Shown: piece after piece, positions 1 through 64,000 of the stretch
How the letters are laid out: each line of letters opens with the position of its first letter
Numbering within the stretch: position 1 is the first letter of the stretch
Assembly: GCF_900176005.1 (NCBI RefSeq)
Contig: NZ_LT838272.1
Location: 1,011,587 to 1,075,586, forward strand
Source of the DNA: Thermanaeromonas toyohensis ToBE
Lineage (GTDB): Bacteria > Bacillota > DSM-521 > Neomoorellales > Neomoorellaceae
Length of the DNA stretch: 64,000 nucleotides
Direction of reading: 5' to 3'
Program-made: the position numbers and the translations under genes
Notes under the pieces: generated by a model
Told to the model about the DNA's origin: nothing
The model's input: the letters and a program-made list of their open reading frames with translations, nothing else
Database searches by the model: none

Positions 1-558
1 GATCCTTCCCGGGGGGTAAGTTTTGAAGCCTTTGCCGCCCGCAGGATCCGCGGCGCAGTTTTAGATGCGTTAAGACGAGCCCACTGGGCACCGCGAACAT
101 TAATAGAGAAGCTTAAGCAAGTTAGCGCTGTGTACCGGCGACTGGAACAAGAACAGGGGGTAGAACCTCGAGACGAAGAGGTGGCGGCAGCAGCTGGGTT
201 AGAGGTTAGTGAATTGCAGGGGCTTCTGGAGAGGGGGGCCCAGATGGCCATTATTTCCTTAGAGGAATTTCTTTTAAACGAAGAAAGGGAGGAAACGGTA
301 CGTAGGGGAGAACTGTTAGCCGATACCCAGAGCCCGGCGCCGGACCAACGCTTGGAACAAGAGGAACTACGTAGAGCTCTTAAGGAAGCCCTACGAACTT
401 TGAATGAGCGGGACCGGTTGATCCTGACCCTTTATTATCACGAAGGATTAACCTTAAAAGAGATAGGCGAGGTACTGCAGATCTCCGAATCCAGGGTTTG
501 CCAACTCCATGGCCGCGCTTTGCTTAACCTTCGTAATAAGCTTGCCGATTATCTGTAG
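1..558 (+). CDS. fliA: Flagellar/motility sigma factor sigma-28 (FliA/SigD), 5' truncated
   Basis: RNA polymerase sigma factor of the FliA/SigD/WhiG family, which directs late flagellar, chemotaxis and autolysin genes. The frame is open from base 1 and enters within region 2; the peptide RRIRGAVLDALRRAHW, then PRTL, is the hallmark of this family. Region 3 follows, and region 4 with its helix-turn-helix (LTLKEIGEVLQISESRVCQLH) closes the protein. 185 residues are visible of about 250, so the N-terminal part lies outside the window. A GTG at 130 lies within the frame but is internal. It is the first visible gene of the flagellar block and may act on the downstream rod genes. Confidence 0.93.
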   Translation, partial: DPSRGVSFEAFAARRIRGAVLDALRRAHWAPRTLIEKLKQVSAVYRRLEQEQGVEPRDEEVAAAAGLEVSELQGLLERGAQMAIISLEEFLLNEEREETVRRGELLADTQSPAPDQRLEQEELRRALKEALRTLNERDRLILTLYYHEGLTLKEIGEVLQISESRVCQLHGRALLNLRNKLADYL

Positions 559-606
559 GGAGGGAAAAGTACGGGGTACATATTTTTACTTCTTGGAGTT
601 ATAATC

Positions 607-1155
607 ATGTTAATCTGCTGGCCTTCCGCTTTCCAAGAGCTACGATCTTTTCCAAGAGATGAAGAATTGAGGGGCGAGCCGGAACCGTATGGTGTAAAGG
701 AAGTCCGGTCAGAACTGCTTCCGGAACGGAGGCAGAAACTAGAAAAAAAGCCCTATTTGGAAGTTAGCACTACCTCAGGTTTTCTACTGGAGGCGGGGCC
801 GAAAGAGGAAGTAGAACGTATCCAGCTGGGGCAACAACAGGAGCCTAAAGGGAAACCAGTAGAGACAGTGAGGACGACCAGGATCCCTGACATGGGCCCG
901 GACATTAGGGAAGTGAGGGGCTCTTTTCAAGAGTATCTAGGTAGGGCTTTAAAGGGACCTGGTGGGGCTAAAGCATCAAAACCTCATGTTTCAGAAGTTC
1001 GGGCCTCCTCCAGGCAGCCCCACAAAAATCTCGATGTGGAAGATATAGTAGAAGCTTGGGAAGCGGGAGAGACCCTGGAAAGCATAGCCAAGCGTTTAGG
1101 CAGGGGAAAGGGTGAAATAGAATTAATCTTACGTTTATGGCGTTTAAGAGGTTAA
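607..1155 (+). CDS. Hypothetical protein with C-terminal HTH-like segment (DUF6115-like)
   Basis: 182 residues, ATG start at 607. The first 130 residues are charged and low in complexity, with no predicted membrane segment. The last 40 (DVEDIVEAWEAGETLESIA, then a KRLGRGKGEIELIL stretch) look like a short helix-turn-helix of the kind found in small proteins encoded just after sigD in Clostridia (YlxL/DUF6115 group). Position between fliA and the rod genes suggests a motility-linked role; function is unknown. Its 3' end overlaps the next gene by 19 bases. The family link is from memory of the C-terminal motif and is moderate. Confidence 0.6.
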   Translation: MLICWPSAFQELRSFPRDEELRGEPEPYGVKEVRSELLPERRQKLEKKPYLEVSTTSGFLLEAGPKEEVERIQLGQQQEPKGKPVETVRTTRIPDMGPDIREVRGSFQEYLGRALKGPGGAKASKPHVSEVRASSRQPHKNLDVEDIVEAWEAGETLESIAKRLGRGKGEIELILRLWRLRG

Positions 1156-1649
1156 AAGGAATACCAGGACCTTGGGCTCTTCTGGGGTTAGGTATCGGAT
1201 TAGGCTGGTTTTTGGTGGGTCTTTTCCTTACCTTAGTACCATCTGAACCCAGCAAGGAAGAAATTATAAGTCGCGCCCGGGGATACGGTATGGTTTTCCG
1301 GGAAGAAGTGGTACCTTTCGATTTTAAATCTTCTACTTCAAGCAGTAAAGATGCTCCGGATAACCCGGGCCAACTCAGAAACCCGTCTAATTCTAGCCAA
1401 CCTTTGCTAGAGAAACAGGTTACTTCTTACGGTGTTAGCTCTAAGGAGCATGAAGAGGTCTTGGTAACTATCCCTCCCGGTGCTACCTTAGAGGATATTG
1501 CGGCCCTTTTAGAAAAACAAGGAGTAGTCTCGAGAGCTTTATTAGAAGCTGAAGCCCGTAAAGCAGGAGTAACAGGAAAATTAAAGGCGGGGTCGTATTA
1601 TTTACCACGGGGCGATGTAGCAGGGATCCTTAAGCGTTTGACGGAATAG
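1137..1649 (+). CDS. Membrane-anchored protein with a YceG/MltG-like fragment
   Basis: 170 residues. One N-terminal membrane helix (about residues 11-33, GPWALLGLGIGLGWFLVG) is followed by a Ser/Asn-rich linker. The C-terminal segment of about 65 residues reads VTIPPGATLEDIAALLEKQG then VSRALLEAEA...KAGSYYLPRG. This matches the entry part of the YceG/MltG (endolytic murein transglycosylase) fold, but the much larger catalytic region is missing. A murein or rod-assembly role is possible from the location but is inference. The start overlaps the preceding gene and has no clear Shine-Dalgarno, so translation may depend on coupling. Confidence 0.6.
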   Translation: MAFKRLKGIPGPWALLGLGIGLGWFLVGLFLTLVPSEPSKEEIISRARGYGMVFREEVVPFDFKSSTSSSKDAPDNPGQLRNPSNSSQPLLEKQVTSYGVSSKEHEEVLVTIPPGATLEDIAALLEKQGVVSRALLEAEARKAGVTGKLKAGSYYLPRGDVAGILKRLTE

Positions 1650-1657
1650 GAAACGTT

Positions 1658-1686
1658 TAAAAGTAACTTTAAGAGATCGCCGGATC
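1658..1686 (+). promoter_or_regulatory. Weak candidate sigma-28 promoter
   Basis: TAAA at 1658-1661, a 17-base gap, then GCCGGATC at 1679-1686. This resembles TAAA-N15-GCCGATAA but has a longer spacer and an imperfect -10. It lies in the 128-base gap before the rod genes, where a FliA-dependent promoter would make sense. A short AAATCT tandem (about 1689-1706) follows. Confidence 0.2.
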
Positions 1687-1777
1687 TTGAAATCTAAATC
1701 TAAATCAAGGGTCCGAATCAAGAACGGGGGATTGCCCAGAAGATTAGGTTTACTAGGAATTAAGGGAGTGTAGACCT

Positions 1778-2542
1778 ATGATGAGGGGTCTTTACCTGGC
1801 CGCTACCGGGATGGTAGTACAACAACTTAGGCAGGAAACAATTAGCCACAACCTGGCTAATGCTACTACGACAGGCTATAAAGCGGCTTATGCTACCCAA
1901 CGCAGTTTTCCGGAAGTTCTTCTTCTACGCCTGGAGGGACAATATTCCCAGGGAGCGGTAGGCACCTTTAGCCCGGGAGTTATGGTGGATGCGGTGGAGG
2001 TAGATTTCTCTCCAGGCCCTTTGGAGGAAACAGGCCGTTCTACAGACCTGGCTTTGGTAGATAGGCCTGGACAACCACCTTCCTTTTTCGCTGTCCAGGT
2101 CGGAGGGGAGATCCGTTATACTCGCAACGGCTATTTCAGAGTGGGACCTACAGGGTACTTAGAGACGACAGAAGGTTCCCCTGTTTTAGGCCAGTCCGGT
2201 CCTTTACGGGTAGGAGAGGGCAGATGGTGGGTGGATACCCAAGGGCGGGTATGGGTAGAGGATCGAGAGATAGACCGCCTTCTTTTGGTGAACTTTGAGC
2301 AGCCCCAAGCCCTGCAAAGGCTAGAAAATAACCTCTTTATGGCTCCGCCCGAAGCTGTACCCCAAGAGGCGGTAGGAGTCGAGGTTAAGCAGGGGTTTTT
2401 AGAAAAGCCCAACCTCGATGGGGTACGTGAAATTATAGATATGCTATCCGCCTTACGCGCCTATGAAGCTGGGCAAAAAGTTATTCAGGTACAGGATGAA
2501 CTTTTAGGCAAGGTAGTAAACGAACTAGGAACCGTACGTTAA
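1778..2542 (+). CDS. flgF: Flagellar basal-body rod protein, FlgF/FlhO type
   Basis: 254-residue structural protein of the flagellar rod. The N-terminal signature of the flagellin-export class is clear: GLYLAATGMVVQQLRQETIS, then HNLANATTTGYKA. The C-terminus (EIIDMLSALRAYEAGQKVIQ) is the matching conserved coil that packs in the rod. AAGGGAGTG sits 7 bases before ATG 1778; ATG 1781 is an alternative. It is followed 57 bases later by a paralogue, as with flhO-flhP of Bacillus. Assignment to FlgF rather than another FlgG-like rod protein rests on order and length. Confidence 0.85.
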   Translation: MMRGLYLAATGMVVQQLRQETISHNLANATTTGYKAAYATQRSFPEVLLLRLEGQYSQGAVGTFSPGVMVDAVEVDFSPGPLEETGRSTDLALVDRPGQPPSFFAVQVGGEIRYTRNGYFRVGPTGYLETTEGSPVLGQSGPLRVGEGRWWVDTQGRVWVEDREIDRLLLVNFEQPQALQRLENNLFMAPPEAVPQEAVGVEVKQGFLEKPNLDGVREIIDMLSALRAYEAGQKVIQVQDELLGKVVNELGTVR

Positions 2543-2599
2543 GTCTTTAAGAATATGGATTTAAAGTAAATGCTTTGGGGGAGGAGGGAAGTTCGTACC

Positions 2600-3373
2600 A
2601 TGTTGCGGGCTTTATGGAACAGTGCTAGTGGCATGGTAGCTCAGGTGGTACATATAGATCTTTTAGCCCATGACCTAGCCAACGTAAATACTACAGGGTA
2701 TAAAAAAAGCCTTCCCAGCTTTTCTGATCTAGTCTATCGGCCTATTACCGAGCGTGGCATGCCGGTAGAACGCACATCACCCCCAGCTATAGGCGCCGGA
2801 GTACGCCTGGTGGATGCGGCTAAGGATTTGGCCCCGGGATCCCTAGTGGCTACCGGTGACCTTTTACATCTGGCTATCCAAGGGAGAGGCTTCCTAGGGG
2901 TGGAGGGTCCCCATGGTGAGCTCTACCTTACCCGGGATGGGGCTTTCCACTTGAACGAGAGGGGAGAAGTGATACATAGCTCGGGTTATCGGTTGCTACC
3001 CAAGGTCACGGTACCTGAGGGCTATAGATCTGTGCGCTTCAGCCCCGATGGTGCTCTTGTGGCCTTGGCTCCGAACGGGAAAGAGGAAGTTTTGGGGCAA
3101 GTGGAAGTATACCTGGTGGAAAATCCAGGTGGCTTGGAGGCTACAGGGAATAATCTCTTTCGGCCTACACCGGCTAGTGGTGACCCCAGGCCCATCCTTC
3201 CAGGACCGGGGGCGGGGGTAAGCCTCCTTCCAGGTTATCTAGAGGCTAGTAATGTGGATTTGGCCGAGGCCCTTGTACATATGCTCCTTGCCCAGCGGGT
3301 ATATGAAGTAAATGCCCGCGCTGCCAGGATAGCTGATGAAATGTGGGGAATAGCTAACAATTTACGGCGGTAG
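2600..3373 (+). CDS. flgG: Flagellar basal-body rod protein, FlgG/FlhP type
   Basis: 257 residues. It has the N-terminal rod motif (LWNSASGMVAQVVHIDLLA, then HDLANVNTTGYKK) and a C-terminal conserved coil (NVDLAEALVHMLLAQRVYE). A very strong Shine-Dalgarno (GGGGGAGGAGGG, 2577-2588) points to ATG 2600, not to the in-frame ATG at 2570, which would lie before it. It would form the distal rod together with the preceding FlgF-type protein. Cotranscription with cheD is likely, as only 7 bases separate them. Confidence 0.87.
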   Translation: MLRALWNSASGMVAQVVHIDLLAHDLANVNTTGYKKSLPSFSDLVYRPITERGMPVERTSPPAIGAGVRLVDAAKDLAPGSLVATGDLLHLAIQGRGFLGVEGPHGELYLTRDGAFHLNERGEVIHSSGYRLLPKVTVPEGYRSVRFSPDGALVALAPNGKEEVLGQVEVYLVENPGGLEATGNNLFRPTPASGDPRPILPGPGAGVSLLPGYLEASNVDLAEALVHMLLAQRVYEVNARAARIADEMWGIANNLRR

Positions 3374-3380
3374 GAGTTCC

Positions 3381-3872
3381 ATGGCTGTGGAAGATATTAA
3401 GGTTGGTATAGGAGAATGGAAGATAGCGCGGGAGCCCCAGAGGCTTATAACCTTAGGATTAGGTTCTTGTGTCGGAGTGGCCCTTTACGACCAGAGGGCA
3501 GCCATAGGCGGTTTAGCTCATGTAATGCTGCCGGATAGCAAACAATTCCAGGAGATAACCAACCGGGCCAAATTTGCTGACCTAGCTATACCCGACCTCG
3601 TAGAGGAGATGCTGAGGTGGGGGGCTAGCAAAGGGAGTATCATAGCCAAAGTAGCTGGAGGCGCCCAGATGTTTTCCTCGGCCGACCATCGTTTGACTAC
3701 TTTAAACATCGGAGAGCGCAACGCAACTATGGTTTTGAAAACTTTACAAGCTTTAGGGATACCTGTAGTAGCGCAGGACACAGGGGGTAATTATGGAAGG
3801 ACCATGATCTTAGACACAGCCAGCGGTAGAGTTTTTATCCGGGCACTAGGGCGACCTTTAAGGGAGATTTGA
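3381..3872 (+). CDS. cheD: Chemoreceptor glutamine deamidase CheD
   Basis: 163 residues. CheD deamidates receptor glutamines and is stimulated or sequestered by CheC. The catalytic Cys-His pair is visible: TLGLGSCVGVALYD (Cys) and GGLAHVMLPDS (His). The C-terminal GGNYGRTMILDTASGRV is also typical. The stop codon shares a base with the cheR start (TGATG at 3870-3874). cheC lies two genes downstream, so both halves of the CheC-CheD adaptation pair are present. Confidence 0.95.
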   Translation: MAVEDIKVGIGEWKIAREPQRLITLGLGSCVGVALYDQRAAIGGLAHVMLPDSKQFQEITNRAKFADLAIPDLVEEMLRWGASKGSIIAKVAGGAQMFSSADHRLTTLNIGERNATMVLKTLQALGIPVVAQDTGGNYGRTMILDTASGRVFIRALGRPLREI

Positions 3873-4684
3873 TGAGGTGGCTTATGGATTTTAAGGAATT
3901 TAAACAAAGGATATACCGGCGTTTTGGCCTTTATCTGGAAGGCTACAAAGAGCCGCAGCTTAAACGCCGTATTGAGAGCCTAATGTTTAGCCTCAATGTG
4001 CAAAGCTATCAGGAATATTGGGAACTCCTCAACCGGGATCCGGATCAGTGGCAAAGATTTGTAGATAAAATTACTATTAATGTTTCGGAGTTTTTCCGGA
4101 ACCCGGAGTTATTCCAGCGGTTGGAGAAAGAGATCTTACCCGAACTCTTAAAAAGAAGACAGGTACTTAAAATTTGGAGCGCAGCTTGTGCTGATGGACC
4201 GGAACCCTATTCAGTAGCTATAATCCTTAAGGAGTTAACCCCCAAGGTACGGCATCGTATTGAAGCCACCGATGTGGATTTAGGAGCCCTGGAGGCAGCC
4301 CGGCGAGGGATTTATCCCCGGCGGGCGGTCCAAGCCGTAAGTCCAGAACGGCTTAGACGTTATTTTCGGCAAGAAGGAGAAAACTTTCATCTTGTTCCAG
4401 AGATTAAGGAGCTGGTCACCTTTAGGCAGCATGATCTGTTAAGCGACCCTTATGGTCAGGATTATGATCTTATACTTTGCCGTAATGTAACTATTTATTT
4501 TACCACCGAAGTGCAGGACCGGCTCTACCGCCAATTTTATAAGTCTTTGGCCCCGGGAGGAGTGCTTTTTATAGGGGCTACCGAGAGCATCTTCCAGTAC
4601 CGGGAGATAGGCTTTGAAAAATTGGCACCTTGGTTTTACCGTCGTCCGGAGGAGGCGAGGAAGTGGGGACTTGGGATCACCTAG
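3872..4684 (+). CDS. cheR: Chemotaxis protein methyltransferase CheR
   Basis: 270 residues. It methylates receptor glutamates using S-adenosylmethionine. The N-terminal CheR helical domain (KRRIESLMFSLNVQSYQEYW) precedes the Rossmann domain. The SAM-binding loop reads IWSAACADGPEPYS where most CheRs have SAGC.TGEEPYS, a mild divergence. LILCRNVTIYF is the conserved catalytic-domain strand. ATG 3872 is preceded by AAGGGAGAT; a TTG at 3869 is less likely. The 3' end overlaps cheC by 22 bases. Confidence 0.94.
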   Translation: MRWLMDFKEFKQRIYRRFGLYLEGYKEPQLKRRIESLMFSLNVQSYQEYWELLNRDPDQWQRFVDKITINVSEFFRNPELFQRLEKEILPELLKRRQVLKIWSAACADGPEPYSVAIILKELTPKVRHRIEATDVDLGALEAARRGIYPRRAVQAVSPERLRRYFRQEGENFHLVPEIKELVTFRQHDLLSDPYGQDYDLILCRNVTIYFTTEVQDRLYRQFYKSLAPGGVLFIGATESIFQYREIGFEKLAPWFYRRPEEARKWGLGIT

Positions 4685-5280
4685 ATGCTTTTCATTTAGA
4701 TGTCCTCAAAGAAATAGGTAATATTGGAGCCGGTAATGCAGCTACGGCCTTGGCGGCCATGCTCAATCAGCGGATTAACATGAACGTTCCCCGGGCCGGA
4801 GTGCTCCCTTTAAGGGAAATCCCTAACTTAATCGGGCAAGAAGAAGATCCAGTAGCCTGTGTGGAGTTTGGTGTAACAGGGAAGGCGCCAGGAAAGATTT
4901 TTTTCCTCTTGACTCAGGAGAGCGCTTTTTCCCTGGTAGATTTTTTGTTAGGACAGCCGTCAGGAACTACCCAGCAACTGGATAATATGGGTGTTTCCGT
5001 ATTGATGGAGGTAGGCAATATCTTAACCGGTTCTTTTCTTACCGCTTTTGCCGAATTTTGCCGGTTAGAGTTTATTCCTTCGGTACCGGCCTTTGCTTTC
5101 GACATGCTCGGGGCGGTGTTAAGTTCAGCTTTCCTCGAAGGAGGGTATTTCTCAGACCAGGCTTTAGTTATAGAAACCCAGTTTTATAGCCCAGAGGCTA
5201 AAATTAGCGGCTATTTTTTCCTGATACCCGAGGAGCAAGCTCTAGGTGTTATAATGGAATCACTAGGAGTTAATTTCTAA
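4663..5280 (+). CDS. cheC: CheY-P phosphatase CheC
   Basis: 205 residues from GTG 4663, which has GGAGGAGG 7 bases upstream inside cheR. Two CheC active-site motifs are present: LKEIGNIGAGNAATALAAML and VLMEVGNILTGSFLTA, each with the Glu and Asn used to dephosphorylate CheY-P. Partner of CheD. Translational coupling to cheR is implied by the overlap. A second CheC-like protein, FliY, is encoded downstream, so CheY-P may be removed both in the cytosol and at the switch. Confidence 0.93.
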   Translation: MGTWDHLDAFHLDVLKEIGNIGAGNAATALAAMLNQRINMNVPRAGVLPLREIPNLIGQEEDPVACVEFGVTGKAPGKIFFLLTQESAFSLVDFLLGQPSGTTQQLDNMGVSVLMEVGNILTGSFLTAFAEFCRLEFIPSVPAFAFDMLGAVLSSAFLEGGYFSDQALVIETQFYSPEAKISGYFFLIPEEQALGVIMESLGVNF

Positions 5281-5349
5281 ATCTGTAAAAAGGCTCTTTA
5301 AAAAGGATCTTTAAATCTTTAATTGGGATTTTATGGAGGAGGAGCATAT

Positions 5350-5715
5350 ATGGGTAAGAGGGTTTTGGTAGTGGATGATGCCGCCTTTATGCGGATGATG
5401 ATCAAGGATATTTTGACTAAGAATGGATATGAGATAGCTGGGGAAGCTGAAAATGGCCAAAAGGCGGTGGAGCTCTACCAGCAGCTTAAGCCTGATGTAG
5501 TGACCATGGATATTACCATGCCGGAGATGGATGGTATTGCTGCGGTTAAAGCTATAAAGAAGATCGATCCTAACGCCAAGATTATAATGTGTAGCGCTAT
5601 GGGGCAGCAGCTCATGGTAATGGAAGCCATTCAGGCGGGAGCCAAGGATTTTATTGTTAAACCCTTCCAGCAGGAGAGAGTGCTCCAGGCTTTGCAAAAG
5701 GTTCTAGGGCAGTAA
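5350..5715 (+). CDS. cheY: Chemotaxis response regulator CheY
   Basis: 121-residue single-domain receiver. D9-D10 (VLVVDDAAF), phospho-acceptor D54 (VTMDITMPEMDG), the switch residue in IIMCSAMGQ and K in FIVKPF are all intact. ATG 5350 follows GGAGGAGG at 5335-5342; an upstream in-frame start at 5323 has no ribosome site. Phospho-CheY should bind FliM and FliY, whose genes follow directly. Confidence 0.95.
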   Translation: MGKRVLVVDDAAFMRMMIKDILTKNGYEIAGEAENGQKAVELYQQLKPDVVTMDITMPEMDGIAAVKAIKKIDPNAKIIMCSAMGQQLMVMEAIQAGAKDFIVKPFQQERVLQALQKVLGQ

Positions 5716-5728
5716 AGGGGGCCTGTCC

Positions 5729-6703
5729 ATGGCAGAGATATTGTCCCAAGAGGAAATAGATGCCCTTCTTGCTGCTTTAAGCACAGGGGAAGTTAAACCT
5801 GAAGACATTAGGAAAGAGGAACAAAGACCTAAAGCTAAGAAATACGACTTCCGCCGACCTAATAAGCTGTCCAAGGAGCATTTACGCACCCTTTACATGA
5901 TCCATGAAAACTACGGGCGGCTGGTAGCTAACTTTCTTTCCGCTTATCTTCGCGCCAATATACAGGTCAAAATTGTCTCCGTGGAACAGATGACCTACGA
6001 GGATTTCATCGTTTCCCTGCCGGCACCTACCCTGCTTACTCTTTTTACCCTGGAGCCTTTAAAAGGTACAGCTATCCTAGAGACAAACTTGGCTTTTGTG
6101 TTCCCAGTGATTGATCTTCTCTTTGGAGGCCGGGGGGAGATGAGCGCATCGACAAGGGAGCTTACAGCTATCGAGCGCCATGTCTTAAGAAGGCTGAATG
6201 GCCGCCTCTTGGAACAACTAACCTATGTCTGGAGCGACGTATATCCAGTTACCCCTAAATTGGAATCCATGGAGACTAATCCCCAGTTTGTTCAGGTTAT
6301 GTCACCCAATGATATAGTAGCTGTGGTGACCTTAGCTACTACTATTGGTCAGAACGAAGGGCTTATGAACATTTGCCTCCCATACATGATGCTGGAGCCG
6401 GTTATATCTCGGCTGTCCGCCACTCAGTGGTTCGCTGGTGCTGTGGAGAAAGAAGAAAGGGTGGATTGGCGGGAGACTGTGGCTAAAATTTTGGCTCCGG
6501 TCCCTGTAGAACTGATTGCCTACTGTGGGCGGGCCAAGCTTAAAGTACGCGATTTTTTACAGCTCCAAGCGGGTGACGTCATTACCTTGGACTCTACTTT
6601 AGGCGAAGATCTGGAACTACACGTAGATGGTCTTCTCAAATTTAAAGTCCAGCCCGGGCTTATGGGCAGAAAAAGGGCTGTACAAATAACGGAGGTAATC
6701 TAA
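5729..6703 (+). CDS. fliM: Flagellar motor switch protein FliM
   Basis: 324 residues, full length. The N-terminal LSQEEIDALLAALSTGEV is the CheY-P-binding peptide. The middle domain (VFPVIDLLFGGRGE) forms the C-ring wall and the C-terminal SpoA domain (KLKVRDFLQLQAGDVI) binds FliN/FliY. The stop codon abuts the fliY start, indicating coupling and matched stoichiometry. Confidence 0.96.
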   Translation: MAEILSQEEIDALLAALSTGEVKPEDIRKEEQRPKAKKYDFRRPNKLSKEHLRTLYMIHENYGRLVANFLSAYLRANIQVKIVSVEQMTYEDFIVSLPAPTLLTLFTLEPLKGTAILETNLAFVFPVIDLLFGGRGEMSASTRELTAIERHVLRRLNGRLLEQLTYVWSDVYPVTPKLESMETNPQFVQVMSPNDIVAVVTLATTIGQNEGLMNICLPYMMLEPVISRLSATQWFAGAVEKEERVDWRETVAKILAPVPVELIAYCGRAKLKVRDFLQLQAGDVITLDSTLGEDLELHVDGLLKFKVQPGLMGRKRAVQITEVI

Positions 6704-7792
6704 ATGTCGGAGTTTTTGTCTCAGGAAGAGATCGATGCTCTGCTTAAGGGAGAGTTGCCTCCTTCTACACCAATGCAGGACCTTACAGAAGAGGAGAAGG
6801 ATGCCCTAGGAGAGATCGGGAACATTTCCATGGGCAGTGCCGCTACCGCATTATCACAGATTTTAAACCGCAAGGTTTTAATCACTGCTCCTTCTACCAG
6901 AGTAACCACGCCTGAGGAACTTTTCGCTTCTTTTCAAATCCCTTATATGATTGTAGAAGTAAATTTTACGGAAGGTTTGTCGGGTTCTAACCTTCTTATT
7001 TTAAAAGCGCGCGATGCAGCTGTAATAGCCAACTTAATGATGGGTGGTAGCGGCCAGGTGGATAAAGAAAAGCTAGATGAAATCGAGGAGAGCGCCCTGG
7101 GCGAGGCTATGAATCAGATGATGGGTTCGGCTGCCACCTCCATGTCCACTATCTTTAATCGGGGAGTTAAAATTTCACCGCCACGGGTGGTTTCTATAGA
7201 TTTCCCCCAGGAATCTTTTGCTTCTCCCTGGCCACCAGGGGAGCCTATAGTTGTAGTTTCCTTCAAAATGGAGATTGTAGATCTTCTGGAGAGCGAGATT
7301 ATGCAAGTTATGCCGGTGGAAGTGGCTAAACAGGAAGTAGGGATGCTTTTGACCCCAACACCTTCAGCCCCTACCGCAGCTAGCTCAGCTACGAGCCAGC
7401 CATCCCCTGTAGCAGGGTCCCAGTCTTCTCCACCACCAGAAACTAAAACGCCTGCTCCAGCGCCTCCCCCGCCTTCCTCTTCATCTGTGGAAACTAACAC
7501 ACGGCCCCCTCAGGTTTTCGGGGGTACACCTAGGAATCTAGAGCTTATTCTAGATGTCCCGCTAGATATCGAGGTAGTGTTGGGCAGCACTATTAAATCT
7601 ATTAAAGAGATTCTAAGCCTGGGGCCAGGGAGTATTGTAGAACTGGATAAGATGGCCGATGAACCTGTAGAAATCTTGGTAAACGGTACCCTCATCGCCT
7701 GGGGTGAGGTGGTAGTCGTTAACGAAAACTTTGGGGTCCGGATTACCAATATCCTAGATCGTTATGAACGCATTACTCACTTGCGTAAGTAA
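6704..7792 (+). CDS. fliY: Flagellar motor switch phosphatase FliY
   Basis: 362 residues. Domain order: an N-terminal CheY-P-binding peptide (FLSQEEIDALLKG) nearly identical to that of FliM; a CheC-like phosphatase domain with two E..N sites (ALGEIGNISMGSAATALSQ and ALGEAMNQMMGSAATSMST); a Pro/Ser/Ala-rich linker at about residues 220-265; and a C-terminal SpoA/FliN domain (LILDVPLDIEVVLGS). It is a Bacillus-type fusion of CheY-P phosphatase and C-ring component. It is the last gene of the block. Confidence 0.95.
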   Translation: MSEFLSQEEIDALLKGELPPSTPMQDLTEEEKDALGEIGNISMGSAATALSQILNRKVLITAPSTRVTTPEELFASFQIPYMIVEVNFTEGLSGSNLLILKARDAAVIANLMMGGSGQVDKEKLDEIEESALGEAMNQMMGSAATSMSTIFNRGVKISPPRVVSIDFPQESFASPWPPGEPIVVVSFKMEIVDLLESEIMQVMPVEVAKQEVGMLLTPTPSAPTAASSATSQPSPVAGSQSSPPPETKTPAPAPPPPSSSSVETNTRPPQVFGGTPRNLELILDVPLDIEVVLGSTIKSIKEILSLGPGSIVELDKMADEPVEILVNGTLIAWGEVVVVNENFGVRITNILDRYERITHLRK

Positions 7793-7798
7793 AAATTT

Positions 7799-7820
7799 AC
7801 CGGGGCCTTTTGACCCCGGT
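7799..7820 (-). terminator. Intrinsic terminator of the spore-protein gene
   Basis: A 7-bp stem (ACCGGGG at 7799-7805 with CCCCGGT at 7814-7820) with an 8-base loop. Read on the minus strand it is followed by AAATTTTT, giving a usable U tract for the spore-protein gene ending at 7833. On the plus strand there is no T run, so it is at best a weak end for fliY. Confidence 0.7.
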
Positions 7821-7832
7821 ACAGGTGGGCAG

Positions 7833-8015
7833 CTACAGAGGCTTGTTGTTAGCCAAAGCTTGTTCGGCCTTCTCTATGGCCAGTCGCACCAGGTTGCCGC
7901 ACTGCCGGGATGGTACACCACCCCAACCTTCTGTGGCAACAATGTCATATACGCCGAGCTCTTTAGCTAATTCATATTTTAGAGCCTCGGACATAACTTG
8001 GCGCCTTCTAGCCAT
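7833..8015 (-). CDS. Small acid-soluble spore protein, alpha/beta type
   Basis: 60 residues. Alpha/beta SASPs coat spore DNA and change it to an A-like form resistant to UV and heat. Signature segments are [30 protein letters not shown] and [12 protein letters not shown] is close to the GPR protease recognition region, though the usual cleavage motif is not obvious. AAAGGGGG lies upstream of the ATG on the minus strand. It is direct evidence of endospore formation. Forespore (sigma-G) control is expected, but I saw no convincing sigma-G promoter. Confidence 0.93.
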
Positions 8016-8154
8016 ATTTTAGCCCCCTTTAATGCGCTTTAAGCTGCACCACCTTTATAAAAAAGAATACCCTAGCGGGTGGAGCTTAATACGCGGGGGT
8101 TACTGGGTGATTAAAGCCTAGTATGGTTTTGTTGGATATCTTAGGCCCTAAGGT

Positions 8155-8658
8155 TTACCCGTGGGTACGCACATTTTCTGCACCGTGGTTTTTTAAAATG
8201 GTGGCTGCTTGTGCAGCCCGGTCTGCACTGCAGCGTACGGATACCAGTATTTTCCCTTGTTTTACATCCTCTTCATAACGCCGGCCTTCCGCTTCTGGGA
8301 TTCCCCAATCCAAGAGGCCGCCTGCTATGCCTCCTGTAGCGGCTCCAGAAAGCAGTCCAGCTATGGGGCCGGCAGCAACTAAGGGACCCAGACCAGGTAC
8401 TACTAAAGCTCCTGCACCGGCGGCAAGGCCCATTAGGCCACCCAGTACACCTCCGGTGGTAACACCTTCAGCGATACCAGTGTCGCCTCCCATGCCCATG
8501 GCCAACCCACCCTCATTACCTTCTCCTCCACCTTCCCCCCGTCCTCTATCCTTAGCCAAGATAGATATTTCCTTATCAAAACCCGCGCGGCGCAGGTCAT
8601 CCACCGCTTCTCTAGCTACCCGTTCGTTGCTGAAAACTCCTATTACTGTTTTAAGCAT
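8155..8658 (-). CDS. General stress protein (YflT-like) with glycine-zipper core
   Basis: 167 residues. Residues 1-35 (TVIGVFSNERVAREAVDDLR) and the last 35 (YEEDVKQGKILVSVRCSADR) resemble the two halves of the YflT/general-stress ferredoxin-like fold. Between them lies an inserted Gly/Ala-rich stretch of about 75 residues (GGVLGGLMGLAAGAGALV, GLLSGAATGGIAGGLLDWG) that resembles a glycine zipper and could insert in a membrane. GAGGAGG precedes ATG 8658; a GTG at 8661 is possible. Monocistronic. Function beyond the family name is unknown. Confidence 0.75.
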   Translation of the reverse strand: MLKTVIGVFSNERVAREAVDDLRRAGFDKEISILAKDRGRGEGGGEGNEGGLAMGMGGDTGIAEGVTTGGVLGGLMGLAAGAGALVVPGLGPLVAAGPIAGLLSGAATGGIAGGLLDWGIPEAEGRRYEEDVKQGKILVSVRCSADRAAQAATILKNHGAENVRTHG

Positions 8659-8838
8659 CACTTCTCGCCTCCTCGTTTACTTGATTGTAGCTTTGTTCTA
8701 ACAAGCTTATTATTTTCTTATAACCTTGTGGCTATACAAGGGCTCCATGATTTTAACAAATTACCAAGATCCTAAGCAGGAATTCGGTGCTTGTCGTTTA
8801 AAAAATTTTACTTAAAGCTTAAGAAGAAGGTGAGCTTT

Positions 8839-9975
8839 TTGGTTTTCGATGTAGTAGTTTGTGGAGCAGGACCCGCGGGGGCCACGGCAGCTAGGGAGCT
8901 TGCGCAGGCGGGCCTTAAAGTTTTGCTTTGTGAAAAAGATAAGATACCTCGCTATAAACCATGTGGAGGTGGGCTGACTAAGAAGGCCTGGGGGGAGCTA
9001 CCACCTGGCTGGGAGGCCCTAGTCGAAGATGTTGCTTGCCAGGTTATCTTCTACCATAGGGAAAAGCAACCATTGGAAGTTACTTTTGAAGGTCCAGTCG
9101 TCAAATTGATTATGCGAGATCGCCTTGATTTTTGGCTAGTGGAAAAGGCTTCCACTGCTGGGGCCGAAGTGCGGGATGGGTATAGGGTGGAAAGGATAGT
9201 AGAAGAAGAAGGGCAAGTAAGAATATATGCTGGACGGGAGAGCTTTAAAGCCCGGGTGATAATAGGAGCTGACGGAGCCCGGAGCCTGGTGGCACGCCAA
9301 CTTCCCTTTCGCCTGGCTCGAGCCTTAGGTATAGCCTTAGAATGCGAATTGCCAGTACCTGAGAGGATCTTAGATAAATACCGCCATTCTTTAGTATTAA
9401 GTTATGGAAACATACCAGGTGGTTACGCTTGGGTTTTTCCTAAAGCTACCCATCTTTCAGTGGGTATAGGTTCCTTTAACCGGCGAGTAAAAAATCTTAA
9501 ATCCCTTTTCCAGAAGTTTTGCCAGGGCTTGGAGTTACCATTGCAGCCAGGGATACGTTGCCGGGGAACCCTTATTCCTTCCGCTATTCCTGGAGAGGTT
9601 TCCTTAAATACCAGCAATGGATTGTTGGTGGGTGATGCGGCCGGTTTAGTAGATCCTTTTTCTGGTGAGGGCCTTTATTATGCTTTAAAAAGCGGGCGGT
9701 TGGCAGCAGCTACTGTTTTTTCTTTTTTCCAGGGAAGGGGAGAGTTAAGGGAGTATTCTAAAGCTATTAATTCCCAGTTATTACCCCACCTCCACTATGC
9801 CCACCGTATAGCTAGGGTAGTTTATGCTTTTACTCCTTTAATACACCGTCTGGTACTGGCCAATAGAGAGGTAGCTCGCCGGCTTGTGGAGGTGCTCTGT
9901 GGGGCCCGGACTTATCCTGAGTTGTGGGAGTATCTATACGCTAGGTACCGGATTTTTCAAAGGAACTTTTTCTGA
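8839..9975 (+). CDS. Geranylgeranyl-reductase-family FAD oxidoreductase
   Basis: 378 residues from TTG 8839, which is preceded by GAAGGTGAG; GTG 8830 and TTG 8791 are other options. FAD-binding VVCGAGPAGATAARELAQAG opens the protein. YKPCGGGLTKKA is the substrate-side family motif, and GDAAGLVDPFSGEGLYYAL is the second FAD-contact motif. Family members saturate double bonds of polyprenyl lipids or related substrates; here menaquinone side chain or another isoprenoid is possible but unproven. It stands alone between oppositely oriented genes. Confidence 0.8.
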   Translation: MVFDVVVCGAGPAGATAARELAQAGLKVLLCEKDKIPRYKPCGGGLTKKAWGELPPGWEALVEDVACQVIFYHREKQPLEVTFEGPVVKLIMRDRLDFWLVEKASTAGAEVRDGYRVERIVEEEGQVRIYAGRESFKARVIIGADGARSLVARQLPFRLARALGIALECELPVPERILDKYRHSLVLSYGNIPGGYAWVFPKATHLSVGIGSFNRRVKNLKSLFQKFCQGLELPLQPGIRCRGTLIPSAIPGEVSLNTSNGLLVGDAAGLVDPFSGEGLYYALKSGRLAAATVFSFFQGRGELREYSKAINSQLLPHLHYAHRIARVVYAFTPLIHRLVLANREVARRLVEVLCGARTYPELWEYLYARYRIFQRNFF

Positions 9976-10045
9976 TTGGAAATGAGCGTTATGGTAGACC
10001 AGCTGATTTTCAAAGAAGGGAGTGGGGAGATAGAATTAATGGTAA

Positions 10046-10963
10046 CTAGTCGGGTACGAGCCAGGTTAAAAATGCAGACAGAGGTTTAAGGAGACCAAGG
10101 GCAACAAGAGAGGACAAAAGATTAAAAAGGGTGTGGAAGTGGGCTACCTGCCGGGCTGGATTGGGGGAAGCAAGGGAAAGTAAAGGTGCAACGGTATATA
10201 AAAAAGGGAGAACTATTAAAGCTCCAGCGACGTTGATTAAGAGATTGGCTAATGCTGTGCGCTGGGCTGCGCGCGAGGAAAATAGGGCAGCCACTAAAGC
10301 CGTGCTGCAGGTACCGATGTTGGCCCCTAGGACTATGCTTAAGGCTCCGGGTAAAGGCACCACTCCTTGAGCGGTTAGTACCATGGCTATTCCTGTCATA
10401 GCGCTACTGGAATGGAGAAGGGCGGTAAAGGCTGTCCCTACCAGAAGGGCTTGCCAGGGGGAGTTACTTGCTGCGGTTAAAAACCCAGGTAACACTGCGC
10501 TATCCCTTAAGGGTGTGGAAGCGCTAGACATAAGAGAAAGAGCATAAAAGATAAGCCCACAGCCCCATAAACTTAAGCCTACTGCTCGGGAGGGGCGGGG
10601 TATAAGAAAAAGTGTTCCCAAGATGATGGCTGGCCAGGCCAGGGCTTGTAGGTCAAAGGCTAGGAGCTGGACGGTAAGGCAAGTTCCTACATTGGCACCC
10701 AGGATCAGGCTTAAACCTTGATAAAAGGAGATGGCTTTGCTATCTACCATCCCCACAGTCAATACAGTGGTAGCTGTGCTGGATTGTACCAAGGCCGTGG
10801 CTAAAGCACCCCAGATAAAACCCTTCCAAGGGGTATGGGTAGCCTGGCGCAAGAACCTTTCTAGGCGGCTATGACTTAAAGCCATAAGACCAGAGCGTAA
10901 TAAATACACTCCGAGCAAGAGTATCCCTATACCCATGGTGAACCAGAAGAGTATTGCCCCCAT
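10046..10963 (-). CDS. Na/Pi cotransporter family membrane protein
   Basis: 305 residues, almost entirely hydrophobic, with the two inverted-repeat QSSTAT / HSSSAMT motifs (ALVQSSTATTVLTVGMVDS and ALLHSSSAMTGIAMVLTAQG) and LGANVGTC / LGANIGTC pairs that define the PF02690 family. The C-terminal PhoU-like domain found in many members is absent. GGAGG ends 6 bases before ATG 10963; ATG 10969 would be too close. Probably imports phosphate with sodium; direction and substrate are inferred from the family. Confidence 0.85.
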   Translation of the reverse strand: MGAILFWFTMGIGILLLGVYLLRSGLMALSHSRLERFLRQATHTPWKGFIWGALATALVQSSTATTVLTVGMVDSKAISFYQGLSLILGANVGTCLTVQLLAFDLQALAWPAIILGTLFLIPRPSRAVGLSLWGCGLIFYALSLMSSASTPLRDSAVLPGFLTAASNSPWQALLVGTAFTALLHSSSAMTGIAMVLTAQGVVPLPGALSIVLGANIGTCSTALVAALFSSRAAQRTALANLLINVAGALIVLPFLYTVAPLLSLASPNPARQVAHFHTLFNLLSSLVALGLLKPLSAFLTWLVPD

Positions 10964-11114
10964 GGCCATCCTCCTACGGTAGTTCCCTAACCGTACAAGA
11001 CTCTACGGCAGATTTTTTTGTTTTAGACCTAGACTTTTTGTGAAGCCAAGAGGATTTTAAGACTTAAAGGAGAAATAAAAGTTACAGTTTGGATTTGCAA
11101 AAGAGGTGAAAGGT

Positions 11115-11687
11115 ATGGAACCCCGGGAGTTGGCGGCTGCGCTGGCTCAAAATAGGGATTTACTTAAGCGTGTAGAAGAAAAGAGCGGTGTGGACATAAA
11201 GAATTGCTATCAATGTGGCAAATGTTCAGCGGGGTGCCCCATGGCCTTTGCCATGGATTATACCCCCCGGCAGATAATACGTTTGCTGCAGTTGGGCTTT
11301 ATCGATGAAGCCTTAAAAAGCCGGACCATTTGGATATGCGCACATTGCCAGGCCTGTTATACCCGTTGCCCCCGGGAAGTGGACTTACCGCGGCTTATGG
11401 AGGCCTTACGACAGGAGGCCGCCCAGGGCGGTCTGGTGACGGATAAGAAGGTACACCTCTTTGACCGGGCCTTCTTAAGTTCTGTGGAACGTTACGGAAG
11501 GGTGCACGAGATGGGGCTTATGGTTCAGTTTAACCTGCAATCTGGCCAGATTTTTAAAGATGTAGCACTTGCGCCCCCTCTGTTTTTAAACGGTAAGATA
11601 AACCCCTTCCCTACCCGGATCAAAGATGAAGGTGCTATTAGAGCTATTTTTCAGCGGGTGCGATCCCGAGGAGGTGATGGGCATTGA
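11115..11687 (+). CDS. hdrC: Heterodisulfide-reductase subunit C-like iron-sulfur protein
   Basis: 190 residues. Two [4Fe-4S] motifs, CYQCGKCSAGCP (about residues 32-43) and CAHCQACYTRCP (about 75-86), bring electrons from HdrA to HdrB. No membrane segment is present, so the complex is cytosolic. AGAGGTGAAAGG precedes ATG 11115; a GTG at 11106 lies within that site. First gene of an eight-gene operon; it overlaps hdrB by 4 bases. Confidence 0.9.
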   Translation: MEPRELAAALAQNRDLLKRVEEKSGVDIKNCYQCGKCSAGCPMAFAMDYTPRQIIRLLQLGFIDEALKSRTIWICAHCQACYTRCPREVDLPRLMEALRQEAAQGGLVTDKKVHLFDRAFLSSVERYGRVHEMGLMVQFNLQSGQIFKDVALAPPLFLNGKINPFPTRIKDEGAIRAIFQRVRSRGGDGH

Positions 11688-12583
11688 AATACGCCTATTA
11701 CCCTGGGTGCTCCCTCCACGCTACGGCAGTAGAATATGATACTTCTGCCAAGGTGGTGGCCAAGCACCTGGGTGTTGAGTTATGGGAGATTCCAGAATGG
11801 AACTGTTGTGGGGCTTCAGCGGCCCATAATACCGATCATCTCTTAGCCCTCGCCCTTCCAGCCAGAAATCTGGCTCTGGCTGAAAGGGAGGGCCTGGATG
11901 TGGCTGTCCCTTGCGCTGCTTGTTTTAACCGGCTTAAAGCGGCCCAGGCGGCGGTGCGCGGATCCGAAGAGATGCGCAACACCATAAAGGAGATAATCGG
12001 AATGGATTACCAGGGGCAGGGGGAAGTGCGGGCCTTCCTGGACGTAGTAGTAAATGTAGTGGGCTTGGCCAAGATCCGCGATTTAGTTACCCGGCCGCTG
12101 ACAGGTCTTAAAGTGGCGGCCTATTACGGTTGCCTCCTGGTCCGGCCACCGAAGCTTACAGCCTTCGATGATCCTGAAGATCCCCAAACCATGGACCGTC
12201 TGGTGGAAGCCTTAGGTGGTACGCCGGTGTCGTGGGCTTTTAAGACTGAATGCTGCAGTGCTAGTCTCGCTACTTCCCGGACGGATATAGGGCTTTTGCC
12301 CATCTTCCGTATCTTAAGGCAGGCCAAAGCTGCTGGCGCAGACTGCGTAGCTGTAGCTTGTCCTTTATGCTTCCTTAATTTAGATATGCGACAAGCAGAG
12401 GTCCAGCGCCGCTTTCGGGAGGAACTTGGTCTCCCTATATTCTACTTTACTGAACTTATGGGAATAGCCTTGGGTTATGCACCTAGGGATCTAGGGTTAC
12501 CTAAACATTTTGTTAATCCGTTACCTTTATTGGAAGCTAAGGAGATTTTACGGCATCCTGCCACAAGGAGGGAGACAGCTTGA
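11684..12583 (+). CDS. hdrB: Heterodisulfide-reductase subunit B-like, two CCG domains
   Basis: 299 residues from TTG 11684, overlapping hdrC, with GGAGGTGAT upstream. Two cysteine-rich CCG domains are complete: YYPGCS...NCCGASAAH...CAACF and YYGCLLVRPP...ECCSASLATS...CPLCFLNLD. In methanogen HdrB these hold two non-cubane iron-sulfur clusters that split a disulfide. The natural disulfide here is unknown; no DsrC or coenzyme M/B gene is in the window. It overlaps hdrA by 4 bases (TTGA). Confidence 0.9.
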   Translation: MKYAYYPGCSLHATAVEYDTSAKVVAKHLGVELWEIPEWNCCGASAAHNTDHLLALALPARNLALAEREGLDVAVPCAACFNRLKAAQAAVRGSEEMRNTIKEIIGMDYQGQGEVRAFLDVVVNVVGLAKIRDLVTRPLTGLKVAAYYGCLLVRPPKLTAFDDPEDPQTMDRLVEALGGTPVSWAFKTECCSASLATSRTDIGLLPIFRILRQAKAAGADCVAVACPLCFLNLDMRQAEVQRRFREELGLPIFYFTELMGIALGYAPRDLGLPKHFVNPLPLLEAKEILRHPATRRETA

Positions 12584-14562
12584 AACGCGTAGGAGTCTTT
12601 GTCTGCCACTGTGGAACGAATATCGCCTCGGTGGTGGATGTTAAACGGGTAGCAGAGGCGGCCCGGGGTTTTCCTGGGGTAGTCTTTGCTACTGATTACC
12701 AGTATATGTGTTCCGATCCTGGGCAGGAGCTTATACGCAAGAGCATTAAGGATCAACGCTTGAACCGCGTGGTGGTAGCTTCTTGCTCACCTAGGCTTCA
12801 TGAGCCCACCTTCCGTAAGACCCTGGAAAGCGCAGGGCTCAATCCTTACCTTCTAGAAATGGCTAATATCCGTGAACAGTGTGCCTGGGTTCATGCTAAG
12901 GACAAGGAAGGTGCTACAGCTAAAGCCATAGAGCTGGTACGCATAGCTGTAGCTAAGGCCTCCCTTAATTCTCCTCTTAAGCCCAGTACTATTCCCATTA
13001 CCAAGCGAGCCCTGGTCATAGGAGCTGGCATAGCCGGTATGCAGGCGGCCTTGGATATTGCTGATGCAGGGTATGAGGTAGTTCTGCTAGACCGGGAGCC
13101 TACCATAGGGGGGAATATGGTTAAACTGGATAAGACTTTCCCCACCTTAGACTGTTCAGCCTGAATAAGCACACCTAAGATGGTTGCTGCGGCGCAGCAC
13201 CCTCAAATTCAAGTAATGACCTATGCAGAGGTAGAACAGGTATCCGGTTATGTGGGTAATTTCCAAGTAACCATTCGTAAGAAAGCCCGGATGGTAGATG
13301 CTACTAAGTGTACCGGTTGCGGTACCTGCTGGGAGAAATGTCCTACGAAGGTGGATAGCGAGTTTGACTTGGGGTTGGGTAAGCGCAAGGCTATATATGT
13401 ACCCTTCCCCCAAGCTGTTCCCGCAGTACCGGTCATCGACAAAGAGCACTGCCGCCAGTTTACTAAGGGCAAGTGTGGCATATGCCAGAAGGTTTGCCCA
13501 ACTAAGGCTGTAGACTATGAGCAGCAGGACGAAATTATTACTGAAAACTTCGGGGCTATTGTAGTGGCTACGGGTTATGAACTTTTCCCTTGGGAGCAAG
13601 TATATGGAGAGTACGGTTATGGCCGTTACCCAGATGTTATCACTAGTATGCATTTTGAGCGCATGAACAGCGCTTCCGGCCCGACGGGTGGCAAGATCAT
13701 ACGACCCTCAGATGGAAAGGAGCCCCAAACTGTAGTATTTATCAAATGTGTGGGTTCCCGGGATGAGGCTAAGGGCAAAAGTTATTGTTCCCGTGCCTGT
13801 TGTATGTACACGGCTAAACACGCTCATCAGGTGTTAGAGAAAATACCAGATGCGCAGGCTATTGTATTCTATATGGACGTCCGTACCCCGGGTAAAGCTT
13901 ACGAAGAATTCTATTCTCGGACTGTCCATGAAGGTGCAGTATACGTTCGAGGACGAGTAAGCCGGATCTACCAGGAGGGGGATAAACTTATAGTTTGCGC
14001 CGAGGATACTCTCCTGGGTAGGCAGGTGACGGTAGCCGCTGATCTGGTGGTCCTGGCCACAGCTATGGTACCTAGCCGTGGTTGGGAGGAGTTGGCCAAG
14101 ATGTTAGGGCTGGCCACGGATAAGGATGGCTTTTTCCAAGAAGCCCATCCCAAACTGCGGCCAGTGGAGACCTACACAGCAGGAGTATTCTTAGCGGGGG
14201 CCTGCCAGGGACCTAAAGATATCCCGGATACAGTGGCCCAGGCTAGCGGTGCCGCAGTAAAAGTATGCCAACTTTTGAGCAAAGATGAAATGGCTACCGA
14301 TCCCATGACATCTACAGTGGATGAGAGTTTGTGCTCTGGTTGTGGTCTGTGTCAGCCTATCTGCCCCTACAAGGCCATTGAAATGAAAACCATTACCGAG
14401 CGAGTAGCCGGTAAAACCATAACCCGCCAGGTAGCTAGCGTTAATATAGGGTTATGCCAAGGTTGCGGTGCCTGCACTGTTGTGTGCAGGTCCAGTGCCT
14501 TGAATTTGCGCGGCTTCAGTAATGAGCAGATATTAGCGGAGGTGGATGCAGCATGTCTGTAA
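12580..14562 (+). CDS. hdrA: Electron-bifurcating HdrA, selenocysteine at residue 195
   Basis: 660 residues if TGA 13162-13164 is read as selenocysteine. The order is: an N-terminal domain ([20 protein letters not shown]); FAD-binding thioredoxin-reductase fold ([20 protein letters not shown], about 146-165); an inserted ferredoxin ([12 protein letters not shown] near 244, CGICQKVCP near 299); and a C-terminal two-cluster ferredoxin ([12 protein letters not shown] near 585, [11 protein letters not shown] near 626). The TGA interrupts TLDCSA-U-ISTPKM, where relatives have Cys. Both sides keep one frame and full family length, so this is not decay. FAD in this subunit splits electron pairs in the known Hdr complexes. 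TTG start with AAGGAGGGAG upstream; overlaps flxD by 10 bases. Confidence 0.92.
13162..13201 (+). promoter_or_regulatory. UGA selenocysteine codon and SECIS-like hairpin in hdrA
   Basis: TGA at 13162-13164, then a hairpin at 13182-13201. Stem bases 13182-13190 pair with 13194-13201, leaving U13184 bulged and a GGC loop. The outline GGUUGC...GCACC with one bulged U and G residues in the loop copies the Escherichia coli fdhF SECIS core. The distance from UGA to the stem is 17 bases, as expected for a bacterial SECIS, which must lie inside the coding region. Selenocysteine reading also requires SelB and tRNA-Sec genes elsewhere in the genome. Confidence 0.85.
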
Positions 14563-14990
14563 ATCAGGAAGCCAGCTGTTGGGAGCCTAAAATAATTGCT
14601 TTTTGCTGCCACTGGTGTGCCTATGCTGGGGCGGATCTGGCTGGGCTAAATCGCCTATCCTATCCAGCCAACGTCCGCATTATACGGGTACCTTGTTCTG
14701 GGAGGGTGAATCCCCAATTTGTTCTCCGCGCTTTCCAGCGCGGGGCGGATGGTGTATTAGTAGCTGGCTGACACCCTGGCGACTGCCACTATGTTAGTGG
14801 CAATTATCATGCCCGTCGGCGTTTGCTTGTGCTAGAACGGATGTTAGAGTTTATAGGTATTGAACCAGCTCGTTTCAAAGTGCGCTGGGTTTCGGGTTCG
14901 GAAGGCCCTCGCTTTGCAGAAATAATTACCCAGATGACCGAGGAGATCCGGGCTTTAGGGCCCAATAGGAAGTTGAGGGATGCGGTATGA
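14553..14990 (+). CDS. flxD: FlxD/MvhD-like subunit, selenocysteine at residue 73
   Basis: 145 residues if TGA 14769-14771 is selenocysteine. MvhD-family proteins carry a [2Fe-2S] cluster and pass electrons into HdrA. Visible motifs: [15 protein letters not shown] (Cys18, 19, 22), PCSGRVNP (Cys48) and [18 protein letters not shown] (Sec73, Cys78), where relatives have CHPGDCH. The frame continues for 72 codons past the TGA through [15 protein letters not shown] to the normal family end. GGAGGTGG precedes ATG 14553. It overlaps hdrA by 10 bases and flxC by 4 (ATGA). Confidence 0.92.
14769..14802 (+). promoter_or_regulatory. UGA selenocysteine codon and SECIS-like hairpin in flxD
   Basis: TGA at 14769-14771 is followed after 12 bases by an uninterrupted 8-bp stem: TGCCACTA (14784-14791) pairs with TAGTGGCA (14795-14802), loop TGT. 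Position and size suit a bacterial SECIS. Unlike the hdrA element it has no bulged U and only one loop G, so the two hairpins are not copies of one another. Confidence 0.8.
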
Positions 14991-15892
14991 ACGAGATTAC
15001 CGAAAGGATGCGGGTACGGGCACAGGAACTTCTTAAAAAGGGCGAAGTTCAATGGGTTATCGGTTGGGAAAAGGGATCCTTGTGGTATCATTCCTCCCCG
15101 GTTTTCATCCGCCGGCCGGAAGAAGTGGGTCGCTTAATCTGGGATGATTTTTGTGCCAACAATCTGGCTAAATACTTGTTAGATTTTACCCAGTTAGAAG
15201 GAAAGGTAGCCTTATTCTTAAAAGGGTGCGATGCAAAAGGTGTAAACCGGCTCCTGCAGGATCAGCAAATAGAAAGGGAGAAAGTATATCTTATTGGTAT
15301 CACCTGCCCAGGGGTAAGGGATAGTCGTCAGGCTAAAGGGAAGGGCCCGGAAGCTTTAGAAAGTATTCCCCTAGAAGAAAGATGCACTTTTTGCACCCAT
15401 CCCGAACCTGTAATTTACGATGAGCTTATCGATACAGGAGAGAAGTTGCCGGGCCGGGGGGAAGGGGAACCTCAAGCTCGTTTTGCTGAAGTTATGCGCT
15501 TGTCGGCCTTAAATCCCGATGAGCGTTATGAGTTCTGGGCAAGGCAGTATGAAAGGTGTCTCCGCTGTTATGCTTGCCGTAATGTATGCCCGGCCTGTAA
15601 CTGTCGGGAGTGCATCTTTGATCGCTCACAATCCGGTTGGTGCAGCAAGCGCATTTTAAGAAGCGAAAACGAATTTTATGGTTTAACCCGGGCCTTGCAC
15701 GTGGCGGGCCGTTGCATTGAATGTGGAGAATGCGAACGGGCATGCCCAGTAGGGATCCCTATCATGAGCTTGCACAGGAAGATAATTAAAGACCTTAACG
15801 AGCTATTCGGGCCTTATGAGGCTGGCCTGGATACGGAAACTCCGCCGCCTCTGGGTACCTACCGGGTAGAGGATCCTGATTACTTCTTATAA
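14987..15892 (+). CDS. flxC: FlxC-like iron-sulfur subunit
   Basis: 301 residues. The N-terminal half (WVIGWEKGSLWYHSSPVFIR, LFLKGCDAKGVNRLLQDQ, IGITCPGV) resembles the FrhB-like fold of several ferredoxin-linked subunits. The C-terminal half has two cluster motifs: CLRCYACRNVCPAC and CIECGECERACPVG. An extra ERCTFCTHPEP cysteine pair lies between them. In FlxABCD-HdrABC complexes FlxC carries electrons between the NADH-oxidising module and FlxD/HdrA. ATGA overlap with flxD. The name rests on operon order and domain content. Confidence 0.8.
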   Translation: MNEITERMRVRAQELLKKGEVQWVIGWEKGSLWYHSSPVFIRRPEEVGRLIWDDFCANNLAKYLLDFTQLEGKVALFLKGCDAKGVNRLLQDQQIEREKVYLIGITCPGVRDSRQAKGKGPEALESIPLEERCTFCTHPEPVIYDELIDTGEKLPGRGEGEPQARFAEVMRLSALNPDERYEFWARQYERCLRCYACRNVCPACNCRECIFDRSQSGWCSKRILRSENEFYGLTRALHVAGRCIECGECERACPVGIPIMSLHRKIIKDLNELFGPYEAGLDTETPPPLGTYRVEDPDYFL

Positions 15893-15908
15893 AAGGGAGG
15901 TGCTGAGA

Positions 15909-16913
15909 ATGTTAAAGATTAGGCGGGATAAATTGCCTCAAGTTTTATCAATATGGTCGGAGGGGGCTACGGTCTATATTCCTCAAGAAGCGGATGGCAT
16001 CAGCACCTTCCGCCCCTGGACTGGGCAGACAGAAGTTAATTTTAAGCCGGGAAGCACAGTTGTACCGCCTAAAGAGTTATTTTTCTTACGGACAGAAGAA
16101 ATGTACCGGTACCGCGTAGAAGGCCAGGCAGCCTTCCTAGAGGAACTTCCTCCCCCCCAAGAAAAACGAGTATTGGTGGGGGTCCGCTCTTGTGATGCCC
16201 GGAGTTTCTTACTCCTAGATGAGGTTTTCTTAACTAAAGGTTATATAGATGAATTTTACCATAAGCGGCGGGAGAACACCTTGATAGTGGCCCTAGCCTG
16301 TCGGGAACCTCTAGACACTTGCTTCTGCACCTCCCTAGGGGTAGATCCTGGCCGGGCTGAAGGGGTGGATATTCAAGCCTGGGAAGGAGAAGATGGCTTT
16401 CTTTTAGAAGCCACCAGCGAGACGGGAAGGTCGTTGCTGGAAAAGGTGAGGGGTCTCTTGGTAGAAACGTCCGAGGAAGTTCCTGCTGGTGTCCGTCCTC
16501 GCCTCGAGGTGGAGTTAGAAGGGGTTACGGAGAAGCTGCAAAGGATGTTCGAGCATCCCTTCTGGGATGACCTATGGCATAAGTGCGTAGGTTGTGCAGC
16601 CTGTACCTTCCTTTGCCCTACCTGCCATTGTTTTGATATCCAGAGCGAAAATAGGGGTAACTGGGGCTTTAAGTTCAGATGTTGGGATTCGTGCATGTTT
16701 CCAGAGTATACCCGTATGGCTGGCGGCCATAACCCCCGGCCCACAAGAAAAGAAAGGGTACGCAATCGCATTTTACACAAACTCCAGTATTTCCCTGAAC
16801 GTTATGGCAAGTTAGGTTGTGTAGGTTGCGGTCGCTGCTTGGACCGCTGCCCAGTGCATATGGATATAACGAAAATAATCCAGGCCATAAAGGAGGTGGC
16901 CTTGGATGGCTGA
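15909..16913 (+). CDS. flxB: FlxB-like iron-sulfur subunit (AsrA/HydB-type)
   Basis: 334 residues from ATG 15909, six bases after GGGAGGTG. N-terminal region (VLVGVRSCDARSFLLLDEVF, ALACREPLDTCFCTSLG) matches the AsrA-type domain. Two [4Fe-4S] motifs follow: CVGCAACTFLCPTC and CVGCGRCLDRCPVH. It should link the FAD of FlxA to FlxC. A GTG at 15900 is inside the ribosome-binding site. It overlaps flxA by 8 bases. Confidence 0.82.
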   Translation: MLKIRRDKLPQVLSIWSEGATVYIPQEADGISTFRPWTGQTEVNFKPGSTVVPPKELFFLRTEEMYRYRVEGQAAFLEELPPPQEKRVLVGVRSCDARSFLLLDEVFLTKGYIDEFYHKRRENTLIVALACREPLDTCFCTSLGVDPGRAEGVDIQAWEGEDGFLLEATSETGRSLLEKVRGLLVETSEEVPAGVRPRLEVELEGVTEKLQRMFEHPFWDDLWHKCVGCAACTFLCPTCHCFDIQSENRGNWGFKFRCWDSCMFPEYTRMAGGHNPRPTRKERVRNRILHKLQYFPERYGKLGCVGCGRCLDRCPVHMDITKIIQAIKEVALDG

Positions 16914-17739
16914 AAACTTTGGACAGGTCAATCCGCTGGTACCCCAGCTAGGACGGATTATAAATATTGTCGAGGAGACCCCGGATATAAAGACTTTTTA
17001 TATAACTACTGATCAGGGTAAACCCTTTACTCCTTTACCAGGTCAGTTGGCTATGTTATCCTTATTAGATGTAGGGGAGGCCATGTTTTCCATCACTTCC
17101 CAGGGGCCTGACCACTTGGAGATATCCATTAAGAAAGTGGGTACCCTCACAGAGGCCCTCCATGAAGCCGAGATAGGCCAGACTGTTGGTATCCGCGGAC
17201 CTTATGGTAACGGGTTTCCCCTGGAAATGTTTTATGGGAAGGACGTACTTTTCATCGGCGGCGGTATAGGGCTGGCCCCTGTCCGTTCCTTGATCAATTA
17301 TTGTATCGAACACCGGGATAAGTTTGGACATTTGTGGATCATCTATGGTGCTCGCTCTCCGGCGGATCTCTGCTTTAAAACCGACCTCTTTGAAAACTGG
17401 CCTAAAGTGGAGAACTGCCGGGTGGATGTGACTGTAGATAAAGGAGATGCTACCTGGACGGGACACGAAGGTTTTGTTCCTGCCTTTGTGGAGGAGCTTA
17501 AGCCCACGCCTCAAGGCAAAGTGGCGGTAACCTGCGGGCCGCCCATCATGATCAAGTTTGTCCTGCAGGTTTTGGAGAGATTGGGTTTTAAAGACGACCA
17601 AATTGTTACTACTTTGGAGATGCGTATGAAGTGCGGTATTGGGAAATGCGGGCGCTGCAACTTAGGGAGCAAATATGTGTGCTTGGATGGCCCGGTGTTC
17701 ACCCTAGCCCAGCTTAAACAGTTACCCAATGAGTACTGA
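16906..17739 (+). CDS. flxA: FlxA-like FAD/NAD(P)-binding subunit (AsrB-type)
   Basis: 277 residues of the ferredoxin-NADP reductase superfamily. A beta-barrel FAD domain (FTPLPGQLAMLSLLDVGEA; GIRGPYGNGFPL) precedes the NAD-binding domain (LFIGGGIGLAPVRSLINY; TCGPPIMIKFVLQVL). The C-terminus CGIGKCGRCNLG...YVCLDGPVF provides a [2Fe-2S] site as in DHODH electron-transfer subunits. It is the likely NADH entry point of the complex. NADH versus NADPH cannot be told from the sequence by eye. It overlaps the next gene by 11 bases. Confidence 0.85.
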   Translation: MAENFGQVNPLVPQLGRIINIVEETPDIKTFYITTDQGKPFTPLPGQLAMLSLLDVGEAMFSITSQGPDHLEISIKKVGTLTEALHEAEIGQTVGIRGPYGNGFPLEMFYGKDVLFIGGGIGLAPVRSLINYCIEHRDKFGHLWIIYGARSPADLCFKTDLFENWPKVENCRVDVTVDKGDATWTGHEGFVPAFVEELKPTPQGKVAVTCGPPIMIKFVLQVLERLGFKDDQIVTTLEMRMKCGIGKCGRCNLGSKYVCLDGPVFTLAQLKQLPNEY

Positions 17740-18484
17740 TCTCCATGTTCATGGCTTGGCCCACACCGGTCCGCCCCATACAGTAGAACAGCTCTGGCCC
17801 TATGTTGAGGAAGCCCAAAAGCAGGGTCTAATGGAGCTCGGTTTTGCTGAGCACGATGAATACCTTTATGGTTTAGATTTTCGGGTTTTTGAAGAGCTGG
17901 CTCGCTTATCCCCGATAAAAATAAAAAAGGGGTTGGAGGTGAGTTTCCGGCCTGAAAGGTGTGATTTAAAGGCCATTGCCTCCCGCCCCTGGGATTACCT
18001 TATCGCTTCTGTTCACGATATCGGTCCCTGGGGTTTCGATAGCCCGGGCGGAAGAAGCTTTTATGCTGACTGGGATATGGACGAGCTATACTTTACTTAT
18101 TTTGATTTGGTTGCCCGGGCTGCTTCTACCGGTTTTTTCCAAATTATTGGACACTTGGATCTGATAAAACTATATGGCCACAAGCCGCGGCGATCTGTTG
18201 CGGAATTGGCCGAACCGGCCCTTAGGGTTATCGCCCAGGCTGGTGTAGCGGTAGAAGTAAATACTGCAGGCTTATATAAGCCAGTCGGGGAAATCTACCC
18301 TTCAGTAGAGTTGTTACAGCGCTGCTTTGAGCTGAATATTCCGGTTACCATATCCTCGGATGCCCATAACCCAGAGGAGGTGGGTAGGAGCAGGGAGAAA
18401 GCAGTTCGCTTACTTAAGAGAATAGGCTATACCCAACTGGTCACTTTCAGGGAGAGAAAATTGGAGGTTGTTTCCTTAAAGTAG
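17729..18484 (+). CDS. PHP-domain phosphoesterase (histidinol-phosphatase-like)
   Basis: 251 residues. Metal ligands of the PHP fold are visible: DLHVHG (HxH), FAEHDEY, KKGLEVSF, ASVHDIG, IGHLDLI and SSDAHNP. Such proteins hydrolyse phosphate monoesters, including histidinol phosphate; no histidine-biosynthesis gene is nearby. It overlaps flxA by 11 bases and is almost surely co-translated with it, which is unusual for this enzyme. A link to the Hdr/Flx complex is not evident from the protein itself. Confidence 0.8.
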   Translation: MSTDLHVHGLAHTGPPHTVEQLWPYVEEAQKQGLMELGFAEHDEYLYGLDFRVFEELARLSPIKIKKGLEVSFRPERCDLKAIASRPWDYLIASVHDIGPWGFDSPGGRSFYADWDMDELYFTYFDLVARAASTGFFQIIGHLDLIKLYGHKPRRSVAELAEPALRVIAQAGVAVEVNTAGLYKPVGEIYPSVELLQRCFELNIPVTISSDAHNPEEVGRSREKAVRLLKRIGYTQLVTFRERKLEVVSLK

Positions 18485-18540
18485 TAGAAAGCCCAGTAAT
18501 TTATTTTATAGGGCCAAGTTAAAGGGAAAGATTATTGGTA

Positions 18541-18680
18541 ATAGGGCTTAAGGGGAGTAGCCGCCGGAGGTTTTCCAGGCTGTTGGGGCTGGAAAAGAAC
18601 CGATCTTTCCGGTACCAGGGTTCGTCAGCACGGCTTTAAGCCCGGACCTGGTTTGTTTAAAAGGCGAGACCTTACCGCCC
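18541..18680 (+). promoter_or_regulatory. Manganese-type riboswitch (yybP-ykoY)
   Basis: The leader of the downstream exchanger has the family's fixed blocks in order: AAGGGGAGTAGCC (18550-18562), GTTCGTCAGCACGG (18620-18633) and AAGGCGAGACCTT (18661-18673). The Escherichia coli mntP leader carries the same GGGGAGUAGCC, CGUCA and GGCGAGACC pieces. An inner hairpin CTGG...GGCTGG and TTCCAG/CTGGAA pairing fill the arms. The GAGACC block is shared with the terminator stem just downstream, so ligand binding should prevent termination (an ON switch). Confidence 0.82.
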
Positions 18681-18715
18681 AATAAAGGGGAGGGTGGAAG
18701 GTCTCTTTATTTTTT
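18666..18715 (+). terminator. Riboswitch-controlled intrinsic terminator
   Basis: GAGACCTT (18666-18673) pairs with AAGGTCTC (18698-18705), continued by CCGCCC (18675-18680) with GGGTGG (18692-18697), A18674 bulged. A T-rich tract follows (18706-18715). Its 5' arm is the conserved aptamer segment, so aptamer and terminator exclude each other. Confidence 0.88.
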
Positions 18716-18734
18716 GATGGAGGTGGGAAAGCTT

Positions 18735-19739
18735 ATGGTAGACCTGGTATTGCTCCTTATTAGTCTCGGTGTTATCCTTTTAGGGGCTGAAGTGTTCACT
18801 AACGGTGTGGAATGGTTAGGTAAAAAGCTTAACTTAGGTGAAGGAGCGGTAGGTAGTATTTTGGCAGCTGTAGGGACCGCCCTTCCTGAAAGCATGATCC
18901 CTGTGGTGGCTATCCTATTGGGAGGGGGCCATGTAGGAGAAGAAGTGGGTATAGGAGCTATTTTGGGAGCGCCTTTTATGCTTAGTACTCTGGCTTTTTT
19001 TATCACGGGGGTGGCTGTAATTGCTTACCGGGGGCGCCGCCCCGACTTCCCCCGTATGCGCCTTAACACAGTGATCATGGGGCGCGACCTTAGGTTTTTT
19101 TTACTCGTTTATGCTATAGCTATTCTGGCTGCTCTGCTTAAAACCCATCTATGGAAACAGATAGTAGCCTTTTTCTTGGCTATAGCCTACTTCACTTATG
19201 CCTATCTCACAGTAACCCAGGAAAGTGGCAACAACGAGGAGGAAGAATTACATCCCCTTTATTTCGCCAGGCGTAGCGAAGATCCCTCTCTAGGTCTGGT
19301 GGTGCTGCAAGTTTTGGTAGCCCTTGGATTGATTATAGGGGGGGCTAGGATCTTTGTAAGGGGCGTGGAACATCTATCTAGCTTATTAGGCGTACCAGCC
19401 TTTGTATTATCCCTCATTATAGCGCCCATAGCTACAGAGCTCCCGGAAAAATTTAATAGTATAATCTGGATAGGAAAGGGTAAGGATACCTTGGCTTTAG
19501 GCAACATTACTGGGGCCATGGTCTTCCAGAGCTCCCTTTTGCCTGCCTTGGGGATAACTATGACCAGCTGGGATCTTACTCCGGGAGCTATGATTAGTGC
19601 AGCCCTGGCTATTCTTTCGGCAGGCATGGTTTTCTGGCAGATCCGCCGGAAGAAGTATCTCACACCCTATACCCTCATGAGTGGTGGGGCCTTTTATATG
19701 GTTTTTGTAATTTTGGTCTTCAGCGGGATTATAAGGTAG
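18735..19739 (+). CDS. Sodium/calcium exchanger family (CaCA) membrane protein
   Basis: 334 residues, about ten membrane segments in two homologous halves. The alpha-repeat motifs are GTALPESMIPVVAILLGGG and APIATELPEKFNSIIW...GNITGAMVFQSS, with the acidic ion-site residues present. GGAGGTGG (18719-18726) sets ATG 18735; starts at 18714/18717 would lie before it. Because of the manganese-type riboswitch, the exported ion may be Mn2+ or Ca2+ rather than Ca2+ alone; this is inference. Confidence 0.88.
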   Translation: MVDLVLLLISLGVILLGAEVFTNGVEWLGKKLNLGEGAVGSILAAVGTALPESMIPVVAILLGGGHVGEEVGIGAILGAPFMLSTLAFFITGVAVIAYRGRRPDFPRMRLNTVIMGRDLRFFLLVYAIAILAALLKTHLWKQIVAFFLAIAYFTYAYLTVTQESGNNEEEELHPLYFARRSEDPSLGLVVLQVLVALGLIIGGARIFVRGVEHLSSLLGVPAFVLSLIIAPIATELPEKFNSIIWIGKGKDTLALGNITGAMVFQSSLLPALGITMTSWDLTPGAMISAALAILSAGMVFWQIRRKKYLTPYTLMSGGAFYMVFVILVFSGIIR

Positions 19740-19763
19740 AAAAACCGGTAACTAATAATACAC

Positions 19764-19785
19764 GCCCGGAGTATCCGGGCTTTTT
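19764..19785 (+). terminator. Intrinsic terminator after the CaCA exchanger
   Basis: GCCCGGA (19764-19770) and TCCGGGC (19774-19780) with loop GTA, followed by TTTTT. A strong terminator that makes the riboswitch-exchanger unit monocistronic. Confidence 0.92.
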
Positions 19786-19841
19786 CCTTTTCCAAGTCCA
19801 TAAACATAATATAGAGCAAAAAGGTACAGGGGTGGATGGAT

Positions 19842-21125
19842 ATGCCCCGCGTGATAGTAGTAGGAGGCGGTTGGGCAGGGTGTGCAGCAGCCTGGGCTGC
19901 CCGCCAGGCAGGAGCAGAGGTTATTCTCTTAGAGCGTACAGATATGCTGCTGGGGACTGGACTCGTTGGGGGTATTATACGGAATAATGGGCGTTATACA
20001 GCGGCCGAAGAGCTAGTAGCTTTAGGAGCAGGGAGGCTCCTTGAGCTAACCGACCGTGTAGCTCGCCACAAAAATATCGATTTCGCTGGTCATCGTCATG
20101 CAACCCTTTATGATGTAACCCGAATAGAACCCCTGGTCCGGATTACCTTAGTGAACGCTGGTATTAAACTAAGGCTTAAAAGCAGAGTGCGCAAAGTACG
20201 GGTAATAGGGGAAAGGATTAAAGCGGTGGAAACTGAGGAAGGAGAGGAAATACCAGGTGATGCCTTTATCGATGCTACAGGTACAGCTGGGCCTCCAGCT
20301 AATTGCCGCCGCTACGGTTTTGGGTGTGTCATGTGTATTTACCGTTGTCCTACCTTCGGTGGGCGCTTAAGCCTTTGCGCTTTAGCCGGGGTGGAGGAAT
20401 ACGCTGCCCTCCGGCGAAGCGGTGGGCTAGGTGCCTTAAGCGGTTCTTGTAAGCTTAAGAAAGCTTCCCTAGCTCCTTACCTAGTTCAAATTTTAGAAAA
20501 GGAGGGTGTAGTTTGTTTACCGCTACCTTCCCACCTTAAAGGAAAAAAGGAACATTTATATCGCAAGGCTTGCCAGCAGTACGCCTTGGAAGAGTATGTA
20601 GATAATTTGATCCTCTTGGATACCGGACCAGTTAAACTTATGACCCCCTTTTTGCCCTTGGATGATCTCCGACAAATAAGAGGGCTGGAAAATGCCTGCT
20701 ATGAAGATCCTTACGCTGGTGGTATAGGCAATTCTGTACGTTTTTTGGCCATGGTTCCCCGAGAAGACACCATGCGGGTTAAGGCCCTGGAAAATGTTTT
20801 TTGCGCAGGAGAGAAAGCTGGCCCGCTGGTGGGACATACCGAAGCCATAGTCACAGGAACTTTAGCTGGACATAATGCTGTACGTTTCCTAGCGGGACAG
20901 GAACTCCTTAGCTTGCCCCTTTCTTTGGCAGTTGGTGACTTTATAACCTTCTCCCGCGAGCAAGTTGAATGTGGAGAGGGCCTATATAGATCTTTTACCT
21001 TCTCGGGATCCGTATACTGGGAGCGCATGCAAAGGCTAGGTCTATATACTATTGATTTCTGGAATGTCTGGAAAAAAGTAGAAGAAGTAGGTTTGTTAGG
21101 AGTCTTCGCCCAAAAAATATTGTGA
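19842..21125 (+). CDS. FAD-dependent oxidoreductase of unknown substrate
   Basis: 427 residues. N-terminal dinucleotide site VIVVGGGWAGCAAAWAARQA and acidic strand end VILLERTD bind FAD. ENVFCAGEKAGPLVGHTEAI is the C-terminal FAD-contact segment. A Cys-rich loop FGCVMCIYRCPTFGG (four Cys, near residue 165) may hold a metal or disulfide. The fold resembles GidA/fumarate-reductase-like proteins but I do not recognise the substrate. CAGGGGTGG precedes ATG 19842; ATG 19836 is too close to it. Confidence 0.7.
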   Translation: MPRVIVVGGGWAGCAAAWAARQAGAEVILLERTDMLLGTGLVGGIIRNNGRYTAAEELVALGAGRLLELTDRVARHKNIDFAGHRHATLYDVTRIEPLVRITLVNAGIKLRLKSRVRKVRVIGERIKAVETEEGEEIPGDAFIDATGTAGPPANCRRYGFGCVMCIYRCPTFGGRLSLCALAGVEEYAALRRSGGLGALSGSCKLKKASLAPYLVQILEKEGVVCLPLPSHLKGKKEHLYRKACQQYALEEYVDNLILLDTGPVKLMTPFLPLDDLRQIRGLENACYEDPYAGGIGNSVRFLAMVPREDTMRVKALENVFCAGEKAGPLVGHTEAIVTGTLAGHNAVRFLAGQELLSLPLSLAVGDFITFSREQVECGEGLYRSFTFSGSVYWERMQRLGLYTIDFWNVWKKVEEVGLLGVFAQKIL

Positions 21126-21164
21126 AAAGCCGGCCAAAATGGGATAGGTTTTAAGGGGCCTAAG

Positions 21165-21194
21165 TTGACAGCCCGTGTAGGTAACCGCTACAAT
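21165..21194 (+). promoter_or_regulatory. Sigma-A promoter of the perR-like gene
   Basis: TTGACA (21165-21170), 18-base spacer, TACAAT (21189-21194). Transcription would start near 21201, just ahead of the operator-like palindrome. Confidence 0.75.
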
Positions 21195-21208
21195 TAAATC
21201 GACTAGAC

Positions 21209-21223
21209 TGATAACTATTATTA
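21209..21223 (+). promoter_or_regulatory. PerR-box-like operator
   Basis: TGATAACTATTATTA matches the PerR box TTATAATNATTATAA at 11 of 14 fixed positions. It lies directly after the predicted transcription start of the gene for a Fur/PerR regulator, where binding would block its own expression. Confidence 0.5.
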
Positions 21224-21251
21224 ATTTTAAACGATTTATGTAGGTGATTAT

Positions 21252-21650
21252 ATGAAACAAGTAAACAGGCGGATGACAAAACAAAAACGGTTAATATTAG
21301 AAATATTGCGCAGTACCAAGTCCCATCCAACAGCTGATTGGATTTATGACCAAGCTCGTAAAGTGCTCCCAAGCATTAGCTTAGGTACAGTTTATCGGAA
21401 CCTGGCTGTCCTAAAAGAAGAGGGGGAAATTATGGAGCTGAACTATGGCAGTACTTATAGCCGCTATGATGGTAACCCTCAGAATCACTATCACTTTGTA
21501 TGCCTTAAGTGTGGTCGGGTCGAGGATGTAGATATGCCCGTGTGTTCTGAATTGGATAAACAGGCGGAAAAGACCAGGATAGGAGAGGTCTATTACCACC
21601 GATTAGAATTTTATGGTCTTTGCTTGCATTGTCAAAGTGGAGGGATATAG
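21252..21650 (+). CDS. perR: Fur/PerR-family metal-dependent regulator
   Basis: 132 residues. The N-terminal winged helix (RMTKQKRLILEILRSTKSHP, ISLGTVYRNLAVLKEEG) is followed by the dimerisation domain with HYHFVCLKCG and GLCLHCQ, forming the CxxC...CxxC structural zinc site. The regulatory-site region SRYDGNPQNHYH has an Asp and His as in PerR, favouring peroxide sensing over iron sensing, but Fur cannot be excluded. The next gene starts one base after the stop codon. Confidence 0.8.
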   Translation: MKQVNRRMTKQKRLILEILRSTKSHPTADWIYDQARKVLPSISLGTVYRNLAVLKEEGEIMELNYGSTYSRYDGNPQNHYHFVCLKCGRVEDVDMPVCSELDKQAEKTRIGEVYYHRLEFYGLCLHCQSGGI

Positions 21651-21651
21651 T

Positions 21652-22335
21652 TTGGCCAAGGAAACGTGGAAGTATCTCCAGCAGATACCGGTTTTTGCTG
21701 ATCTGGAGGAAGAAGAGCTTAAAAAGATCGCTGACCTGGCTTTAACCAGACGTTATCCTAAAAATGCCTATATTTTTTTTGAAGGAGAGCCGGGGAGCGG
21801 GTTTTATTTTGTTAAATCTGGAGCCATCAAGCTCTTCCAAGTACTAGAAGATGGACGGGAAAAGATCCTCCACTTTGTGCGGGAAGGGGAGATCTTCGCT
21901 GAGGTTGTTCTTTTCGACGGGGGCCCTTATCCTGCTACTGCCCAGACCCTGGAAGATACCGAGGTGGGCTACATCCGCAACGAAGATATGGAAGATCTGC
22001 TGCGTAAGCACGGAGAGATAGCGGTAAAAATTATTAAAGTGATGAGCCGGAGGCTCAGACAAGCCCAGATTCATATTCGGGACTTGGCCCTTAAGGGTGC
22101 TTATGGCCGGCTGGCTAGTACGCTACTTAATCTAGCAGAAGAATATGGAGAAAAGAAAGGGGAAGGGGTGACTATCGTTCTCTCTTTAAGCCAGCAGGAA
22201 ATAGCTAATCTTATCGGCACATCTAGAGAGACGGTGGCTAGGATTTTAAGCGAATTTAGGCGCTTGGGAGCCATTAAGGTGGATAGGCAGCGCATTACGA
22301 TAGTTCGACCAGAACTTCTTAAGGATTGGTTTTAG
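21652..22335 (+). CDS. Crp/Fnr-family transcription regulator
   Basis: 227 residues from TTG 21652, with GTGGAGGG 7 bases upstream inside the perR-like gene. The N-terminal cyclic-nucleotide-binding barrel (FFEGEPGSGFYFVKSGAIKL; FAEVVLFDGGPYPATAQTLE) precedes a long dimer helix and a C-terminal helix-turn-helix (LSLSQQEIANLIGTSRETVA). There is no N-terminal Cys cluster, so it is not a classical oxygen-sensing FNR. Ligand unknown. Coupling to the PerR-like gene suggests a shared redox or stress stimulus. Confidence 0.85.
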   Translation: MAKETWKYLQQIPVFADLEEEELKKIADLALTRRYPKNAYIFFEGEPGSGFYFVKSGAIKLFQVLEDGREKILHFVREGEIFAEVVLFDGGPYPATAQTLEDTEVGYIRNEDMEDLLRKHGEIAVKIIKVMSRRLRQAQIHIRDLALKGAYGRLASTLLNLAEEYGEKKGEGVTIVLSLSQQEIANLIGTSRETVARILSEFRRLGAIKVDRQRITIVRPELLKDWF

Positions 22336-22407
22336 GGTAGGTTTTATCCATTGAGGGTAATATTCTTGCGCTCTAGGGGCAAAAAGCTACTTTTTAACTC
22401 ACAACCC

Positions 22408-22437
22408 TTGCGAAAATCCCTTAACGTATTATAGAAT
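22408..22437 (+). promoter_or_regulatory. Promoter of the 36-codon gene
   Basis: TTGCGA (22408-22413), 18-base spacer, TAGAAT (22432-22437), ending 43 bases before the start codon of the short gene. Confidence 0.5.
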
Positions 22438-22480
22438 AAAAGCAAAAATGAGATAAGGATTTGCTTGGGAGGCGGCGATT

Positions 22481-22591
22481 ATGAGCTACGAAAATGAACT
22501 CGGTACCTACTTGGAACTTAACCAGGAAAACTGGCTGGAGCGTCTGCAATGGTTGGGTATTAATGTAGAGAAAGTAGAAGATAAAGGTTAA
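22481..22591 (+). CDS. Small 36-residue protein, no family recognised
   Basis: ATG 22481 has GGGAGG 8 bases upstream. The peptide MSYENELGTYLELNQENWLE, followed by RLQWLGINVEKVEDKG, is acidic and likely helical with a hydrophobic face (L, Y, W, L). No membrane segment or export signal. A promoter-like pair lies upstream and an intrinsic terminator ends 46 bases after the stop, so it has every part of a complete gene. Spacing from the two-component system suggests independent expression. Function unknown. Confidence 0.6.
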   Translation: MSYENELGTYLELNQENWLERLQWLGINVEKVEDKG

Positions 22592-22616
22592 AACCCTTAA
22601 GACATCCAGCGCAAGG

Positions 22617-22637
22617 CCCCGTGTGGACGGGGTTTTT
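22617..22637 (+). terminator. Intrinsic terminator of the small gene
   Basis: CCCCG (22617-22621) and CGGGG (22628-22632) with a six-base loop, then TTTTT. Confidence 0.85.
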
Positions 22638-22672
22638 ATTTTGGTTTTTAGAAGCCAGGGGGGATTTTTTTA

Positions 22673-22708
22673 TGATATAATATACACCTGGGGGGTATAC
22701 AGGTGAAC
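22673..22708 (+). promoter_or_regulatory. Extended -10 promoter with overlapping palindromes
   Basis: TGATATAAT (22673-22681) is an extended -10; no good -35 is seen. Directly after it, TATAC...GTATA halves flank ACCTGGGGG, and CACCTG/CAGGTG form a wider inverted repeat reaching the GTG start of the response regulator. A G-rich core between TATAC-like arms resembles operators of CsoR-type copper repressors, but no such repressor gene is in the window. It could also be the binding site of the response regulator. Confidence 0.4.
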
Positions 22709-23389
22709 CAAGTTAAAATTCTTATTGCCGACGACGAACCCAGACTCCGACAGCTTGTTCGCTTATATCTTGAACGGGAGGGCATGACAGTAGAAGAGGC
22801 AGAGACTGGTCGGCAGACGTTAGAGAAGATCCGTTCTGGTAATTTCGACCTGCTCATCCTGGATATTATGATGCCCGAAGGGGATGGGTGGTCTGTTTGC
22901 CGGGAAGTGCGCAAGAACGCTGACTTGCCTATTATAATGCTCACAGCCCGTGGGGAGGAGCTGGACAGGCTTTTGGGATTTGAACTAGGTGCCGACGACT
23001 ATGTAGTAAAACCCTTCAGCCCCCGGGAACTGGTGGCCCGGGTGAAGGCGCTCCTCCGCCGGAGCCGGATGGGCAAAGGGAGCCGGGAGGAGTTAAAGTT
23101 TCCTGGGCTTACTATTGATGTAGCAGCACGGGAGGTTAGGGTAGAGGGAGAAAAGATTAATCTTACCCCCAAGGAATTCGAATTGCTCCTCTTTTTAGCT
23201 CGGCATGCGGGTCAGGTCATGAGCCGGGAGAAGATTTTGGAGCAGGTTTGGGGATATGACTTTTATGGCGACCTGCGGACGGTAGATACACATATCAAAA
23301 ATTTGCGAGAAAAATTAGGTCGCGATCGTGGCCAGCGCTACATCGTTACAGTTTGGGGAGTGGGATATAAATTTGACGCCGGGAAGTGA
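22703..23389 (+). CDS. Two-component response regulator, OmpR/PhoB family
   Basis: 228 residues from GTG 22703. Receiver domain with D10-D11, phospho-acceptor D54 (LLILDIMMPEGDG), T in IIMLTARGEE and K in YVVKPFSPRE. The C-terminal winged-helix domain contains LTPKEFELLLFLARHAGQ and VDTHIKNLREKLG. The gene for the cognate sensor starts 4 bases after the stop. The pair probably controls a nearby or unlinked metal- or envelope-stress gene; the target is not evident. Confidence 0.92.
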   Translation: MNQVKILIADDEPRLRQLVRLYLEREGMTVEEAETGRQTLEKIRSGNFDLLILDIMMPEGDGWSVCREVRKNADLPIIMLTARGEELDRLLGFELGADDYVVKPFSPRELVARVKALLRRSRMGKGSREELKFPGLTIDVAAREVRVEGEKINLTPKEFELLLFLARHAGQVMSREKILEQVWGYDFYGDLRTVDTHIKNLREKLGRDRGQRYIVTVWGVGYKFDAGK

Positions 23390-23393
23390 AGTT

Positions 23394-25199
23394 ATGTTTT
23401 GGCGGGGAATAACAGGGAAGCTATGGCTGACTTTGGTCTCCGTGGTGCTGGTAAGCCTACTTATAGTAGGTGTCTTCTTGGATCGATTGTTAGAAAGCTT
23501 TTATTTTCGCCAGCGTGGGTTGGAACTCCTTAAAAAAGGGGAGCTAATAGCCGAAGCCTTAGCCGATGGCGCACGTAGGGGGTACCTTTTAGAACAGGTG
23601 GACATCTTAGGTGATGTAGCTGGAGCTGGGGTTACTATTATTGATCGCAAGGGATTAATCATTTCCTGCGGTGGGATGAACATGGGGGGACCGGACCACG
23701 GGCGGAGTATGCATATGGGATGGCCGACTATTGGTATGCACTTGGGAACAGAAGAAGCTCGCCGGGTGCTATTAGGTCAAACGGTGATTACCCGTGGTTA
23801 TCATCCGGGCTTTAACGCTACTATGCTGACGGTAGGTGTCCCTATTAAAGTGGGGGAAGAGGTAGTAGGTGCAGTCTTGCTTTATTCTCCCCAGGCTTCC
23901 TTAGGAGAGGCAGTGTCTGTCATGCGACGTCTTATCCTTTTGGCGGCGGTAGGAGCTATAATTGTAGCTACGGTTCTGGCTTTTTTTGTTTCTCGCAAGG
24001 TGTCACGCCCCTTGCTGGCCATGAACCGGGTGGCCAGGCAGATGGCAGCGGGAGATTTCAGCGGACAGATAGAAGTTACTTCCCAGGATGAAGTCGGAAC
24101 CTTAGCTCAGAGTCTTAACTATCTTTCCGGCCAGCTTAAAATTACCATCGCCGCTTTATCCCGAGAAAAGGAGAAGCTTAACCGTGTAGTTAGTGGTATG
24201 ACCGATGGAGTTCTGGCCTTCGATGCTAGGGGTTATATTCTTTTTTCTAATCCTCAGGCGGAAAAGCTCTTGGGTTTACCTTTACCTGTAGGGGAGAAAA
24301 TACCGGAAGAGCTATGGGAGAAAAGCCGGGTTCTAGAAGGCCAGGATATAAGTGAAAGGGAAATAGAATGGCGAGGTAAAATAATCGCTGTAAGGGCCTC
24401 CCTTATGAAAACAGGTGGAGGGGAAGATGGTTCTACAGTAGCCCTTTTCCAAGATGTTACCGAGAAAAGAAAGCTGGAACAGCTCCGGCGGGAATTTCTG
24501 GCTAGCGTCTCCCATGAATTAAGGACACCCTTAAGTTTTATCCAGGGTTATGCCGAAGCTATTCTGGACGGTTTGGCCCAGGATGAGAAAGAACAGCGGG
24601 AATATATAAGTATTATTTGGGAGGAGGCTGGTCGCCTACGCCGGCTAGTAGAGGATCTTCTGGACTTAAGTAAACTAGCTGCTGGCCAGCTCAATTTGGA
24701 TAGGGAAGAAATAGAGGTAAAGGATCTTTTACGCCGTGTGGCTCGCAAGTTCCAGGGAATCTTTGCCGAGCGAGGGATTAAATTTGAATTCGAAGTAAAA
24801 GAAGAGGGGAAAGGATTGCCCCATGTATATGGGGATGCCGGTCGGCTGGAACAGATCCTTGTTAATCTTTTGGATAATGCCGCCCGGTACACACCAGCTG
24901 GAGGGAAGGTTTCCTTGAAAGCGAGGCAGGAAGGTGAAGAGATAGTTTTTATAGTTCAGGATACAGGTCAAGGTATACCGGCAGAAGAACTACCTTATAT
25001 TTGGGAGCGCTTTTACCGGGTGGATAAATCCCGGTCACGCAAGGATGGTGGCAGTGGTCTTGGCCTCGCCATTGTTCGCCATTTAGTAGAGGCCCATGGA
25101 GGCCGGGTTAATGTAGTGAGCACTCCGGGGCAGGGAAGCACTTTTCAAGTATATTTACCTATATATCATCCTCAGGCCAAGGCTTTATGTCGTATCTAG
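23394..25199 (+). CDS. Sensor histidine kinase with Met/His-rich external domain
   Basis: 601 residues. Membrane helix at about 8-25, external domain to about 175, second helix (LILLAAVGAIIVATVLAFFV), HAMP (SRPLLAMNRVARQMAAGDFS), PAS-like region, HisKA (LASVSHELRTPLSFIQGYAE), then HATPase_c with N box (LVNLLDNAARY), G1 (DTGQGIPAEELPYIWERFYR) and G2 (GSGLGLAIVRHLVEAHGG). Residues 92-118 of the external domain hold M95, M97, H102, M106, H107, M108, M115, H116 and a Cys, typical of soft-metal binding. ATG 23394 follows the response-regulator stop. Confidence 0.9.
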   Translation: MFWRGITGKLWLTLVSVVLVSLLIVGVFLDRLLESFYFRQRGLELLKKGELIAEALADGARRGYLLEQVDILGDVAGAGVTIIDRKGLIISCGGMNMGGPDHGRSMHMGWPTIGMHLGTEEARRVLLGQTVITRGYHPGFNATMLTVGVPIKVGEEVVGAVLLYSPQASLGEAVSVMRRLILLAAVGAIIVATVLAFFVSRKVSRPLLAMNRVARQMAAGDFSGQIEVTSQDEVGTLAQSLNYLSGQLKITIAALSREKEKLNRVVSGMTDGVLAFDARGYILFSNPQAEKLLGLPLPVGEKIPEELWEKSRVLEGQDISEREIEWRGKIIAVRASLMKTGGGEDGSTVALFQDVTEKRKLEQLRREFLASVSHELRTPLSFIQGYAEAILDGLAQDEKEQREYISIIWEEAGRLRRLVEDLLDLSKLAAGQLNLDREEIEVKDLLRRVARKFQGIFAERGIKFEFEVKEEGKGLPHVYGDAGRLEQILVNLLDNAARYTPAGGKVSLKARQEGEEIVFIVQDTGQGIPAEELPYIWERFYRVDKSRSRKDGGSGLGLAIVRHLVEAHGGRVNVVSTPGQGSTFQVYLPIYHPQAKALCRI

Positions 25200-25359
25200 G
25201 TTAAATATTACTTTATGAGCTAACGGTTAAAAAGCGAAGATGAAGCGGAGTAAAAGGGGAGATGGTTAGGAAATAACTACAAGAAAAACAAGGAAAGAAG
25301 GAGAAAAGCCCAGGGCTAGTTATACAAGCCAAGGCGCTCGCGTCAGCCCATGTCTTCTA

Positions 25360-25388
25360 TTGACAGCGTAAATTGAGAATAGTAAAAT
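25360..25388 (+). promoter_or_regulatory. Sigma-A promoter of the FmdB-like gene
   Basis: TTGACA (25360-25365), exactly 17 bases, TAAAAT (25383-25388). A near-consensus promoter 34 bases before ATG 25422. The 160 bases upstream, back to the kinase gene, show nothing recognisable. Confidence 0.8.
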
Positions 25389-25421
25389 AGAAAAGGCCAG
25401 AGGAGCTAGGGGGTGATAGTG

Positions 25422-25619
25422 ATGCCGCTCTACGAATTTCGGTGCAAAGAGTGTGGGGAAAAGTTTACCATGCGCCTTTCCTGGCAAGAAAAGGATAAAG
25501 CTGTCTGCCCCTCTTGTGGGGCCCAGAATTTGCAACAACTCTTCACTGGAATAACTATTCTGGGCAGCAGCCCCAAGGGTAGCAGTTGTAGCGCACCTTC
25601 AGGTAGCCGCTTTAGCTGA
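25422..25619 (+). CDS. FmdB-family zinc-ribbon protein
   Basis: 65 residues. PLYEFRCKECGEKFTMRLSW and VCPSCGAQNLQQLF give the two CxxC pairs of the FmdB/putative regulatory zinc ribbon, followed by a Ser/Gly-rich tail. GGGGGTGA precedes ATG 25422. Family members are small and of uncertain role; the formamidase-regulator name is historical. It is monocistronic, with a strong promoter and double terminator. Confidence 0.85.
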   Translation: MPLYEFRCKECGEKFTMRLSWQEKDKAVCPSCGAQNLQQLFTGITILGSSPKGSSCSAPSGSRFS

Positions 25620-25631
25620 GCGTAAAATTAA

Positions 25632-25692
25632 AAGGGCCGTGGCCCTTAAGAAAAAGAAAAGCCCCTTGGATTTTTCAAGGGGCATTTATTTT
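25632..25692 (+). terminator. Tandem terminator hairpins
   Basis: AAGGGCC-GT-GGCCCTT (25632-25648) is a perfect hairpin without a T run. GCCCCTTG (25661-25668) with CAAGGGGC (25676-25683) follows and is trailed by ATTTATTTTTT. The second is the effective terminator. Confidence 0.85.
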
Positions 25693-25778
25693 TTAAGATA
25701 GGGGGTGCTTCTTGCCACCCAAGTGAGGAAGTTGTAAAATGCTTGATAGTAAGCCTTTAGGGAAGGGGTTGTACCTTT

Positions 25779-26483
25779 GTGGGTTTCATGAGCAATTTGC
25801 GAAACTTGAGCAGAAAGCGGCCTGTCTTAGGTATAGTATTGACTCTAGTTATAGGGTTAGGTTTGATAGCCAGCTATGTTTTTTGGGCCCTTCCGCCTGG
25901 CAATTCTCTACGGGTGAGCCAAAAGAATAGTGAACTGGAAAGCCAGGTAGAGGCCTGGCAAAAGGCGGCCCAAGAACAAATAAAACAGAGGGAAGTGGAG
26001 GTTAAGGAGCTGGAAAAGCAAACCCAAGAGAATCCCCAGGATGCAGGCTTATGGTTAAAATTGGGCGATAGTCGTTATGCCCTAGGATCCCTCTATCTCC
26101 TCACTGGTAGCGATCCAGCTAAAGCGGAAACAGCCTTTAAGGGTGCCTTAGAAAGCTACAAAAAGGTACAAGAGCTTAATCCCCAGGAAAAAGGAATTTA
26201 TTTGAGATTAGCCAAAACAGCCGTTTTTCTGGGGGATAATAACTTGGCGGAGACCAATTACCGGCAGGCGGTAGCCGCGGATCCTAAGGATAACAGCGCC
26301 CGCATGTCTTATGCCATGTTTTTGGCTTGGGTGAAGTCTGATTACCAGGGAGCCATAAGGCTTTGGCAGGAGATCTTAAACAATAATCCTGATCAGGAAA
26401 CTGCTGATCATGTCCGAGAGATGATCAAACAGGCCCAAGAGATGGCTCAGAAGACCTCTGGCGAGAAAACTCCTGCTCCTTAA
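25779..26483 (+). CDS. Membrane-anchored TPR protein
   Basis: 234 residues from GTG 25779 (AGGGG ten bases upstream); ATG 25788 is an alternative. One N-terminal membrane helix (VLGIVLTLVIGLGLIASYVF) is followed by a charged coiled-coil stretch (EVEVKELEKQTQENP). At least three TPR-like helical pairs then follow (GLWLKLGDSRYALGSLYLL; IYLRLAKTAVFLGDNNLAET; NSARMSYAMFLAWVKSDYQG). It is a likely scaffold on the outer face of the membrane. No partner is evident. Confidence 0.75.
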   Translation: MGFMSNLRNLSRKRPVLGIVLTLVIGLGLIASYVFWALPPGNSLRVSQKNSELESQVEAWQKAAQEQIKQREVEVKELEKQTQENPQDAGLWLKLGDSRYALGSLYLLTGSDPAKAETAFKGALESYKKVQELNPQEKGIYLRLAKTAVFLGDNNLAETNYRQAVAADPKDNSARMSYAMFLAWVKSDYQGAIRLWQEILNNNPDQETADHVREMIKQAQEMAQKTSGEKTPAP

Positions 26484-26488
26484 GATCT

Positions 26489-27820
26489 TTAAGTTTGCTT
26501 AGCCAGCGAAGGCGGGGACAAAGAAATTTTGCTTGAGCGCAAGCGATCCATGAAGTGATGGAAACGCTTGCGGATATTGAGGTTCAAAGCCCATAGAATG
26601 GCGGCATGTCTTTTAACTAATCCTAGACGGCGGGAAATGGAGCTTAAGGAATAAAATTCCTGCCACGCCCAGTTAAAACCTTCTTGCAGGGTCTTTGGGC
26701 TCATGCGCTTAGGTTCAAAGACCACCTTATTTATGGTATACTCGCTCCAGTCGTTGCTCAGTATACGTCCTTCTTTTTCTAGCTTTTGGCGGAGAGGAGT
26801 TCCGGGGAAGGGGGTGAGGATGCCGAATTGAGCCGCTTCCAGCCTGTTTTCCTGGGCGAATTTTACTGTATGTTCGAAGATGCTCTCATCGTCTTCATCA
26901 AAACCAAAGATAAAGGCACCTTCGATGGCGATACCATGGTCATGGATCCTTTTTATAGCTGCGCTGTATTCTTCAACTTTATTAAAGGATTTCCCTACCG
27001 CCTTGAGGCTAGCAGGGGAAAGGGATTCAAAACCTATAAAGAGGCCTATGCACCCGCTTTCCGCGGCCAGGCGTAAAAGATCTTCGTCTTGAGCTATGGT
27101 GAGGGAACCTTGACTGAACCACTTAATCTTAAGGGGAGCCAGCGCCTTAAAAAGACGTTTGGCATAAGAGGGGTTGCCCACGATATTATCGTCCACAAAG
27201 GCGATAACTTCACCTTCCAAGGCTTTTACCTCACTTACCACCTCTTCCACTGGGCGAAAGCGGAAGCGGCGGCCGAAAAACTGGCTTACGGTGCAGAAGG
27301 AGCAAGCATAAGGACAGCCCCGCGTAGTCTGGACAGTATCGGGGATAAGATAGCGGGTCCGCTCTAAAAGGTCGCGGCGTGGGATCGCCATATTTTTTAG
27401 CTGGGGTATCTTTTCCTGGCGGTAAAAAGGTTTTAACTCGCCGCGGGCTAAATCTTCCAGTAAGTAAGGCCAAACACCTTCAGCTTCACCGATAACGACC
27501 GCATCGGCGTGGCTTTTGGCTTCTTCAGGGAGGATGGAGGGGTGCATACCGCCCAGGACAACTGGCATCCCGCGGCTACGGAAGGCATCGGCGATAGCAT
27601 AGGCTCTGGGAGCTAGAGCGGTCATGGCTGATATACCTACTAAATCATACTTTTCTTCCCAATCGATAGTAGTTATGCTTTCATCTAAGATTATGACCTC
27701 ATGTTCTGGCGGGGTTAAAGCGGCTAAGGTTATTAAGTTCAAAGGTGGGAAAATAGATTTTTCCTTTTCGCTTTCCCACAGAGGATCTTCCCAGGCTGGG
27801 GCGATCAAGGCGATTTTCAT
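26489..27820 (-). CDS. B12-binding-domain radical SAM protein
   Basis: 443 residues. N-terminal cobalamin-binding fold (about 1-130; VILDESITTIDW, MPVVLGGMHPSILPEEAKSH) followed by the radical SAM core with CPYACSFCTVSQFFGRR (CxxxCxxC cluster ligands). VIAFVDDNIVGNPSYAK and GCIGLFIGFESLSP are typical of this class. Members methylate or rearrange unreactive carbons; the substrate cannot be read from sequence. AGGAGG lies 9 bases before the ATG on the minus strand. It converges with the TPR gene, ends 6 bases apart, with no terminator visible between. Confidence 0.85.
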   Translation of the reverse strand: MKIALIAPAWEDPLWESEKEKSIFPPLNLITLAALTPPEHEVIILDESITTIDWEEKYDLVGISAMTALAPRAYAIADAFRSRGMPVVLGGMHPSILPEEAKSHADAVVIGEAEGVWPYLLEDLARGELKPFYRQEKIPQLKNMAIPRRDLLERTRYLIPDTVQTTRGCPYACSFCTVSQFFGRRFRFRPVEEVVSEVKALEGEVIAFVDDNIVGNPSYAKRLFKALAPLKIKWFSQGSLTIAQDEDLLRLAAESGCIGLFIGFESLSPASLKAVGKSFNKVEEYSAAIKRIHDHGIAIEGAFIFGFDEDDESIFEHTVKFAQENRLEAAQFGILTPFPGTPLRQKLEKEGRILSNDWSEYTINKVVFEPKRMSPKTLQEGFNWAWQEFYSLSSISRRLGLVKRHAAILWALNLNIRKRFHHFMDRLRSSKISLSPPSLAKQT

Positions 27821-27961
27821 TTTAGGTTTCCTCCTAAAACAATAATATAGTTCATCTGGAAAAATAGTTTTCCCGCCAGGCTAACTTTACATGTGTTGGA
27901 TATTATGATAAGAAATTCGTTGGTGTATAGAAAATTCCTGCTAAAGGAAAGGAGAATAGAG

Positions 27962-28915
27962 GTGTATTTTTTAGGGATCGACCTGGGAGGTACCACCATA
28001 AAAGGGGGAATTGTAGATAAAACAGGAAACATTTTAACCCAGGGGCAGGTCCCCACCAGAGCTGAGGCTGGGGCAGAAGCGGTTCTGGCCCAGATCGAAA
28101 ACTTGACTAAAGAACTTAAGGCCAGGGTAGGTATAAGTGATGGCCAACTCCGGGGGGCAGGTATAGGCATTCCGGGTTCGGTGGACGTGGAAAAAGGTTT
28201 AGTAAGGCTCGCTCCCAACCTGCACTGGCGTAACTTCCCGTTAAGGGGAAAATTAGAAAAACTTTTAGGTATCCCGGTGGTCCTAGATAATGATGCCCAT
28301 GTGGCTGCTTTAGGAGAAATGTGGCAAGGAGCTGGTCGGGATTACCAGGATATTTTAATGATCACCATTGGTACAGGCATAGGGTCAGCGGTGATCTTAA
28401 ACGGCCAGGTCCACCGGGGGATTTTTGGTTACGGAGCCGAAATGGGCCATGTTAAGGTGGAACCCCATGGTCCCCTATGTGAGTGTGGGGGGCGGGGTTG
28501 CTTGGAAACTTTAGCTTCAGCTACAGCTATAGTCCGCCAAGCCAGGCAGGAATTGGAAAGAGGACGTCCTTCTTTATTGCGGGGCAAGGAGACTTTAGAA
28601 GCTAGAGATGTTTTGGTGGCGGCTGGCCAGGGAGACGAATTAGCTCGGGAGGTCTTAAATAGGGCAGCAGGGTATCTAGGAATAGCCCTGGCCAATGCTG
28701 TTCTTCTTATAGGCCCAACTGTGGTGATTTTGGGAGGTGGGGTAGCACAGGCAGGAGAGGTTATTTTAGGCCCTCTTAAGGAGAGATTCGAGGAGGCCTT
28801 GGGGCCATGGCAGATTAAACCCTTGCCGTTACTTTTAGCCCAACTAGGAAATAAAGCGGGGTTTGTAGGCGCGGCGTATCTGGCCTTAAGCTTCCTACGG
28901 GGGGAAGGTAAGTGA
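27962..28915 (+). CDS. ROK-family sugar kinase (glucokinase type)
   Basis: 317 residues from GTG 27962 with AGGAAAGGAG upstream; earlier in-frame starts at 27893 and 27905 add a tail not typical of the family. ATP site GIDLGGTTIKGGIVD, sugar-binding VLDNDAHVAALGE, catalytic-region GTGIGSAVILNG, and the zinc motif CECGGRGCLETLAS are present. It phosphorylates glucose or a similar hexose. GTGA overlap with the following peptidase gene indicates cotranslation. Confidence 0.88.
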   Translation: MYFLGIDLGGTTIKGGIVDKTGNILTQGQVPTRAEAGAEAVLAQIENLTKELKARVGISDGQLRGAGIGIPGSVDVEKGLVRLAPNLHWRNFPLRGKLEKLLGIPVVLDNDAHVAALGEMWQGAGRDYQDILMITIGTGIGSAVILNGQVHRGIFGYGAEMGHVKVEPHGPLCECGGRGCLETLASATAIVRQARQELERGRPSLLRGKETLEARDVLVAAGQGDELAREVLNRAAGYLGIALANAVLLIGPTVVILGGGVAQAGEVILGPLKERFEEALGPWQIKPLPLLLAQLGNKAGFVGAAYLALSFLRGEGK

Positions 28916-30003
28916 TAACGGATATTTTAGAGAGGTTGGTAAGGGCGGCAGGTGCCGATCCCTTTAGAGGGGCCGGGGAAGAGATCGAGAATTTTTGCCG
29001 GAGGATAGGGCTTAATCTTAAGCGTCAGCCTGTACGGGAAGGCTTATATAATCTTATTTTGCCTTTGGGAGAAAACCCTCAAGTGTTGATCAGCGCCCAT
29101 TTTGATACTGTTCCGGCGGTGGTGGAAGGTCGATGCGCTAGGATGGGCCAGGAGGGCTCCCGCTTTTACGGGCGGGGCAGTTGCGATGCTTTAGGATCTA
29201 TCGCTGCCCTTTTGGGTACCCTCCAGGATTTGGCTGAAGAAGGGTTTGACCTGAAATCCTCCTTAGTGCTCATCGCCTTTACTGTAGATGAGGAAGAAGG
29301 AGGCGAGGGCTCGGTAATATTACAAAATATCGTACCTGCTAGTATAAAATGGGCTTTAGTCTTGGAACCCACCTCTTTAAAGTTAGCCCTTGCTGAAATG
29401 GGTACTTTAGAATATCGCGTGAAGATCAAGGGTAAAACTGCCCATGGAAGCCTGCCCGAACGGGGCCATAACCCTTTACTTATGCTTTTTGAGGTGGGAT
29501 CCTACTTACAAGACCTGGCAGGAGAGTTTAACCGTACCTTTAACCCACGTATACCACTTAAATTTATTCCCCTTAAAGCAGTTGGTGGGAGTGAGGCTTT
29601 AGCTATACCAGGAAAAGCTGAATTAAAGTTCGACTTTAGAGTCCCTCCTGAGGTCCCTTTAAGTTTGCTTAAAGGTAAGATAGAGGAATTTTTCTGGAAA
29701 TATCCAGAAATAGAATTTGAAGTAGTGGAGGAAGCTCCTCCTTTTCAGGTGGAACCCGCCTCCCCTTTTGTAGAGATGCTGGCTAGAATATATGAGCAGG
29801 AACTGGGGCATCCCCTTGAGTTTACCTTTATGCCTAGCTGGACAGACGCCCACAACTTTTATGAAAAAGGGTGGCTACCTGTAATCTGGGGCCCGGGAGA
29901 TCTGGCGGTGGCTCATACAGAGGAAGAACACGTGGAGGTAGCAGAGCTTTTGAAAGCCCAACAGTTTCTAACTGGGCTTCTGCGTTATCTCTCCCAGGTC
30001 TAG
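28912..30003 (+). CDS. M20-family metallopeptidase/deacylase
   Basis: 363 residues. Metal and catalytic motifs of the ArgE/DapE/CPG2 group: SAHFDTVP (His, Asp), GRGSCDALGS (Asp ligand), TVDEEEGGEG (catalytic Glu pair), LEPTSL and the dimerisation-domain loop KTAHGSLPERGHNP. C-terminal DAHNFYEKGWLPVIWGPGD supplies the last His. The substrate (acetylated amino acid, peptide or succinyl-diaminopimelate) is not determined. It starts within the kinase stop and overlaps the opposite-strand GNAT gene by 36 bases. Confidence 0.87.
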   Translation: MITDILERLVRAAGADPFRGAGEEIENFCRRIGLNLKRQPVREGLYNLILPLGENPQVLISAHFDTVPAVVEGRCARMGQEGSRFYGRGSCDALGSIAALLGTLQDLAEEGFDLKSSLVLIAFTVDEEEGGEGSVILQNIVPASIKWALVLEPTSLKLALAEMGTLEYRVKIKGKTAHGSLPERGHNPLLMLFEVGSYLQDLAGEFNRTFNPRIPLKFIPLKAVGGSEALAIPGKAELKFDFRVPPEVPLSLLKGKIEEFFWKYPEIEFEVVEEAPPFQVEPASPFVEMLARIYEQELGHPLEFTFMPSWTDAHNFYEKGWLPVIWGPGDLAVAHTEEEHVEVAELLKAQQFLTGLLRYLSQV

Positions 30004-30540
30004 ATACATGCGTTGCCAAATGCCCTTCACTGGTCCATACCTAAAGCCGCGCCGGAGGTAGAAGTGAATAGCTGGATAATTGTGGATGCCTACCCACAGG
30101 CCAATACGCCTGTGCCCCTTGGAACACAAGAAATCGATCCCGCGGTTAAGGAGGAGGCTGCCTGCTCCCTTGCCTTGGAATTCCCGGGTCACCACCAATT
30201 CATGGATTTCGCCGATCCTTTTCTCGTCTAGGTCCCTCCATTCTGGATCTGTGCTTATAAACCCCCGGGGAAGTTGGGAATGGAGCAAGAGGAAAAAGCC
30301 TCCCTGGCTCCGGCGGAAAAGCCACTTAAGATAATACCAGACATCCTGGCTGCTCGTATAGGCATACTCCGACATACCGGCGTAGCCGGAAAGATAGACG
30401 TCAATTAGGGTTTGACGCATTTTGTTAAGCTGGGCTGTTTCGGTAAGGGACATTATTTCCATAGCCTTAATTTTATAGTACCACGTTCCCCGGTAATAGT
30501 AAACAAAGGGATACCCCTTGGAAAGGTGGTCGAAAGTCAT
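29968..30540 (-). CDS. GNAT-family N-acetyltransferase
   Basis: 190 residues. The acetyl-CoA loop is EIHELVVTREFQGKGAGSLL (R/Q-x-x-G-K/x-G), followed by GLWVGIHNYPAIHFYLRRGF, both diagnostic of GNAT. The middle segment STDPEWRDLDEKRIG is a strand pair. The start is uncertain: ATG 30540 has no ribosome-binding site, and ATG 30462 is within the first strand of the fold. If 30540 is right, its start codon shares bases with that of the divergent MetE-like gene. Acceptor unknown. Confidence 0.8.
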   Translation of the reverse strand: MTFDHLSKGYPFVYYYRGTWYYKIKAMEIMSLTETAQLNKMRQTLIDVYLSGYAGMSEYAYTSSQDVWYYLKWLFRRSQGGFFLLLHSQLPRGFISTDPEWRDLDEKRIGEIHELVVTREFQGKGAGSLLLNRGIDFLCSKGHRRIGLWVGIHNYPAIHFYLRRGFRYGPVKGIWQRMYLDLGEITQKPS

Positions 30541-31624
30541 GCAGGTACCGGGAAATTTTCTACCTTGCGGGATCGGTAGCTTACCCTTTAAAGAGCCGGA
30601 ACCTGCTCTGGAGCTAATTTTTCAAAGTATGCCTCAGATCCCCCACTGGCCACAGCTACCTAGAAGGGGGCGGATAGAGCACTTTGTATACCAGAGTTTG
30701 GCTCCTCTGGTCCGGTTAGGCTTAATTGTGGTACCGGAGGGCGAGAAGCTACCCTACTTTGCTACCCAGGCCCCAGATTGGCCGGAACGGCTTACTCAAT
30801 TCTACACTATATTTTTAGAGGCCACTTCAGAAGATCCTCAAGCCCTAGAGAGTTTCGCCATACCTAGGGAGGCTGGCCAGGGTTTTTACGCGTTGCTAGA
30901 GTTCCTGGTACATAAGGGGACAGGACCAGCCTTGTTCCTGAAAGGCCAGGTGGCGGGTCCCTTAACGGCGGGACTATATTTAACTGATGCCGAAGGTCGG
31001 TACGCTTTCTATGACCCTCAACTCCGGGACTTAATTATAAAAACTACGGCCATGCAGGCGCGCTGGCAAGCTAAAGCTTTAGGTCGAAGGGGTCTACCAG
31101 TCATAATTTTCGTAGATGACCCGGCTTTATCCGCTTATGGGACTTCCACCCATGTAGCCTTGAATCGAGAGGAGGCGGTGGAAGCTTTAAAGCAGGTAGC
31201 TTTAGAGATTAAGAAGGTACAGGGGATTCCAGGAGCCCATTCCTGTAGCGGAGTAGACTGGTCCATCTTTTTTGAAGCCGGTTTCCAGATAGTAAGTTTT
31301 GATGCCTATAATTACTTCGATAGTTTAAAGGTGTTTGCCCCCCAGGTAGAGAATTTCTTAGCTAAAGGGGGTATCCTGGCCTGGGGCATTGTACCCACCT
31401 ATGAGCAGGCCTGGAAAGAAACCAGGGATACTTTATCCGCTCGCCTGAAACACTATCTTGATGAACTGGTGAAAAGGGGAGTAACCCCTAAGCGCCTCTA
31501 CCAGCAGGCTTTAATAACCCCTTCCTGCGGGACCGGGGTACTGGAGGAAGATTTGGCTAGGCGGATCTATCAGCTTACAGCTGAAGTATCAGAACTAATG
31601 GCGACAAAGAACAAGGGAGGTTAA
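30539..31624 (+). CDS. Short cobalamin-independent methionine-synthase-like (core MetE) protein
   Basis: 361 residues from ATG 30539, with GAAAGGTGG upstream. It matches only the catalytic C-terminal barrel of MetE. Zinc ligands are visible in AHSCSGVDWS (His, Cys) and TPSCGTG (Cys); GILAWGIVPT and LFLKGQVAGPLTAGLYL are barrel strands. The N-terminal half and typical folate-binding repeats of full MetE are absent. Short core-MetE proteins in anaerobes are thought to take the methyl group from a corrinoid protein. Which donor applies here is not visible. Confidence 0.75.
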   Translation: MQVPGNFLPCGIGSLPFKEPEPALELIFQSMPQIPHWPQLPRRGRIEHFVYQSLAPLVRLGLIVVPEGEKLPYFATQAPDWPERLTQFYTIFLEATSEDPQALESFAIPREAGQGFYALLEFLVHKGTGPALFLKGQVAGPLTAGLYLTDAEGRYAFYDPQLRDLIIKTTAMQARWQAKALGRRGLPVIIFVDDPALSAYGTSTHVALNREEAVEALKQVALEIKKVQGIPGAHSCSGVDWSIFFEAGFQIVSFDAYNYFDSLKVFAPQVENFLAKGGILAWGIVPTYEQAWKETRDTLSARLKHYLDELVKRGVTPKRLYQQALITPSCGTGVLEEDLARRIYQLTAEVSELMATKNKGG

Positions 31625-31654
31625 AAAATAAGGGGTCGAAATTATATGGAGAAC

Positions 31655-31696
31655 TCCTTCCCTGCTTTGTCTAAAGTTTGGGAAGGAATTTTTATT
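31655..31696 (+). terminator. Intrinsic terminator before the dcw cluster
   Basis: TCCTTCCC (31655-31662) and GGGAAGGA (31680-31687), then ATTTTTATTTT. It separates the MetE-like gene from mraZ. Confidence 0.85.
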
Positions 31697-31734
31697 TTCC
31701 CTAGCAGGAATTTTTCACCTGATGGAGAATATAT

Positions 31735-31779
31735 GTGGTGGAAAGTGGTTTATAGTGGAGAATTAGGGTAAGAAAGTGG
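31735..31779 (+). promoter_or_regulatory. MraZ operator: GTGG repeats at 10-bp steps
   Basis: GTGG occurs at 31735, 31745 and 31755, AGGG at 31765 and GTGGGG at 31776. MraZ binds tandem TGG-type boxes spaced one helical turn apart in front of its own gene, and this array is placed and spaced for that. The repeats lie just upstream of the mraZ start codon, so repression of the whole division cluster is expected. Confidence 0.7.
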
Positions 31780-31790
31780 GGCCCCAGCCC

Positions 31791-32222
31791 TTGTTTATAG
31801 GGGAGTATTACCATACCATTGATGAAAAGGGTCGCCTCATTATCCCGGCTCGATTCCGAGAAGAACTGGGAGAACGTTTTATTGTTACTAAAGGCCTGGA
31901 TAATTGTTTATTTGTTTATCCATGGAAAAATTGGGAAGAAATAGAACGAAAGCTTAGATCTTGGCCCCTTACCAGGTCGGATGCCCGCGCCTTCATGCGC
32001 TTTTTTTTCTCCGGGGCTACAGAATGCGAGCTGGACCGCCAGGGGAGAATATTGCTGCCAGCGAGTTTAAGGGAATACGCCCGCCTGGAAAAGGAAGTGG
32101 TGATCGCTGGGGTTTCCACACGAGTAGAAATCTGGAGCCGGGAATTGTGGGAGAAGTATTTAGAGGAAACCGCTATCCAATACGAGGCGTTGGCTGAAAA
32201 GATGGGTGATTTTGGGATTTAG
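31791..32222 (+). CDS. mraZ: Transcriptional regulator MraZ
   Basis: 143 residues if TTG 31791 is the start, giving the standard family N-terminus [23 protein letters not shown] 31776 would add five atypical residues. Two AbrB-like SpoVT repeats are present: the second reads [20 protein letters not shown]. MraZ forms rings and binds tandem TGG boxes at the dcw promoter. First gene of the division and wall cluster. Confidence 0.95.
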
Positions 32223-32242
32223 AACGGGGTGGCCTATTTTCC

Positions 32243-33151
32243 TTGTATTTTACCCATGAACCGGTTCTTTTGCCGGAAGTTTTACGTTTCCTTAATCCCC
32301 AACCCGGGGAAATTGTCGTAGATGCCACTGTGGGCGGTGGGGGACATGCTTATGCCCTTTTAGAAAGGCTCCAGCCTGGAGGTTTTCTTTTAGGCCTGGA
32401 CCGGGATGCGGAGGCTATCCGGGCTGCAAGTTTAAAACTCAAACCTTTTGGCACCAAGGTAAAGCTCTTCCAGGCCAGCTTTAGCTTATTACCCTCTATC
32501 CTGGAGCAAGAGGGCTTAAAGGGAGTCGATGGCCTGCTTTTTGATCTAGGAGTATCTTCTTATCAGTTAGAAAGGGTGGAACGCGGTTTCACTTACCAGG
32601 CTGAGGCCCCCCTCGATATGCGGATGGATCGCCGGCAGGATTTGACAGCGGCGGAGATTGTTAATACCTGGCCAGAGGAAGAATTAGCCCGCATTTTAAA
32701 GGAGTACGGGGAAGAACGTTGGGCATCGCGCATAGCCCGCTTTATAGTTAAGGCTCGCCAAAGGACGCCCATTCGAACCACTCTGCAACTTGTGGAGATC
32801 GTGAAAGCCGCCATCCCCGCAAGATTCAGGAGGACCGGACCCCATCCTGCCAGACGGACCTTTCAGGCCTTGCGCATCGCAGTAAATGATGAGCTAGGTG
32901 AACTGCAGAGGACACTAGCCAAGTTAGACCGTCTGCTCAATCCGGGGGGACGGGTGGTGGTCATTTCTTTCCATTCTTTAGAAGATAGGATAGTAAAACA
33001 TGCCTTTAAAGATTTTAGCGGGAAGCTATTAGAAATCCTTACTCCTAAACCTGTAGTACCTTCTTTAGAAGAAATTAAACGCAATCCCCGGGCACGCAGC
33101 GCAAAATTGCGAGCTGCCCAGCGGGTTCTAAAAGATCTGGTAGGTGAATAA
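32243..33151 (+). CDS. rsmH: 16S rRNA (cytosine-1402 N4) methyltransferase RsmH
   Basis: 302 residues. N-terminal [10 protein letters not shown] and SAM loop [50 protein letters not shown]-type motif ([18 protein letters not shown]) and [13 protein letters not shown] are all typical. The enzyme methylates C1402 in the ribosomal decoding site. TTG start with AACGGGGTGG about 12 bases upstream. Second gene of the cluster in the usual order. Confidence 0.96.
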
Positions 33152-33154
33152 GTT

Positions 33155-33646
33155 GTGTTAGTGGCACCTCAGGTTAAATTATCGTGGCCCCAGCAACCAT
33201 TGTCTCAACCTTATCCCAGGAAGCGCAAAGCTCATGGGCGCCGGAAGATAGCCGCAGTAGGTTTAATTTTTCTGGCCTTCGCCCTGGGTCTAACCTGGAC
33301 TATACAATCTGTCCTTTTAGTGCTTAAAGGGTATGAACTGGCGCGGATAAAAAAGGAGATCTTTACCTTACAACAGGCTAATCAACGGTTAGAACTCGAG
33401 GTAGCACGCCTTAAGTCTCCCGAACGGGTGGCAGAGCTAGCTACTACTAAGTTAGGGATGATTAAGCCTGCGCCCCAGGACGTTCAATTTAGTACTGCAC
33501 TCTTTAAAGATAACCTCCGGCTAGCTAAAAAGGAGTCAGTCCAGCCCGAACAGGGGAAGAGGGTTCACTCCTTCTGGGTAAGGGTAGGCCAGGCTTTACA
33601 GCATTGGCTGGCGGTAGCCCGGCCAGCCCAAGCTGCTGATAGTTAA
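33155..33646 (+). CDS. ftsL: Cell division protein FtsL
   Basis: 163 residues. A basic cytosolic N-terminus (PRKRKAHGRRK), one membrane helix (IAAVGLIFLAFALGLTWTI) and a coiled-coil segment (IKKEIFTLQQANQRLELEVA) followed by SPERVAELATTKLGM, the FtsL/DivIC signature. The 60-residue C-terminal tail is longer than usual. Forms a complex with DivIB/FtsQ and the division PBP. GTG start 3 bases after rsmH. Confidence 0.85.
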   Translation: MLVAPQVKLSWPQQPLSQPYPRKRKAHGRRKIAAVGLIFLAFALGLTWTIQSVLLVLKGYELARIKKEIFTLQQANQRLELEVARLKSPERVAELATTKLGMIKPAPQDVQFSTALFKDNLRLAKKESVQPEQGKRVHSFWVRVGQALQHWLAVARPAQAADS

Positions 33647-33702
33647 ATGATCCTGGAGATAGGGTAAAAAGTAGCTGGGGTACTAGCCAAGGGGCAGGGG
33701 AA

Positions 33703-35823
33703 ATGTACACCAGTATAAACCTTAAAAAGCGGTTACTGGTTGTTTTTTTGCTCCTTGCAGCCGGCCTTTTAATTGTTTTGTTGCGCCTTACCTGGTTACA
33801 GCTGGTTCGGGGAGGGGAATTACAAGAGAAGGCCCTGAGGAACAGGCTGGCCACAGTCCCGGTTCCAGCGCAGCGGGGTATTATTTATGACCGCCACCGG
33901 CGAGAATTGGCTATAAATATTACTAGCGACTACATAGGGGCCTTCCCGCCGGAGGTTAGGGATTCTGGCCGGCAGGAAGAAATAGCCGCCAAACTGGCCG
34001 AGATCCTTGGTCAACCCCAGGAGGAAATACTAAAAAGAATCACGCGGCCCACTGGTTTTGAGTTTGTAGCCCGCCGGGTAGATTTTGAGAAGGCACGGAA
34101 AATACGGGAGCTCAAGCTACCTGGTATAATAGTAGTCCCGGAAAACCGCAGGTATTACCCTAATGGAATGTTAGCCGCCCATGTCTTAGGATTTGCCGGT
34201 ATAGATAACCAGGGCCTTGAGGGTCTAGAGGCTATGTACGATAAAGAACTTAGCGGTGTACCGGGACAGATCGCACGGGAGTTTGATGCTTTAGGGCATG
34301 AGATCCCCCAGGCTACTCACCATTACCTGCCACCCCAAAACGGTCACAGTTTGGTTTTAACCATCGACCAGACCCTCCAGTTTATGGCCGAAAGGGAATT
34401 GGATCAATTAATGCACAGCCCTACCAATCCTCGAAGGGCCAGTATTTTAATTATGAACCCCAACACAGGAGAAATCCTAGCCCTGGCCAGCAGGCCAGCC
34501 TTCGACCCCAATCGGTTCGCGGACTTCCCCCCTGAGGTGTGGAGCAATCCTGTGGTAAGGGATGCCTATGAGCCGGGTTCCACTTTTAAAATCATAACTG
34601 CAGCTGCTGCGCTAGAAGAAGGGGTAGTGAAGCCCGAAGATAAATTTTATGATCCTGGTTACATCCAGGTAGGTCCAGATATTATAAGATGCTGGGCTTA
34701 TCCTTTAGCCCATGGTAGCCAGACCTTTGCTGAGGGGGTAAAGAATTCCTGTAATCCTGTTTTTGTAAGTGTAGCTTTAAGGCTGGAGGAGAAAAAACCA
34801 GGGAGTTTTTATGATTACATCCAGGGTTTCGGTTTCGGCCATCCTACCGGGATTGATTTGACTGGCGAGGGGACAGGTATACTTATTCCCCGTGAGGAAT
34901 TAAAGCCTATCAATATTGCTACTATAGGCATTGGCCAGGGGATAGCGGTTACTCCTATACAGCTCGCTGTGGCTGTGGCCGCGGTGGCTAACGGAGGAAA
35001 AATCATCAAGCCTCACTTGGTCAAGGAGATTTTAGATAGCCAGGGGAAAGTAATACGGCGTATAGACCCGGAGGTACAGCGCCAGGTCATATCCCCGGCC
35101 ACAGCCCAAGTCTTACGCCAACTCCTGGAGGGGGTAGTAAGCGGGGGAACCGGAAGGAACGCCTATATTCCTGGGTACCGGGTGGCAGGTAAAACTGGTA
35201 CTGCCCAGAAGCCCGGTCCAGGGGGTTACCAAGAGGGAAAGTACGTGGCCTCATTTATAGGTTTTGCTCCAGCTAACGATCCCCAAATACTGGCCTTAGT
35301 GCTGGTAGATGAACCCAAGGGTTATCCCTACTACGGCGGTGTAGTGGCTGCCCCCATTTTTCAGCGGGTAGTAGCCGATGCCCTCCGTTATTTAAAAATA
35401 CCTCCTCAATATACTGTTGGTCCTAAGGAAGGGGAGAAAAAGCCGGTAGAAATTCCTAATCTTGTAGGACTGCCTTTGGAGCAGGCCAAGGCCAAATTAC
35501 AGGCCTTAGGATTGGAGGCCCGGATAGAAGGAGAAGGGGGAGTTGTGGTAGCCCAGATACCTAAGGAAGGTGTAGTAGTACCCCAGGGAACAAAGGTTAT
35601 CCTCTTCCTACAAGGCAAAGGGGATAAGCTACGGGTACCTGATTTGACGGGCTTACGCATCCCTGAGGCTGCGGAAGTCTTAGAAGCTCTGGGTCTTAAG
35701 CTGTGGCCAGAAGGTAGTGGCCAGGCAGGCGAACAAAGCCCGGTACCTGGTACTCTCGTACCACCTGGTACCCAGGTTAAGGTGAAGTTCTATGAACCTA
35801 CCCAACCGAATCTAGGACCTTGA
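33703..35823 (+). CDS. Division/sporulation class B PBP (FtsI/SpoVD type) with two PASTA domains
   Basis: 706 residues. One N-terminal membrane helix, a dimerisation domain and the transpeptidase with S293-x-x-K (PGSTFK), S349-C-N and K497-T-G motifs intact. Two C-terminal PASTA domains follow (VEIPNLVGLPLEQAKAKLQ near 583 and RVPDLTGLRIPEAAEVLE near 645). It cross-links septal peptidoglycan. With a single PBP in the cluster it may serve both vegetative division and the spore cortex; FtsI versus SpoVD cannot be decided here. GGGGCAGGGG precedes ATG 33703. Confidence 0.92.
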   Translation: MYTSINLKKRLLVVFLLLAAGLLIVLLRLTWLQLVRGGELQEKALRNRLATVPVPAQRGIIYDRHRRELAINITSDYIGAFPPEVRDSGRQEEIAAKLAEILGQPQEEILKRITRPTGFEFVARRVDFEKARKIRELKLPGIIVVPENRRYYPNGMLAAHVLGFAGIDNQGLEGLEAMYDKELSGVPGQIAREFDALGHEIPQATHHYLPPQNGHSLVLTIDQTLQFMAERELDQLMHSPTNPRRASILIMNPNTGEILALASRPAFDPNRFADFPPEVWSNPVVRDAYEPGSTFKIITAAAALEEGVVKPEDKFYDPGYIQVGPDIIRCWAYPLAHGSQTFAEGVKNSCNPVFVSVALRLEEKKPGSFYDYIQGFGFGHPTGIDLTGEGTGILIPREELKPINIATIGIGQGIAVTPIQLAVAVAAVANGGKIIKPHLVKEILDSQGKVIRRIDPEVQRQVISPATAQVLRQLLEGVVSGGTGRNAYIPGYRVAGKTGTAQKPGPGGYQEGKYVASFIGFAPANDPQILALVLVDEPKGYPYYGGVVAAPIFQRVVADALRYLKIPPQYTVGPKEGEKKPVEIPNLVGLPLEQAKAKLQALGLEARIEGEGGVVVAQIPKEGVVVPQGTKVILFLQGKGDKLRVPDLTGLRIPEAAEVLEALGLKLWPEGSGQAGEQSPVPGTLVPPGTQVKVKFYEPTQPNLGP

Positions 35824-35948
35824 CCATTGTCTAAAAGGCAATATAGATGGTTAAAAATAGAAATACCAGCTCTCTGGGTTTTGTGCTATCGTTAAGTTAT
35901 AGAGTATGTTTTATGTGACGGCGGGTGAAGTAGATAAAGGGGGCAGTT

Positions 35949-37439
35949 ATGATGCTGAGCTTGAAGGAACTTTCTTCTGTTGTGGAGGTTCTAGATCGCG
36001 GGGGTGATCAGGGGGTACTTATCCGAGGGCTTCACTATGATTCCCGCCGGGTGGAGCCCGGGTTTCTTTTTGTGGCTGTCCCCGGTTTCCGTACTGATGG
36101 ACATCTGTACCTTAAGGAGGCAGCAGAGCGGGGAGCAGTGGCAGCCGTTATCCAGAAAGAGGTTCCCTTACCCCCTGGAATATCGTGGATCCGGGTACGG
36201 GATACCCGGATGGCCTTGGCCGATCTGGCAGCCTATTTTTATGGCTATCCTTCCCGTAGGCTTCGCTTGTTTGGAGTTACGGGAACCAATGGGAAAACTA
36301 CCACTACCTATCTTATCGAAGGGCTCTTAAGCCAGGCCGGTCGACCTACTGGGCTTCTGGGTACGGTAGCCAACCGGTTAGGGGAACAGGTGCTCACTAC
36401 CGAGCATACTACGCCCGAATCCTTAGATCTTCAGAGGCTTTTAGCTTGGATGGTGGACAGCGGAGCCGAGGCTGTGGCCATGGAAGTTTCTTCACATGCT
36501 TTGGCCTTGGAACGGGTACGGGGTACGGAATTTGATGTGGCTGTCTTTACCAACCTGACCCAGGATCACCTGGATTTTCACCGGAATATGGAGGACTACT
36601 TTAACGCCAAAGCCAAGCTTTTTACTTCCTTGGGCGAAGGATTTAAGTCAGGTTTTAAGTATGCGGTGATCAACAGCGATGATCTGTGGAGCCCAAGGCT
36701 TATAGCCTTGACGAAGGTACCAGTTATTACTTATGGTTTGCGTACAAAGGCTATGGTCCGGGCTGAAAACGTAAAGATGGAAAGCACGGGGACTTTCCTG
36801 GAAGTAGTTTGCGCCGGGCAGCGCTACCCGCTACATTTAAAGCTGGTAGGCCAGTTTAATGTTTACAACGCCCTAGCCGCCTGGTCTGTGGGGTGGCAGG
36901 AGGGGCTAGAGCCTCACGTTATAGCTGATATTTTAAGTAGGCTGGAAGGTGCACCGGGACGCTTTGAGAAAGTAGAGGCAGGCCAGGATTTTACTGTTAT
37001 AGTAGATTACGCCCATACACCGGATGGCTTGGAGAATGTCCTCCGGGCTGCCCGCCAGGTTACACCGGGACGGGTTATAGTGGTTTTTGGCTGCGGTGGT
37101 GACCGGGACCGGACCAAGCGTCCCCTCATGGGAGAAGCAGCGGCAAAGCTTAGCGATTTTTGTGTTATCACCTCTGATAATCCTCGAAGCGAAGACCCGG
37201 AAGCCATTATAGCGGAGATTCTTCCAGGGGTAGAGCGCGTGAAGACCAGGGATTATATTGTGGAAGTGGACCGACGCCGGGCCATCGCCCGGGCCCTAGA
37301 GATGGCCCGTTCCGGTGACACTGTGGTCATCGCAGGTAAAGGCCACGAAACTTACCAATTAATTGGCGGGAAGGTTTTGCCCTTTGATGACCGGCAGGTA
37401 GCGCGGGAAGAACTTAAACGTCTGGGGTGGAAAGGATGA
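35949..37439 (+). CDS. murE: UDP-MurNAc-tripeptide synthetase MurE
   Basis: 496 residues. ATP loop [29 protein letters not shown], and the specificity motif DNPRSEDP, which selects meso-diaminopimelate. It adds the third residue of the stem peptide. A 125-base gap with no terminator or recognised promoter separates it from the PBP gene. AAGGGGGCAGTT precedes ATG 35949; its stop overlaps the murF start (ATGA). Confidence 0.97.
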   Translation: MMLSLKELSSVVEVLDRGGDQGVLIRGLHYDSRRVEPGFLFVAVPGFRTDGHLYLKEAAERGAVAAVIQKEVPLPPGISWIRVRDTRMALADLAAYFYGYPSRRLRLFGVTGTNGKTTTTYLIEGLLSQAGRPTGLLGTVANRLGEQVLTTEHTTPESLDLQRLLAWMVDSGAEAVAMEVSSHALALERVRGTEFDVAVFTNLTQDHLDFHRNMEDYFNAKAKLFTSLGEGFKSGFKYAVINSDDLWSPRLIALTKVPVITYGLRTKAMVRAENVKMESTGTFLEVVCAGQRYPLHLKLVGQFNVYNALAAWSVGWQEGLEPHVIADILSRLEGAPGRFEKVEAGQDFTVIVDYAHTPDGLENVLRAARQVTPGRVIVVFGCGGDRDRTKRPLMGEAAAKLSDFCVITSDNPRSEDPEAIIAEILPGVERVKTRDYIVEVDRRRAIARALEMARSGDTVVIAGKGHETYQLIGGKVLPFDDRQVAREELKRLGWKG

Positions 37440-38818
37440 TCTCCCTTACCTTAGGAGAACTTTGTCGTGTGCTACAAGGGGAGCTGCTTCAAGGGGATCC
37501 GAATATTAAGGTGCAGGGTGTGAGCACGGATAGCCGCCAGATTAAGAGTGGAGAAGTATTTTTTGCCCTTAAGGGTGAGCGTTTTGACGGGCACGATTTT
37601 GTAAGGGAGGCCCTGGCTAAGGGAGCGATAGCGGCTATAGTGGCCAGGAAGATAGAAGGGATGCCGCAGGGTGGACTTATCATAGTACCTGACACTTTAA
37701 AAGCCCTTCAGGACTTAGCTCTTTATCACCGGCGAACTGCTTTTAAAGGAGAGCTTATAGGGATCACCGGCTCCAGCGGGAAGACCACTACGAAAAATTT
37801 GGTGGCCCGGGTCTTGGAGGCCAAGTTTAAAGTGTTGAAAACCCCAGGTAACTTCAATAACGAGATAGGTCTTCCTTTGACCCTCCTGAATCTTAAGCCG
37901 GAACACCAAGTAGTAGTGGTGGAGATGGGGATGCGGGGAAGGGGGGAGATAGCCTCCCTTTGCCAGGTGGCCCAGCCTACGGTTGGAGTTATAACTAACA
38001 TTGGCACTGCCCACCTGGGGAGGCTAGGCTCGGTGGAAAATATAGCTCTGGCCAAGAGGGAACTTTTAGAATCCCTTCCCCCAGGAGGATGGGCAGTTTT
38101 AAACGGAGATGATCCCTGGTGCCGGCGCCTGGCCGAGGGTTTGCCCGTCCGTCCTGTTTTTTATGGCTTTGAAGATTCAGCCACCTTCCAGGCCCGGGAC
38201 ATCAGAATGAAGGGCTTAGAAGGAATAGAGTTTGTAGTGAGGTTTCCGGAAGGGGAGACCAAGGTTCGCCTTCCAGTACCAGGGAAGCATAACGTTCTAA
38301 ATAGCCTAGCCGCCTTAACCTTGGGGTACTTTTTAGGGGTGGAAATAGATAGTATGGTGGAAAAGCTCTTAGAATGGCCAGCCGAAAGTATGCGGCAAGA
38401 AATTTTACCTGGCCCCCAGGGCTCCCTGATTTATAACGATGCTTATAATGCGAACCCGGAATCTACTCTGGCCGCTTTAGATGTTCTAAAAGAGCTACCA
38501 GGCCGCAGGATAGCTGTGTTAGGTGATATGCTTGAACTAGGGGAAAAAGGCCCGGAGCTACACCAGAAGGTGGGGAGGCGGGCAGCGGAGGTCGGGCTAT
38601 CCATGCTAGTAACAGTGGGGGAACTAGCCCGGGAGATAGCTACCGGGGCTTTAGATTCTGGGATGTCTAATACCCGGGTATTTTCTTTTCTTCATCCCCG
38701 CGAGGCTGGGCAGTTTCTTGCCCGCCACTTGCAACCTGGCGATGTGGTTCTCCTCAAAGGTTCTAGGGCGGCAAGATTAGAGCAAGTTTTAGAGGAGCTA
38801 CAAGAGGTGAAAAGATGA
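37436..38818 (+). CDS. murF: UDP-MurNAc-pentapeptide synthetase MurF
   Basis: 460 residues. P-loop GITGSSGKTTTKNLVARVLE, FNNEIGLPLTLLNL and YNDAYNANPESTLAAL are MurF signatures. It adds D-Ala-D-Ala to the tripeptide. ATG 37436 forms ATGA with the murE stop; an upstream GTG at 37427 is less favoured. It couples the same way to mraY. Confidence 0.96.
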   Translation: MISLTLGELCRVLQGELLQGDPNIKVQGVSTDSRQIKSGEVFFALKGERFDGHDFVREALAKGAIAAIVARKIEGMPQGGLIIVPDTLKALQDLALYHRRTAFKGELIGITGSSGKTTTKNLVARVLEAKFKVLKTPGNFNNEIGLPLTLLNLKPEHQVVVVEMGMRGRGEIASLCQVAQPTVGVITNIGTAHLGRLGSVENIALAKRELLESLPPGGWAVLNGDDPWCRRLAEGLPVRPVFYGFEDSATFQARDIRMKGLEGIEFVVRFPEGETKVRLPVPGKHNVLNSLAALTLGYFLGVEIDSMVEKLLEWPAESMRQEILPGPQGSLIYNDAYNANPESTLAALDVLKELPGRRIAVLGDMLELGEKGPELHQKVGRRAAEVGLSMLVTVGELAREIATGALDSGMSNTRVFSFLHPREAGQFLARHLQPGDVVLLKGSRAARLEQVLEELQEVKR

Positions 38819-39774
38819 AGACGGGTCTTATTGCGCTCCTTTTAAGTTTCGGTTTCACCACCCTATTAGCACCGCCGCTTATAAAGATATTGCAGTTCGT
38901 TAAGGCTGGCCAAATAGTGCGAAATGATGGGCCACAGAGGCATTTGGGCAAGGCGGGGACCCCCACCATGGGAGGCCTTATTTTCCTTTTGGGTTTAACC
39001 CTAGCTACCTTAATCTTAGGCGAAACTAGTTTATTAATTTTTACTTTATTAGGTATTACCTGGGGTTATGCTCTACTGGGCTGGTTAGATGATATGTTGA
39101 AAGTAGTCCTACGGCGCCCCTTAGGGCTCTTAGCCAGGCAAAAACTGGCTGGACAGGTTATATTGGGTCTAGTGGCAGGACTAGTGGCCATGCTTTATTT
39201 GGGCCGGGGCACTGAGGTACCCCTCCCTTTTAGCTCCCTACGGTGGGACCTAGGGTGGTATTACCCAGCCTTAGCAGCCATGGTACTGGTTTCAACTACT
39301 AATGCTGTGAATTTAACTGATGGGTTAGACGGGCTGGCCGCGGGGACTACCTTTATAGTGGCCTTGGCGTATTTCATTCTTGCCCTAGCTTTGGACAAGG
39401 CTGAGCTCATTATTTTTGCAGGAGCCTTGGCTGGAGGATGTTTAGGTTTTTTGCTATATAATTTTCATCCAGCACGAGTGTTCATGGGGGATACAGGTTC
39501 CCTAGCCTTGGGCGGGGCGGTGGGCATTTTAAGCATTTTAACACGCACCGAGTTAATACTCCCTATTTTAGGAGCAGTATATGTCTTAGAAGCGTTGTCT
39601 GTGATTTTACAAGTGCTCTACTTCCGTTTAACCGGACGGCGCTTCTTGCGCATGAGCCCTTTACACCACCATTTTGAGTTGGCGGGGTGGCCAGAGACGA
39701 AGGTGGTCTTATTCTTTTGGCTATTGGCTTTATTTTCTTCTAGCCTAGGATTATATAGCTTAACCTGGAAATGA
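38815..39774 (+). CDS. mraY: Phospho-MurNAc-pentapeptide transferase MraY
   Basis: 319-residue integral membrane enzyme, about ten helices. GTPTMGGLIFLLGL, LGWLDDMLK (catalytic Asp pair), NLTDGLDGLAAG and FMGDTGSLALGG are the conserved cytosolic loops. Forms lipid I from the nucleotide precursor and undecaprenyl phosphate. ATGA overlap with murF. Confidence 0.97.
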   Translation: MKTGLIALLLSFGFTTLLAPPLIKILQFVKAGQIVRNDGPQRHLGKAGTPTMGGLIFLLGLTLATLILGETSLLIFTLLGITWGYALLGWLDDMLKVVLRRPLGLLARQKLAGQVILGLVAGLVAMLYLGRGTEVPLPFSSLRWDLGWYYPALAAMVLVSTTNAVNLTDGLDGLAAGTTFIVALAYFILALALDKAELIIFAGALAGGCLGFLLYNFHPARVFMGDTGSLALGGAVGILSILTRTELILPILGAVYVLEALSVILQVLYFRLTGRRFLRMSPLHHHFELAGWPETKVVLFFWLLALFSSSLGLYSLTWK

Positions 39775-39815
39775 AGAATAAAAAATTAATCACCAAACAG
39801 AAAGGGTAATAGGAT

Positions 39816-41183
39816 ATGGAATGGTCCCTAAAGAAAGTGCTGGTAGTTGGGTTGGGGAAGAGCGGGATGGCAGCCGCCCAGGTACTAGCTAGACTGGGAG
39901 CTAAGGTATTCGCTTGTGATAAAGCCTTAAAAGACGAGGTGGAAATTAAGCCGCTTAAAGAATTAGGTGTAACAGTATTCCTAGGTTGTTACCCCCAAGT
40001 AGAAGAGATTCATCCTGATCTTGTAGTCACCAGCCCTGGAGTACCCTTGGGGGAACCCCCTTTAAAGGCTGCTCGGGAAGCAGGAATCCCTATCTGGGGG
40101 GAGTTAGAGCTGGCCTACCGACTTCTGCCAGCAGAGGCCAAGATAGTAGCAATAACCGGTACAAATGGTAAAACCACTACTACAGCGTTGGCGGGGCAAA
40201 TACTTAAAGATGCAGGTTACCCTACGGTGGTGGCGGGCAATATAGGGATTCCTTTAATAGGAGAAGTAGAGAAGGCCCGGCCAGGGCAGTATTTTGTCTG
40301 TGAGGTTAGCAGTTTCCAGCTGGAGACAGTGGATACTTTCCATCCGCATGTGGCTGCTATACTCAATATCACCCCTGATCATTTAGACCGGCATGGGAGC
40401 TTTTCGGAATACGTTAAGACTAAGGCTAGGCTTTTGAGCCTGCAAGGCCCGGATGATTTTGCTGTACTAAACTTCGACGATCCTCCTACCCGTAGCCTAG
40501 AAAAGCAAGTTAAAGGACATTTAATGTATTTTAGCCGCCAAAAAACTTTAAGCTTTGGATGCTTTATCCAGGAAGGCTTTATTTGCCTTAATCTAGGAAA
40601 GGGGGTTCAGCCCTTATGCCGCGTGGAGGAGCTGGCCCTTAGAGGGCTACATAACCTGGAAAATTCCCTGGCCGCGGCAGCTATAGGAGGGATCCTGGGT
40701 GTTCCTCCTTACACCTTAGGCCATACCTTAAAAACCTTCCCTGGAGTTCCTCACCGGTTAGAACCGGTAGCCTACCTAGAAGGGGTCCTATATGTAAACG
40801 ACTCTAAAGGAACCAATCCTGAAGCCACTATTAAAGCTCTAGAGGCTTATTCTGAACCCCTGATTCTGATAGCCGGTGGTAAAAATAAGGGCAGTGATTT
40901 TACCCCCTTAGCCCAGAAGATGTTAGGGAGAGTAAAACATCTGATTCTTTTAGGGGAGGCAGCTCCTGTTATTAAACAGGCGGCCAAGGAAGCCGGGTTA
41001 ACTTCTATTTTTATGGTGCGGGATTTAAAGGAGGCTGTAGAGCGAGCTAAGGAACTGGCTAGGCCAGGTGACATAGTCTTGCTTTCTCCCGCCTGTGCGA
41101 GCTGGGATATGTTCCGCAACTATGAAGAACGGGGAAACCTCTTTAAGAGCCTAGTACGTTCCCTTGCTGAAGGGAGGAGATAA
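39816..41183 (+). CDS. murD: UDP-MurNAc-alanine D-glutamate ligase MurD
   Basis: 455 residues. N-terminal nucleotide fold [23 protein letters not shown] loop [40 protein letters not shown] and [18 protein letters not shown] are typical. Adds D-glutamate. AAAGGGTAATAGG lies before ATG 39816. Confidence 0.97.
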
Positions 41184-41185
41184 GT

Positions 41186-42298
41186 TTGCTCCGGCGAGCG
41201 GACTTACGAGCGGAATCCCCAGTTGATTTTGGGCTTCTTTTGGGTGTTTTGGTGCTTTTAAGTATGAGCATTATAATGGTCTTTAGCTCTAGCGCTATTA
41301 CTGCAGCTAACAGTCAAGGTGATGCTTTTTATTTTCTTAAGCGGCAACTGGCCTGGGCTGGATTGGGCTTAACTTGCATGATTACCCTTATGCGCATCCC
41401 TTATATTACTTTCCGTCGGCTGGCTGGGCCTTTATTGGGGATATCTATATTGTTACTAGTTCTTGTACTTATCATTGGTATCAGTGCTAAAGGATCTAGT
41501 CGGTGGTTGGGAGTAGGGCCTTTCTCCTTCCAGCCCTCGGAGGTAATAAAATTGGCTATGGTCATTTTTCTCGCGGCGAGACTTGCGGAGAATTCACGCC
41601 GTCTGGGTAGCTCCTTTGTTCGGGGCTTAGGACCATATCTCCTGCTCGTTCTTTTGGTATGTGGGCTTATCCTGGCTCAACCAGACTTAGGGACAGCCAT
41701 AGCTATAGCAGGGACTTCCTACCTTTTGTTAACCGCAGCTGGAGCTAATCGTAAGCACCTATTAATTTTATTTTTGGCTGGCCTAGCTTTGGTAGGTCTG
41801 GCCATTATTATAGCACCTTACCGCATGGCTCGTTTTACTGCCTTCTTAAACCCTTGGGCTGATCCCCAGGGGAAAGGGTACCAGACTATACAGTCCCTTC
41901 TAGCCTTAGGCTCGGGAGGTCCCTTTGGTACAGGGCTCGGGCGGGGACGACAAAAGCTTTATTATGTTCCAGAGGAACATACGGATTTTATCTTTGCTAT
42001 TTTAGGGGAAGAGCTAGGCTTTATCGGGACGGCCCTGGTAGTGGCCGCTTTCGCCCTTTTACTTTGGCGGGGTTTTCGGGTGGCCATGAAGGTACCAGAT
42101 GCTTTTGGTTCTCTTCTTGCCGCAGGGATCACCATTATGATAATATTCCAGGCGTTGCTAAATATGGGGGTAGTTACCGGCCTACTACCAGTTACCGGTA
42201 TAACTTTACCTTTGGTAAGCTATGGAGGTTCCTCCCTGGTTTTTACCCTGGCTGGGGTAGGGATACTTCTCAATATTTCCCGCTATGTACGTACCTAG
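41186..42298 (+). CDS. ftsW: Lipid II glycosyltransferase FtsW/SpoVE (SEDS family)
   Basis: 370 residues, ten membrane segments. IIMVFSSSAITA, KGSSRWLGVGPFSFQPSE, LAQPDLGTAIAIAGTSY, PEEHTDFIFAILGEELGF and LPLVSYGGSSLVFTL are SEDS motifs. Polymerises glycan at the septum with the PASTA PBP. TTG start with GGGAGGAGA upstream. Division (FtsW) and cortex (SpoVE) versions are hard to separate by sequence. Confidence 0.94.
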   Translation: MLRRADLRAESPVDFGLLLGVLVLLSMSIIMVFSSSAITAANSQGDAFYFLKRQLAWAGLGLTCMITLMRIPYITFRRLAGPLLGISILLLVLVLIIGISAKGSSRWLGVGPFSFQPSEVIKLAMVIFLAARLAENSRRLGSSFVRGLGPYLLLVLLVCGLILAQPDLGTAIAIAGTSYLLLTAAGANRKHLLILFLAGLALVGLAIIIAPYRMARFTAFLNPWADPQGKGYQTIQSLLALGSGGPFGTGLGRGRQKLYYVPEEHTDFIFAILGEELGFIGTALVVAAFALLLWRGFRVAMKVPDAFGSLLAAGITIMIIFQALLNMGVVTGLLPVTGITLPLVSYGGSSLVFTLAGVGILLNISRYVRT

Positions 42299-42327
42299 TA
42301 TAGTATAAGAAGGGGAGGTAACTTCCC

Positions 42328-43449
42328 TTGCGGGTAGTAGTTACTGGTGGGGGTACCGGAGGGCATGTCTATCCGGCCTTGGCCATTGCCCAGGGCCTAC
42401 TTAAGGCCCGACCGGGCATAGAGGTTTTATATATAGGCACCCATCGAGGACTAGAGGCCGAGGTAGTTACTAGAGCAGGGCTGCCTCTAGCCACTATAAC
42501 AGTCCAGGGGTTAGAAAGAAGGCGCCTTTGGAAAAACTTTCAAGCTCTAGCTCGGTTAGGTCGGGGGATCTGGGAAGCCTATAAGTTATTGCGCTGCTTC
42601 CAACCTCAGGTAGTGGTGGGTACGGGGGGCTATGTATGTGCTCCAGTATGTGTAGTGGCTGCTGCCCTTCGGATTCCAATTATTCTCCATGAACAAAATG
42701 CCTTCCCTGGCCTTACTAACCGCTGGTTGGCCAGAGTGGCCCGGACGGTTTGCCTGACCTTCCCGGAGGCTAAAAAATATTTCCCGTCGCGGGTAGAGTT
42801 AATTACTACTGGCCTTCCGGTACGGCCCGAGATCATATCAGCTGACCGAGGGAAAGCTAGAGCAGAACTAAATCTTAAGCCGGACCAATTTTTTATCCTG
42901 ATCGTAGGAGGAAGCCAGGGTGCCCGAAGCTTGAATCAAGCTGCGCTTTCCCTTTTCCGGGCCTATCAGGGACAACCCTCCCTTAAGATACTCCATGTGG
43001 CTGGTCGTCAGGATTATGAACGTTTAAAGGCCCAAGCAGAGGAATGGGGGATACAATTGGACAAAAATGGAAATATTACCATTGTACCTTATCTACACGA
43101 TATACATATAGCCTTGGCAGCAGCTGATTTGGTGATAGGCCGAGCTGGAGCCTCTTTCCTAGCGGAAGTGCTAGTAAGGGGCCTGCCTACTATTCTTATA
43201 CCGTATCCTTATGCAGCCAGCAATCATCAGGAATATAACGCCCGCGCGGTAGCTAAACAAGGGGCAGCCATAATCGTACGCGATAGTGAGTTAACAACGG
43301 GAAAACTCCTGCGGACAGTAGAGAGCCTTTTAGCTGACCCGGAAAAACTTAAAAGAATGGCCCAAGCTAGCGCTCGTTTAGGCCGGCCAGATGCCTTGGA
43401 GAAGATTGTGACTAAGATACTGGCGTTGGCAGAGGAGCGTCACCCTTGA
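42328..43449 (+). CDS. murG: UDP-GlcNAc lipid I transferase MurG
   Basis: 373 residues. VTGGGTGGHVYPALAIAQGL is the lipid I-binding loop; VVGTGGYVCAP, HEQNAFPGLTNRWLAR and GRAGASFLAEVLVRGLPTIL belong to the donor site. Makes lipid II at the inner membrane face. TTG start after AAGGGGAGGTAA; the stop overlaps the murC start (TTGA). Confidence 0.97.
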   Translation: MRVVVTGGGTGGHVYPALAIAQGLLKARPGIEVLYIGTHRGLEAEVVTRAGLPLATITVQGLERRRLWKNFQALARLGRGIWEAYKLLRCFQPQVVVGTGGYVCAPVCVVAAALRIPIILHEQNAFPGLTNRWLARVARTVCLTFPEAKKYFPSRVELITTGLPVRPEIISADRGKARAELNLKPDQFFILIVGGSQGARSLNQAALSLFRAYQGQPSLKILHVAGRQDYERLKAQAEEWGIQLDKNGNITIVPYLHDIHIALAAADLVIGRAGASFLAEVLVRGLPTILIPYPYAASNHQEYNARAVAKQGAAIIVRDSELTTGKLLRTVESLLADPEKLKRMAQASARLGRPDALEKIVTKILALAEERHP

Positions 43450-44909
43450 CTTTAGCTCGGCATATCATACAGATGAGTAGAGAGGCTGCTGATGGGGGGA
43501 AAGGAGATGACAGCTTGTCGCTAAAAGGCTGGACCCATTTTGTTGGTATCGGCGGGGTGGGCATGAGCGGGTTGGCGCAGTTACTCCTGGCTTCAGGCCA
43601 CCCGGTTTCGGGTTCCGATATAAAGAAAAACAAATATACGGAACTCCTTGAAGAGAGGGGTGCGATAATTTACCAAGGGCATCACGCCAGCCATATCGGT
43701 CCTCTAGTTCGGCGGGTGGTAGTTTCCTCGGCCATTTCCCCTGAAAACCCGGAGGTGAAAGAAGCGGAAAGGCGAGGATTAGAGATAATTAAAAGGGGGA
43801 AATTATTGGCCGAGCTTATGTTCCCTCACAGGGGTATAGCGGTGGCAGGAGCCCACGGGAAGACGACTACTTCGGCCATGATCAGCCTTATCCTATGGCA
43901 GGGGGGCCTCGATCCCACAGCGGTGATAGGTGGGTATGTCCCGGGACTGGGCAGCAATGCCCGCCTGGGGAATTCGCCCTTTTTTGTAGCAGAAGCCGAT
44001 GAAAGCGACGGTTCTTTTTTATGGCTCAATCCAGAAATAGCAGTAGCCACCAACATTGAGGATGATCACCTGGATCATTACGGTACCTTAGAGGGTATTG
44101 TAGAGGCTTTCCGGGATTTCTTGCATAGAGTAAGGCCTGGGGGAGCAGCGGTTCTCTGCCTGGAGGATGCTCTCCTATGGAGATTAATTCCAGAGGTAAA
44201 AAGAACAATAATAACCTATGGTTTCCGTAGCGATGCCCATTACCAGGCCCGGGATGTTAAGCTTAAGGGCCTGGGTAGCCAGAGTAAAATTTATGGTCAT
44301 GGGAAATTACTAGGAGAGCTAGAGCTTAAAGTTCCTGGAATGCACAACGTCCTTAACGCCCTGGCTGCCATAGCTGTGGCGCACCGGTTAGAAGTACCCT
44401 GGCTGGCTATCCAGGATGCTCTAGCTACCTTCCGGGGGGTGGAACGGAGGTTCCAGATTTTACAGGATGCTGGGGATATCTGGGTGGTAGATGATTATGC
44501 CCATCATCCCACCGAAATCCGGGCTACCTTAGCGGCTGCCCGTCAGGTAAGAGCTAAACGCATTGTGGCCATCTTCCAACCTCACCGGTATACGCGTACC
44601 TTTTATTTACATCGCGAATTGGCTCGCGCCTTACAGGGAGCAGATATGGTGATTATCAATGATATATATCCTGCAGGGGAGAAACCTTTGCCGGGTGTGC
44701 ATGCTCGGCTCATAGTGCAGGCTTTAGAAGAAGCTGGGCATCCCGCCGTACACTATCTACCTTCAGGAACGGCTACTTTAGAGTTTTTAAGAAAAAATAT
44801 CCGGCCAGGGGATCTAGTTCTCACTTTGGGCGCTGGGGACGTCTACGAGATTGGAGAAGAGCTGGCCCGGTATCTTGAGGCGGGGAGCGGGGCTCGGGTG
44901 GAGGGATAA
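43446..44909 (+). CDS. murC: UDP-MurNAc L-alanine ligase MurC
   Basis: 487 residues from TTG 43446 (GAGGAG upstream). FVGIGGVGMSGLAQLLLASG, P-loop AGAHGKTTTSAMISLIL, EADESDGSFLWLNPEIAVAT and DDYAHHPTEIRATLAAAR are diagnostic. Adds the first stem residue. The first 28 residues ahead of the nucleotide fold are poorly conserved, so ATG 43473 is also possible. Confidence 0.96.
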   Translation: MTLARHIIQMSREAADGGKGDDSLSLKGWTHFVGIGGVGMSGLAQLLLASGHPVSGSDIKKNKYTELLEERGAIIYQGHHASHIGPLVRRVVVSSAISPENPEVKEAERRGLEIIKRGKLLAELMFPHRGIAVAGAHGKTTTSAMISLILWQGGLDPTAVIGGYVPGLGSNARLGNSPFFVAEADESDGSFLWLNPEIAVATNIEDDHLDHYGTLEGIVEAFRDFLHRVRPGGAAVLCLEDALLWRLIPEVKRTIITYGFRSDAHYQARDVKLKGLGSQSKIYGHGKLLGELELKVPGMHNVLNALAAIAVAHRLEVPWLAIQDALATFRGVERRFQILQDAGDIWVVDDYAHHPTEIRATLAAARQVRAKRIVAIFQPHRYTRTFYLHRELARALQGADMVIINDIYPAGEKPLPGVHARLIVQALEEAGHPAVHYLPSGTATLEFLRKNIRPGDLVLTLGAGDVYEIGEELARYLEAGSGARVEG

Positions 44910-44922
44910 AAGGTTAGGCGAT

Positions 44923-45837
44923 ATGAACGATCTTAGTTCCTTGGGCGCGGAGCTACAGCGTTATATCATGGGCCAGGTATTGATAGATGAGCCCCTGTCC
45001 CGACATACCACTTTCCGCATCGGCGGGCCAGCCGATCTCCTGGTCTTGCCTATAAGCCGCGCGGACCTGGAGGCTTGTTTAGAGTTTAGCCGCCAAAAGG
45101 GAGTACCTTTGCACATTATGGGTAAAGGGTCCAACCTTTTGGTACGGGAAAGGGGGGTCCGAGGCTTAGTAATAAAAACCACCAAATTGTCCCGCATACG
45201 GGTAGAAGATTTAAGTATACGGGCAGAAGCCGGGGCTTCGCTAGCTAGAGTTCTTTCTGTAGCCCAGAAAGCTGGCCTTTCCGGTCTAGAATTTGCCACC
45301 GGTATCCCAGCTACATTAGGCGGGGCTACAGTAATGAATGCTGGAACACCAGATGGGTTCCTGGGAGAAGTAATCTTAAAGGTGGAGGTTTTGGATAAAG
45401 AAGGGCGATTTCTATTCCTAGAGAGTAGTGAGCTGGGATTTGGATACCGTGAGAGCCGGCTTAAAGGTTCCGGCCTGGTAATAGTAACCGTAGAGTTGGC
45501 TTTGAAACCTGGGGATCCTAAAGAGATTGCTAGACTAATAGCAGAGAGATTAGCCTTGCGCCGTCGGAAACAGCCCCTGGCTTGGCCTAATGCCGGGTGT
45601 ATCTTTAAAAACCCTCCGGGTTACGCTGCCGGATGGCTGATAGAGCAGGCAGGAGCCAAGGGCTGGCGCCAGGGGGATGCTGAAGTTTCTACCACCCATG
45701 CCAATTTCATTATCAACCGCGGAAAGGCTACAGCCTCTGATGTTCTAGCTTTAGTGGAGAGGATCCGGGAAGCGGTGTTCAGGCGCTTTGGTATATATCT
45801 TGAGCTAGAAATTGAAACTTGGGGAGAAGGCCCCTAA
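44923..45837 (+). CDS. murB: UDP-enolpyruvyl-GlcNAc reductase MurB
   Basis: 304 residues from ATG 44923 (AAGGTTAGG upstream). FAD-binding HTTFRIGGPADLLVLP, GKGSNLLVRERGVRG, GIPATLGGATVMNAGT, and the catalytic Ser region AEVSTTHANFIINRG. Reduces enolpyruvyl to lactyl on the sugar. Placed between murC and murA, so both steps of UDP-MurNAc formation are adjacent. Confidence 0.96.
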   Translation: MNDLSSLGAELQRYIMGQVLIDEPLSRHTTFRIGGPADLLVLPISRADLEACLEFSRQKGVPLHIMGKGSNLLVRERGVRGLVIKTTKLSRIRVEDLSIRAEAGASLARVLSVAQKAGLSGLEFATGIPATLGGATVMNAGTPDGFLGEVILKVEVLDKEGRFLFLESSELGFGYRESRLKGSGLVIVTVELALKPGDPKEIARLIAERLALRRRKQPLAWPNAGCIFKNPPGYAAGWLIEQAGAKGWRQGDAEVSTTHANFIINRGKATASDVLALVERIREAVFRRFGIYLELEIETWGEGP

Positions 45838-45854
45838 AAGGGGAGGGAAAGGCC

Positions 45855-47111
45855 GTGGAATGTTTAAAGATTGTAGGAGGTTATCCCTTGGAAGGAGAAA
45901 TAAAGGTTAGCGGGGCCAAGAACGCCATTCTCCCCATCATGGCAGCCACTTTGTTAACCCGGCATCCCTGTTGCCTGGAAGGTGTCCCGGATTTAATTGA
46001 TGTGAAAGTGATGGGAGAAGTTATAAAAACATTGGGAGTTAAGATTAAAAAGGAAGGAGATACCCTTTATATCGACCCTTCTTTAGCCCAGGAGAGGGAG
46101 ATACAGCCCGATTTAACTAGACGGCTAAGGGCCTCAAACCTCATAATGGGCCCCCTTCTTAGCCGGTGGCACCGCTTTCGTGTAGCTTATCCAGGTGGTT
46201 GCGCTATAGGGTCGCGTCCCCTGGATCTGCACCTTAAGGGGTTTATAGCTATGGGGGCCACTATCCGGGAAGCCCAGGGATTTATTGAAGCTACGGCACC
46301 CCGGTTATATGGAGCTGATATTCATTTAGATTTCCCTAGTGTAGGAGCCACCGAAAACCTTATGATGGCGGCGGTTCTGGCTGAAGGAGTAACTATCCTG
46401 CGGAATGTAGCGCGGGAACCCGAAATTGTTGACTTACAAAATTTTCTTAACAAAATGGGGGCTAAGGTGCAAGGAGCAGGTCAGGATGTTATCAGAATAG
46501 AAGGTGTGCCAGAACTCCGGGGAGCTAGGCACCGTATCATCCCTGACCGTATCGAGGCCGGAACTTACCTGGTGGCTGCGGCAGGAACTAGGGGGAGGCT
46601 TTACGTAAGGGGAGCCCAGGTCGAACATCTGGCTGCTGTATTAGCTAAACTCCGAGAGATGGGAGCATACATTAGAGAGGAAAAGAATGGCATCTACCTG
46701 GAAGCAAAGAAACGCTTACAAGCGGTGGATTGTAAGACACTCCCTTATCCCGGTTTTCCTACTGATATGCAGCCCCAGATTATGGCCTTGATGACCACAG
46801 CTCAAGGGACTGGAATTATTATCGAAAGCATTTTTGAAAACCGCTTTCACCACGCAGCCGAACTTAAGAGAATGGGTGCCGATATTAAAATAGAAGGAAG
46901 AATTGCTATCGTTACTGGGGTATCTACTTTAAGTGGTGCCCTAGTAGAAGCCCGGGATTTAAGGGGTGCAGCAGCCTTGGTGATCGCTGGACTAATGGCC
47001 GAAGGTTTAACCTCTGTGGAAGGAGTGCACCATTTAGACCGTGGCTACGAAAGGCTGGAAAACAAACTACAATCTTTGGGAGCCAAGTTATGGCGGGAGA
47101 AATCAGAATAA
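45855..47111 (+). CDS. murA: UDP-GlcNAc 1-carboxyvinyltransferase MurA
   Basis: 418 residues from GTG 45855 (GGGGAGGG upstream). VSGAKNAILPIMAATLL, the active-site loop YPGGCAIGSRPLDLH containing the Cys that binds PEP and fosfomycin, and GFPTDMQPQIMALM are family signatures. First committed step of peptidoglycan precursor synthesis. Confidence 0.97.
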   Translation: MECLKIVGGYPLEGEIKVSGAKNAILPIMAATLLTRHPCCLEGVPDLIDVKVMGEVIKTLGVKIKKEGDTLYIDPSLAQEREIQPDLTRRLRASNLIMGPLLSRWHRFRVAYPGGCAIGSRPLDLHLKGFIAMGATIREAQGFIEATAPRLYGADIHLDFPSVGATENLMMAAVLAEGVTILRNVAREPEIVDLQNFLNKMGAKVQGAGQDVIRIEGVPELRGARHRIIPDRIEAGTYLVAAAGTRGRLYVRGAQVEHLAAVLAKLREMGAYIREEKNGIYLEAKKRLQAVDCKTLPYPGFPTDMQPQIMALMTTAQGTGIIIESIFENRFHHAAELKRMGADIKIEGRIAIVTGVSTLSGALVEARDLRGAAALVIAGLMAEGLTSVEGVHHLDRGYERLENKLQSLGAKLWREKSE

Positions 47112-47132
47112 ATTTCCTTTTTTTAGTAGCAC

Positions 47133-47161
47133 CTTGGACAAGTTCAGCCCTTTTGCTATAA
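47133..47161 (+). promoter_or_regulatory. Candidate internal promoter at the ftsQ start
   Basis: TTGGAC, a 17-base spacer and a perfect TATAAT whose last bases fall on the called ftsQ ATG. If active it would make an mRNA beginning inside ftsQ and favour sbp-ftsA-ftsZ. Not proven. Confidence 0.4.
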
Positions 47162-47892
47162 TGGCAGTAAATAAGAGGAAACGCCATCGCCTCCGCCGGT
47201 TATTGATATTTATTTTGTGCTGCACTTCTTTCTTTTTTTTCCTCCACTCTGACTTTTTCAGCCTGCAAAGGGTGGAGGTAGAGGGTAACCGGAGAGTCCC
47301 GGTAGAAGAGATTTACCGCCTTACAGGATTGGAAGTAGGTACTAACCTCTGGCGCATAGATACTAAAGGGGTAGTTGCTCGCCTTAAGAACCACCCCTTG
47401 TTAGAAACAGTGAGTGTAAAACGTAAATGGCCCCATACCTTAGTAATTTATGTGCACGAAAGAGAGCCACTAGCCCTTCTTCCAGGACCGGGAATATTTT
47501 GGGTTCTCGATGGTGGGGGATATATTATGGAGAGTATAAGCCATATAACCTCAAAGAAGCTTCCCCTTATTTCTGGAGTTCAGGTTAAGGGTCAAGTGGG
47601 ACCGGGGACTAAGTTGGAAGACCTGCGGCTTGAGGTAGCTCTAGATGTGTTAAAGGCACTTCCTCCCCAGGCTCGAGAAGAAATAGAAGAAATCCAAGCT
47701 TCTGATCCGGAAAACCTGTTGCTTTATTTGCCAGAAAGGATTAAAGTGAAATTTGGCGATGCTACTTCAGTAGAAGATAAGTGGGAACGATTACAGGGGG
47801 TATTAAAGGACACAAATCAGTTAGGGCTATTAGAGTATATAGATGTAAGCTTTAATGGACCACCAGTTATAAAATTGCGCCAGAAAAGGTGA
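47161..47892 (+). CDS. ftsQ: Cell division protein FtsQ/DivIB
   Basis: 243 residues. Basic N-terminus (NKRKRHRLRR), one membrane helix (LLIFILCCTSFFFFLH), the POTRA domain (LQRVEVEGNRRVPVEEIYRL; VVARLKNHPLLETVSVKRKW) and the beta domain (EREPLALLPGPGIFWVLDGG). No Shine-Dalgarno precedes ATG 47161. The frame is open upstream through murA, but those residues do not resemble FtsQ. Scaffold of the FtsQ-FtsL-DivIC complex. Confidence 0.87.
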   Translation: MAVNKRKRHRLRRLLIFILCCTSFFFFLHSDFFSLQRVEVEGNRRVPVEEIYRLTGLEVGTNLWRIDTKGVVARLKNHPLLETVSVKRKWPHTLVIYVHEREPLALLPGPGIFWVLDGGGYIMESISHITSKKLPLISGVQVKGQVGPGTKLEDLRLEVALDVLKALPPQAREEIEEIQASDPENLLLYLPERIKVKFGDATSVEDKWERLQGVLKDTNQLGLLEYIDVSFNGPPVIKLRQKR

Positions 47893-47899
47893 GGGCGAT

Positions 47900-48229
47900 A
47901 TGTGGTTACCCTTGTTAGGGCTGATGATAGGGATACTGGTAGGCCTGCTCATCCCAGTTAAAATCCCTATAGCCTATGCTAAATACATGTCGGTTGCCGT
48001 ACTGGCTGCCTTGGATTCTGTATTTGGGGGGTTACGGGCTACTTTAGAAAATAATTTTGACCACATTATTTTCCTTTCTGGTTTCTTTGCTAATACTTTG
48101 CTGGCTGCTTTCCTGGCTTACATAGGTGACCAGCTGGGGGTGGAGCTATATTTAGCTGCTGTTTTTGTTTTCGGAGCCCGACTTTTTCAAAACTTAGGCA
48201 TCATCCGTCGCCATCTTTTAAAACGATAA
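47900..48229 (+). CDS. sbp: Small basic protein Sbp (DUF1290)
   Basis: 109 residues, three to four membrane segments. GLMIGILVGLLIPVKIPIAY, VAVLAALDSVFGGLRA and GARLFQNLGIIRRH are the family signatures. It commonly sits between ftsQ and ftsA in Firmicutes; biochemical role unknown. ATG 47900 with GTGAGGGCG upstream. Confidence 0.9.
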   Translation: MWLPLLGLMIGILVGLLIPVKIPIAYAKYMSVAVLAALDSVFGGLRATLENNFDHIIFLSGFFANTLLAAFLAYIGDQLGVELYLAAVFVFGARLFQNLGIIRRHLLKR

Positions 48230-48302
48230 ATTTACTAAAAGTCAAAAGGGAAAACCCGGGATTATGTTGAATTTCCTTTTTAAAACTCCGGAGGTGCCAA
48301 AC

Positions 48303-49538
48303 TTGCCCAAGGGTGAAGTAGTGCTGGGCTTGGATATCGGGAGTACTAAAGTAGTGGCCATAGCCGCTGAGGTTGAGGCAGGGGGACACCTCAATGTCAT
48401 AGGTCTAGGTGAAGTTCCTTCAGGAGGCCTCCGGAGGGGCATTATTGTAGATATCGAGCATACCGCTCAAGCTATAGCTAAAGCTGTGGATACGGCTGAG
48501 CGGATGGCCGGTTATCGCCTGCAGAGAGCCTTTGTAGGGATCACAGGACCCCATATCGAATCCATAAATAACCGGGGGATAGTGGCCGTCACAGGTGAAA
48601 ACAGGGAAATAGGAATAGAAGACGTGGAAAGGGTGCTGCAGGCAGCTAAGATAATTCCTTTAGCTGCCGAGCGTCAGATCATCCATGTACTTCCTCGTCA
48701 GTACATTGTAGATGGCTATAGCGGAATAATTGATCCAGTAGGGATGACGGGTTCCCGGCTAGAAGTAGAAACCCACATTATAACAGCAGCCGGAGCTGCA
48801 GTCCAAAATTTAGTTAAAAGCGTGCAGAGGGCTGGAATAGAAGTACAAGAGCTCGTGCTTAATCCCCTGGCTTCAGCAGAGGCCGTGTTACAGCCGGCTG
48901 AAAAGGAACTGGGGGCGGTAGTGGTCGACCTTGGTGGGGGTACTACGGAAATAGCTATTGTTGCCCAGGGTGGCTTGTGGTTTGCCTCTGTCCTGCCCGT
49001 AGGTGGAGAGCATATTACTAGTGATATAGCAGTAGGCTTACGCACCCCCATCAACCAGGCTGAAAGGCTAAAAAAGGAGTGGGGGCGGGTACCAGCCAGC
49101 GCGGTACCAGATAACGAACTATTTCAGGTACCTAACGTGGGAGGGGAGGGAACACATACTGTCTCTCAAAAGATGCTGGCCAGTATTATAGAACCTCGGG
49201 TGGAGGAGATATTGAGCCTAGTTCGCCGGGAAATCGGGCGGGCAGATTTCAAAGGCTTGCTTCCCGGGGGTGTGGTCTTGACGGGTGGGGGGGCATTATT
49301 ACCAGGTATCGCCCAATTGGCGGGAGAGATACTGGAACTCCCGGTCAGGATCGGGGCCCCGAGCCGTCTGGGAGGCCTGGCAGATATGGTAGCCAGCCCG
49401 GGTTACGCCACTGCTGTGGGATTGGTAATATATGCAGTTAAACATATATCTAAAGCTCAAGTTGCAGTTAGTAAAGAAGGGTTCTGGGGGAACCTCTGGG
49501 GTTACTTTAGGCTATGGTTAAAGGAACTATTTCAATAA
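48303..49538 (+). CDS. ftsA: Cell division protein FtsA
   Basis: 411 residues from TTG 48303, which has GGAGGTG six bases upstream; ATG 48264 gives 13 more residues but a weak ribosome site. Actin-like fold: [19 protein letters not shown], the 1C subdomain, [19 protein letters not shown] (phosphate 2) and [17 protein letters not shown] (adenosine site). The C-terminal amphipathic helix [12 protein letters not shown] would tether FtsZ to the membrane. Overlap with the ftsZ reading frame is avoided if ftsZ starts at 49565. Confidence 0.95.
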
Positions 49539-49564
49539 CCCAGGGGAAGAAGGGGGTAGGCAAA

Positions 49565-50629
49565 TTGTTGGAATTTGAAGATGGGGAACTCAATCACCAG
49601 TTTGCAGTAATAAAGGTGGTGGGAGTAGGCGGGGGTGGCAGTAACGCTGTCAATCGGATGATAGCGGCGGGTCTTAAGGGAGTAGAGTTTATTAGTATTA
49701 ATACTGATGCCCAGGCTCTGCGTTTATGCCAAGCGGAACAGAAGATCCAGATCGGAGCTAAACTAACGAAAGGCCTTGGCGCTGGAGCCAACCCAGAAAT
49801 AGGGAAGAAAGCAGCCGAGGAGAGTAGGGAAGAGCTGGCTCAACGGTTGCAAGGGGCTGACATGGTTTTCATTACTGCTGGGATGGGCGGTGGTACAGGA
49901 ACTGGAGCTGCGCCAGTTATAGCCCAGATCGCTAAAGAAGTAGGAGCTTTAACCGTAGGTGTGGTAACACGTCCCTTTAGCTTTGAGGGGCGTCGCCGGG
50001 CCCTTCAAGCCGAAAATGGGATTGCCGAGCTTAGGACTAAGGTAGATACCTTGATCATTATCCCCAACGACCGGCTTTTGCAGGTCGTGGACAAGCAGAC
50101 ATCCATCACCGAAGCTTTCCGCATCGCGGACGATGTGCTACGCCAGGGGGTGCAAGGTATCTCCGATCTTATTACGGTTCCGGGTCTAATAAACCTAGAC
50201 TTTGCTGATGTGAAGACCATCATGAGCGATGCCGGTTCCGCCTTAATGGGTATAGGACGAGCTACGGGCGAAAAACGAGCGGTGGAAGCGGCCAAGATGG
50301 CCATCTCCAGCCCCCTTTTGGAGACTTCCATCGAAGGTGCCCGGGGCGTCCTCCTTAACATTACAGGGGGGCCAAATTTGGGCCTGTTTGAAGTGAATGA
50401 GGCGGCGGAAATTATCGCTTCAGTAGCCGATCCGGAGGCTAATATTATCTTCGGGGCAGTCATCGATGAGAACCTTAAGGATGAGGTGAGGGTGACTGTT
50501 ATAGCCACCGGTTTTGAGGGCCAGCGGCGGGATACCGCGGTCAAGCAGGTAGCGGCCGCCAGGGATATGGAGGTAAAAAGCTTCAACCTTGAAGATTTAG
50601 ATATACCCGCTTTTTTAAGAAGACGCTAG
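49565..50629 (+). CDS. ftsZ: Cell division GTPase FtsZ
   Basis: 354 residues if TTG 49565 is used (GGGGGTAGG upstream), giving the usual short N-terminus before [38 protein letters not shown] is the tubulin signature loop. The C-terminal peptide [11 protein letters not shown] is the binding site for FtsA, SepF and others. The GTG at 49514 is less likely because it lies inside ftsA. Last gene of the dcw run, followed by a terminator. Confidence 0.97.
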
Positions 50630-50664
50630 TAAATGCCCTTACACGTGTTTTTTGGCAAATTCAG

Positions 50665-50692
50665 GGCTGCGGTGAGCAGCCTTTTATTTTTT
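50665..50692 (+). terminator. Intrinsic terminator after ftsZ
   Basis: GGCTGC (50665-50670) and GCAGCC (50676-50681), loop GGTGA, followed by TTTTATTTTTT. It closes the vegetative dcw operon before the sporulation genes. Confidence 0.9.
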
Positions 50693-50707
50693 GGAAGGTG
50701 TCACTAC

Positions 50708-50740
50708 CTGACATTTTTTTCCTACACACTGCTATATAAT
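50708..50740 (+). promoter_or_regulatory. Spo0A-type promoter of the spoIIGA-sigE operon
   Basis: CTGACA (50708-50713) and TATAAT (50735-50740) are separated by 21 bases, too long for ordinary sigma-A use. The Bacillus subtilis spoIIG promoter has the same oddity (22 bp) and needs Spo0A-P. TGTC at 50698-50701 and the reverse TGACA here may be partial 0A boxes, but no full box is seen. Confidence 0.5.
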
Positions 50741-50827
50741 GGAGATGGAAAGCTGGTCTTAAAATCCCAGTTGCCTCATATCATGGTAATAATTAGTGCT
50801 ACAAGTTAGAGAGGGGCCGTGGCGGGG

Positions 50828-51748
50828 GTGCAAGTAATCTACCTGGACATGGTCCTCCTCGTTAACCTGATAATGGATTATATTATTCTGTGGGCTACGG
50901 CTAAGCTAGCCCAAGTAACTAGTAACGGGTGGCGTTTATTGGCCGGGGCTACCTTAGGTTCGGCCTATGCTTTAACCCTTTTTTCTCCCCACAAGGAGCC
51001 CTGGCTGTGGTTGGCAGTCAAAATCCTTTTCTCTTTGGTTATGTTGCTGCTAGCCTTTTATCCTTTAAGTTGGCAGAAACTATTACAGGCCCTAGGCTGT
51101 TTTTACCTGGTATCCTTCATTATGGGTGGGGCTGTAGTCGGCGGTTTATACTTAAGTAATAACTTCTTGGTAACTCCGGTCCTAGCGGGTAGGGGCATCA
51201 TCACCCATCCCCTTCCTTCTGCCTGGTTAGCCTTGGCTGCTTTAACAGCTGTTTTCTTAGTTAACTGGGGAAGCGCCCTTATCAAAAGGAACTTCTGGCA
51301 AGCCTTGCTCCAGCTACCCATAGTAATCGGGTTTAATGGGAAAAGGCTAGCCCTTAAGGCTCTGGTGGATACTGGTAATAACTTGCGGGATCCCCTTACT
51401 GGCCGTCCCGTAATTGTAGTTGAGTACCAGGCTTTGCAATCTATCCTTCCCGAGGAGATCCGGTTAAAGGTGCGGACTGGCGAGGAACCAGAACTAGGGA
51501 AGATCATAGCTTCCCTAGCGGGTACAGCCTGGGCTACCAAGGTGCGCGTCATACCCTTTCATTCTTTAGGACGTACAGGTGGATTGCTCCTGGGCTTTAA
51601 ACCAGACGAAGTTGTTATTTTTTGGGAGGAAAGATTAATCAAAGTGACCGACGTAGTAGTAGGGTTATGTTGGGAACGGCTGGCTCCGGGCGGTAATTAC
51701 CGTGCCTTATTACATCCCGATCTTTTGCAAGTAGAAACTAGGGTATGA
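50828..51748 (+). CDS. spoIIGA: Sigma-E processing aspartic protease SpoIIGA
   Basis: 306 residues from GTG 50828, matching the family start [23 protein letters not shown] 50819 is also possible. Five or so membrane helices fill the first half. The cytosolic half has the retroviral-type active site [20 protein letters not shown] with D181 in DTG. In the mother cell it cuts the pro-sequence from sigma-E when signalled by SpoIIR. The sigE gene starts 19 bases later. Confidence 0.95.
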
Positions 51749-51767
51749 TTTTAAGGGGGTATGGTTT

Positions 51768-52493
51768 ATGGGCTATTGGAACCGGTGGGCTTTAATTTTA
51801 AGGGTAAATTTAAGCAAACTCCTGGCTACCCTCCGCTGGTTGCAAGAAATCTTCTATGTAACTAGCAGCGAAGCCTTACCCCCGCCCCTTACCAGTGATG
51901 AGGAAAACAATCTGTTGAGCCGCCTGGAAAAGGGGGACTTGGGTGTTAAAACTACACTCATCGAACGCAACCTGCGTTTAGTAGTGTATATTGCCCGCAA
52001 ATTCGAAAATACTGGGGTAGGGATAGAAGATCTGGTGTCCATAGGCACCATCGGGCTCATCAAAGCGGTAAATACCTTTGATCCCAAGAAGCGTATTAAG
52101 CTCGCCACTTATGCCTCCCGCTGTATAGAAAATGAGATTCTCATGCACCTTAGGCGAAATAACAAGACCAGGGTGGAGGTATCCTTTGATGAACCTTTAA
52201 ATATCGATTGGGATGGTAATGAATTGCTCTTATCCGACGTTTTAGGTACAGATAATGATATAATTTACAAATCCATCGAGGAGGAGATGGACCGAAGACT
52301 TTTGCATGCGGCCATGCATAAACTTACTCCCCGGGAACGGAAAATTATGGAATTCCGCTTCGGCCTGGTGGACGGGGTAGAGAAGACACAGAAAGAAGTA
52401 GCCGATATTTTGGGTATCTCGCAATCTTATATATCACGATTAGAAAAAAGGATAATTAAACGGTTACGACGAGAAATAGCCCGCATGGAATAA
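51768..52493 (+). CDS. sigE: Mother-cell sigma factor sigma-E precursor
   Basis: 241 residues. The pro-sequence of about 29 residues is amphipathic and ends in [18 protein letters not shown], nearly the Bacillus cleavage region. Regions 2 ([20 protein letters not shown]), 3 and 4 ([20 protein letters not shown]) are complete. AAGGGGGTATGG precedes ATG 51768. Controls early mother-cell sporulation genes after SpoIIGA processing. A terminator overlaps its last codons. Confidence 0.96.
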
Positions 52494-52509
52494 GCGGGTT
52501 TTTTATTTT
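52480..52509 (+). terminator. Intrinsic terminator overlapping the sigE stop
   Basis: CCCGC (52480-52484) and GCGGG (52494-52498) flank the stop codon, then TTTTTTATTTT. It insulates sigG from the earlier spoIIG transcript. Confidence 0.85.
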
Positions 52510-52510
52510 C

Positions 52511-52539
52511 GTATAAAAAACTGTTAGGGTGGTAATAAT
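52511..52539 (+). promoter_or_regulatory. Sigma-F promoter of sigG
   Basis: GTATA (52511-52515), exactly 15 bases, GGTAATAAT (52531-52539). Every defined position of the sigma-F consensus GywTA-N15-GgnrAnAnT is matched. It lies between the sigE terminator and sigG, as expected for forespore-specific expression. Confidence 0.8.
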
Positions 52540-52577
52540 GTAACTGCCTACTCTGTGGGGACGGAGGTTTTGCGCCC

Positions 52578-53351
52578 ATGATGATTAACAAAGTAGAGAT
52601 CTGCGGGGTAAATACCTCCAAGCTTCCCCTGCTCACCAATGAGGAAATGCGTGAGCTTTTTAAGCGGATGCGAGCTGGTGATTCTGGTGCCCGGGAGAAA
52701 CTTATCCAAGGGAATCTTAGGTTGGTTTTAAGCGTGATTCAGCGCTTTACCAACCGGGGGGAATTTGTAGACGATCTGTTTCAAGTGGGGTGTATTGGCC
52801 TTATGAAGGCTATTGATAATTTTGATTTAGAACAGAACGTCAAGTTTTCTACTTATGCAGTACCCATGATTATTGGAGAGATCCGGCGATATCTGAGGGA
52901 TAATAATCCCATTCGTGTAAGTCGATCTTTAAGAGACGTAGCTTACCGGGCCCTCCAGGCTAGGGATGCCTTAGTAAACAAGTATGCCCGGGAGCCTTCG
53001 GTGGGTGAGATTGCCCAGGAGATCAATCTTCCCCCAGAAGAAGTGATCTTGGCTTTGGATGCCATCCAGGAACCGGTTTCCCTTTTTGAACCCATTTATC
53101 ATGATGGCGGAGATCCTATCTACGTCATGGATCAAATAGGGGATGAGAAAAACCATGACACTAATTGGTTAGAAAGCATCGCTGTGAGGGAAGCGCTAAA
53201 TAAATTGAGCGAAAGAGAAAGGCTTATCCTTTCCCTTCGCTTTTTTGAAGGGAAAACCCAAATGGAAGTAGCCGAGGAGATAGGTATTTCCCAGGCCCAG
53301 GTTTCCCGCTTGGAAAAGGCAGCCTTAAACCATATGCGTAAATATATTTAA
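52578..53351 (+). CDS. sigG: Late forespore sigma factor sigma-G
   Basis: 257 residues. N-terminal INKVEICGVNTSKLPLLTNE is the sigma-G signature. Region 2 (RLVLSVIQRFTNRGEFVDDL), region 3 (VSRSLRDVAYRALQARD) and region 4 (TQMEVAEEIGISQAQVSRLE) are intact. Starts at ATG 52578 or 52581. It drives SASP and other late forespore genes, including probably the SASP gene earlier in this window. Confidence 0.96.
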   Translation: MMINKVEICGVNTSKLPLLTNEEMRELFKRMRAGDSGAREKLIQGNLRLVLSVIQRFTNRGEFVDDLFQVGCIGLMKAIDNFDLEQNVKFSTYAVPMIIGEIRRYLRDNNPIRVSRSLRDVAYRALQARDALVNKYAREPSVGEIAQEINLPPEEVILALDAIQEPVSLFEPIYHDGGDPIYVMDQIGDEKNHDTNWLESIAVREALNKLSERERLILSLRFFEGKTQMEVAEEIGISQAQVSRLEKAALNHMRKYI

Positions 53352-53384
53352 ATCAAACAGGAAAAGGCAGGAGGGAGGAAAAGA

Positions 53385-54014
53385 GTGAAGGCCCCCAGAG
53401 GCCGCCTTTTGTTATGGTCAATAGTTTTCATAATACTGGCAACTTTAACTGCAGCAATTTTCTTAAATAGAAACATGCCTTTATCTTTTCGTACTACCCG
53501 ACCTAATACCCTTATCCGACTTCACGTCATTGCTAATAGCGATACCCTTAAAGACCAGGAACTCAAGCTTAAGGTACGTGACGCTATTATACAGGAAGCG
53601 AGGAAAAGGCTAGTAGAGGTACAGGAGGTAGAAGAAGCTCGTAGGTGGTTGGCTGGAAATCTGGCTAGCCTGGCTAAAGTTGCGGAGGCGCAGATTAAGA
53701 AGGAAGGATATCCCTACTCTGTACGGGTTCAACTGGGTGATTTTAATTTTCCCACCCGTTCCTATGGCCGGTGGGTCTTGCCTGCGGGTGAGTATGAAGC
53801 TCTACGTCTAATAATAGGTGAGGGAAAGGGAGAAAACTGGTGGTGTATCCTTTTTCCGCCCCTTTGCCTAGTAGACGTAGCGGAAGGCAGGCTAAGTCAT
53901 GAGGTCATGGCCTGGCCTGAAGATAGCTTACCTAACACACCCGTAGAGTTACGTTTTAAAATCCTAGAAGTTTTGCGGGCTTCTACCCAGCGCCTGGCTT
54001 CCCTCTGGTGGTAA
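53385..54014 (+). CDS. spoIIR: Forespore signal protein SpoIIR
   Basis: 209 residues. N-terminal signal/membrane helix (LLLWSIVFIILATLTAAIF), then LIRLHVIANSDTLKDQELKL and KVRDAIIQEA, the family signature, and a GENWWCILFPPLCLVDVAEG segment. Secreted from the forespore, it triggers SpoIIGA. GTG 53385 has AGGAGGGAGG upstream. It follows sigG by 33 bases and probably shares its sigma-F promoter, so signal, protease and precursor genes lie side by side. Confidence 0.95.
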   Translation: MKAPRGRLLLWSIVFIILATLTAAIFLNRNMPLSFRTTRPNTLIRLHVIANSDTLKDQELKLKVRDAIIQEARKRLVEVQEVEEARRWLAGNLASLAKVAEAQIKKEGYPYSVRVQLGDFNFPTRSYGRWVLPAGEYEALRLIIGEGKGENWWCILFPPLCLVDVAEGRLSHEVMAWPEDSLPNTPVELRFKILEVLRASTQRLASLWW

Positions 54015-54079
54015 ACCGCTTCTTCCTGCATATAATGATGTTAAAGTGAGGGGATTTTTGAGTTTCGGGGGTGGCGGGG

Positions 54080-54358
54080 GTGATTAGAATCTCTGAACTC
54101 CGCCAGAGGGATGTCATCAATGTGGTGGATGGCCGTAGGCTAGGTCTTATTAAAGATGTAGAGTTGGACGTAGTGGAAGGAAAGATTAAAGCCCTCATTT
54201 TGCCAGGCCAAGGAGGTAAGTTTCTATTTTTCTTTGGCCATAATGAGGACCTGGTAATTCCTTGGGAGAAAGTGGTAAAAGTAGGCATAGATGTCATTTT
54301 AGTAGAGAATCCTAGTGTGTTATCTCCCCAGCATCTTAAAAAACTTAAGGTTGAGTAA
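54080..54358 (+). CDS. YlmC/YmxH-family PRC-barrel sporulation protein
   Basis: 92 residues from GTG 54080 with GGGGGTGG six bases upstream; GTG 54071 is an alternative. IRISELRQRDVINVVDGRRL and GLIKDVELDVVEGKI form the PRC barrel. Common neighbour of sporulation genes; exact function unknown. Confidence 0.88.
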   Translation: MIRISELRQRDVINVVDGRRLGLIKDVELDVVEGKIKALILPGQGGKFLFFFGHNEDLVIPWEKVVKVGIDVILVENPSVLSPQHLKKLKVE

Positions 54359-54391
54359 AAATGAGGCCCGTTTTTGCTGCTTAAGATTTAA

Positions 54392-54414
54392 GGCCGGGTG
54401 AAAACCCGGCCTTT
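54392..54414 (+). terminator. Hairpin terminator
   Basis: GGCCGGGT (54392-54399) and ACCCGGCC (54404-54411) with a GAAA loop, followed by a short TTTC. Strong stem, weak T tract. Confidence 0.7.
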
Positions 54415-54478
54415 CGCATTAGAAATTAGTATTATATAATAACTCCAGAGGTGATCGGCCCTGGCCGTTTTAGAGCTC

Positions 54479-55285
54479 GTGGAGGGCCCCGTACCTTTTT
54501 TCCGTGTATCTTTCTTGGAAGGGCAAGCTCCAGTTAAAGCTATTTTTAGCACCCGTCAAGGGGGCTGGAGCGAAGGAGCATACAGGGCCCTCAATTTAGG
54601 TTTCCATGTAGGTGATGAATACGATAAGGTTTTAGCCAACCGCAGGCTTTTAGCAGAAGTTACTGGTCTTCCTTTGGAAAGGTGGGTGGTAGGAGAACAG
54701 GTCCACAGCGCAAAAGTAGCAGTGGTCCATGGGCAGCAGGCTGGAAGCGGTGCGCAGGAGCCGGACACAAGTTTAAAGGGAGTAGATGCCCTCATCACCG
54801 GGGAAAGAAATTTAGTGCTGGCAGCCTTTTTTGCGGATTGTGTCCCGGTGTATTTGATGGATATTAAAAGGCGGGTCATTGGACTAGTACATGCAGGGTG
54901 GAAGGGTACCGCCCACCAAGTGGCGGCCCGGGCTGTAGAACGCATGAGCGAGGTCTTCGGGTCTAAAGGGGAAGATTGTTGGGCGGTTATTGGTCCTTCT
55001 ATAGGGCCATGCTGTTACGAAGTAGGACCGGAAGTGGCGGAAAGTTTTAAGGGTTTACCATGGGCGGGGAAGATTTTAAAGTCTGGGGAAGGTGGGCGGC
55101 TTCGCCTTAATCTTTGGGAAGCCAATCGGTTGACTCTCTTAGAAGTAGGGTTACTTCCAGAAAGGGTAGCCTTGGCGGGATTTTGTACCGCCTGCCATCC
55201 TGATCTTTTCTTTTCTTATCGCCGCTTTGGCGGGCGTACTGGCCGCCTCGCTGCCCTCTTTAGCTGGAGGCCAGACGGTGAATGA
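54479..55285 (+). CDS. pgeF: Peptidoglycan-editing / purine nucleoside phosphorylase YfiH (PgeF)
   Basis: 268 residues. FSTRQGGWSEGAYRALNLGF, GEQVHSAKVAVV, FADCVPVYLMD and GLVHAGWKGTAHQVA give the Cys/His metal site of the multicopper-oxidase-like DUF152 fold. GTG 54479 lacks a Shine-Dalgarno. An AGAGGTGATC at 54447-54456 lies better for a CTG at 54461, a rare but possible start. The 3' end overlaps the next gene by 4 bases (ATGA). Confidence 0.9.
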   Translation: MEGPVPFFRVSFLEGQAPVKAIFSTRQGGWSEGAYRALNLGFHVGDEYDKVLANRRLLAEVTGLPLERWVVGEQVHSAKVAVVHGQQAGSGAQEPDTSLKGVDALITGERNLVLAAFFADCVPVYLMDIKRRVIGLVHAGWKGTAHQVAARAVERMSEVFGSKGEDCWAVIGPSIGPCCYEVGPEVAESFKGLPWAGKILKSGEGGRLRLNLWEANRLTLLEVGLLPERVALAGFCTACHPDLFFSYRRFGGRTGRLAALFSWRPDGE

Positions 55286-56199
55286 AAATTCGCCGACTTT
55301 TCCCTGCCCTTGTTGGGTTGGCTTTTTTAAGTGTTATGATCTATCAGGGAGGGTTAGGACTAGTTAAGCTGGTCGCCTGGCGGGCTCTTTCTACTGAGCG
55401 ACCGCTCCCTGGCTCATTGGAGAAAACTACCCACCTTAAAGCGTTAGTTATCCGGGAAGAGATCGTTCTTACTGCACCAGCAGGAGGAATTTTGAAGCGG
55501 GTGGTACCCGAGGCCGAAAGGGTGGCCGCAGGTGGAACCATAGCCCAAATTAAGCTCGCCGGTGTAGCAAGTGGAGATACAGGGATTAGAAGCATTACAG
55601 CCCCCTTCGCCGGCCAGGTGTGCTACCACCCTGATGGCCTGGAAAATGTCCTTCGGCCGGGTATATGGGAAAAAATGTCCTACCATAATATTTTTTCTTT
55701 AACCTCAAAAGCCACCCAATTTAGCCCTGGAGAAACAGTGCAGGCTGGTGAGCCCTTAATCCGCCTAGTTAACAACCTGCATCCCCTCTTTTTATATATT
55801 GTAGTGGACGAGGTACCCCCAGAGTGGAAGCTTCAAAAGCAGGTGAGTTTGCTTTGGCCTGGCCAGGAAGATAGGCTAAAGCTTAAAGTGGCTAACCTTT
55901 ACATGGTGGATAACCGCGCAGTACTGGTTTTACGCCTAGATAACTGGGGTAACGAATGGTTAGACAAACGCCTGGTGGAGCTAGAAGCAGTGGTAGAGCG
56001 CTATCCAGGATTTATCCTACCGCGACAAGCTCTAGTTACCCTCCCGGATGGCTCTAAAGGGGTTTATGTATTATCAGGAAGGGAAGTACGTTTCCAGGAA
56101 GTGCAAGTAGTGGGTATGGTAGGGGATAAAATGAGCGTAAAAGGTGTAAACCCTAACGTAGAAGTAGTCATCAACCCTTTCTGGACGCGCTGGTTGTAA
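55282..56199 (+). CDS. HlyD-like membrane protein
   Basis: 305 residues. N-terminal membrane helix (PALVGLAFLSVMIYQGGLG), then a lipoyl-like/HlyD half (IVLTAPAGGILKRVVPEAER; TAPFAGQVCYHPDGLENV) and a C-terminal beta domain (GFILPRQALVTLPDGSKGVY). In Clostridia such a protein is often encoded before yggS-sepF; its role is unknown. ATGA-coupled with pgeF. No matching transporter is adjacent. Confidence 0.75.
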   Translation: MKIRRLFPALVGLAFLSVMIYQGGLGLVKLVAWRALSTERPLPGSLEKTTHLKALVIREEIVLTAPAGGILKRVVPEAERVAAGGTIAQIKLAGVASGDTGIRSITAPFAGQVCYHPDGLENVLRPGIWEKMSYHNIFSLTSKATQFSPGETVQAGEPLIRLVNNLHPLFLYIVVDEVPPEWKLQKQVSLLWPGQEDRLKLKVANLYMVDNRAVLVLRLDNWGNEWLDKRLVELEAVVERYPGFILPRQALVTLPDGSKGVYVLSGREVRFQEVQVVGMVGDKMSVKGVNPNVEVVINPFWTRWL

Positions 56200-56270
56200 G
56201 GAAACTCAAAGTATGCGGCAGGATTCCCAGGTAGAGTTGTAGAAGAAATTTTAGGGAAAGGAGGGAGGGC

Positions 56271-56963
56271 GTGTCTGGACTTAAAGAGAATATAGAACAA
56301 GTCCTAGAACGCATAGCTCGGGCGGCAAGTAAAGTAGGGCGTAGTCTCGAAGAAATAACCCTGGTAGCTGTTACTAAAACAGTTCCACCAGAACTCATAA
56401 GGGAAGCCGTAGCCTTGGGATTAAAGGATTTAGGGGAAAACCGTGTGCAGGAGCTACTAAAAAAACAGCCCCTCCTGGCCGACTTAGAAATCAACTGGCA
56501 TCTTATAGGGCACCTACAGCGTAATAAGGTCAAATATGTCTGGAATAGGGTGAAACTTATCCATTCTTTGGACAGTCTAGAACTAGCCCGTGAACTGGAC
56601 AAGCGGGCAGGAAGCGCTGGAGGAGAGGTCAACGTTTTAGTGGAAGTCAATGTGGCCCAGGAAAGTACCAAGTTCGGACTTCTGGTGGAACAGGTCCCCT
56701 CTTTCCTGAAGGAAGCGGTGGGGTTTGAGCACTTGCGCATCCTGGGCTTAATGACGGTAGCTCCCTTGGTCGATGATCCAGAAGAAGTAAGACCTGTTTT
56801 CAGGCGTTTACGGGAACTGGCTAAGGAGGTAGAAGCCCTACGGTTACCCAGAGTAGAGATGCGGTACTTGTCTATGGGTATGAGCAATGATTTCGAAGTA
56901 GCCATTGAAGAAGGAGCTAATATGGTGCGCATAGGTACGGCCATTTTTGGTCCGCGGGAATAG
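56271..56963 (+). CDS. PLP homeostasis protein YggS/YlmE
   Basis: 230 residues. VAVTKTVPPELIREAVALG holds the PLP lysine; DLGENRVQELLKK, NWHLIGHLQRNKVKYVWNRV and YLSMGMSNDFEVAIEEGANM are family signatures. Buffers free PLP; no catalysis known. GTG 56271 with AAAGGAGGGAGG upstream. Confidence 0.94.
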   Translation: MSGLKENIEQVLERIARAASKVGRSLEEITLVAVTKTVPPELIREAVALGLKDLGENRVQELLKKQPLLADLEINWHLIGHLQRNKVKYVWNRVKLIHSLDSLELARELDKRAGSAGGEVNVLVEVNVAQESTKFGLLVEQVPSFLKEAVGFEHLRILGLMTVAPLVDDPEEVRPVFRRLRELAKEVEALRLPRVEMRYLSMGMSNDFEVAIEEGANMVRIGTAIFGPRE

Positions 56964-56978
56964 GAGGTAAGGAGAAAC

Positions 56979-57413
56979 ATGGGCAAAATATGGGAAACTT
57001 TGCTTAATTGGCTGGGTTATGAGCCGGAGGAAGAGGAAAGGGAGGCCCCTCCAGTAGAAGTCCCCCCTTTACCCAAGCCAGGTAAGGTGGTAGGGTTACC
57101 TACCGCCCGGGGAGCGATGCGCCTGGTAGTAGTGCAGCCTCAATCATATGAGCAGGGGGCTGCCCTAGCCGAAAATCTCAAAAACTACCGGCCGGTAATA
57201 GTTAACCTGGAGAAGATGAATCCTGAAGAGGCGCGGCGCCTGGTGGATTTTTTGAGTGGGGCTGCCTTTGCCCTGGGCGGTCAAGTACGCAAAGTCAGCC
57301 ACGGTATCTTCCTTTTTACACCTAGCAACATCGACTTAAGCGGCGACCAAGAGCTTAAATCCACCAGTGGACCTCTCTTCTGGGATATAAATTCTTCTGG
57401 GGGAAGAAGATAA
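56979..57413 (+). CDS. sepF: Cell division protein SepF
   Basis: 144 residues. N-terminal amphipathic helix ([20 protein letters not shown]) anchors to membrane, a Pro-rich linker follows, then the SepF core ([40 protein letters not shown]). Binds the FtsZ C-terminus and shapes the septum. Confidence 0.95.
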
Positions 57414-57416
57414 GGT

Positions 57417-58226
57417 ATGGAACAGACCATCGGTTTTATCGGGGCAGGAGCTATGGGAGGTGCCCTGATAGCGGGATTAGTTAAAAGCGGCCTCGTCTCT
57501 CCAGAAAAAATTTTCGCCTACGATATATGCCTAGAACGCTTGGAAAACCTTAAAAAGGATTATGGAATACGGGTGGTAGCTAATGCTCAGTCGCTGGTAG
57601 AGAAGGCAGGGATAGTAATCCTGGCAGTAAAACCCCAGAACCTGCCGGAAGCGGTGCAAGGGCTAAATTTTAAACCTTCCCACCTTATCATTTCTATAGC
57701 GGCGGGCATTTCCCTAAAGCAGCTTATGAGTTGGCTAGGAGAGGAACTGGCCATCATACGTGCTGTCCCTAATACCCCTGCCCTAGTGGGCGAAGGTATA
57801 ACCGTCCTGGCGGCTAACCCAGTAGTGACTCCAGAGCAGAGAGAAAGGGCTTTAACCATTTTTGGTTCTGTAGGACGAGCCTTGATGTTACCGGAAGAAC
57901 AGCTTAACGCCGTCACCGGTTTAAGCGGTAGCGGGCCGGCTTATGCCTACCTTATGATCGAAGCCCTGGCTGATGGGGGGGTACGGTGTGGGCTTCCCCG
58001 GGACGTAGCTGTACAACTAGCCGCCCAGACACTCTTAGGTGCCGCCCGGATGGTTCTCCTAACCGGGGAGCATCCTGCTGTGCTTAAGGATAGAGTAACC
58101 TCGCCAGGAGGTACTACCATAGCCGGGTTAGAGGTATTGGAGAGGCGGGCAGTACGGGGGGCTCTTATGGAAGCTGTAAAGGCGGGGGCTGAACGGGCCA
58201 GGGCCTTAAGCGAGGAGCAGGCGTGA
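57417..58226 (+). CDS. proC: Pyrroline-5-carboxylate reductase ProC
   Basis: 269 residues. NAD(P)-binding IGFIGAGAMGGALIAGLVKS, RAVPNTPALVGEG, TGLSGSGPAYAYLMIEALAD and SPGGTTIAGLEVLE are family motifs. Last step of proline synthesis, housed in the division cluster as in many Firmicutes. The stop TGA shares its A with the yggT start. Confidence 0.96.
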   Translation: MEQTIGFIGAGAMGGALIAGLVKSGLVSPEKIFAYDICLERLENLKKDYGIRVVANAQSLVEKAGIVILAVKPQNLPEAVQGLNFKPSHLIISIAAGISLKQLMSWLGEELAIIRAVPNTPALVGEGITVLAANPVVTPEQRERALTIFGSVGRALMLPEEQLNAVTGLSGSGPAYAYLMIEALADGGVRCGLPRDVAVQLAAQTLLGAARMVLLTGEHPAVLKDRVTSPGGTTIAGLEVLERRAVRGALMEAVKAGAERARALSEEQA

Positions 58227-58471
58227 TGATATCCCTAGCCACTGTGATAAAGGTAGCCTTAGAAATTTTACAGTGGTTGATTGTGGCCCGGGTCCTTCTA
58301 TCCTTTATCCCCCATAATCCCCGCCACCCGGTTCTAATTTTTATTTATGATATGACTGAACCTATACTTGGATTTTTCCGCCGCCTTCTGCCGGCTACCT
58401 CCTTGCCCTTAGATTTTTCCCCGCTGGTAGCCATTTTAGTAATCCAGCTCTTGGAACATTTTATAAGTTAA
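58226..58471 (+). CDS. YggT-family membrane protein
   Basis: 81 residues, two membrane helices (ILQWLIVARVLLSFIPHN; LVAILVIQLLEHFI) around TEPILGFFRRLLP, the conserved YggT loop. ATG 58226 with GAGGAG upstream; GTG 58223 is an alternative. Linked to envelope or osmotic stress in some species; role here unknown. Confidence 0.9.
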   Translation: MISLATVIKVALEILQWLIVARVLLSFIPHNPRHPVLIFIYDMTEPILGFFRRLLPATSLPLDFSPLVAILVIQLLEHFIS

Positions 58472-58486
58472 TAGGAGTGGGAGGCC

Positions 58487-58984
58487 ATGGTTCTCACACC
58501 TTTGGATATAAATAAAAAAGAATTCCGCCGTTCTTTCCGCGGCTATTCCTGCCCCGAAGTAGACGAATTCCTGGAGCAGCTTTTAAGGGACTATACCCAG
58601 GTCTTCCGGGAAAACCAAGAACTCAGGGATAAGGTATTACGCTTGCAGGAAGAATTGGAGCGGTTTACCCGCCTAGAGAATACTTTAAAAGAAACCCTGG
58701 TCGTGGCCCAAAGGGCAGCGGAAGAGACCAGGGAAAACGCCAGGCGAGAATCCGAAGCCCTTTTAAAGGAAACTGAGGCCAAGGCCCAGGAAATTATGAA
58801 TCAGGCTTTAAATAAAGTGGCCGAGGCTGAACGGCGCCTGGCTTCTTTAGAGGAGCAGGCCCGCACCTTTAAAACCCGTTTACGTTCTTTCTTGCTGGCC
58901 CAGCTTAAGCTCTTAGAAAGCGAAATTGATACTTTACCGGTTGAAGCACCAGAAAAAGATGGGAGCGAGGGAACTACCGCATAA
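58487..58984 (+). CDS. divIVA: Septum-site/polar protein DivIVA
   Basis: 165 residues. N-terminal membrane-curvature motif LTPLDINKKEFRRSFRGYSC, then PEVDEFLEQLLRDY and a long coiled coil (QRAAEETRENARRESEALLK). It localises to poles and septa, where it positions division and sporulation partners. Confidence 0.94.
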   Translation: MVLTPLDINKKEFRRSFRGYSCPEVDEFLEQLLRDYTQVFRENQELRDKVLRLQEELERFTRLENTLKETLVVAQRAAEETRENARRESEALLKETEAKAQEIMNQALNKVAEAERRLASLEEQARTFKTRLRSFLLAQLKLLESEIDTLPVEAPEKDGSEGTTA

Positions 58985-59027
58985 AGAAGCGTTAGTAAAA
59001 AATAAGGTGATCTTTACTCTTCAGGAT

Positions 59028-59057
59028 TTGACGGAGGTTATTTTTAGACGTTATACT
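59028..59057 (+). promoter_or_regulatory. Promoter of ileS
   Basis: TTGACG (59028-59033), 18-base spacer, TATACT (59052-59057), 45 bases before ATG 59102. The gap is too short for a T-box leader. Confidence 0.65.
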
Positions 59058-59101
59058 TAAGACTAAAGTAAATTTTGGGTTTTAGGAGTGAGTTTACGCT
59101 A

Positions 59102-61924
59102 ATGGATTATAGTAAAACCTTGAACTTACCGAAGACCGACTTTCCCATGCGGGCCAACCTTCCCGAAAGGGAACCTCAGATTTTAAAATTTTGGGAAGAG
59201 AAGGGCCTCTACAAGGCAGTACAGGAGGCTAACCGGGGCAAACCCAAATTTATCCTTCACGACGGCCCTCCCTACGCTAATGGAGACATACACTTAGGAC
59301 ATACTCTGAATAAGATTTTAAAGGACATTATTGTGAAGTATCGCTCCATGTCCGGTTATGATGCTCCTTATGTCCCCGGTTGGGATACTCATGGGTTGCC
59401 TATAGAACAGCAGGCCATTAAAAATTTGGGGTTAGACCGTCGCCAGGTGGATGTATTGGAGTTCCGCAGGCGCTGCCGGGAATACGCCTTAAAATATGTT
59501 GAGATTCAGCGGGAACAATTTAAGCGCCTGGGAGTACGGGGAGACTGGGAACATCCCTACCTCACCCTAGAGCCGGAATACGAGGCCATCCAGATCGGCA
59601 TTTTTGGAGAGATGGCTAAAAAAGGCTATATTTATAAGGGTCGTAAGCCGGTATATTGGTGCACGGATTGTGAGACAGCCCTGGCTGAAGCGGAAGTAGA
59701 GTATGAAGAGAAGCGTTCACCATCCATTTATGTAAAGTTTCCCGTGGTGGATGGCCGGGGTCTTCTTGAACCTGGTACAACTTACGTAGTTATTTGGACC
59801 ACCACCCCTTGGACTCTACCTGCTAATGTAGCCATTGCTTTGCACCCGGAAGCGAATTACCTTGTAGTAGAGGTAGGAGAAGAAAAGCTCCTTTGGGCGG
59901 AAGCGTTACATGAGAGGGTAGTGGAGCTTTTAGGATTAAGAGAACACCGTATCTTAGGCCGGTTCCGTGGGATCGAGCTAGAAGGGGTGATATGCCGCAA
60001 TCCCCTCATGGACCGGGAATCGCTGGTTATCCTTGGGGAACACGTTACCATGGATCAGGGGACAGGCTGCGTGCATACAGCCCCTGGTCACGGTTTAGAG
60101 GACTTTGAAATAGGCCAGCGCTATAAGCTCCCAGTGCTTTCTCCCCTGGATGATCAGGGCCGTTTTACCGCTGAAGCACCCCAGTTCCAAGGGCTTTTCG
60201 TGGAGGAGGCTAATAAAGAAATAGTTAAAGAGCTGGAAAGGAAAGGGGTTCTACTACAATTTGGGTTTATCACCCACCAGTATCCCCATTGCTGGCGTTG
60301 CAAGCAACCTGTAATTTTCCGGGCTACGGAACAGTGGTTTGCCTCCATAGATGGTTTCCGACAAGAAGCCCTAGAGGCCATCCGGCAGGTGAAGTGGATC
60401 CCAGCCTGGGGAGAAGAACGTATTTACCGGATGGTGGCGGAGCGGAGCGACTGGTGTATTTCCCGCCAGCGAAGCTGGGGCGTCCCTATACCTATTTTCT
60501 ATTGCCACCATTGTGGTAAAGAAATTATAAACGATACCACTATAAAGCACCTTCAAGGCTTGTTCCGCCAGTATGGTTCAGATGTGTGGTTTGCCCGGGA
60601 AGCGGCGGAACTGGTTCCCCCAGGACTTGCCTGCCCAGAGTGTGGAAGCCAGGAGTTCCGCAAAGAAACCGATATTATGGATGTGTGGTTTGATTCTGGC
60701 TCCAGCCATGCTGCAGTTTTAGAAAGCCGTCCAGAACTTTCCTGGCCTGCTGATTTATACCTGGAGGGAAGCGACCAGTACCGCGGCTGGTTTAATTCCT
60801 CCCTTTCCACTGCAGTAGCTACCCGGGGGCAGGCGCCTTATCGGGCGGTCCTTACCCATGGTTTCCTGGTGGATGAAGAAGGCCGGAAGATGTCCAAGTC
60901 CTTAGGCAACGGCATTGACCCGGCAGATGTTATTAAGATTATGGGTGCAGATATCTTACGGTTATGGGTCGCTTCTTCTGACTATCGCCGTGATGTGGCG
61001 GCCTCCTTTAATATTTTTCGCCAGGTGGTAGATGCCTACCGGAAGATCCGCAACACTTTCCGCTTCCTTTTGGGGAATCTATATGACTTTGACCCCGAGC
61101 GGGACGCGGTACCTTACCACCAGATGCTAGAACTTGATCGCTTTATTCTGGTAAAACTACAGCGGTTGATAGAAAAGGTTACCCGGGCCTATGAGGAATA
61201 TGAGTTTCATGTTGTCTACCACGCTATATACAACTTCTGTGTAACAGATTTGAGTGCCACCTACTTGGATATCTTAAAAGACCGCCTTTATACATGGGAA
61301 GCAAAATCCCTTGGCCGGCGCTCTGCGCAAACCGCTCTATATCAAATATTAGATGTCCTAGTGCGTCTACTTACACCCATTTTAGCTTTTACCACGGAAG
61401 AGGTATGGCAACACCTGCCCGGGTCTAATAAGCCTTGGAGCGTACAGCTTTGCTCCTGGCCTTCCCTTAAAAAGGAGTATTTAGATGAGGAACTGGAGGC
61501 CAAGTGGGATAAGGTATTTAAGATACGAGAGGAAGTTAATCGGGGTTTGGAGCAGGCCCGGCGGGAACAAGGGCTGGGTAATTCTTTAAATGCCTGTGTA
61601 CATTTATATCCAGATGAAAAGCTATATAGTTTCCTTAAGCCCTTGGAAGAGGAACTTCCTACAGCCTTTATAGTTTCCCAGGTTGTTTTACACAAACCTG
61701 GCGAAAAGGCACCCGAAGAAGGCGGTGTAGAGGCTATCGAGGTAGAGGGACTAAAGATTTACGTAGAGCCAGCTTCCGGCCGCAAATGCGAGAGGTGCTG
61801 GAGAGTCAGCGAAGAAGTAGGGGGGGAGGCTACCTATCCAGACCTCTGCCCAAGGTGCGTGGCGGTGTTACGCACGCTTGAGTCTACCTGTGATGAAAGT
61901 TTATCTCCTGGGGCTCTAGGGTAA
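59102..61924 (+). CDS. ileS: Isoleucyl-tRNA synthetase
   Basis: 940 residues. Class I motif HIGH form [16 protein letters not shown] and K596-MSKS ([14 protein letters not shown]). Editing domain with [32 protein letters not shown]-terminal zinc ribbon [10 protein letters not shown]...CPRC. ATG 59102 has AGGAGTGAG upstream; TTG 59075 lies before it. No T-box or other leader is visible, unlike in many Firmicutes. Confidence 0.97.
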
Positions 61925-62003
61925 TTACAATAAAGTTAAACCTGGAGCCCACTATTTATCTTGCTTATAAGGGATATTTTATTTTTTGGGATCCTGCGTA
62001 CTG

Positions 62004-62030
62004 TCCTGCATTTATAGGCAGGATTTTTTT
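62004..62030 (+). terminator. Intrinsic terminator after ileS
   Basis: TCCTGC (62004-62009) and GCAGGA (62018-62023) with an eight-base loop, then TTTTTTT. The 80 bases upstream show nothing else. Confidence 0.88.
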
Positions 62031-62102
62031 ATGGACTTAAAGATAAGGATCTGTTTAAACCCCGGCTAGGAAGGGTAATACTTAGCAGGAGGGGATAAAA
62101 AC

Positions 62103-62402
62103 ATGGATGATTATAGGCCGGGGACAAAAAAACTAGTGGAAAAGATAGAGGAGCTTACCTGGGCACTGGAAAAGGCCAGTTTGGCTGAATGGATAGAACT
62201 TTACCGCCGGCCGGTTCGTCTGGTCTACCTTAATTTTATTGCTGGTATAGCGCGGGGTTTAGGTATAGCCTTAGGGGTAACTGTATTAGGAACCATTATC
62301 ATTTATATGGTAAGGGAGTTAGCTCTGCAAAACCTCCCCCTCATTGGTAAACTCATTGCTGAAATTGTGCGTATGGTCCAGAAGGAAATATATGTCTATT
62401 GA
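62103..62402 (+). CDS. DUF5665-family small membrane protein
   Basis: 99 residues. A cytosolic helix (KLVEKIEELTWALEKASLAE), then FIAGIARGLGIALGVTVLGT, which reads as one membrane segment with a GIARGLGxAxG motif, and a second amphipathic C-terminal helix (LIGKLIAEIVRMVQKEIY). Frequent between ileS and dksA-like genes in Clostridia. Function unknown. GGAGGGG precedes ATG 62103. Confidence 0.8.
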   Translation: MDDYRPGTKKLVEKIEELTWALEKASLAEWIELYRRPVRLVYLNFIAGIARGLGIALGVTVLGTIIIYMVRELALQNLPLIGKLIAEIVRMVQKEIYVY

Positions 62403-62460
62403 ACTACCCAATTTATAGAGCGGCACCTAAGTTAAGCCCGGTGTAGGAGGACTACTTAAC

Positions 62461-63198
62461 ATGGAGAAAGAAAAACTAGATTATTTCCGGAGGAAACTTT
62501 TGGCCCTCCGGGCCTCCTATGAGGAACAATTAGAGTCGTTACGCTTAGGAGGGCTCGCTCACTCCCTTAAAGATTCACTAAAGGAGCTTTCTAGTTATGA
62601 TAACCACCCGGCAGATTTAGGGAGCGAGCTATTTGAAAGAAGTAAGGATCTCGCCCTCCGGGATAACGCCCTCATTCAACTTAAGAAGATCGAAGATGCC
62701 CTAGACAGCATCCGGCGGGGTACTTATGGTCGCTGTAAGCAATGCGGACGCGAGATACCTTTAGAGCGATTGGAAGCTGCACCAGAAAGCACCCTCTGCC
62801 TGGAATGTCGAGAAGCTATGGAGGGGTTGGGTGAACGTCACCCGCGCCCCATTGAAGAAGATGTGCTAGCTCCTCCCTTTGGCGGAATAACCCATGATAC
62901 CAGCCCTAGGGAACAGCCGGATGCTGAGGATGAACAAGAGTATGATGGTGAGGACACCTGGCAAGAGCTGGCCAAGACTACTGAGCATGCTTCCGAAGCA
63001 GGGGTAGGATCCTACTATGGCCCCTTAGATCTGGATGAGGACCGGGGATATGTGGAGCCGGTAGACGGTATCCCCTATTTTAAAGGGGCGGACGGCATGT
63101 TTTACAAAGATACCGGAGCTTACCTTGATGATGAAGAGGCTCCAGGGGAGCGGATTATCGGAGATGAAGGTTGGGATAAATTAGAGTTAGAGGATTAA
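62461..63198 (+). CDS. TraR/DksA-type zinc-finger protein (YteA-like)
   Basis: 245 residues. N-terminal coiled coil (REDK-like YFRRKLLALRASYEEQLES), DLGSELFERSKDLALRDNA and a C4 zinc finger CKQCGREIPLERLEAAPEST then CLEC. It resembles DksA, which binds RNA polymerase through its secondary channel, but the family in Firmicutes (YteA/YocK) lacks the DxxDxA tip; here too it is not seen. A 120-residue acidic C-terminus (DEDRGYVEPVDGIPYFKGAD) is additional. Confidence 0.85.
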   Translation: MEKEKLDYFRRKLLALRASYEEQLESLRLGGLAHSLKDSLKELSSYDNHPADLGSELFERSKDLALRDNALIQLKKIEDALDSIRRGTYGRCKQCGREIPLERLEAAPESTLCLECREAMEGLGERHPRPIEEDVLAPPFGGITHDTSPREQPDAEDEQEYDGEDTWQELAKTTEHASEAGVGSYYGPLDLDEDRGYVEPVDGIPYFKGADGMFYKDTGAYLDDEEAPGERIIGDEGWDKLELED

Positions 63199-63264
63199 AG
63201 TTTATCCTTACGGAAATATGTTTTGAGGAAAGTATGTTATTATTAGGTTTGGGAGAGGAAAAGG

Positions 63265-64000
63265 ATGTATAAAGCTTTAACCATTGCCGGTTCAGATTCC
63301 GGAGGGGGAGCGGGTCTTCAGGCGGACCTTAAGACTTTTGCTGCCCTTAAGGTTTACGGCACTAGCGTCATTACCTCGGTGACAGCCCAAAACACCCGAG
63401 GAGTACAAGGAAGATACGATATACCAGCCCATTTTGTGGCCCAGCAGCTGGATTCCGTTTTAGGAGATATCGGTGCCGATGCTGTAAAGACAGGGATGCT
63501 GGCCAATGCTGAAATAGTAAGTACAGTTGCTACTAAGCTTAAAGAATATGGTATTAACAGGCTAGTAGTGGATCCCGTATTTGTGGCTAAGAGCGGCCAC
63601 TTCCTCTTAGGTCCCGACGCTTGGGAAGTGCTAAAGGAAGAGCTTTTCCCCTTGGCCTTGGTAGTGACTCCCAACCTAGACGAGGCTGAGGCACTCACCG
63701 GTCTGTCCATCCAGAGCGAAAAGGACATGGTGGAGGCGGCCCAGCGCATATGGGATTGGGGACCTAAGTTTGTGGTAGTCAAGGGCGGGCATTTGGCGGG
63801 AGAAGAAGCCGTAGATATTTTGTTCGATGGGAAGGAAGTGCTGCGTTTTAGCAGCCCACGGCTACTTATATCTAATACCCACGGTACAGGGTGCACCTTT
63901 GCGGCTGCTATAACAGCTTTACTGGCTAAAGGGTGGGGGGTACCAGAAGCTGTGGGGAGAGCAAAAGAGTATCTCCGCCAGGCCATGATCGCCGGACGAC
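63265..64000 (+). CDS. thiD: Hydroxymethylpyrimidine (phosphate) kinase ThiD, 3' truncated
   Basis: 245 codons visible, open at the window end. ALTIAGSDSGGGAGLQADLK is the substrate loop, AVKTGMLANAEIV and LVVDPVFVAKSGHFLL the core, VTPNLDEAEALTG and NTHGTGCTFAAAITALLAKG the ATP and anion-hole sites. Phosphorylates HMP and HMP-P in thiamine synthesis. GGGAGAGGAAAAGG precedes ATG 63265. No TPP riboswitch is visible in the 66 bases upstream. Confidence 0.95.
   Translation, partial: MYKALTIAGSDSGGGAGLQADLKTFAALKVYGTSVITSVTAQNTRGVQGRYDIPAHFVAQQLDSVLGDIGADAVKTGMLANAEIVSTVATKLKEYGINRLVVDPVFVAKSGHFLLGPDAWEVLKEELFPLALVVTPNLDEAEALTGLSIQSEKDMVEAAQRIWDWGPKFVVVKGGHLAGEEAVDILFDGKEVLRFSSPRLLISNTHGTGCTFAAAITALLAKGWGVPEAVGRAKEYLRQAMIAGR

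Follow-up and report, generated by a model that had tools for sequence, protein, structure and literature searches.

A selenocysteine HdrA in Thermanaeromonas toyohensis and an unlinked cysteine hdrA-mvhD pair as its probable selenium-starvation backup

Selenocysteine (Sec) has been described in HdrA and FrhD/MvhD proteins of Firmicutes, Deltaproteobacteria and methanogens, and the locus analysed here shares with these systems the CxxU motif and the clustering of hdrA and mvhD selenogenes, as far as the accessible parts of two sources go (PMC1794560, PMC13188914). One HdrA and one FrhD selenoprotein of Moorella thermoacetica were listed already in 2006 (Table 3 of PMC1794560, in its accessible part), and the selenoprotein reported here thus adds to known cases. 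By contrast, a paired cysteine cassette such as that of our host genome is not described in the accessible parts of PMC1794560 and PMC13188914. The closest parallel is found in Methanococcus, where Sec and Cys forms of HdrA and of MvhD/VhuD (hdrAU/hdrA, vhuD/vhcD) coexist in one genome, just as both versions of these subunits do in our host. According to the accessible sections of PMC11097638, the Cys isoforms of HdrA and VhuD are induced on selenium depletion, the LysR regulator being HrsM, and the yedE transcript is also up. Compared with what is accessible of that account, the system described here is bacterial, takes in five genomes the form of a two-gene cassette of the Sec subunits alone, and features a tandem palindrome before the cassette which in the host genome is common to selD; regulation is here predicted from sequence. 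In Desulfobacterium autotrophicum Cys paralogues of Sec Hdr proteins were suggested to be replacements under selenium limitation; this is a suggestion only, and neither cassette, operator nor second Cys is mentioned in the accessible text (PMC2702500). Literature titles and abstracts, with most subscription journals outside the search, yielded no account of a bacterial two-gene Cys cassette, of the second Cys or of the tandem operator, a silence of little weight. Relative to the known systems, what is new is an unlinked Cys pair, outside the window, which re-encodes exactly the two selenoprotein subunits.

The window, that is the whole stretch of DNA analysed, is 64,000 nucleotides long and corresponds to G000:C1:1011587-1075586, G000 being the host genome (3.33 Mb, single contig). 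Seven genes of the same direction lie at 11115-17730 (hdrC, hdrB, hdrA, mvhD and genes for an iron-sulphur, an AsrA-like and an AsrB-like protein). The features are, all on the + strand:

11115..11687, +, hdrC (TIGR03290 79.9 bits, below the cut-off of 160; ends by our own reading)
11684..12583, +, hdrB (TIGR03288 205 bits, below the cut-off of 345; PF02754 above cut-off)
12580..14562, +, hdrA, selenoprotein heterodisulfide reductase-like subunit A (NF040770 863.6 bits; 5odc_A, E 1.3e-227)
13162..13164, +, TGA, Sec195 codon of hdrA (sole in-frame stop; TGA in 17/18 family genomes; aligned with Cys197 of PDB 5odc_A)
13182..13201, +, SECIS hairpin of hdrA (fold, pair counts, synonymous-diversity minimum, comparison with fdhF)
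14553..14990, +, mvhD/flxD, second selenoprotein (PF02662 196.3 bits)
14770..14772, +, TGA of mvhD (Cys at the aligned site of 5odc_D)
14785..14803, +, SECIS-like hairpin of mvhD (fold; synonymous-diversity minimum)
14987..15892, +, iron-sulphur protein, flxC-like (Fer4 matches; position kept in relatives)
15900..16913, +, AsrA/HydB-like subunit, flxB-like (NF040829 178.6 bits and TIGR02910 175.5 bits, both below cut-off; PF17179)
16906..17730, +, AsrB-like NAD(P)H-binding flavoprotein, flxA-like (TIGR02911 199.5 bits, below cut-off; PF00175, PF10418)

We take this gene set to encode an electron-bifurcating complex of the Flx-Hdr type. The components that define FlxABCD-HdrABC all lie in one cluster, namely HdrABC, a D subunit of the MvhD type, a pair of iron-sulphur proteins and a flavoprotein that binds NAD(P)H. 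The likeness is to the FlxABCD-HdrABC of Desulfovibrio, reportedly described by Ramos in 2015, and bifurcation is here predicted from the genes; the host complex differs in having Sec in HdrA and in the D subunit, and in that the AsrA and AsrB models stay below cut-off. HdrA does not reach the cut-off (1100) of the NCBIfam HdrA2 model NF040770; the C-terminal part of that model corresponds to a fused MvhD, which is here a separate gene scoring 184.3 bits against that part. The nearest named HdrA relative (L065) is 95% identical.

The hdrA frame (12580-14562) comprises 660 codons and is interrupted only by the TGA at 13162-13164. A sequence-only reading had placed this in-frame UGA at a conserved Cys of HdrA, with the frame running on at both sides. 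Both points hold, since no other stop is present, and the alignment to homologues puts Cys at the site of residue 195 (Cys197 in 5odc_A), within the CxxC/CxxU motif. At this site 80 named HdrA loci split into 43 with TGA, 36 with Cys and one without a motif match. TGA was found in 17 of the 18 genomes of the host's family, the eighteenth (84% complete) having no match at the search threshold. A TGT or TGC codon revealed by resequencing, envisaged by the same reading, is not to be expected, as the TGA recurs in 16 further family genomes, and sequencing error is in practice excluded. In the solved archaeal HdrA, Cys197 reaches across the dimer to ligate the N-terminal iron-sulphur cluster of its partner, in the ferredoxin branch (PMC9012536, in its accessible part). 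By homology Sec195 probably keeps this role, and selenium would then ligate an inter-subunit cluster.

The hairpin at 13182-13201 begins 17 nt 3' of the TGA, and is made of GGU, a bulged U, GCUGC, a GGC loop, GCAGC and ACC. Its similarity to the E. coli fdhF SECIS, already noted from the sequence, is borne out by fold and sequence, along with some covariation. Both hairpins start with GGTTGC and end with GCACC; counted from the T of the TGA, they begin 14 (fdhF) and 20 (hdrA) bases on. The stretch 13177-13202 folds at -10.2 kcal/mol, and 13 of 200 shuffles are equally good; depending on the length of the stretch, 13, 18 or 55 of 200 shuffles match the hairpin energy, and energy alone is therefore not decisive. 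Evidence of a different kind comes from synonymous sites. Of 331 windows in 16 family hdrA genes, the nine-codon one starting six codons past the TGA is the least diverse at such sites (0.092, gene mean 0.41), and each of the ten lowest overlaps this stretch. A minimum falling over the hairpin implies that the RNA, and not the protein alone, is conserved. Among the 43 TGA hdrA genes, 30-nt folds lie between -9.3 and -12.7 kcal/mol; the Cys genes give -1.6 to -7.7 kcal/mol in 34 of 36 cases, exceptions being L143 (-10.0) and L144 (-9.6). Stem pair cells are paired in 99.0% of cases in 44 TGA sequences (37 distinct), and pairing falls to 14-64% when the stem partner is shifted by 1-3 columns. 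The structure of the window served for this count; the minimum-energy 30-nt folds of most relatives differ at the stem base. Covariation is modest: both partners vary in only 2 of 8 pairs (9 cells), and two of five measures fail to exceed shuffles. For a near-identical peptide the host's Cys paralogue uses other codons, and it folds more weakly (-7.2 vs -12.1 kcal/mol). A covariance model, R1, gives 70.4 bits at 13182-13201, a sequence which is itself among the 44 used to build R1. Rfam returned no SECIS match, either over the whole window at gathering threshold or over 12900-15000 in E-value mode; of the proposed check by folding and model, the fold thus fits an fdhF-like SECIS and the Rfam match is missing. 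The hairpin, soon after the UGA and with loop Gs, a bulged U and RNA-level constraint, has the features of a bacterial SECIS. The idea that a SECIS relic persists in the Cys copies was dropped, R1 scores of 22-44 bits being explicable by protein-level conservation.

The second selenoprotein follows the same pattern. The mvhD TGA is present in all 15 family loci in which the motif was found, of 16 tried, and the lowest synonymous diversity of 84 windows (0.016, mean 0.37) begins 3 codons after it.

The genome is equipped for Sec decoding. A tRNA-Sec gene (selC) scores 71.4 bits and its UCA anticodon was read from the sequence; SelB is present, with SelA adjoining, and so is SelD. The search for selA, selB, selC and selD advised earlier thus recovered all four in the same genome, and the absence of selB and tRNA-Sec, the outcome feared for the selenoprotein reading, is contradicted. 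Genes for SelD and for a formate dehydrogenase (FdhA) each carry an in-frame TGA. ARAGORN did not report the genome's own selC at L001. From codon, hairpin, constraint and machinery, all of them seen, we infer with near certainty that Sec is inserted at residue 195 of HdrA. As a side observation, genome G021 has two UCA tRNA-Sec genes about 8.6 kb apart (L249, L268), plus a third tRNA-Sec-like match.

A Sec-HdrA next to a second selenoprotein had been anticipated and is supported by the sequence; what had been missed is an all-Cys twin pair elsewhere in the genome. A second full-length HdrA is encoded at L043:7108-9093, is 84% identical to the first, and has TGC at the Sec site (CSACICTP). Directly behind lies an mvhD (L043:9084-9518), also with TGC at the Sec site. 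This hdrA(Cys)-mvhD(Cys) cassette is unlinked to the main operon, about 1 Mb away, and the 19-kb L043 locus has no match to hdrBC or flx genes. Both cassette genes are open, and the comparison of hdrA(Cys) with the Sec hdrA (pN 0.099, pS 0.77, the latter saturated) indicates that the cassette is under purifying selection.

Similar pairs occur elsewhere in the phylum. In the phylum sample 127 of 398 genomes gave a strong HdrA match; among the matches listed, at least 66 genomes have a TGA hdrA, and at least 11 both a TGA and a stop-free copy. Contexts of stop-free copies were fetched for 9 of these 11, leaving out G139, G023 and lower-ranked second copies elsewhere. Eight Cys HdrA-MvhD pairs lacking hdrBC reside in seven genomes, the host and six other Firmicutes, each with a TGA hdrA as well. 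In five of the seven (G000, G037, G109, G071, G025) hdrA-mvhD stands alone or is followed by non-Hdr genes, and only the two Sec subunits are duplicated. FlxCBA genes of their own accompany the pairs of G164, where one of two copies is truncated at the end of a contig, and of G250; the G250 pair has about 660 bases of contig upstream, and absence of hdrBC rests there on the promoter seen. Among the matches listed, genomes without a TGA copy have hdrB in 40 of 40 contexts of their stop-free HdrA. The second copy of G019 sits inside an hdrCB operon. In another Sec genome (G077) a Cys HdrA-MvhD-FlxCBA set without hdrB match (L187) reads CIL and belongs to another clade; upstream are, by our own reading, an HdrD-like and two Etf-like genes. 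Searches for a clear selC failed in two cassette MAGs, G037 (82% complete) and G250 (75% complete), and the class-level search around G071 took in 4 genomes. The remaining 16 family genomes that gave an HdrA match, one of them from the host's own genus, showed no Cys cassette, and the cassette must accordingly be dispensable.

The surroundings of some cassettes point to selenium. Directly behind the L176 cassette, and in one operon with it, is a gene for the YedE selenium transporter (474.7 bits, cut-off 200), with genes for TusA/YedF-like and Se_S_carrier proteins; in front are genes for a double-cubane reductase and its activase. YedE, DUF3343, a LysR subfamily and such activase genes are selenium-associated, as stated in the accessible part of PMC5322559. 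The cassette found at L183 and L185 has a LysR gene behind and, 115 nt in front, a tRNA of tRNA-Sec architecture with a GCA anticodon (L183:7208-7305, L185:7185-7282; Rfam 51.8 bits), preceded in L183 by an operator-like site (score 15) and a TATAAT. The L183 LysR scores 90.7 bits against the selenium LysR model NF040786, below its cut-off of 250. This tRNA resembles the selC* tRNA-Cys in architecture and anticodon, to judge from the accessible part of PMC7609411; here, unlike there, such a tRNA is found in two relatives and not among the host tRNA matches examined (none in 8 of 24 tRNA-Sec matches). Formate dehydrogenases near L175 and beside L180 have Cys where Sec is expected (ARLCHAS, vs ARLUHSS in the host genome).

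Upstream of the pairs we observed a tandem palindrome, (ATAAC-N5-GTTAT)-N7-(ATAAC-N5-GTTAT). Each half is a T-N11-A box of the type bound by LysR proteins. On a scale of 20, scores are 20 in L180, 19 in L183 and L185, 17 in L043, L174 and L178, 15 in L175, and 15 at the operon start of L176, the region directly before hdrA inside that operon scoring 9. Observed scores were reached by 0 or 1 of 300 shuffles, and among gaps of 0 to 20 between the palindromes only 7 stands out (sum 120, next 100). Distinct control operons (46 Sec, 74 Cys) score at most 15, and three of them do, so that L175 and L176 are no better than the three best controls; L187 scores 11. Across 1,991,917 distinct control bases (2,256,297 with repeats) a score of 15 occurs 16 times and 17 once, with no other site above 15; the lone 17 (L207:9644) falls between genes which by our own reading have no apparent selenium link. 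A TATAAT-like box lies 1-2 nt past box 2 in L174, L175, L176, L178, L180 and L183, and directly after it at selD. It is absent at that spacing in L043, and a sigma-70 scan of the L043 upstream region gave no promoter. A score of 15 joined to a TATAAT recurs in five control places in 2,275,298 bases (L080, L103, L132, L202, L283), none with 16 or more. In the host genome 145,005 bases were scanned and only two sites of at least 16 emerged, one before the cassette (17) and one 41 nt upstream of selD (16; L044:6704-6740). No operator-like site above 14 was found in the Sec-fdhA region of the host genome, and the window scan found no such operator in front of the window's own operon. The pattern was defined on L180 and L183 with every upstream sequence already inspected; L043 is consequently not a blind test, and independent evidence is confined to the shuffles, the control operons and the selD site. 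Taken as a whole, these data make it very likely that the tandem operator is real. An operator before selD as a general rule was rejected, as only one of three selD genes has it (L289 and L293 do not). In G058 a double-cubane reductase-like gene close to selA-selB has a site of 15/20 plus TATAAT (L283:7627-7663) upstream.

In all eight hdrBC-less pairs HdrA reads CSAC-I-C-TP, with Cys for Sec plus a further Cys for Ser at +2. Among 155 distinct HdrA proteins the +2 Cys is found in none of 67 Sec forms and in five Cys forms from hdrB operons. In a tree built without the two Cys columns L043 falls inside the Sec clade of the family (100/94), and L176 (G037) is sister to the Sec copy of its own genome (97/98). 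An AU test rejected L043 and L176 as one clade (p 3e-171); this is the sole pair tested, and was named after the tree had been seen. On this same tree, of 55 rows, CIC vs all else requires at least 6 changes. The phylogeny suggests that at least two separate duplications gave rise to the cassettes; L183 and the L206-L207 operons are not resolved in the tree, hence at least two origins, and not five, are claimed.

The Cys cassette could be a paralogue made for a different complex, with other HdrB/HdrC proteins or electron carriers, rather than a selenium backup. It is unlinked to hdrBC and flx, the hdrBC-less Cys copies L175 and L180 carry FlxCBA of their own, and the host genome has seven MvhD-type matches. 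Nevertheless, in five of seven genomes nothing is copied beyond the two Sec subunits, L043 and L176 branch off inside Sec clades of this very complex, cassettes and selD have the operator in common, and YedE, TusA-type and Se_S_carrier genes follow one cassette. This makes the hypothesis unlikely. Even less credit may be given to the view that the host's cassette is a passenger of a mobile element devoid of a present role. Immediately upstream are an integrase gene, the remains of another and a sequence resembling the 3' end of a tRNA (L043:4661-6990, own reading), and the cassette did not show up in the genus's other genome, but both frames are open and under purifying selection, and an operator scoring 17/20 stands in front. 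That the TGA of hdrA reflects faulty sequencing, a nonsense mutation of recent date or a pseudogene, as an in-frame stop alone would permit, is next to impossible, given that TGA and hairpin occur in 17/18 family genomes and at 43/80 named loci, that the rest of the frame is intact, and that SelD and FdhA genes of the same genome have internal TGAs too.

Architecture, recurrence, operator and neighbours argue that the Cys cassette is probably a selenium backup. The explanation as a whole, a Sec-HdrA with its SECIS and a Cys cassette kept for selenium starvation, appears likely. In the scheme proposed, SelB bound to the hairpin 17 nt downstream would bring Sec-tRNA(Sec) to UGA codon 195, and Sec195 would replace Cys197 as ligand of the N-terminal iron-sulphur cluster of the partner HdrA, in the ferredoxin branch. 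When selenium is short, a LysR-type regulator acting at the tandem operator would switch on hdrA(Cys)-mvhD(Cys), whose products would assemble with HdrBC and Flx encoded by the main operon; other HdrB/HdrC partners for the cassette products are possible.

A broader reading, towards which we lean on balance, is that Sec-decoding Firmicutes may have a dedicated selenium-starvation regulon, controlled by a LysR-type protein at a tandem operator mostly with a -10 box directly after. By species, the regulon would include the Cys hdrA-mvhD cassette, selD, the YedE operon, or the tRNA-Sec-like tRNA-Cys, possibly placing Cys at Sec codons. Since the second Cys lies beside the ligand of the inter-subunit cluster, the Cys enzyme would in this regulon be re-tuned, and not a plain Sec-to-Cys swap. 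If so, mixed Sec/Cys HdrA dimers are expected at intermediate selenium. On more than one occasion exactly two subunits of a single complex have had their Sec exchanged for Cys, each genome retaining both versions. Such pairs are ready for asking what Sec does as an inter-subunit iron-sulphur ligand in flavin-based bifurcation, and the operator offers a testable bacterial selenium-response system, comparable to the HrsM system of Methanococcus.

Sec and Cys subunits are also combined within single operons. No operon with a Sec HdrA and a Cys MvhD was seen among those with a readable MvhD motif, and a Cys HdrA is accompanied by a Sec MvhD in L089, L091, L102, L192, L199, L201, L205, L221 and L223.

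Follow-up and report, generated by a model that had tools for sequence, protein, structure and literature searches.

Organization of the locus

The window analysed here, a stretch of 64,000 nucleotides from Thermanaeromonas toyohensis ToBE, contains a PHP-family phosphatase gene followed by a riboswitch of the yybP-ykoY type, an intrinsic terminator and a gene for a transporter of the CaCA superfamily (Table 1). A 60-nt spacer separates the phosphatase stop codon (18484) from the first riboswitch block. The initial annotation had described three conserved yybP-ykoY blocks, and all three were found where it placed them; the third stretch reads GGCGAGACCUU when counted from 18663. Both loops of the class are present, L1 as GGGGAGUAG / GCGAGACC and L3 with the invariable Mn-coordinating adenosine, which here is A18627. 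The terminator hairpin spans 18666-18705 and is followed by UUUAUUUUUU. Its 5' arm is GAGACCUU, which bears out the earlier proposal that the terminator stem reuses the conserved GAGACC segment. All of the first 8 bases of this arm are paired, 7 T occur among the next 8 bases, and the hairpin is present in both the minimum-energy and the centroid structures of the single-strand fold.

Table 1. Features of the riboswitch-transporter locus (window coordinates).
Feature	Position	Strand	Basis or remark
PHP-family phosphatase gene	17729-18484		Upstream of spacer and riboswitch
yybP-ykoY-type Mn2+ riboswitch aptamer	18546-18677	+	R1 and R2 matches; sole match in genome
P1.1 5' strand AAGG, switch helix; partner CCUU 18670-18673	18550-18553	+	Sequence
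GGGGAGUAG block, L1 5' side	18552-18560	+	Near-invariant among relatives
P2 with long additional hairpin UUUUCCAG/CUGGAAAA	18561-18613	+	Unique to window copy among aligned copies
P3 leg including L3; outer helix CCAGG/CCUGG	18615-18651	+	Both-side changes in 6 of 9 P3 pairs
UCGUCAGCACGG block	18622-18633	+	Sequence
Adenosine matching invariable Mn2+-coordinating A (A41 in L. lactis, A48 in X. oryzae)	18627	+	Alignment position
GCGAGACCUU block: L1 3' side, P1.1 3' strand and terminator start	18664-18673	+	Sequence
Intrinsic terminator GAGACCUUACCGCCC / GGGUGGAAGGUCUC and U-tract	18666-18715	+	Mutually exclusive with P1.1
Shine-Dalgarno GGAGG	18719-18723	+	Sequence
CaCA-superfamily transporter, 334 aa, proposed Mn2+ exporter	18735-19739	+	PF01699, NCX_Mj profile, AlphaFold

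The transporter gene likely starts at the ATG at 18735, with the GGAGG at 18719 as its ribosome binding site; the ORF listing opens it at an upstream TTG (18714). An AsrB-like flavoprotein subunit gene and the PHP phosphatase gene lie upstream (window 16906-18484), and both are kept in the relatives L001-L006. One or the other also precedes several homologues that lack the riboswitch. PHP enzymes are metal-dependent, so a tie of the phosphatase to manganese is possible. Downstream of the transporter, at a distance of approximately 1.5 kb, a FUR-family regulator is followed by an overlapping CRP/FNR-type regulator (21252-22335).

Identification of the riboswitch class

An RF00080 covariance search had been proposed in the initial annotation as a check on the riboswitch class. 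This search, specified beforehand, had the outcome that the annotation had named as refuting its proposal: RF00080 gave no match at the gathering score in the whole window, nothing at E<=10 across 18480-18760, and no match anywhere in the 3.33-Mb genome. At orthologous leaders the same model produced sub-threshold matches (L045, 39.2 bits, E 4e-7; L052, 31.8 bits; L020, 27.5 bits; L053, 24.9 bits). We therefore did not accept RF00080 as sole arbiter, since it misses copies in orthologous positions that are found by the two models described below.

The first of these, R1, is a covariance model built from 13 orthologous leaders with the window excluded. It scores the window element at 67.4 bits (E 3.7e-12), the next-best match in the window reaching 13.9 bits, and the same site is its only match in the 3.33-Mb genome. 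R1 also recovers Mn riboswitches before UPF0016, P-type ATPase and TerC genes; in E. coli it finds mntP at 32.1 bits and, marginally, alx (21.1 bits, E 0.11). The second model, R2, was made from 12 Mn riboswitches that precede P-type ATPase, TerC and UPF0016 genes and E. coli mntP, with no CaCA-linked copies among them; the sequences were aligned through R1, so that the structure of R2 is borrowed from R1. R2 recognizes the window element at 50.6 bits (E 2.1e-10; next-best window match 12.0 bits) and E. coli alx at 26.1 bits, and its first match outside the riboswitch class appears at E 0.11. Because both models, each free of the window sequence, find it, the element belongs to the yybP-ykoY class even though RF00080 overlooked it, and the negative result is a sensitivity failure of one model rather than absence of the element. 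With its cut-off, RF00080 misses a considerable proportion of the Mn riboswitches of clostridia. The DUF1646/Na+ riboswitch class was rejected, as Rfam gave no match to it and the conserved blocks are of the yybP-ykoY kind. Matches to mir-553 and SSRC10 fell far below the cut-offs and were set aside as chance or shared-terminator matches.

The window copy resembles the RF00080 class, as represented by L. lactis, X. oryzae and E. coli mntP/alx, in its L1 and L3 sequences, its invariant adenosine, its P1.1/P1.2/P2/P3 layout and a P1.1 helix that rivals the terminator. It differs in scoring below RF00080 detection, in its extra P2 hairpin and in having no clear P4. The long P2 insertion and the want of a clear P4 are the likely cause of the RF00080 miss. 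In the crystal structures P4 contributes to a four-way junction, and no clear P4 hairpin distinct from P3 was found in the linker of the window or of L001-L006. The extra P2 hairpin (18568-18608) is absent from L001, though the L001 transporter is 90% identical.

The low RF00080 score and the unclear P4 might also point to a yybP-ykoY variant with specificity for another ion. We regard this as very improbable: the Mn-specificity adenosine and both loop sequences are intact, the canonical Mn riboswitch model R2 recognizes the window, and an obvious P4 is also wanting in some copies before canonical targets, such as L089 and L102.

Conservation of the leader structure

A protein search returned 80 loci that carry a gene of the same CaCA subfamily. 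The same three blocks lie upstream of the CaCA gene in 16 of these, and R2 matches occur in 17, the additional one (L046) about 850 bases upstream; the count of 17 is affected by some of the 80 loci being short on the upstream side. Since most of the 80 loci are without the element, manganese control is not universal in the subfamily.

The proposed structure (P1.1, P1.2, P2, P3 and an inner P3 hairpin) was evaluated on 13 leaders, window excluded, using alignment A4; the MAFFT sets A2 and A3 were dropped for poor helix register. Base pairs are formed in 94.8% of cells, and 8 pairs changed on both sides. The covariation score was 0.326, compared to a shuffled mean of 0.149 (0/500) and to 0.02-0.09 for slid versions of the structure. 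P1.1 is 98% paired in the 13 relatives, both-side changes are seen in 6 of the 9 P3 pairs, and a terminator with the GAGACC segment as its 5' arm accompanies every CaCA-linked copy examined. Together with the two window-free models and the conserved Mn-binding adenosine, this covariation substantiates the earlier assignment to the manganese-type class.

These observations also bear on whether the element is a chance resemblance or a decayed riboswitch, its hairpin doing no more than terminate the PHP-phosphatase operon upstream. Such a reading would fit the negative RF00080 search. It would also fit the region from the PHP stop at 18484 to the aptamer, which shows no clear promoter; no sigma-70 match was found just upstream of the aptamer in the window. 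The reading is hardly credible against E-values of 3.7e-12 and 2.1e-10 from models that exclude the window, and against the retention of the leader by every one of the 7 members of the clade that includes the window copy (Thermanaeromonas, Moorella and one MAG). Several relatives moreover show promoter-like TTGACA/TATGAT boxes, identified by eye, just upstream of the leader.

Predicted switching mechanism

Members of the yybP-ykoY class bind Mn2+ at the L1-L3 interface, where N7 of an invariable adenosine (A41/A48) contacts the ion, and L1-L3 docking steadies the weak P1.1 helix, which favours read-through (PMC6754395). In the window, P1.1 and the terminator cannot coexist, because both use CCUU 18670-18673. 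At low Mn2+ the GAGACCUU segment would pair with the downstream arm to form the terminator, and transcription would stop before the CaCA gene. Mn2+ bound between L1 and L3 at N7 of A18627 would promote docking and stabilise P1.1 (AAGG/CCUU), sequestering CCUU 18670-18673; the terminator would then be blocked and the CaCA gene read. From class membership we infer that Mn2+ is the ligand of the window copy and that the element acts as an ON switch, since P1.1 steadied by Mn2+ excludes the terminator.

The CaCA protein and its ion site

The downstream gene had been called a Na/Ca exchanger homologue, and its product does belong to the CaCA superfamily: PF01699 matches at E 2.8e-24 (86.2 bits), with two Na_Ca_ex stretches above the gathering cut-off. 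The calcium/sodium antiporter model TIGR00367 scores 76.6 bits, below the NCBIfam cut-off of 179.65 bits. A profile of NCX_Mj, the Na+/Ca2+ exchanger of M. jannaschii, matches at E 2.5e-13. The AlphaFold model has 10 helices (pLDDT 88) and gives TM-scores of 0.76 to CAX and 0.59 to NCX_Mj, a difference that may be one of conformation. With NCX_Mj and the CAX H+/Ca2+ exchangers the protein shares the 10-TM CaCA fold, the alpha repeats and the core glutamates; in profile and family alignments E52 and E238 correspond to E54 and E213 of NCX_Mj.

The remainder of the site is altered. Residues S51, S77, N81, S210, S236 and D240 of NCX_Mj, which serve that exchanger for Na+ and Ca2+ binding, are replaced by A49, A79, L83, E235, A261 and Q265. 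The Na+-site positions have thus become Ala, Leu or Gln, with E235 as an extra Glu, and the Ser/Asn/Asp ligands of NCX-type Na+/Ca2+ sites were not found in the window protein in alignments to NCX_Mj. Except for A49, the substituted residues are invariant across 42 homologues. The missing Na+ ligands speak against 3Na+/Ca2+ exchange. Export of Mn2+ by the protein would instead have H+ or some other ion as the coupling partner in place of the 3 Na+ of NCX; H+ in this role is a guess.

Recurrence of the riboswitch-CaCA association

A gene-blind RF00080 run on 61 genomes identified two more CaCA genes of the subfamily (L086, 37.1 bits; L107, 30.8 bits). Upstream of other members RF00080 scores above its cut-off, in Burkholderia arboris (67.6 bits), B. 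cenocepacia (66.6 bits), Aeromonas caviae (64.9 bits) and Novosphingobium (51.5 bits). Among 110 high-scoring R2 matches in Bacillota, the downstream genes encode P-type ATPases (30), TerC (24), UPF0016 (19), the altered-site CaCA subfamily (10) and canonical CaCA proteins (3), with antisense NRAMP genes at 2 and 22 left unclassified, at least 6 of which are TerC-like by eye; these shares are rough, because the matches were picked by score. The initial annotation had regarded a CaCA gene as an unusual target for this riboswitch. It is indeed a minority target (about 13 of the 110 sampled Bacillota riboswitches), but a recurrent one that is found across phyla.

When presence of the riboswitch is mapped on an 82-member tree of the subfamily, 9 changes are required, at least 7 of them forced by well-supported branches, so the riboswitch-CaCA link has been gained or lost repeatedly. 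Of the evidence for manganese handling by the protein, this recurrence is the strongest. A precedent is BP3410 of B. pertussis, a gene of the CaCA superfamily that is controlled by a Mn-responsive yybP-ykoY riboswitch and for which Mn export was demonstrated; cells without functional BP3410 hold about 5-fold more Mn (PMC8546581). In BP3410, as here, a Mn riboswitch precedes a CaCA-superfamily gene for which Mn export is proposed despite a calcium annotation. The organism is distant, and the comparison is made at the level of the superfamily. The recurrent link across phyla and the BP3410 precedent (PMC8546581) strengthen what had earlier been a hint of Mn export.

A riboswitch that is real might nevertheless control a protein that mainly moves Ca2+ or another divalent ion, with manganese control as cross-talk. 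Kinship to PF01699 and TIGR00367 and the CaCA fold agree with a Ca2+ substrate, as do three CaCA genes with canonical-type GTSLPE/GNxxGSN-like motifs that likewise lie behind R2 matches (L195, L196 and L236), from which it follows that Mn control is not confined to the altered-site subfamily. We consider this explanation unlikely, given the replacement of the NCX_Mj Na+/Ca2+-site residues by A, A, L, E, A and Q, and given that BP3410 exports Mn while added calcium left its expression unchanged (PMC8546581). Mn2+ is most likely the ion exported by the window protein. Overall, we hold it highly probable that 18546-18715 is a transcriptional yybP-ykoY Mn2+ riboswitch reading out a CaCA gene whose product is most likely a Mn2+ exporter of non-NCX type.

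Mn export by a CaCA protein under a Mn riboswitch is already published for another organism (PMC8546581). The additions made here are modest, namely the Bacillota members, a possible ion-site signature and the observation that RF00080 fails on such copies. The altered-site subfamily, with motifs GTALPE...GAILGAP / ATELPEK...GNITGAMVFQ, spans Bacillota, Chloroflexota, Armatimonadota and Pseudomonadota, and probably haloarchaea. With slightly less than even confidence, we suggest that its rebuilt Na+/Ca2+ site marks a dedicated Mn2+ exporter that is not Na+-coupled, the riboswitch-linked members revealing the substrate of the clade. Members are annotated as sodium/calcium antiporters, and the RNA context suggests that at least many deal with manganese. 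Such a role would mend the annotation over several phyla, and the substituted residues provide a clear starting set for studying how a CaCA site is retuned from Ca2+ to Mn2+.

Other manganese-related genes

A census of transporters in the genome by family searches identified one CaCA gene (that of the window), an MntP homologue, two TerC genes and one PF00690-type P-type ATPase; UPF0016 and NRAMP genes were not found. In the R1 search of the genome, none of the other Mn-transporter candidates lies behind a detected Mn riboswitch. With these candidates present, the window protein is not necessarily the principal Mn exporter, and deletion of its gene may give a mild phenotype.

Several R2 or Mn-riboswitch matches in other genomes have different neighbours. 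In L087, L174 and L155 (genomes G025, G071 and G165), a Mn riboswitch and terminator point towards the 3' end of an NRAMP (MntH-like) gene in convergent orientation, and read-through would therefore run antisense to a Mn importer. The same convergent arrangement has been reported for Carboxydocella (PMC9943018); L155 comes from another family (f63 rather than f7). In L158 and L177 (G392 and G267), an R2 match precedes a gene that by eye resembles the oxaloacetate decarboxylase beta subunit (Na+ pump), an unexpected target. A pair of LemA-like genes follows another match (L112, G025:C35), and two more matches (L207 and L209) precede a zinc-metallopeptidase (YugP-like) gene, again as judged by eye.
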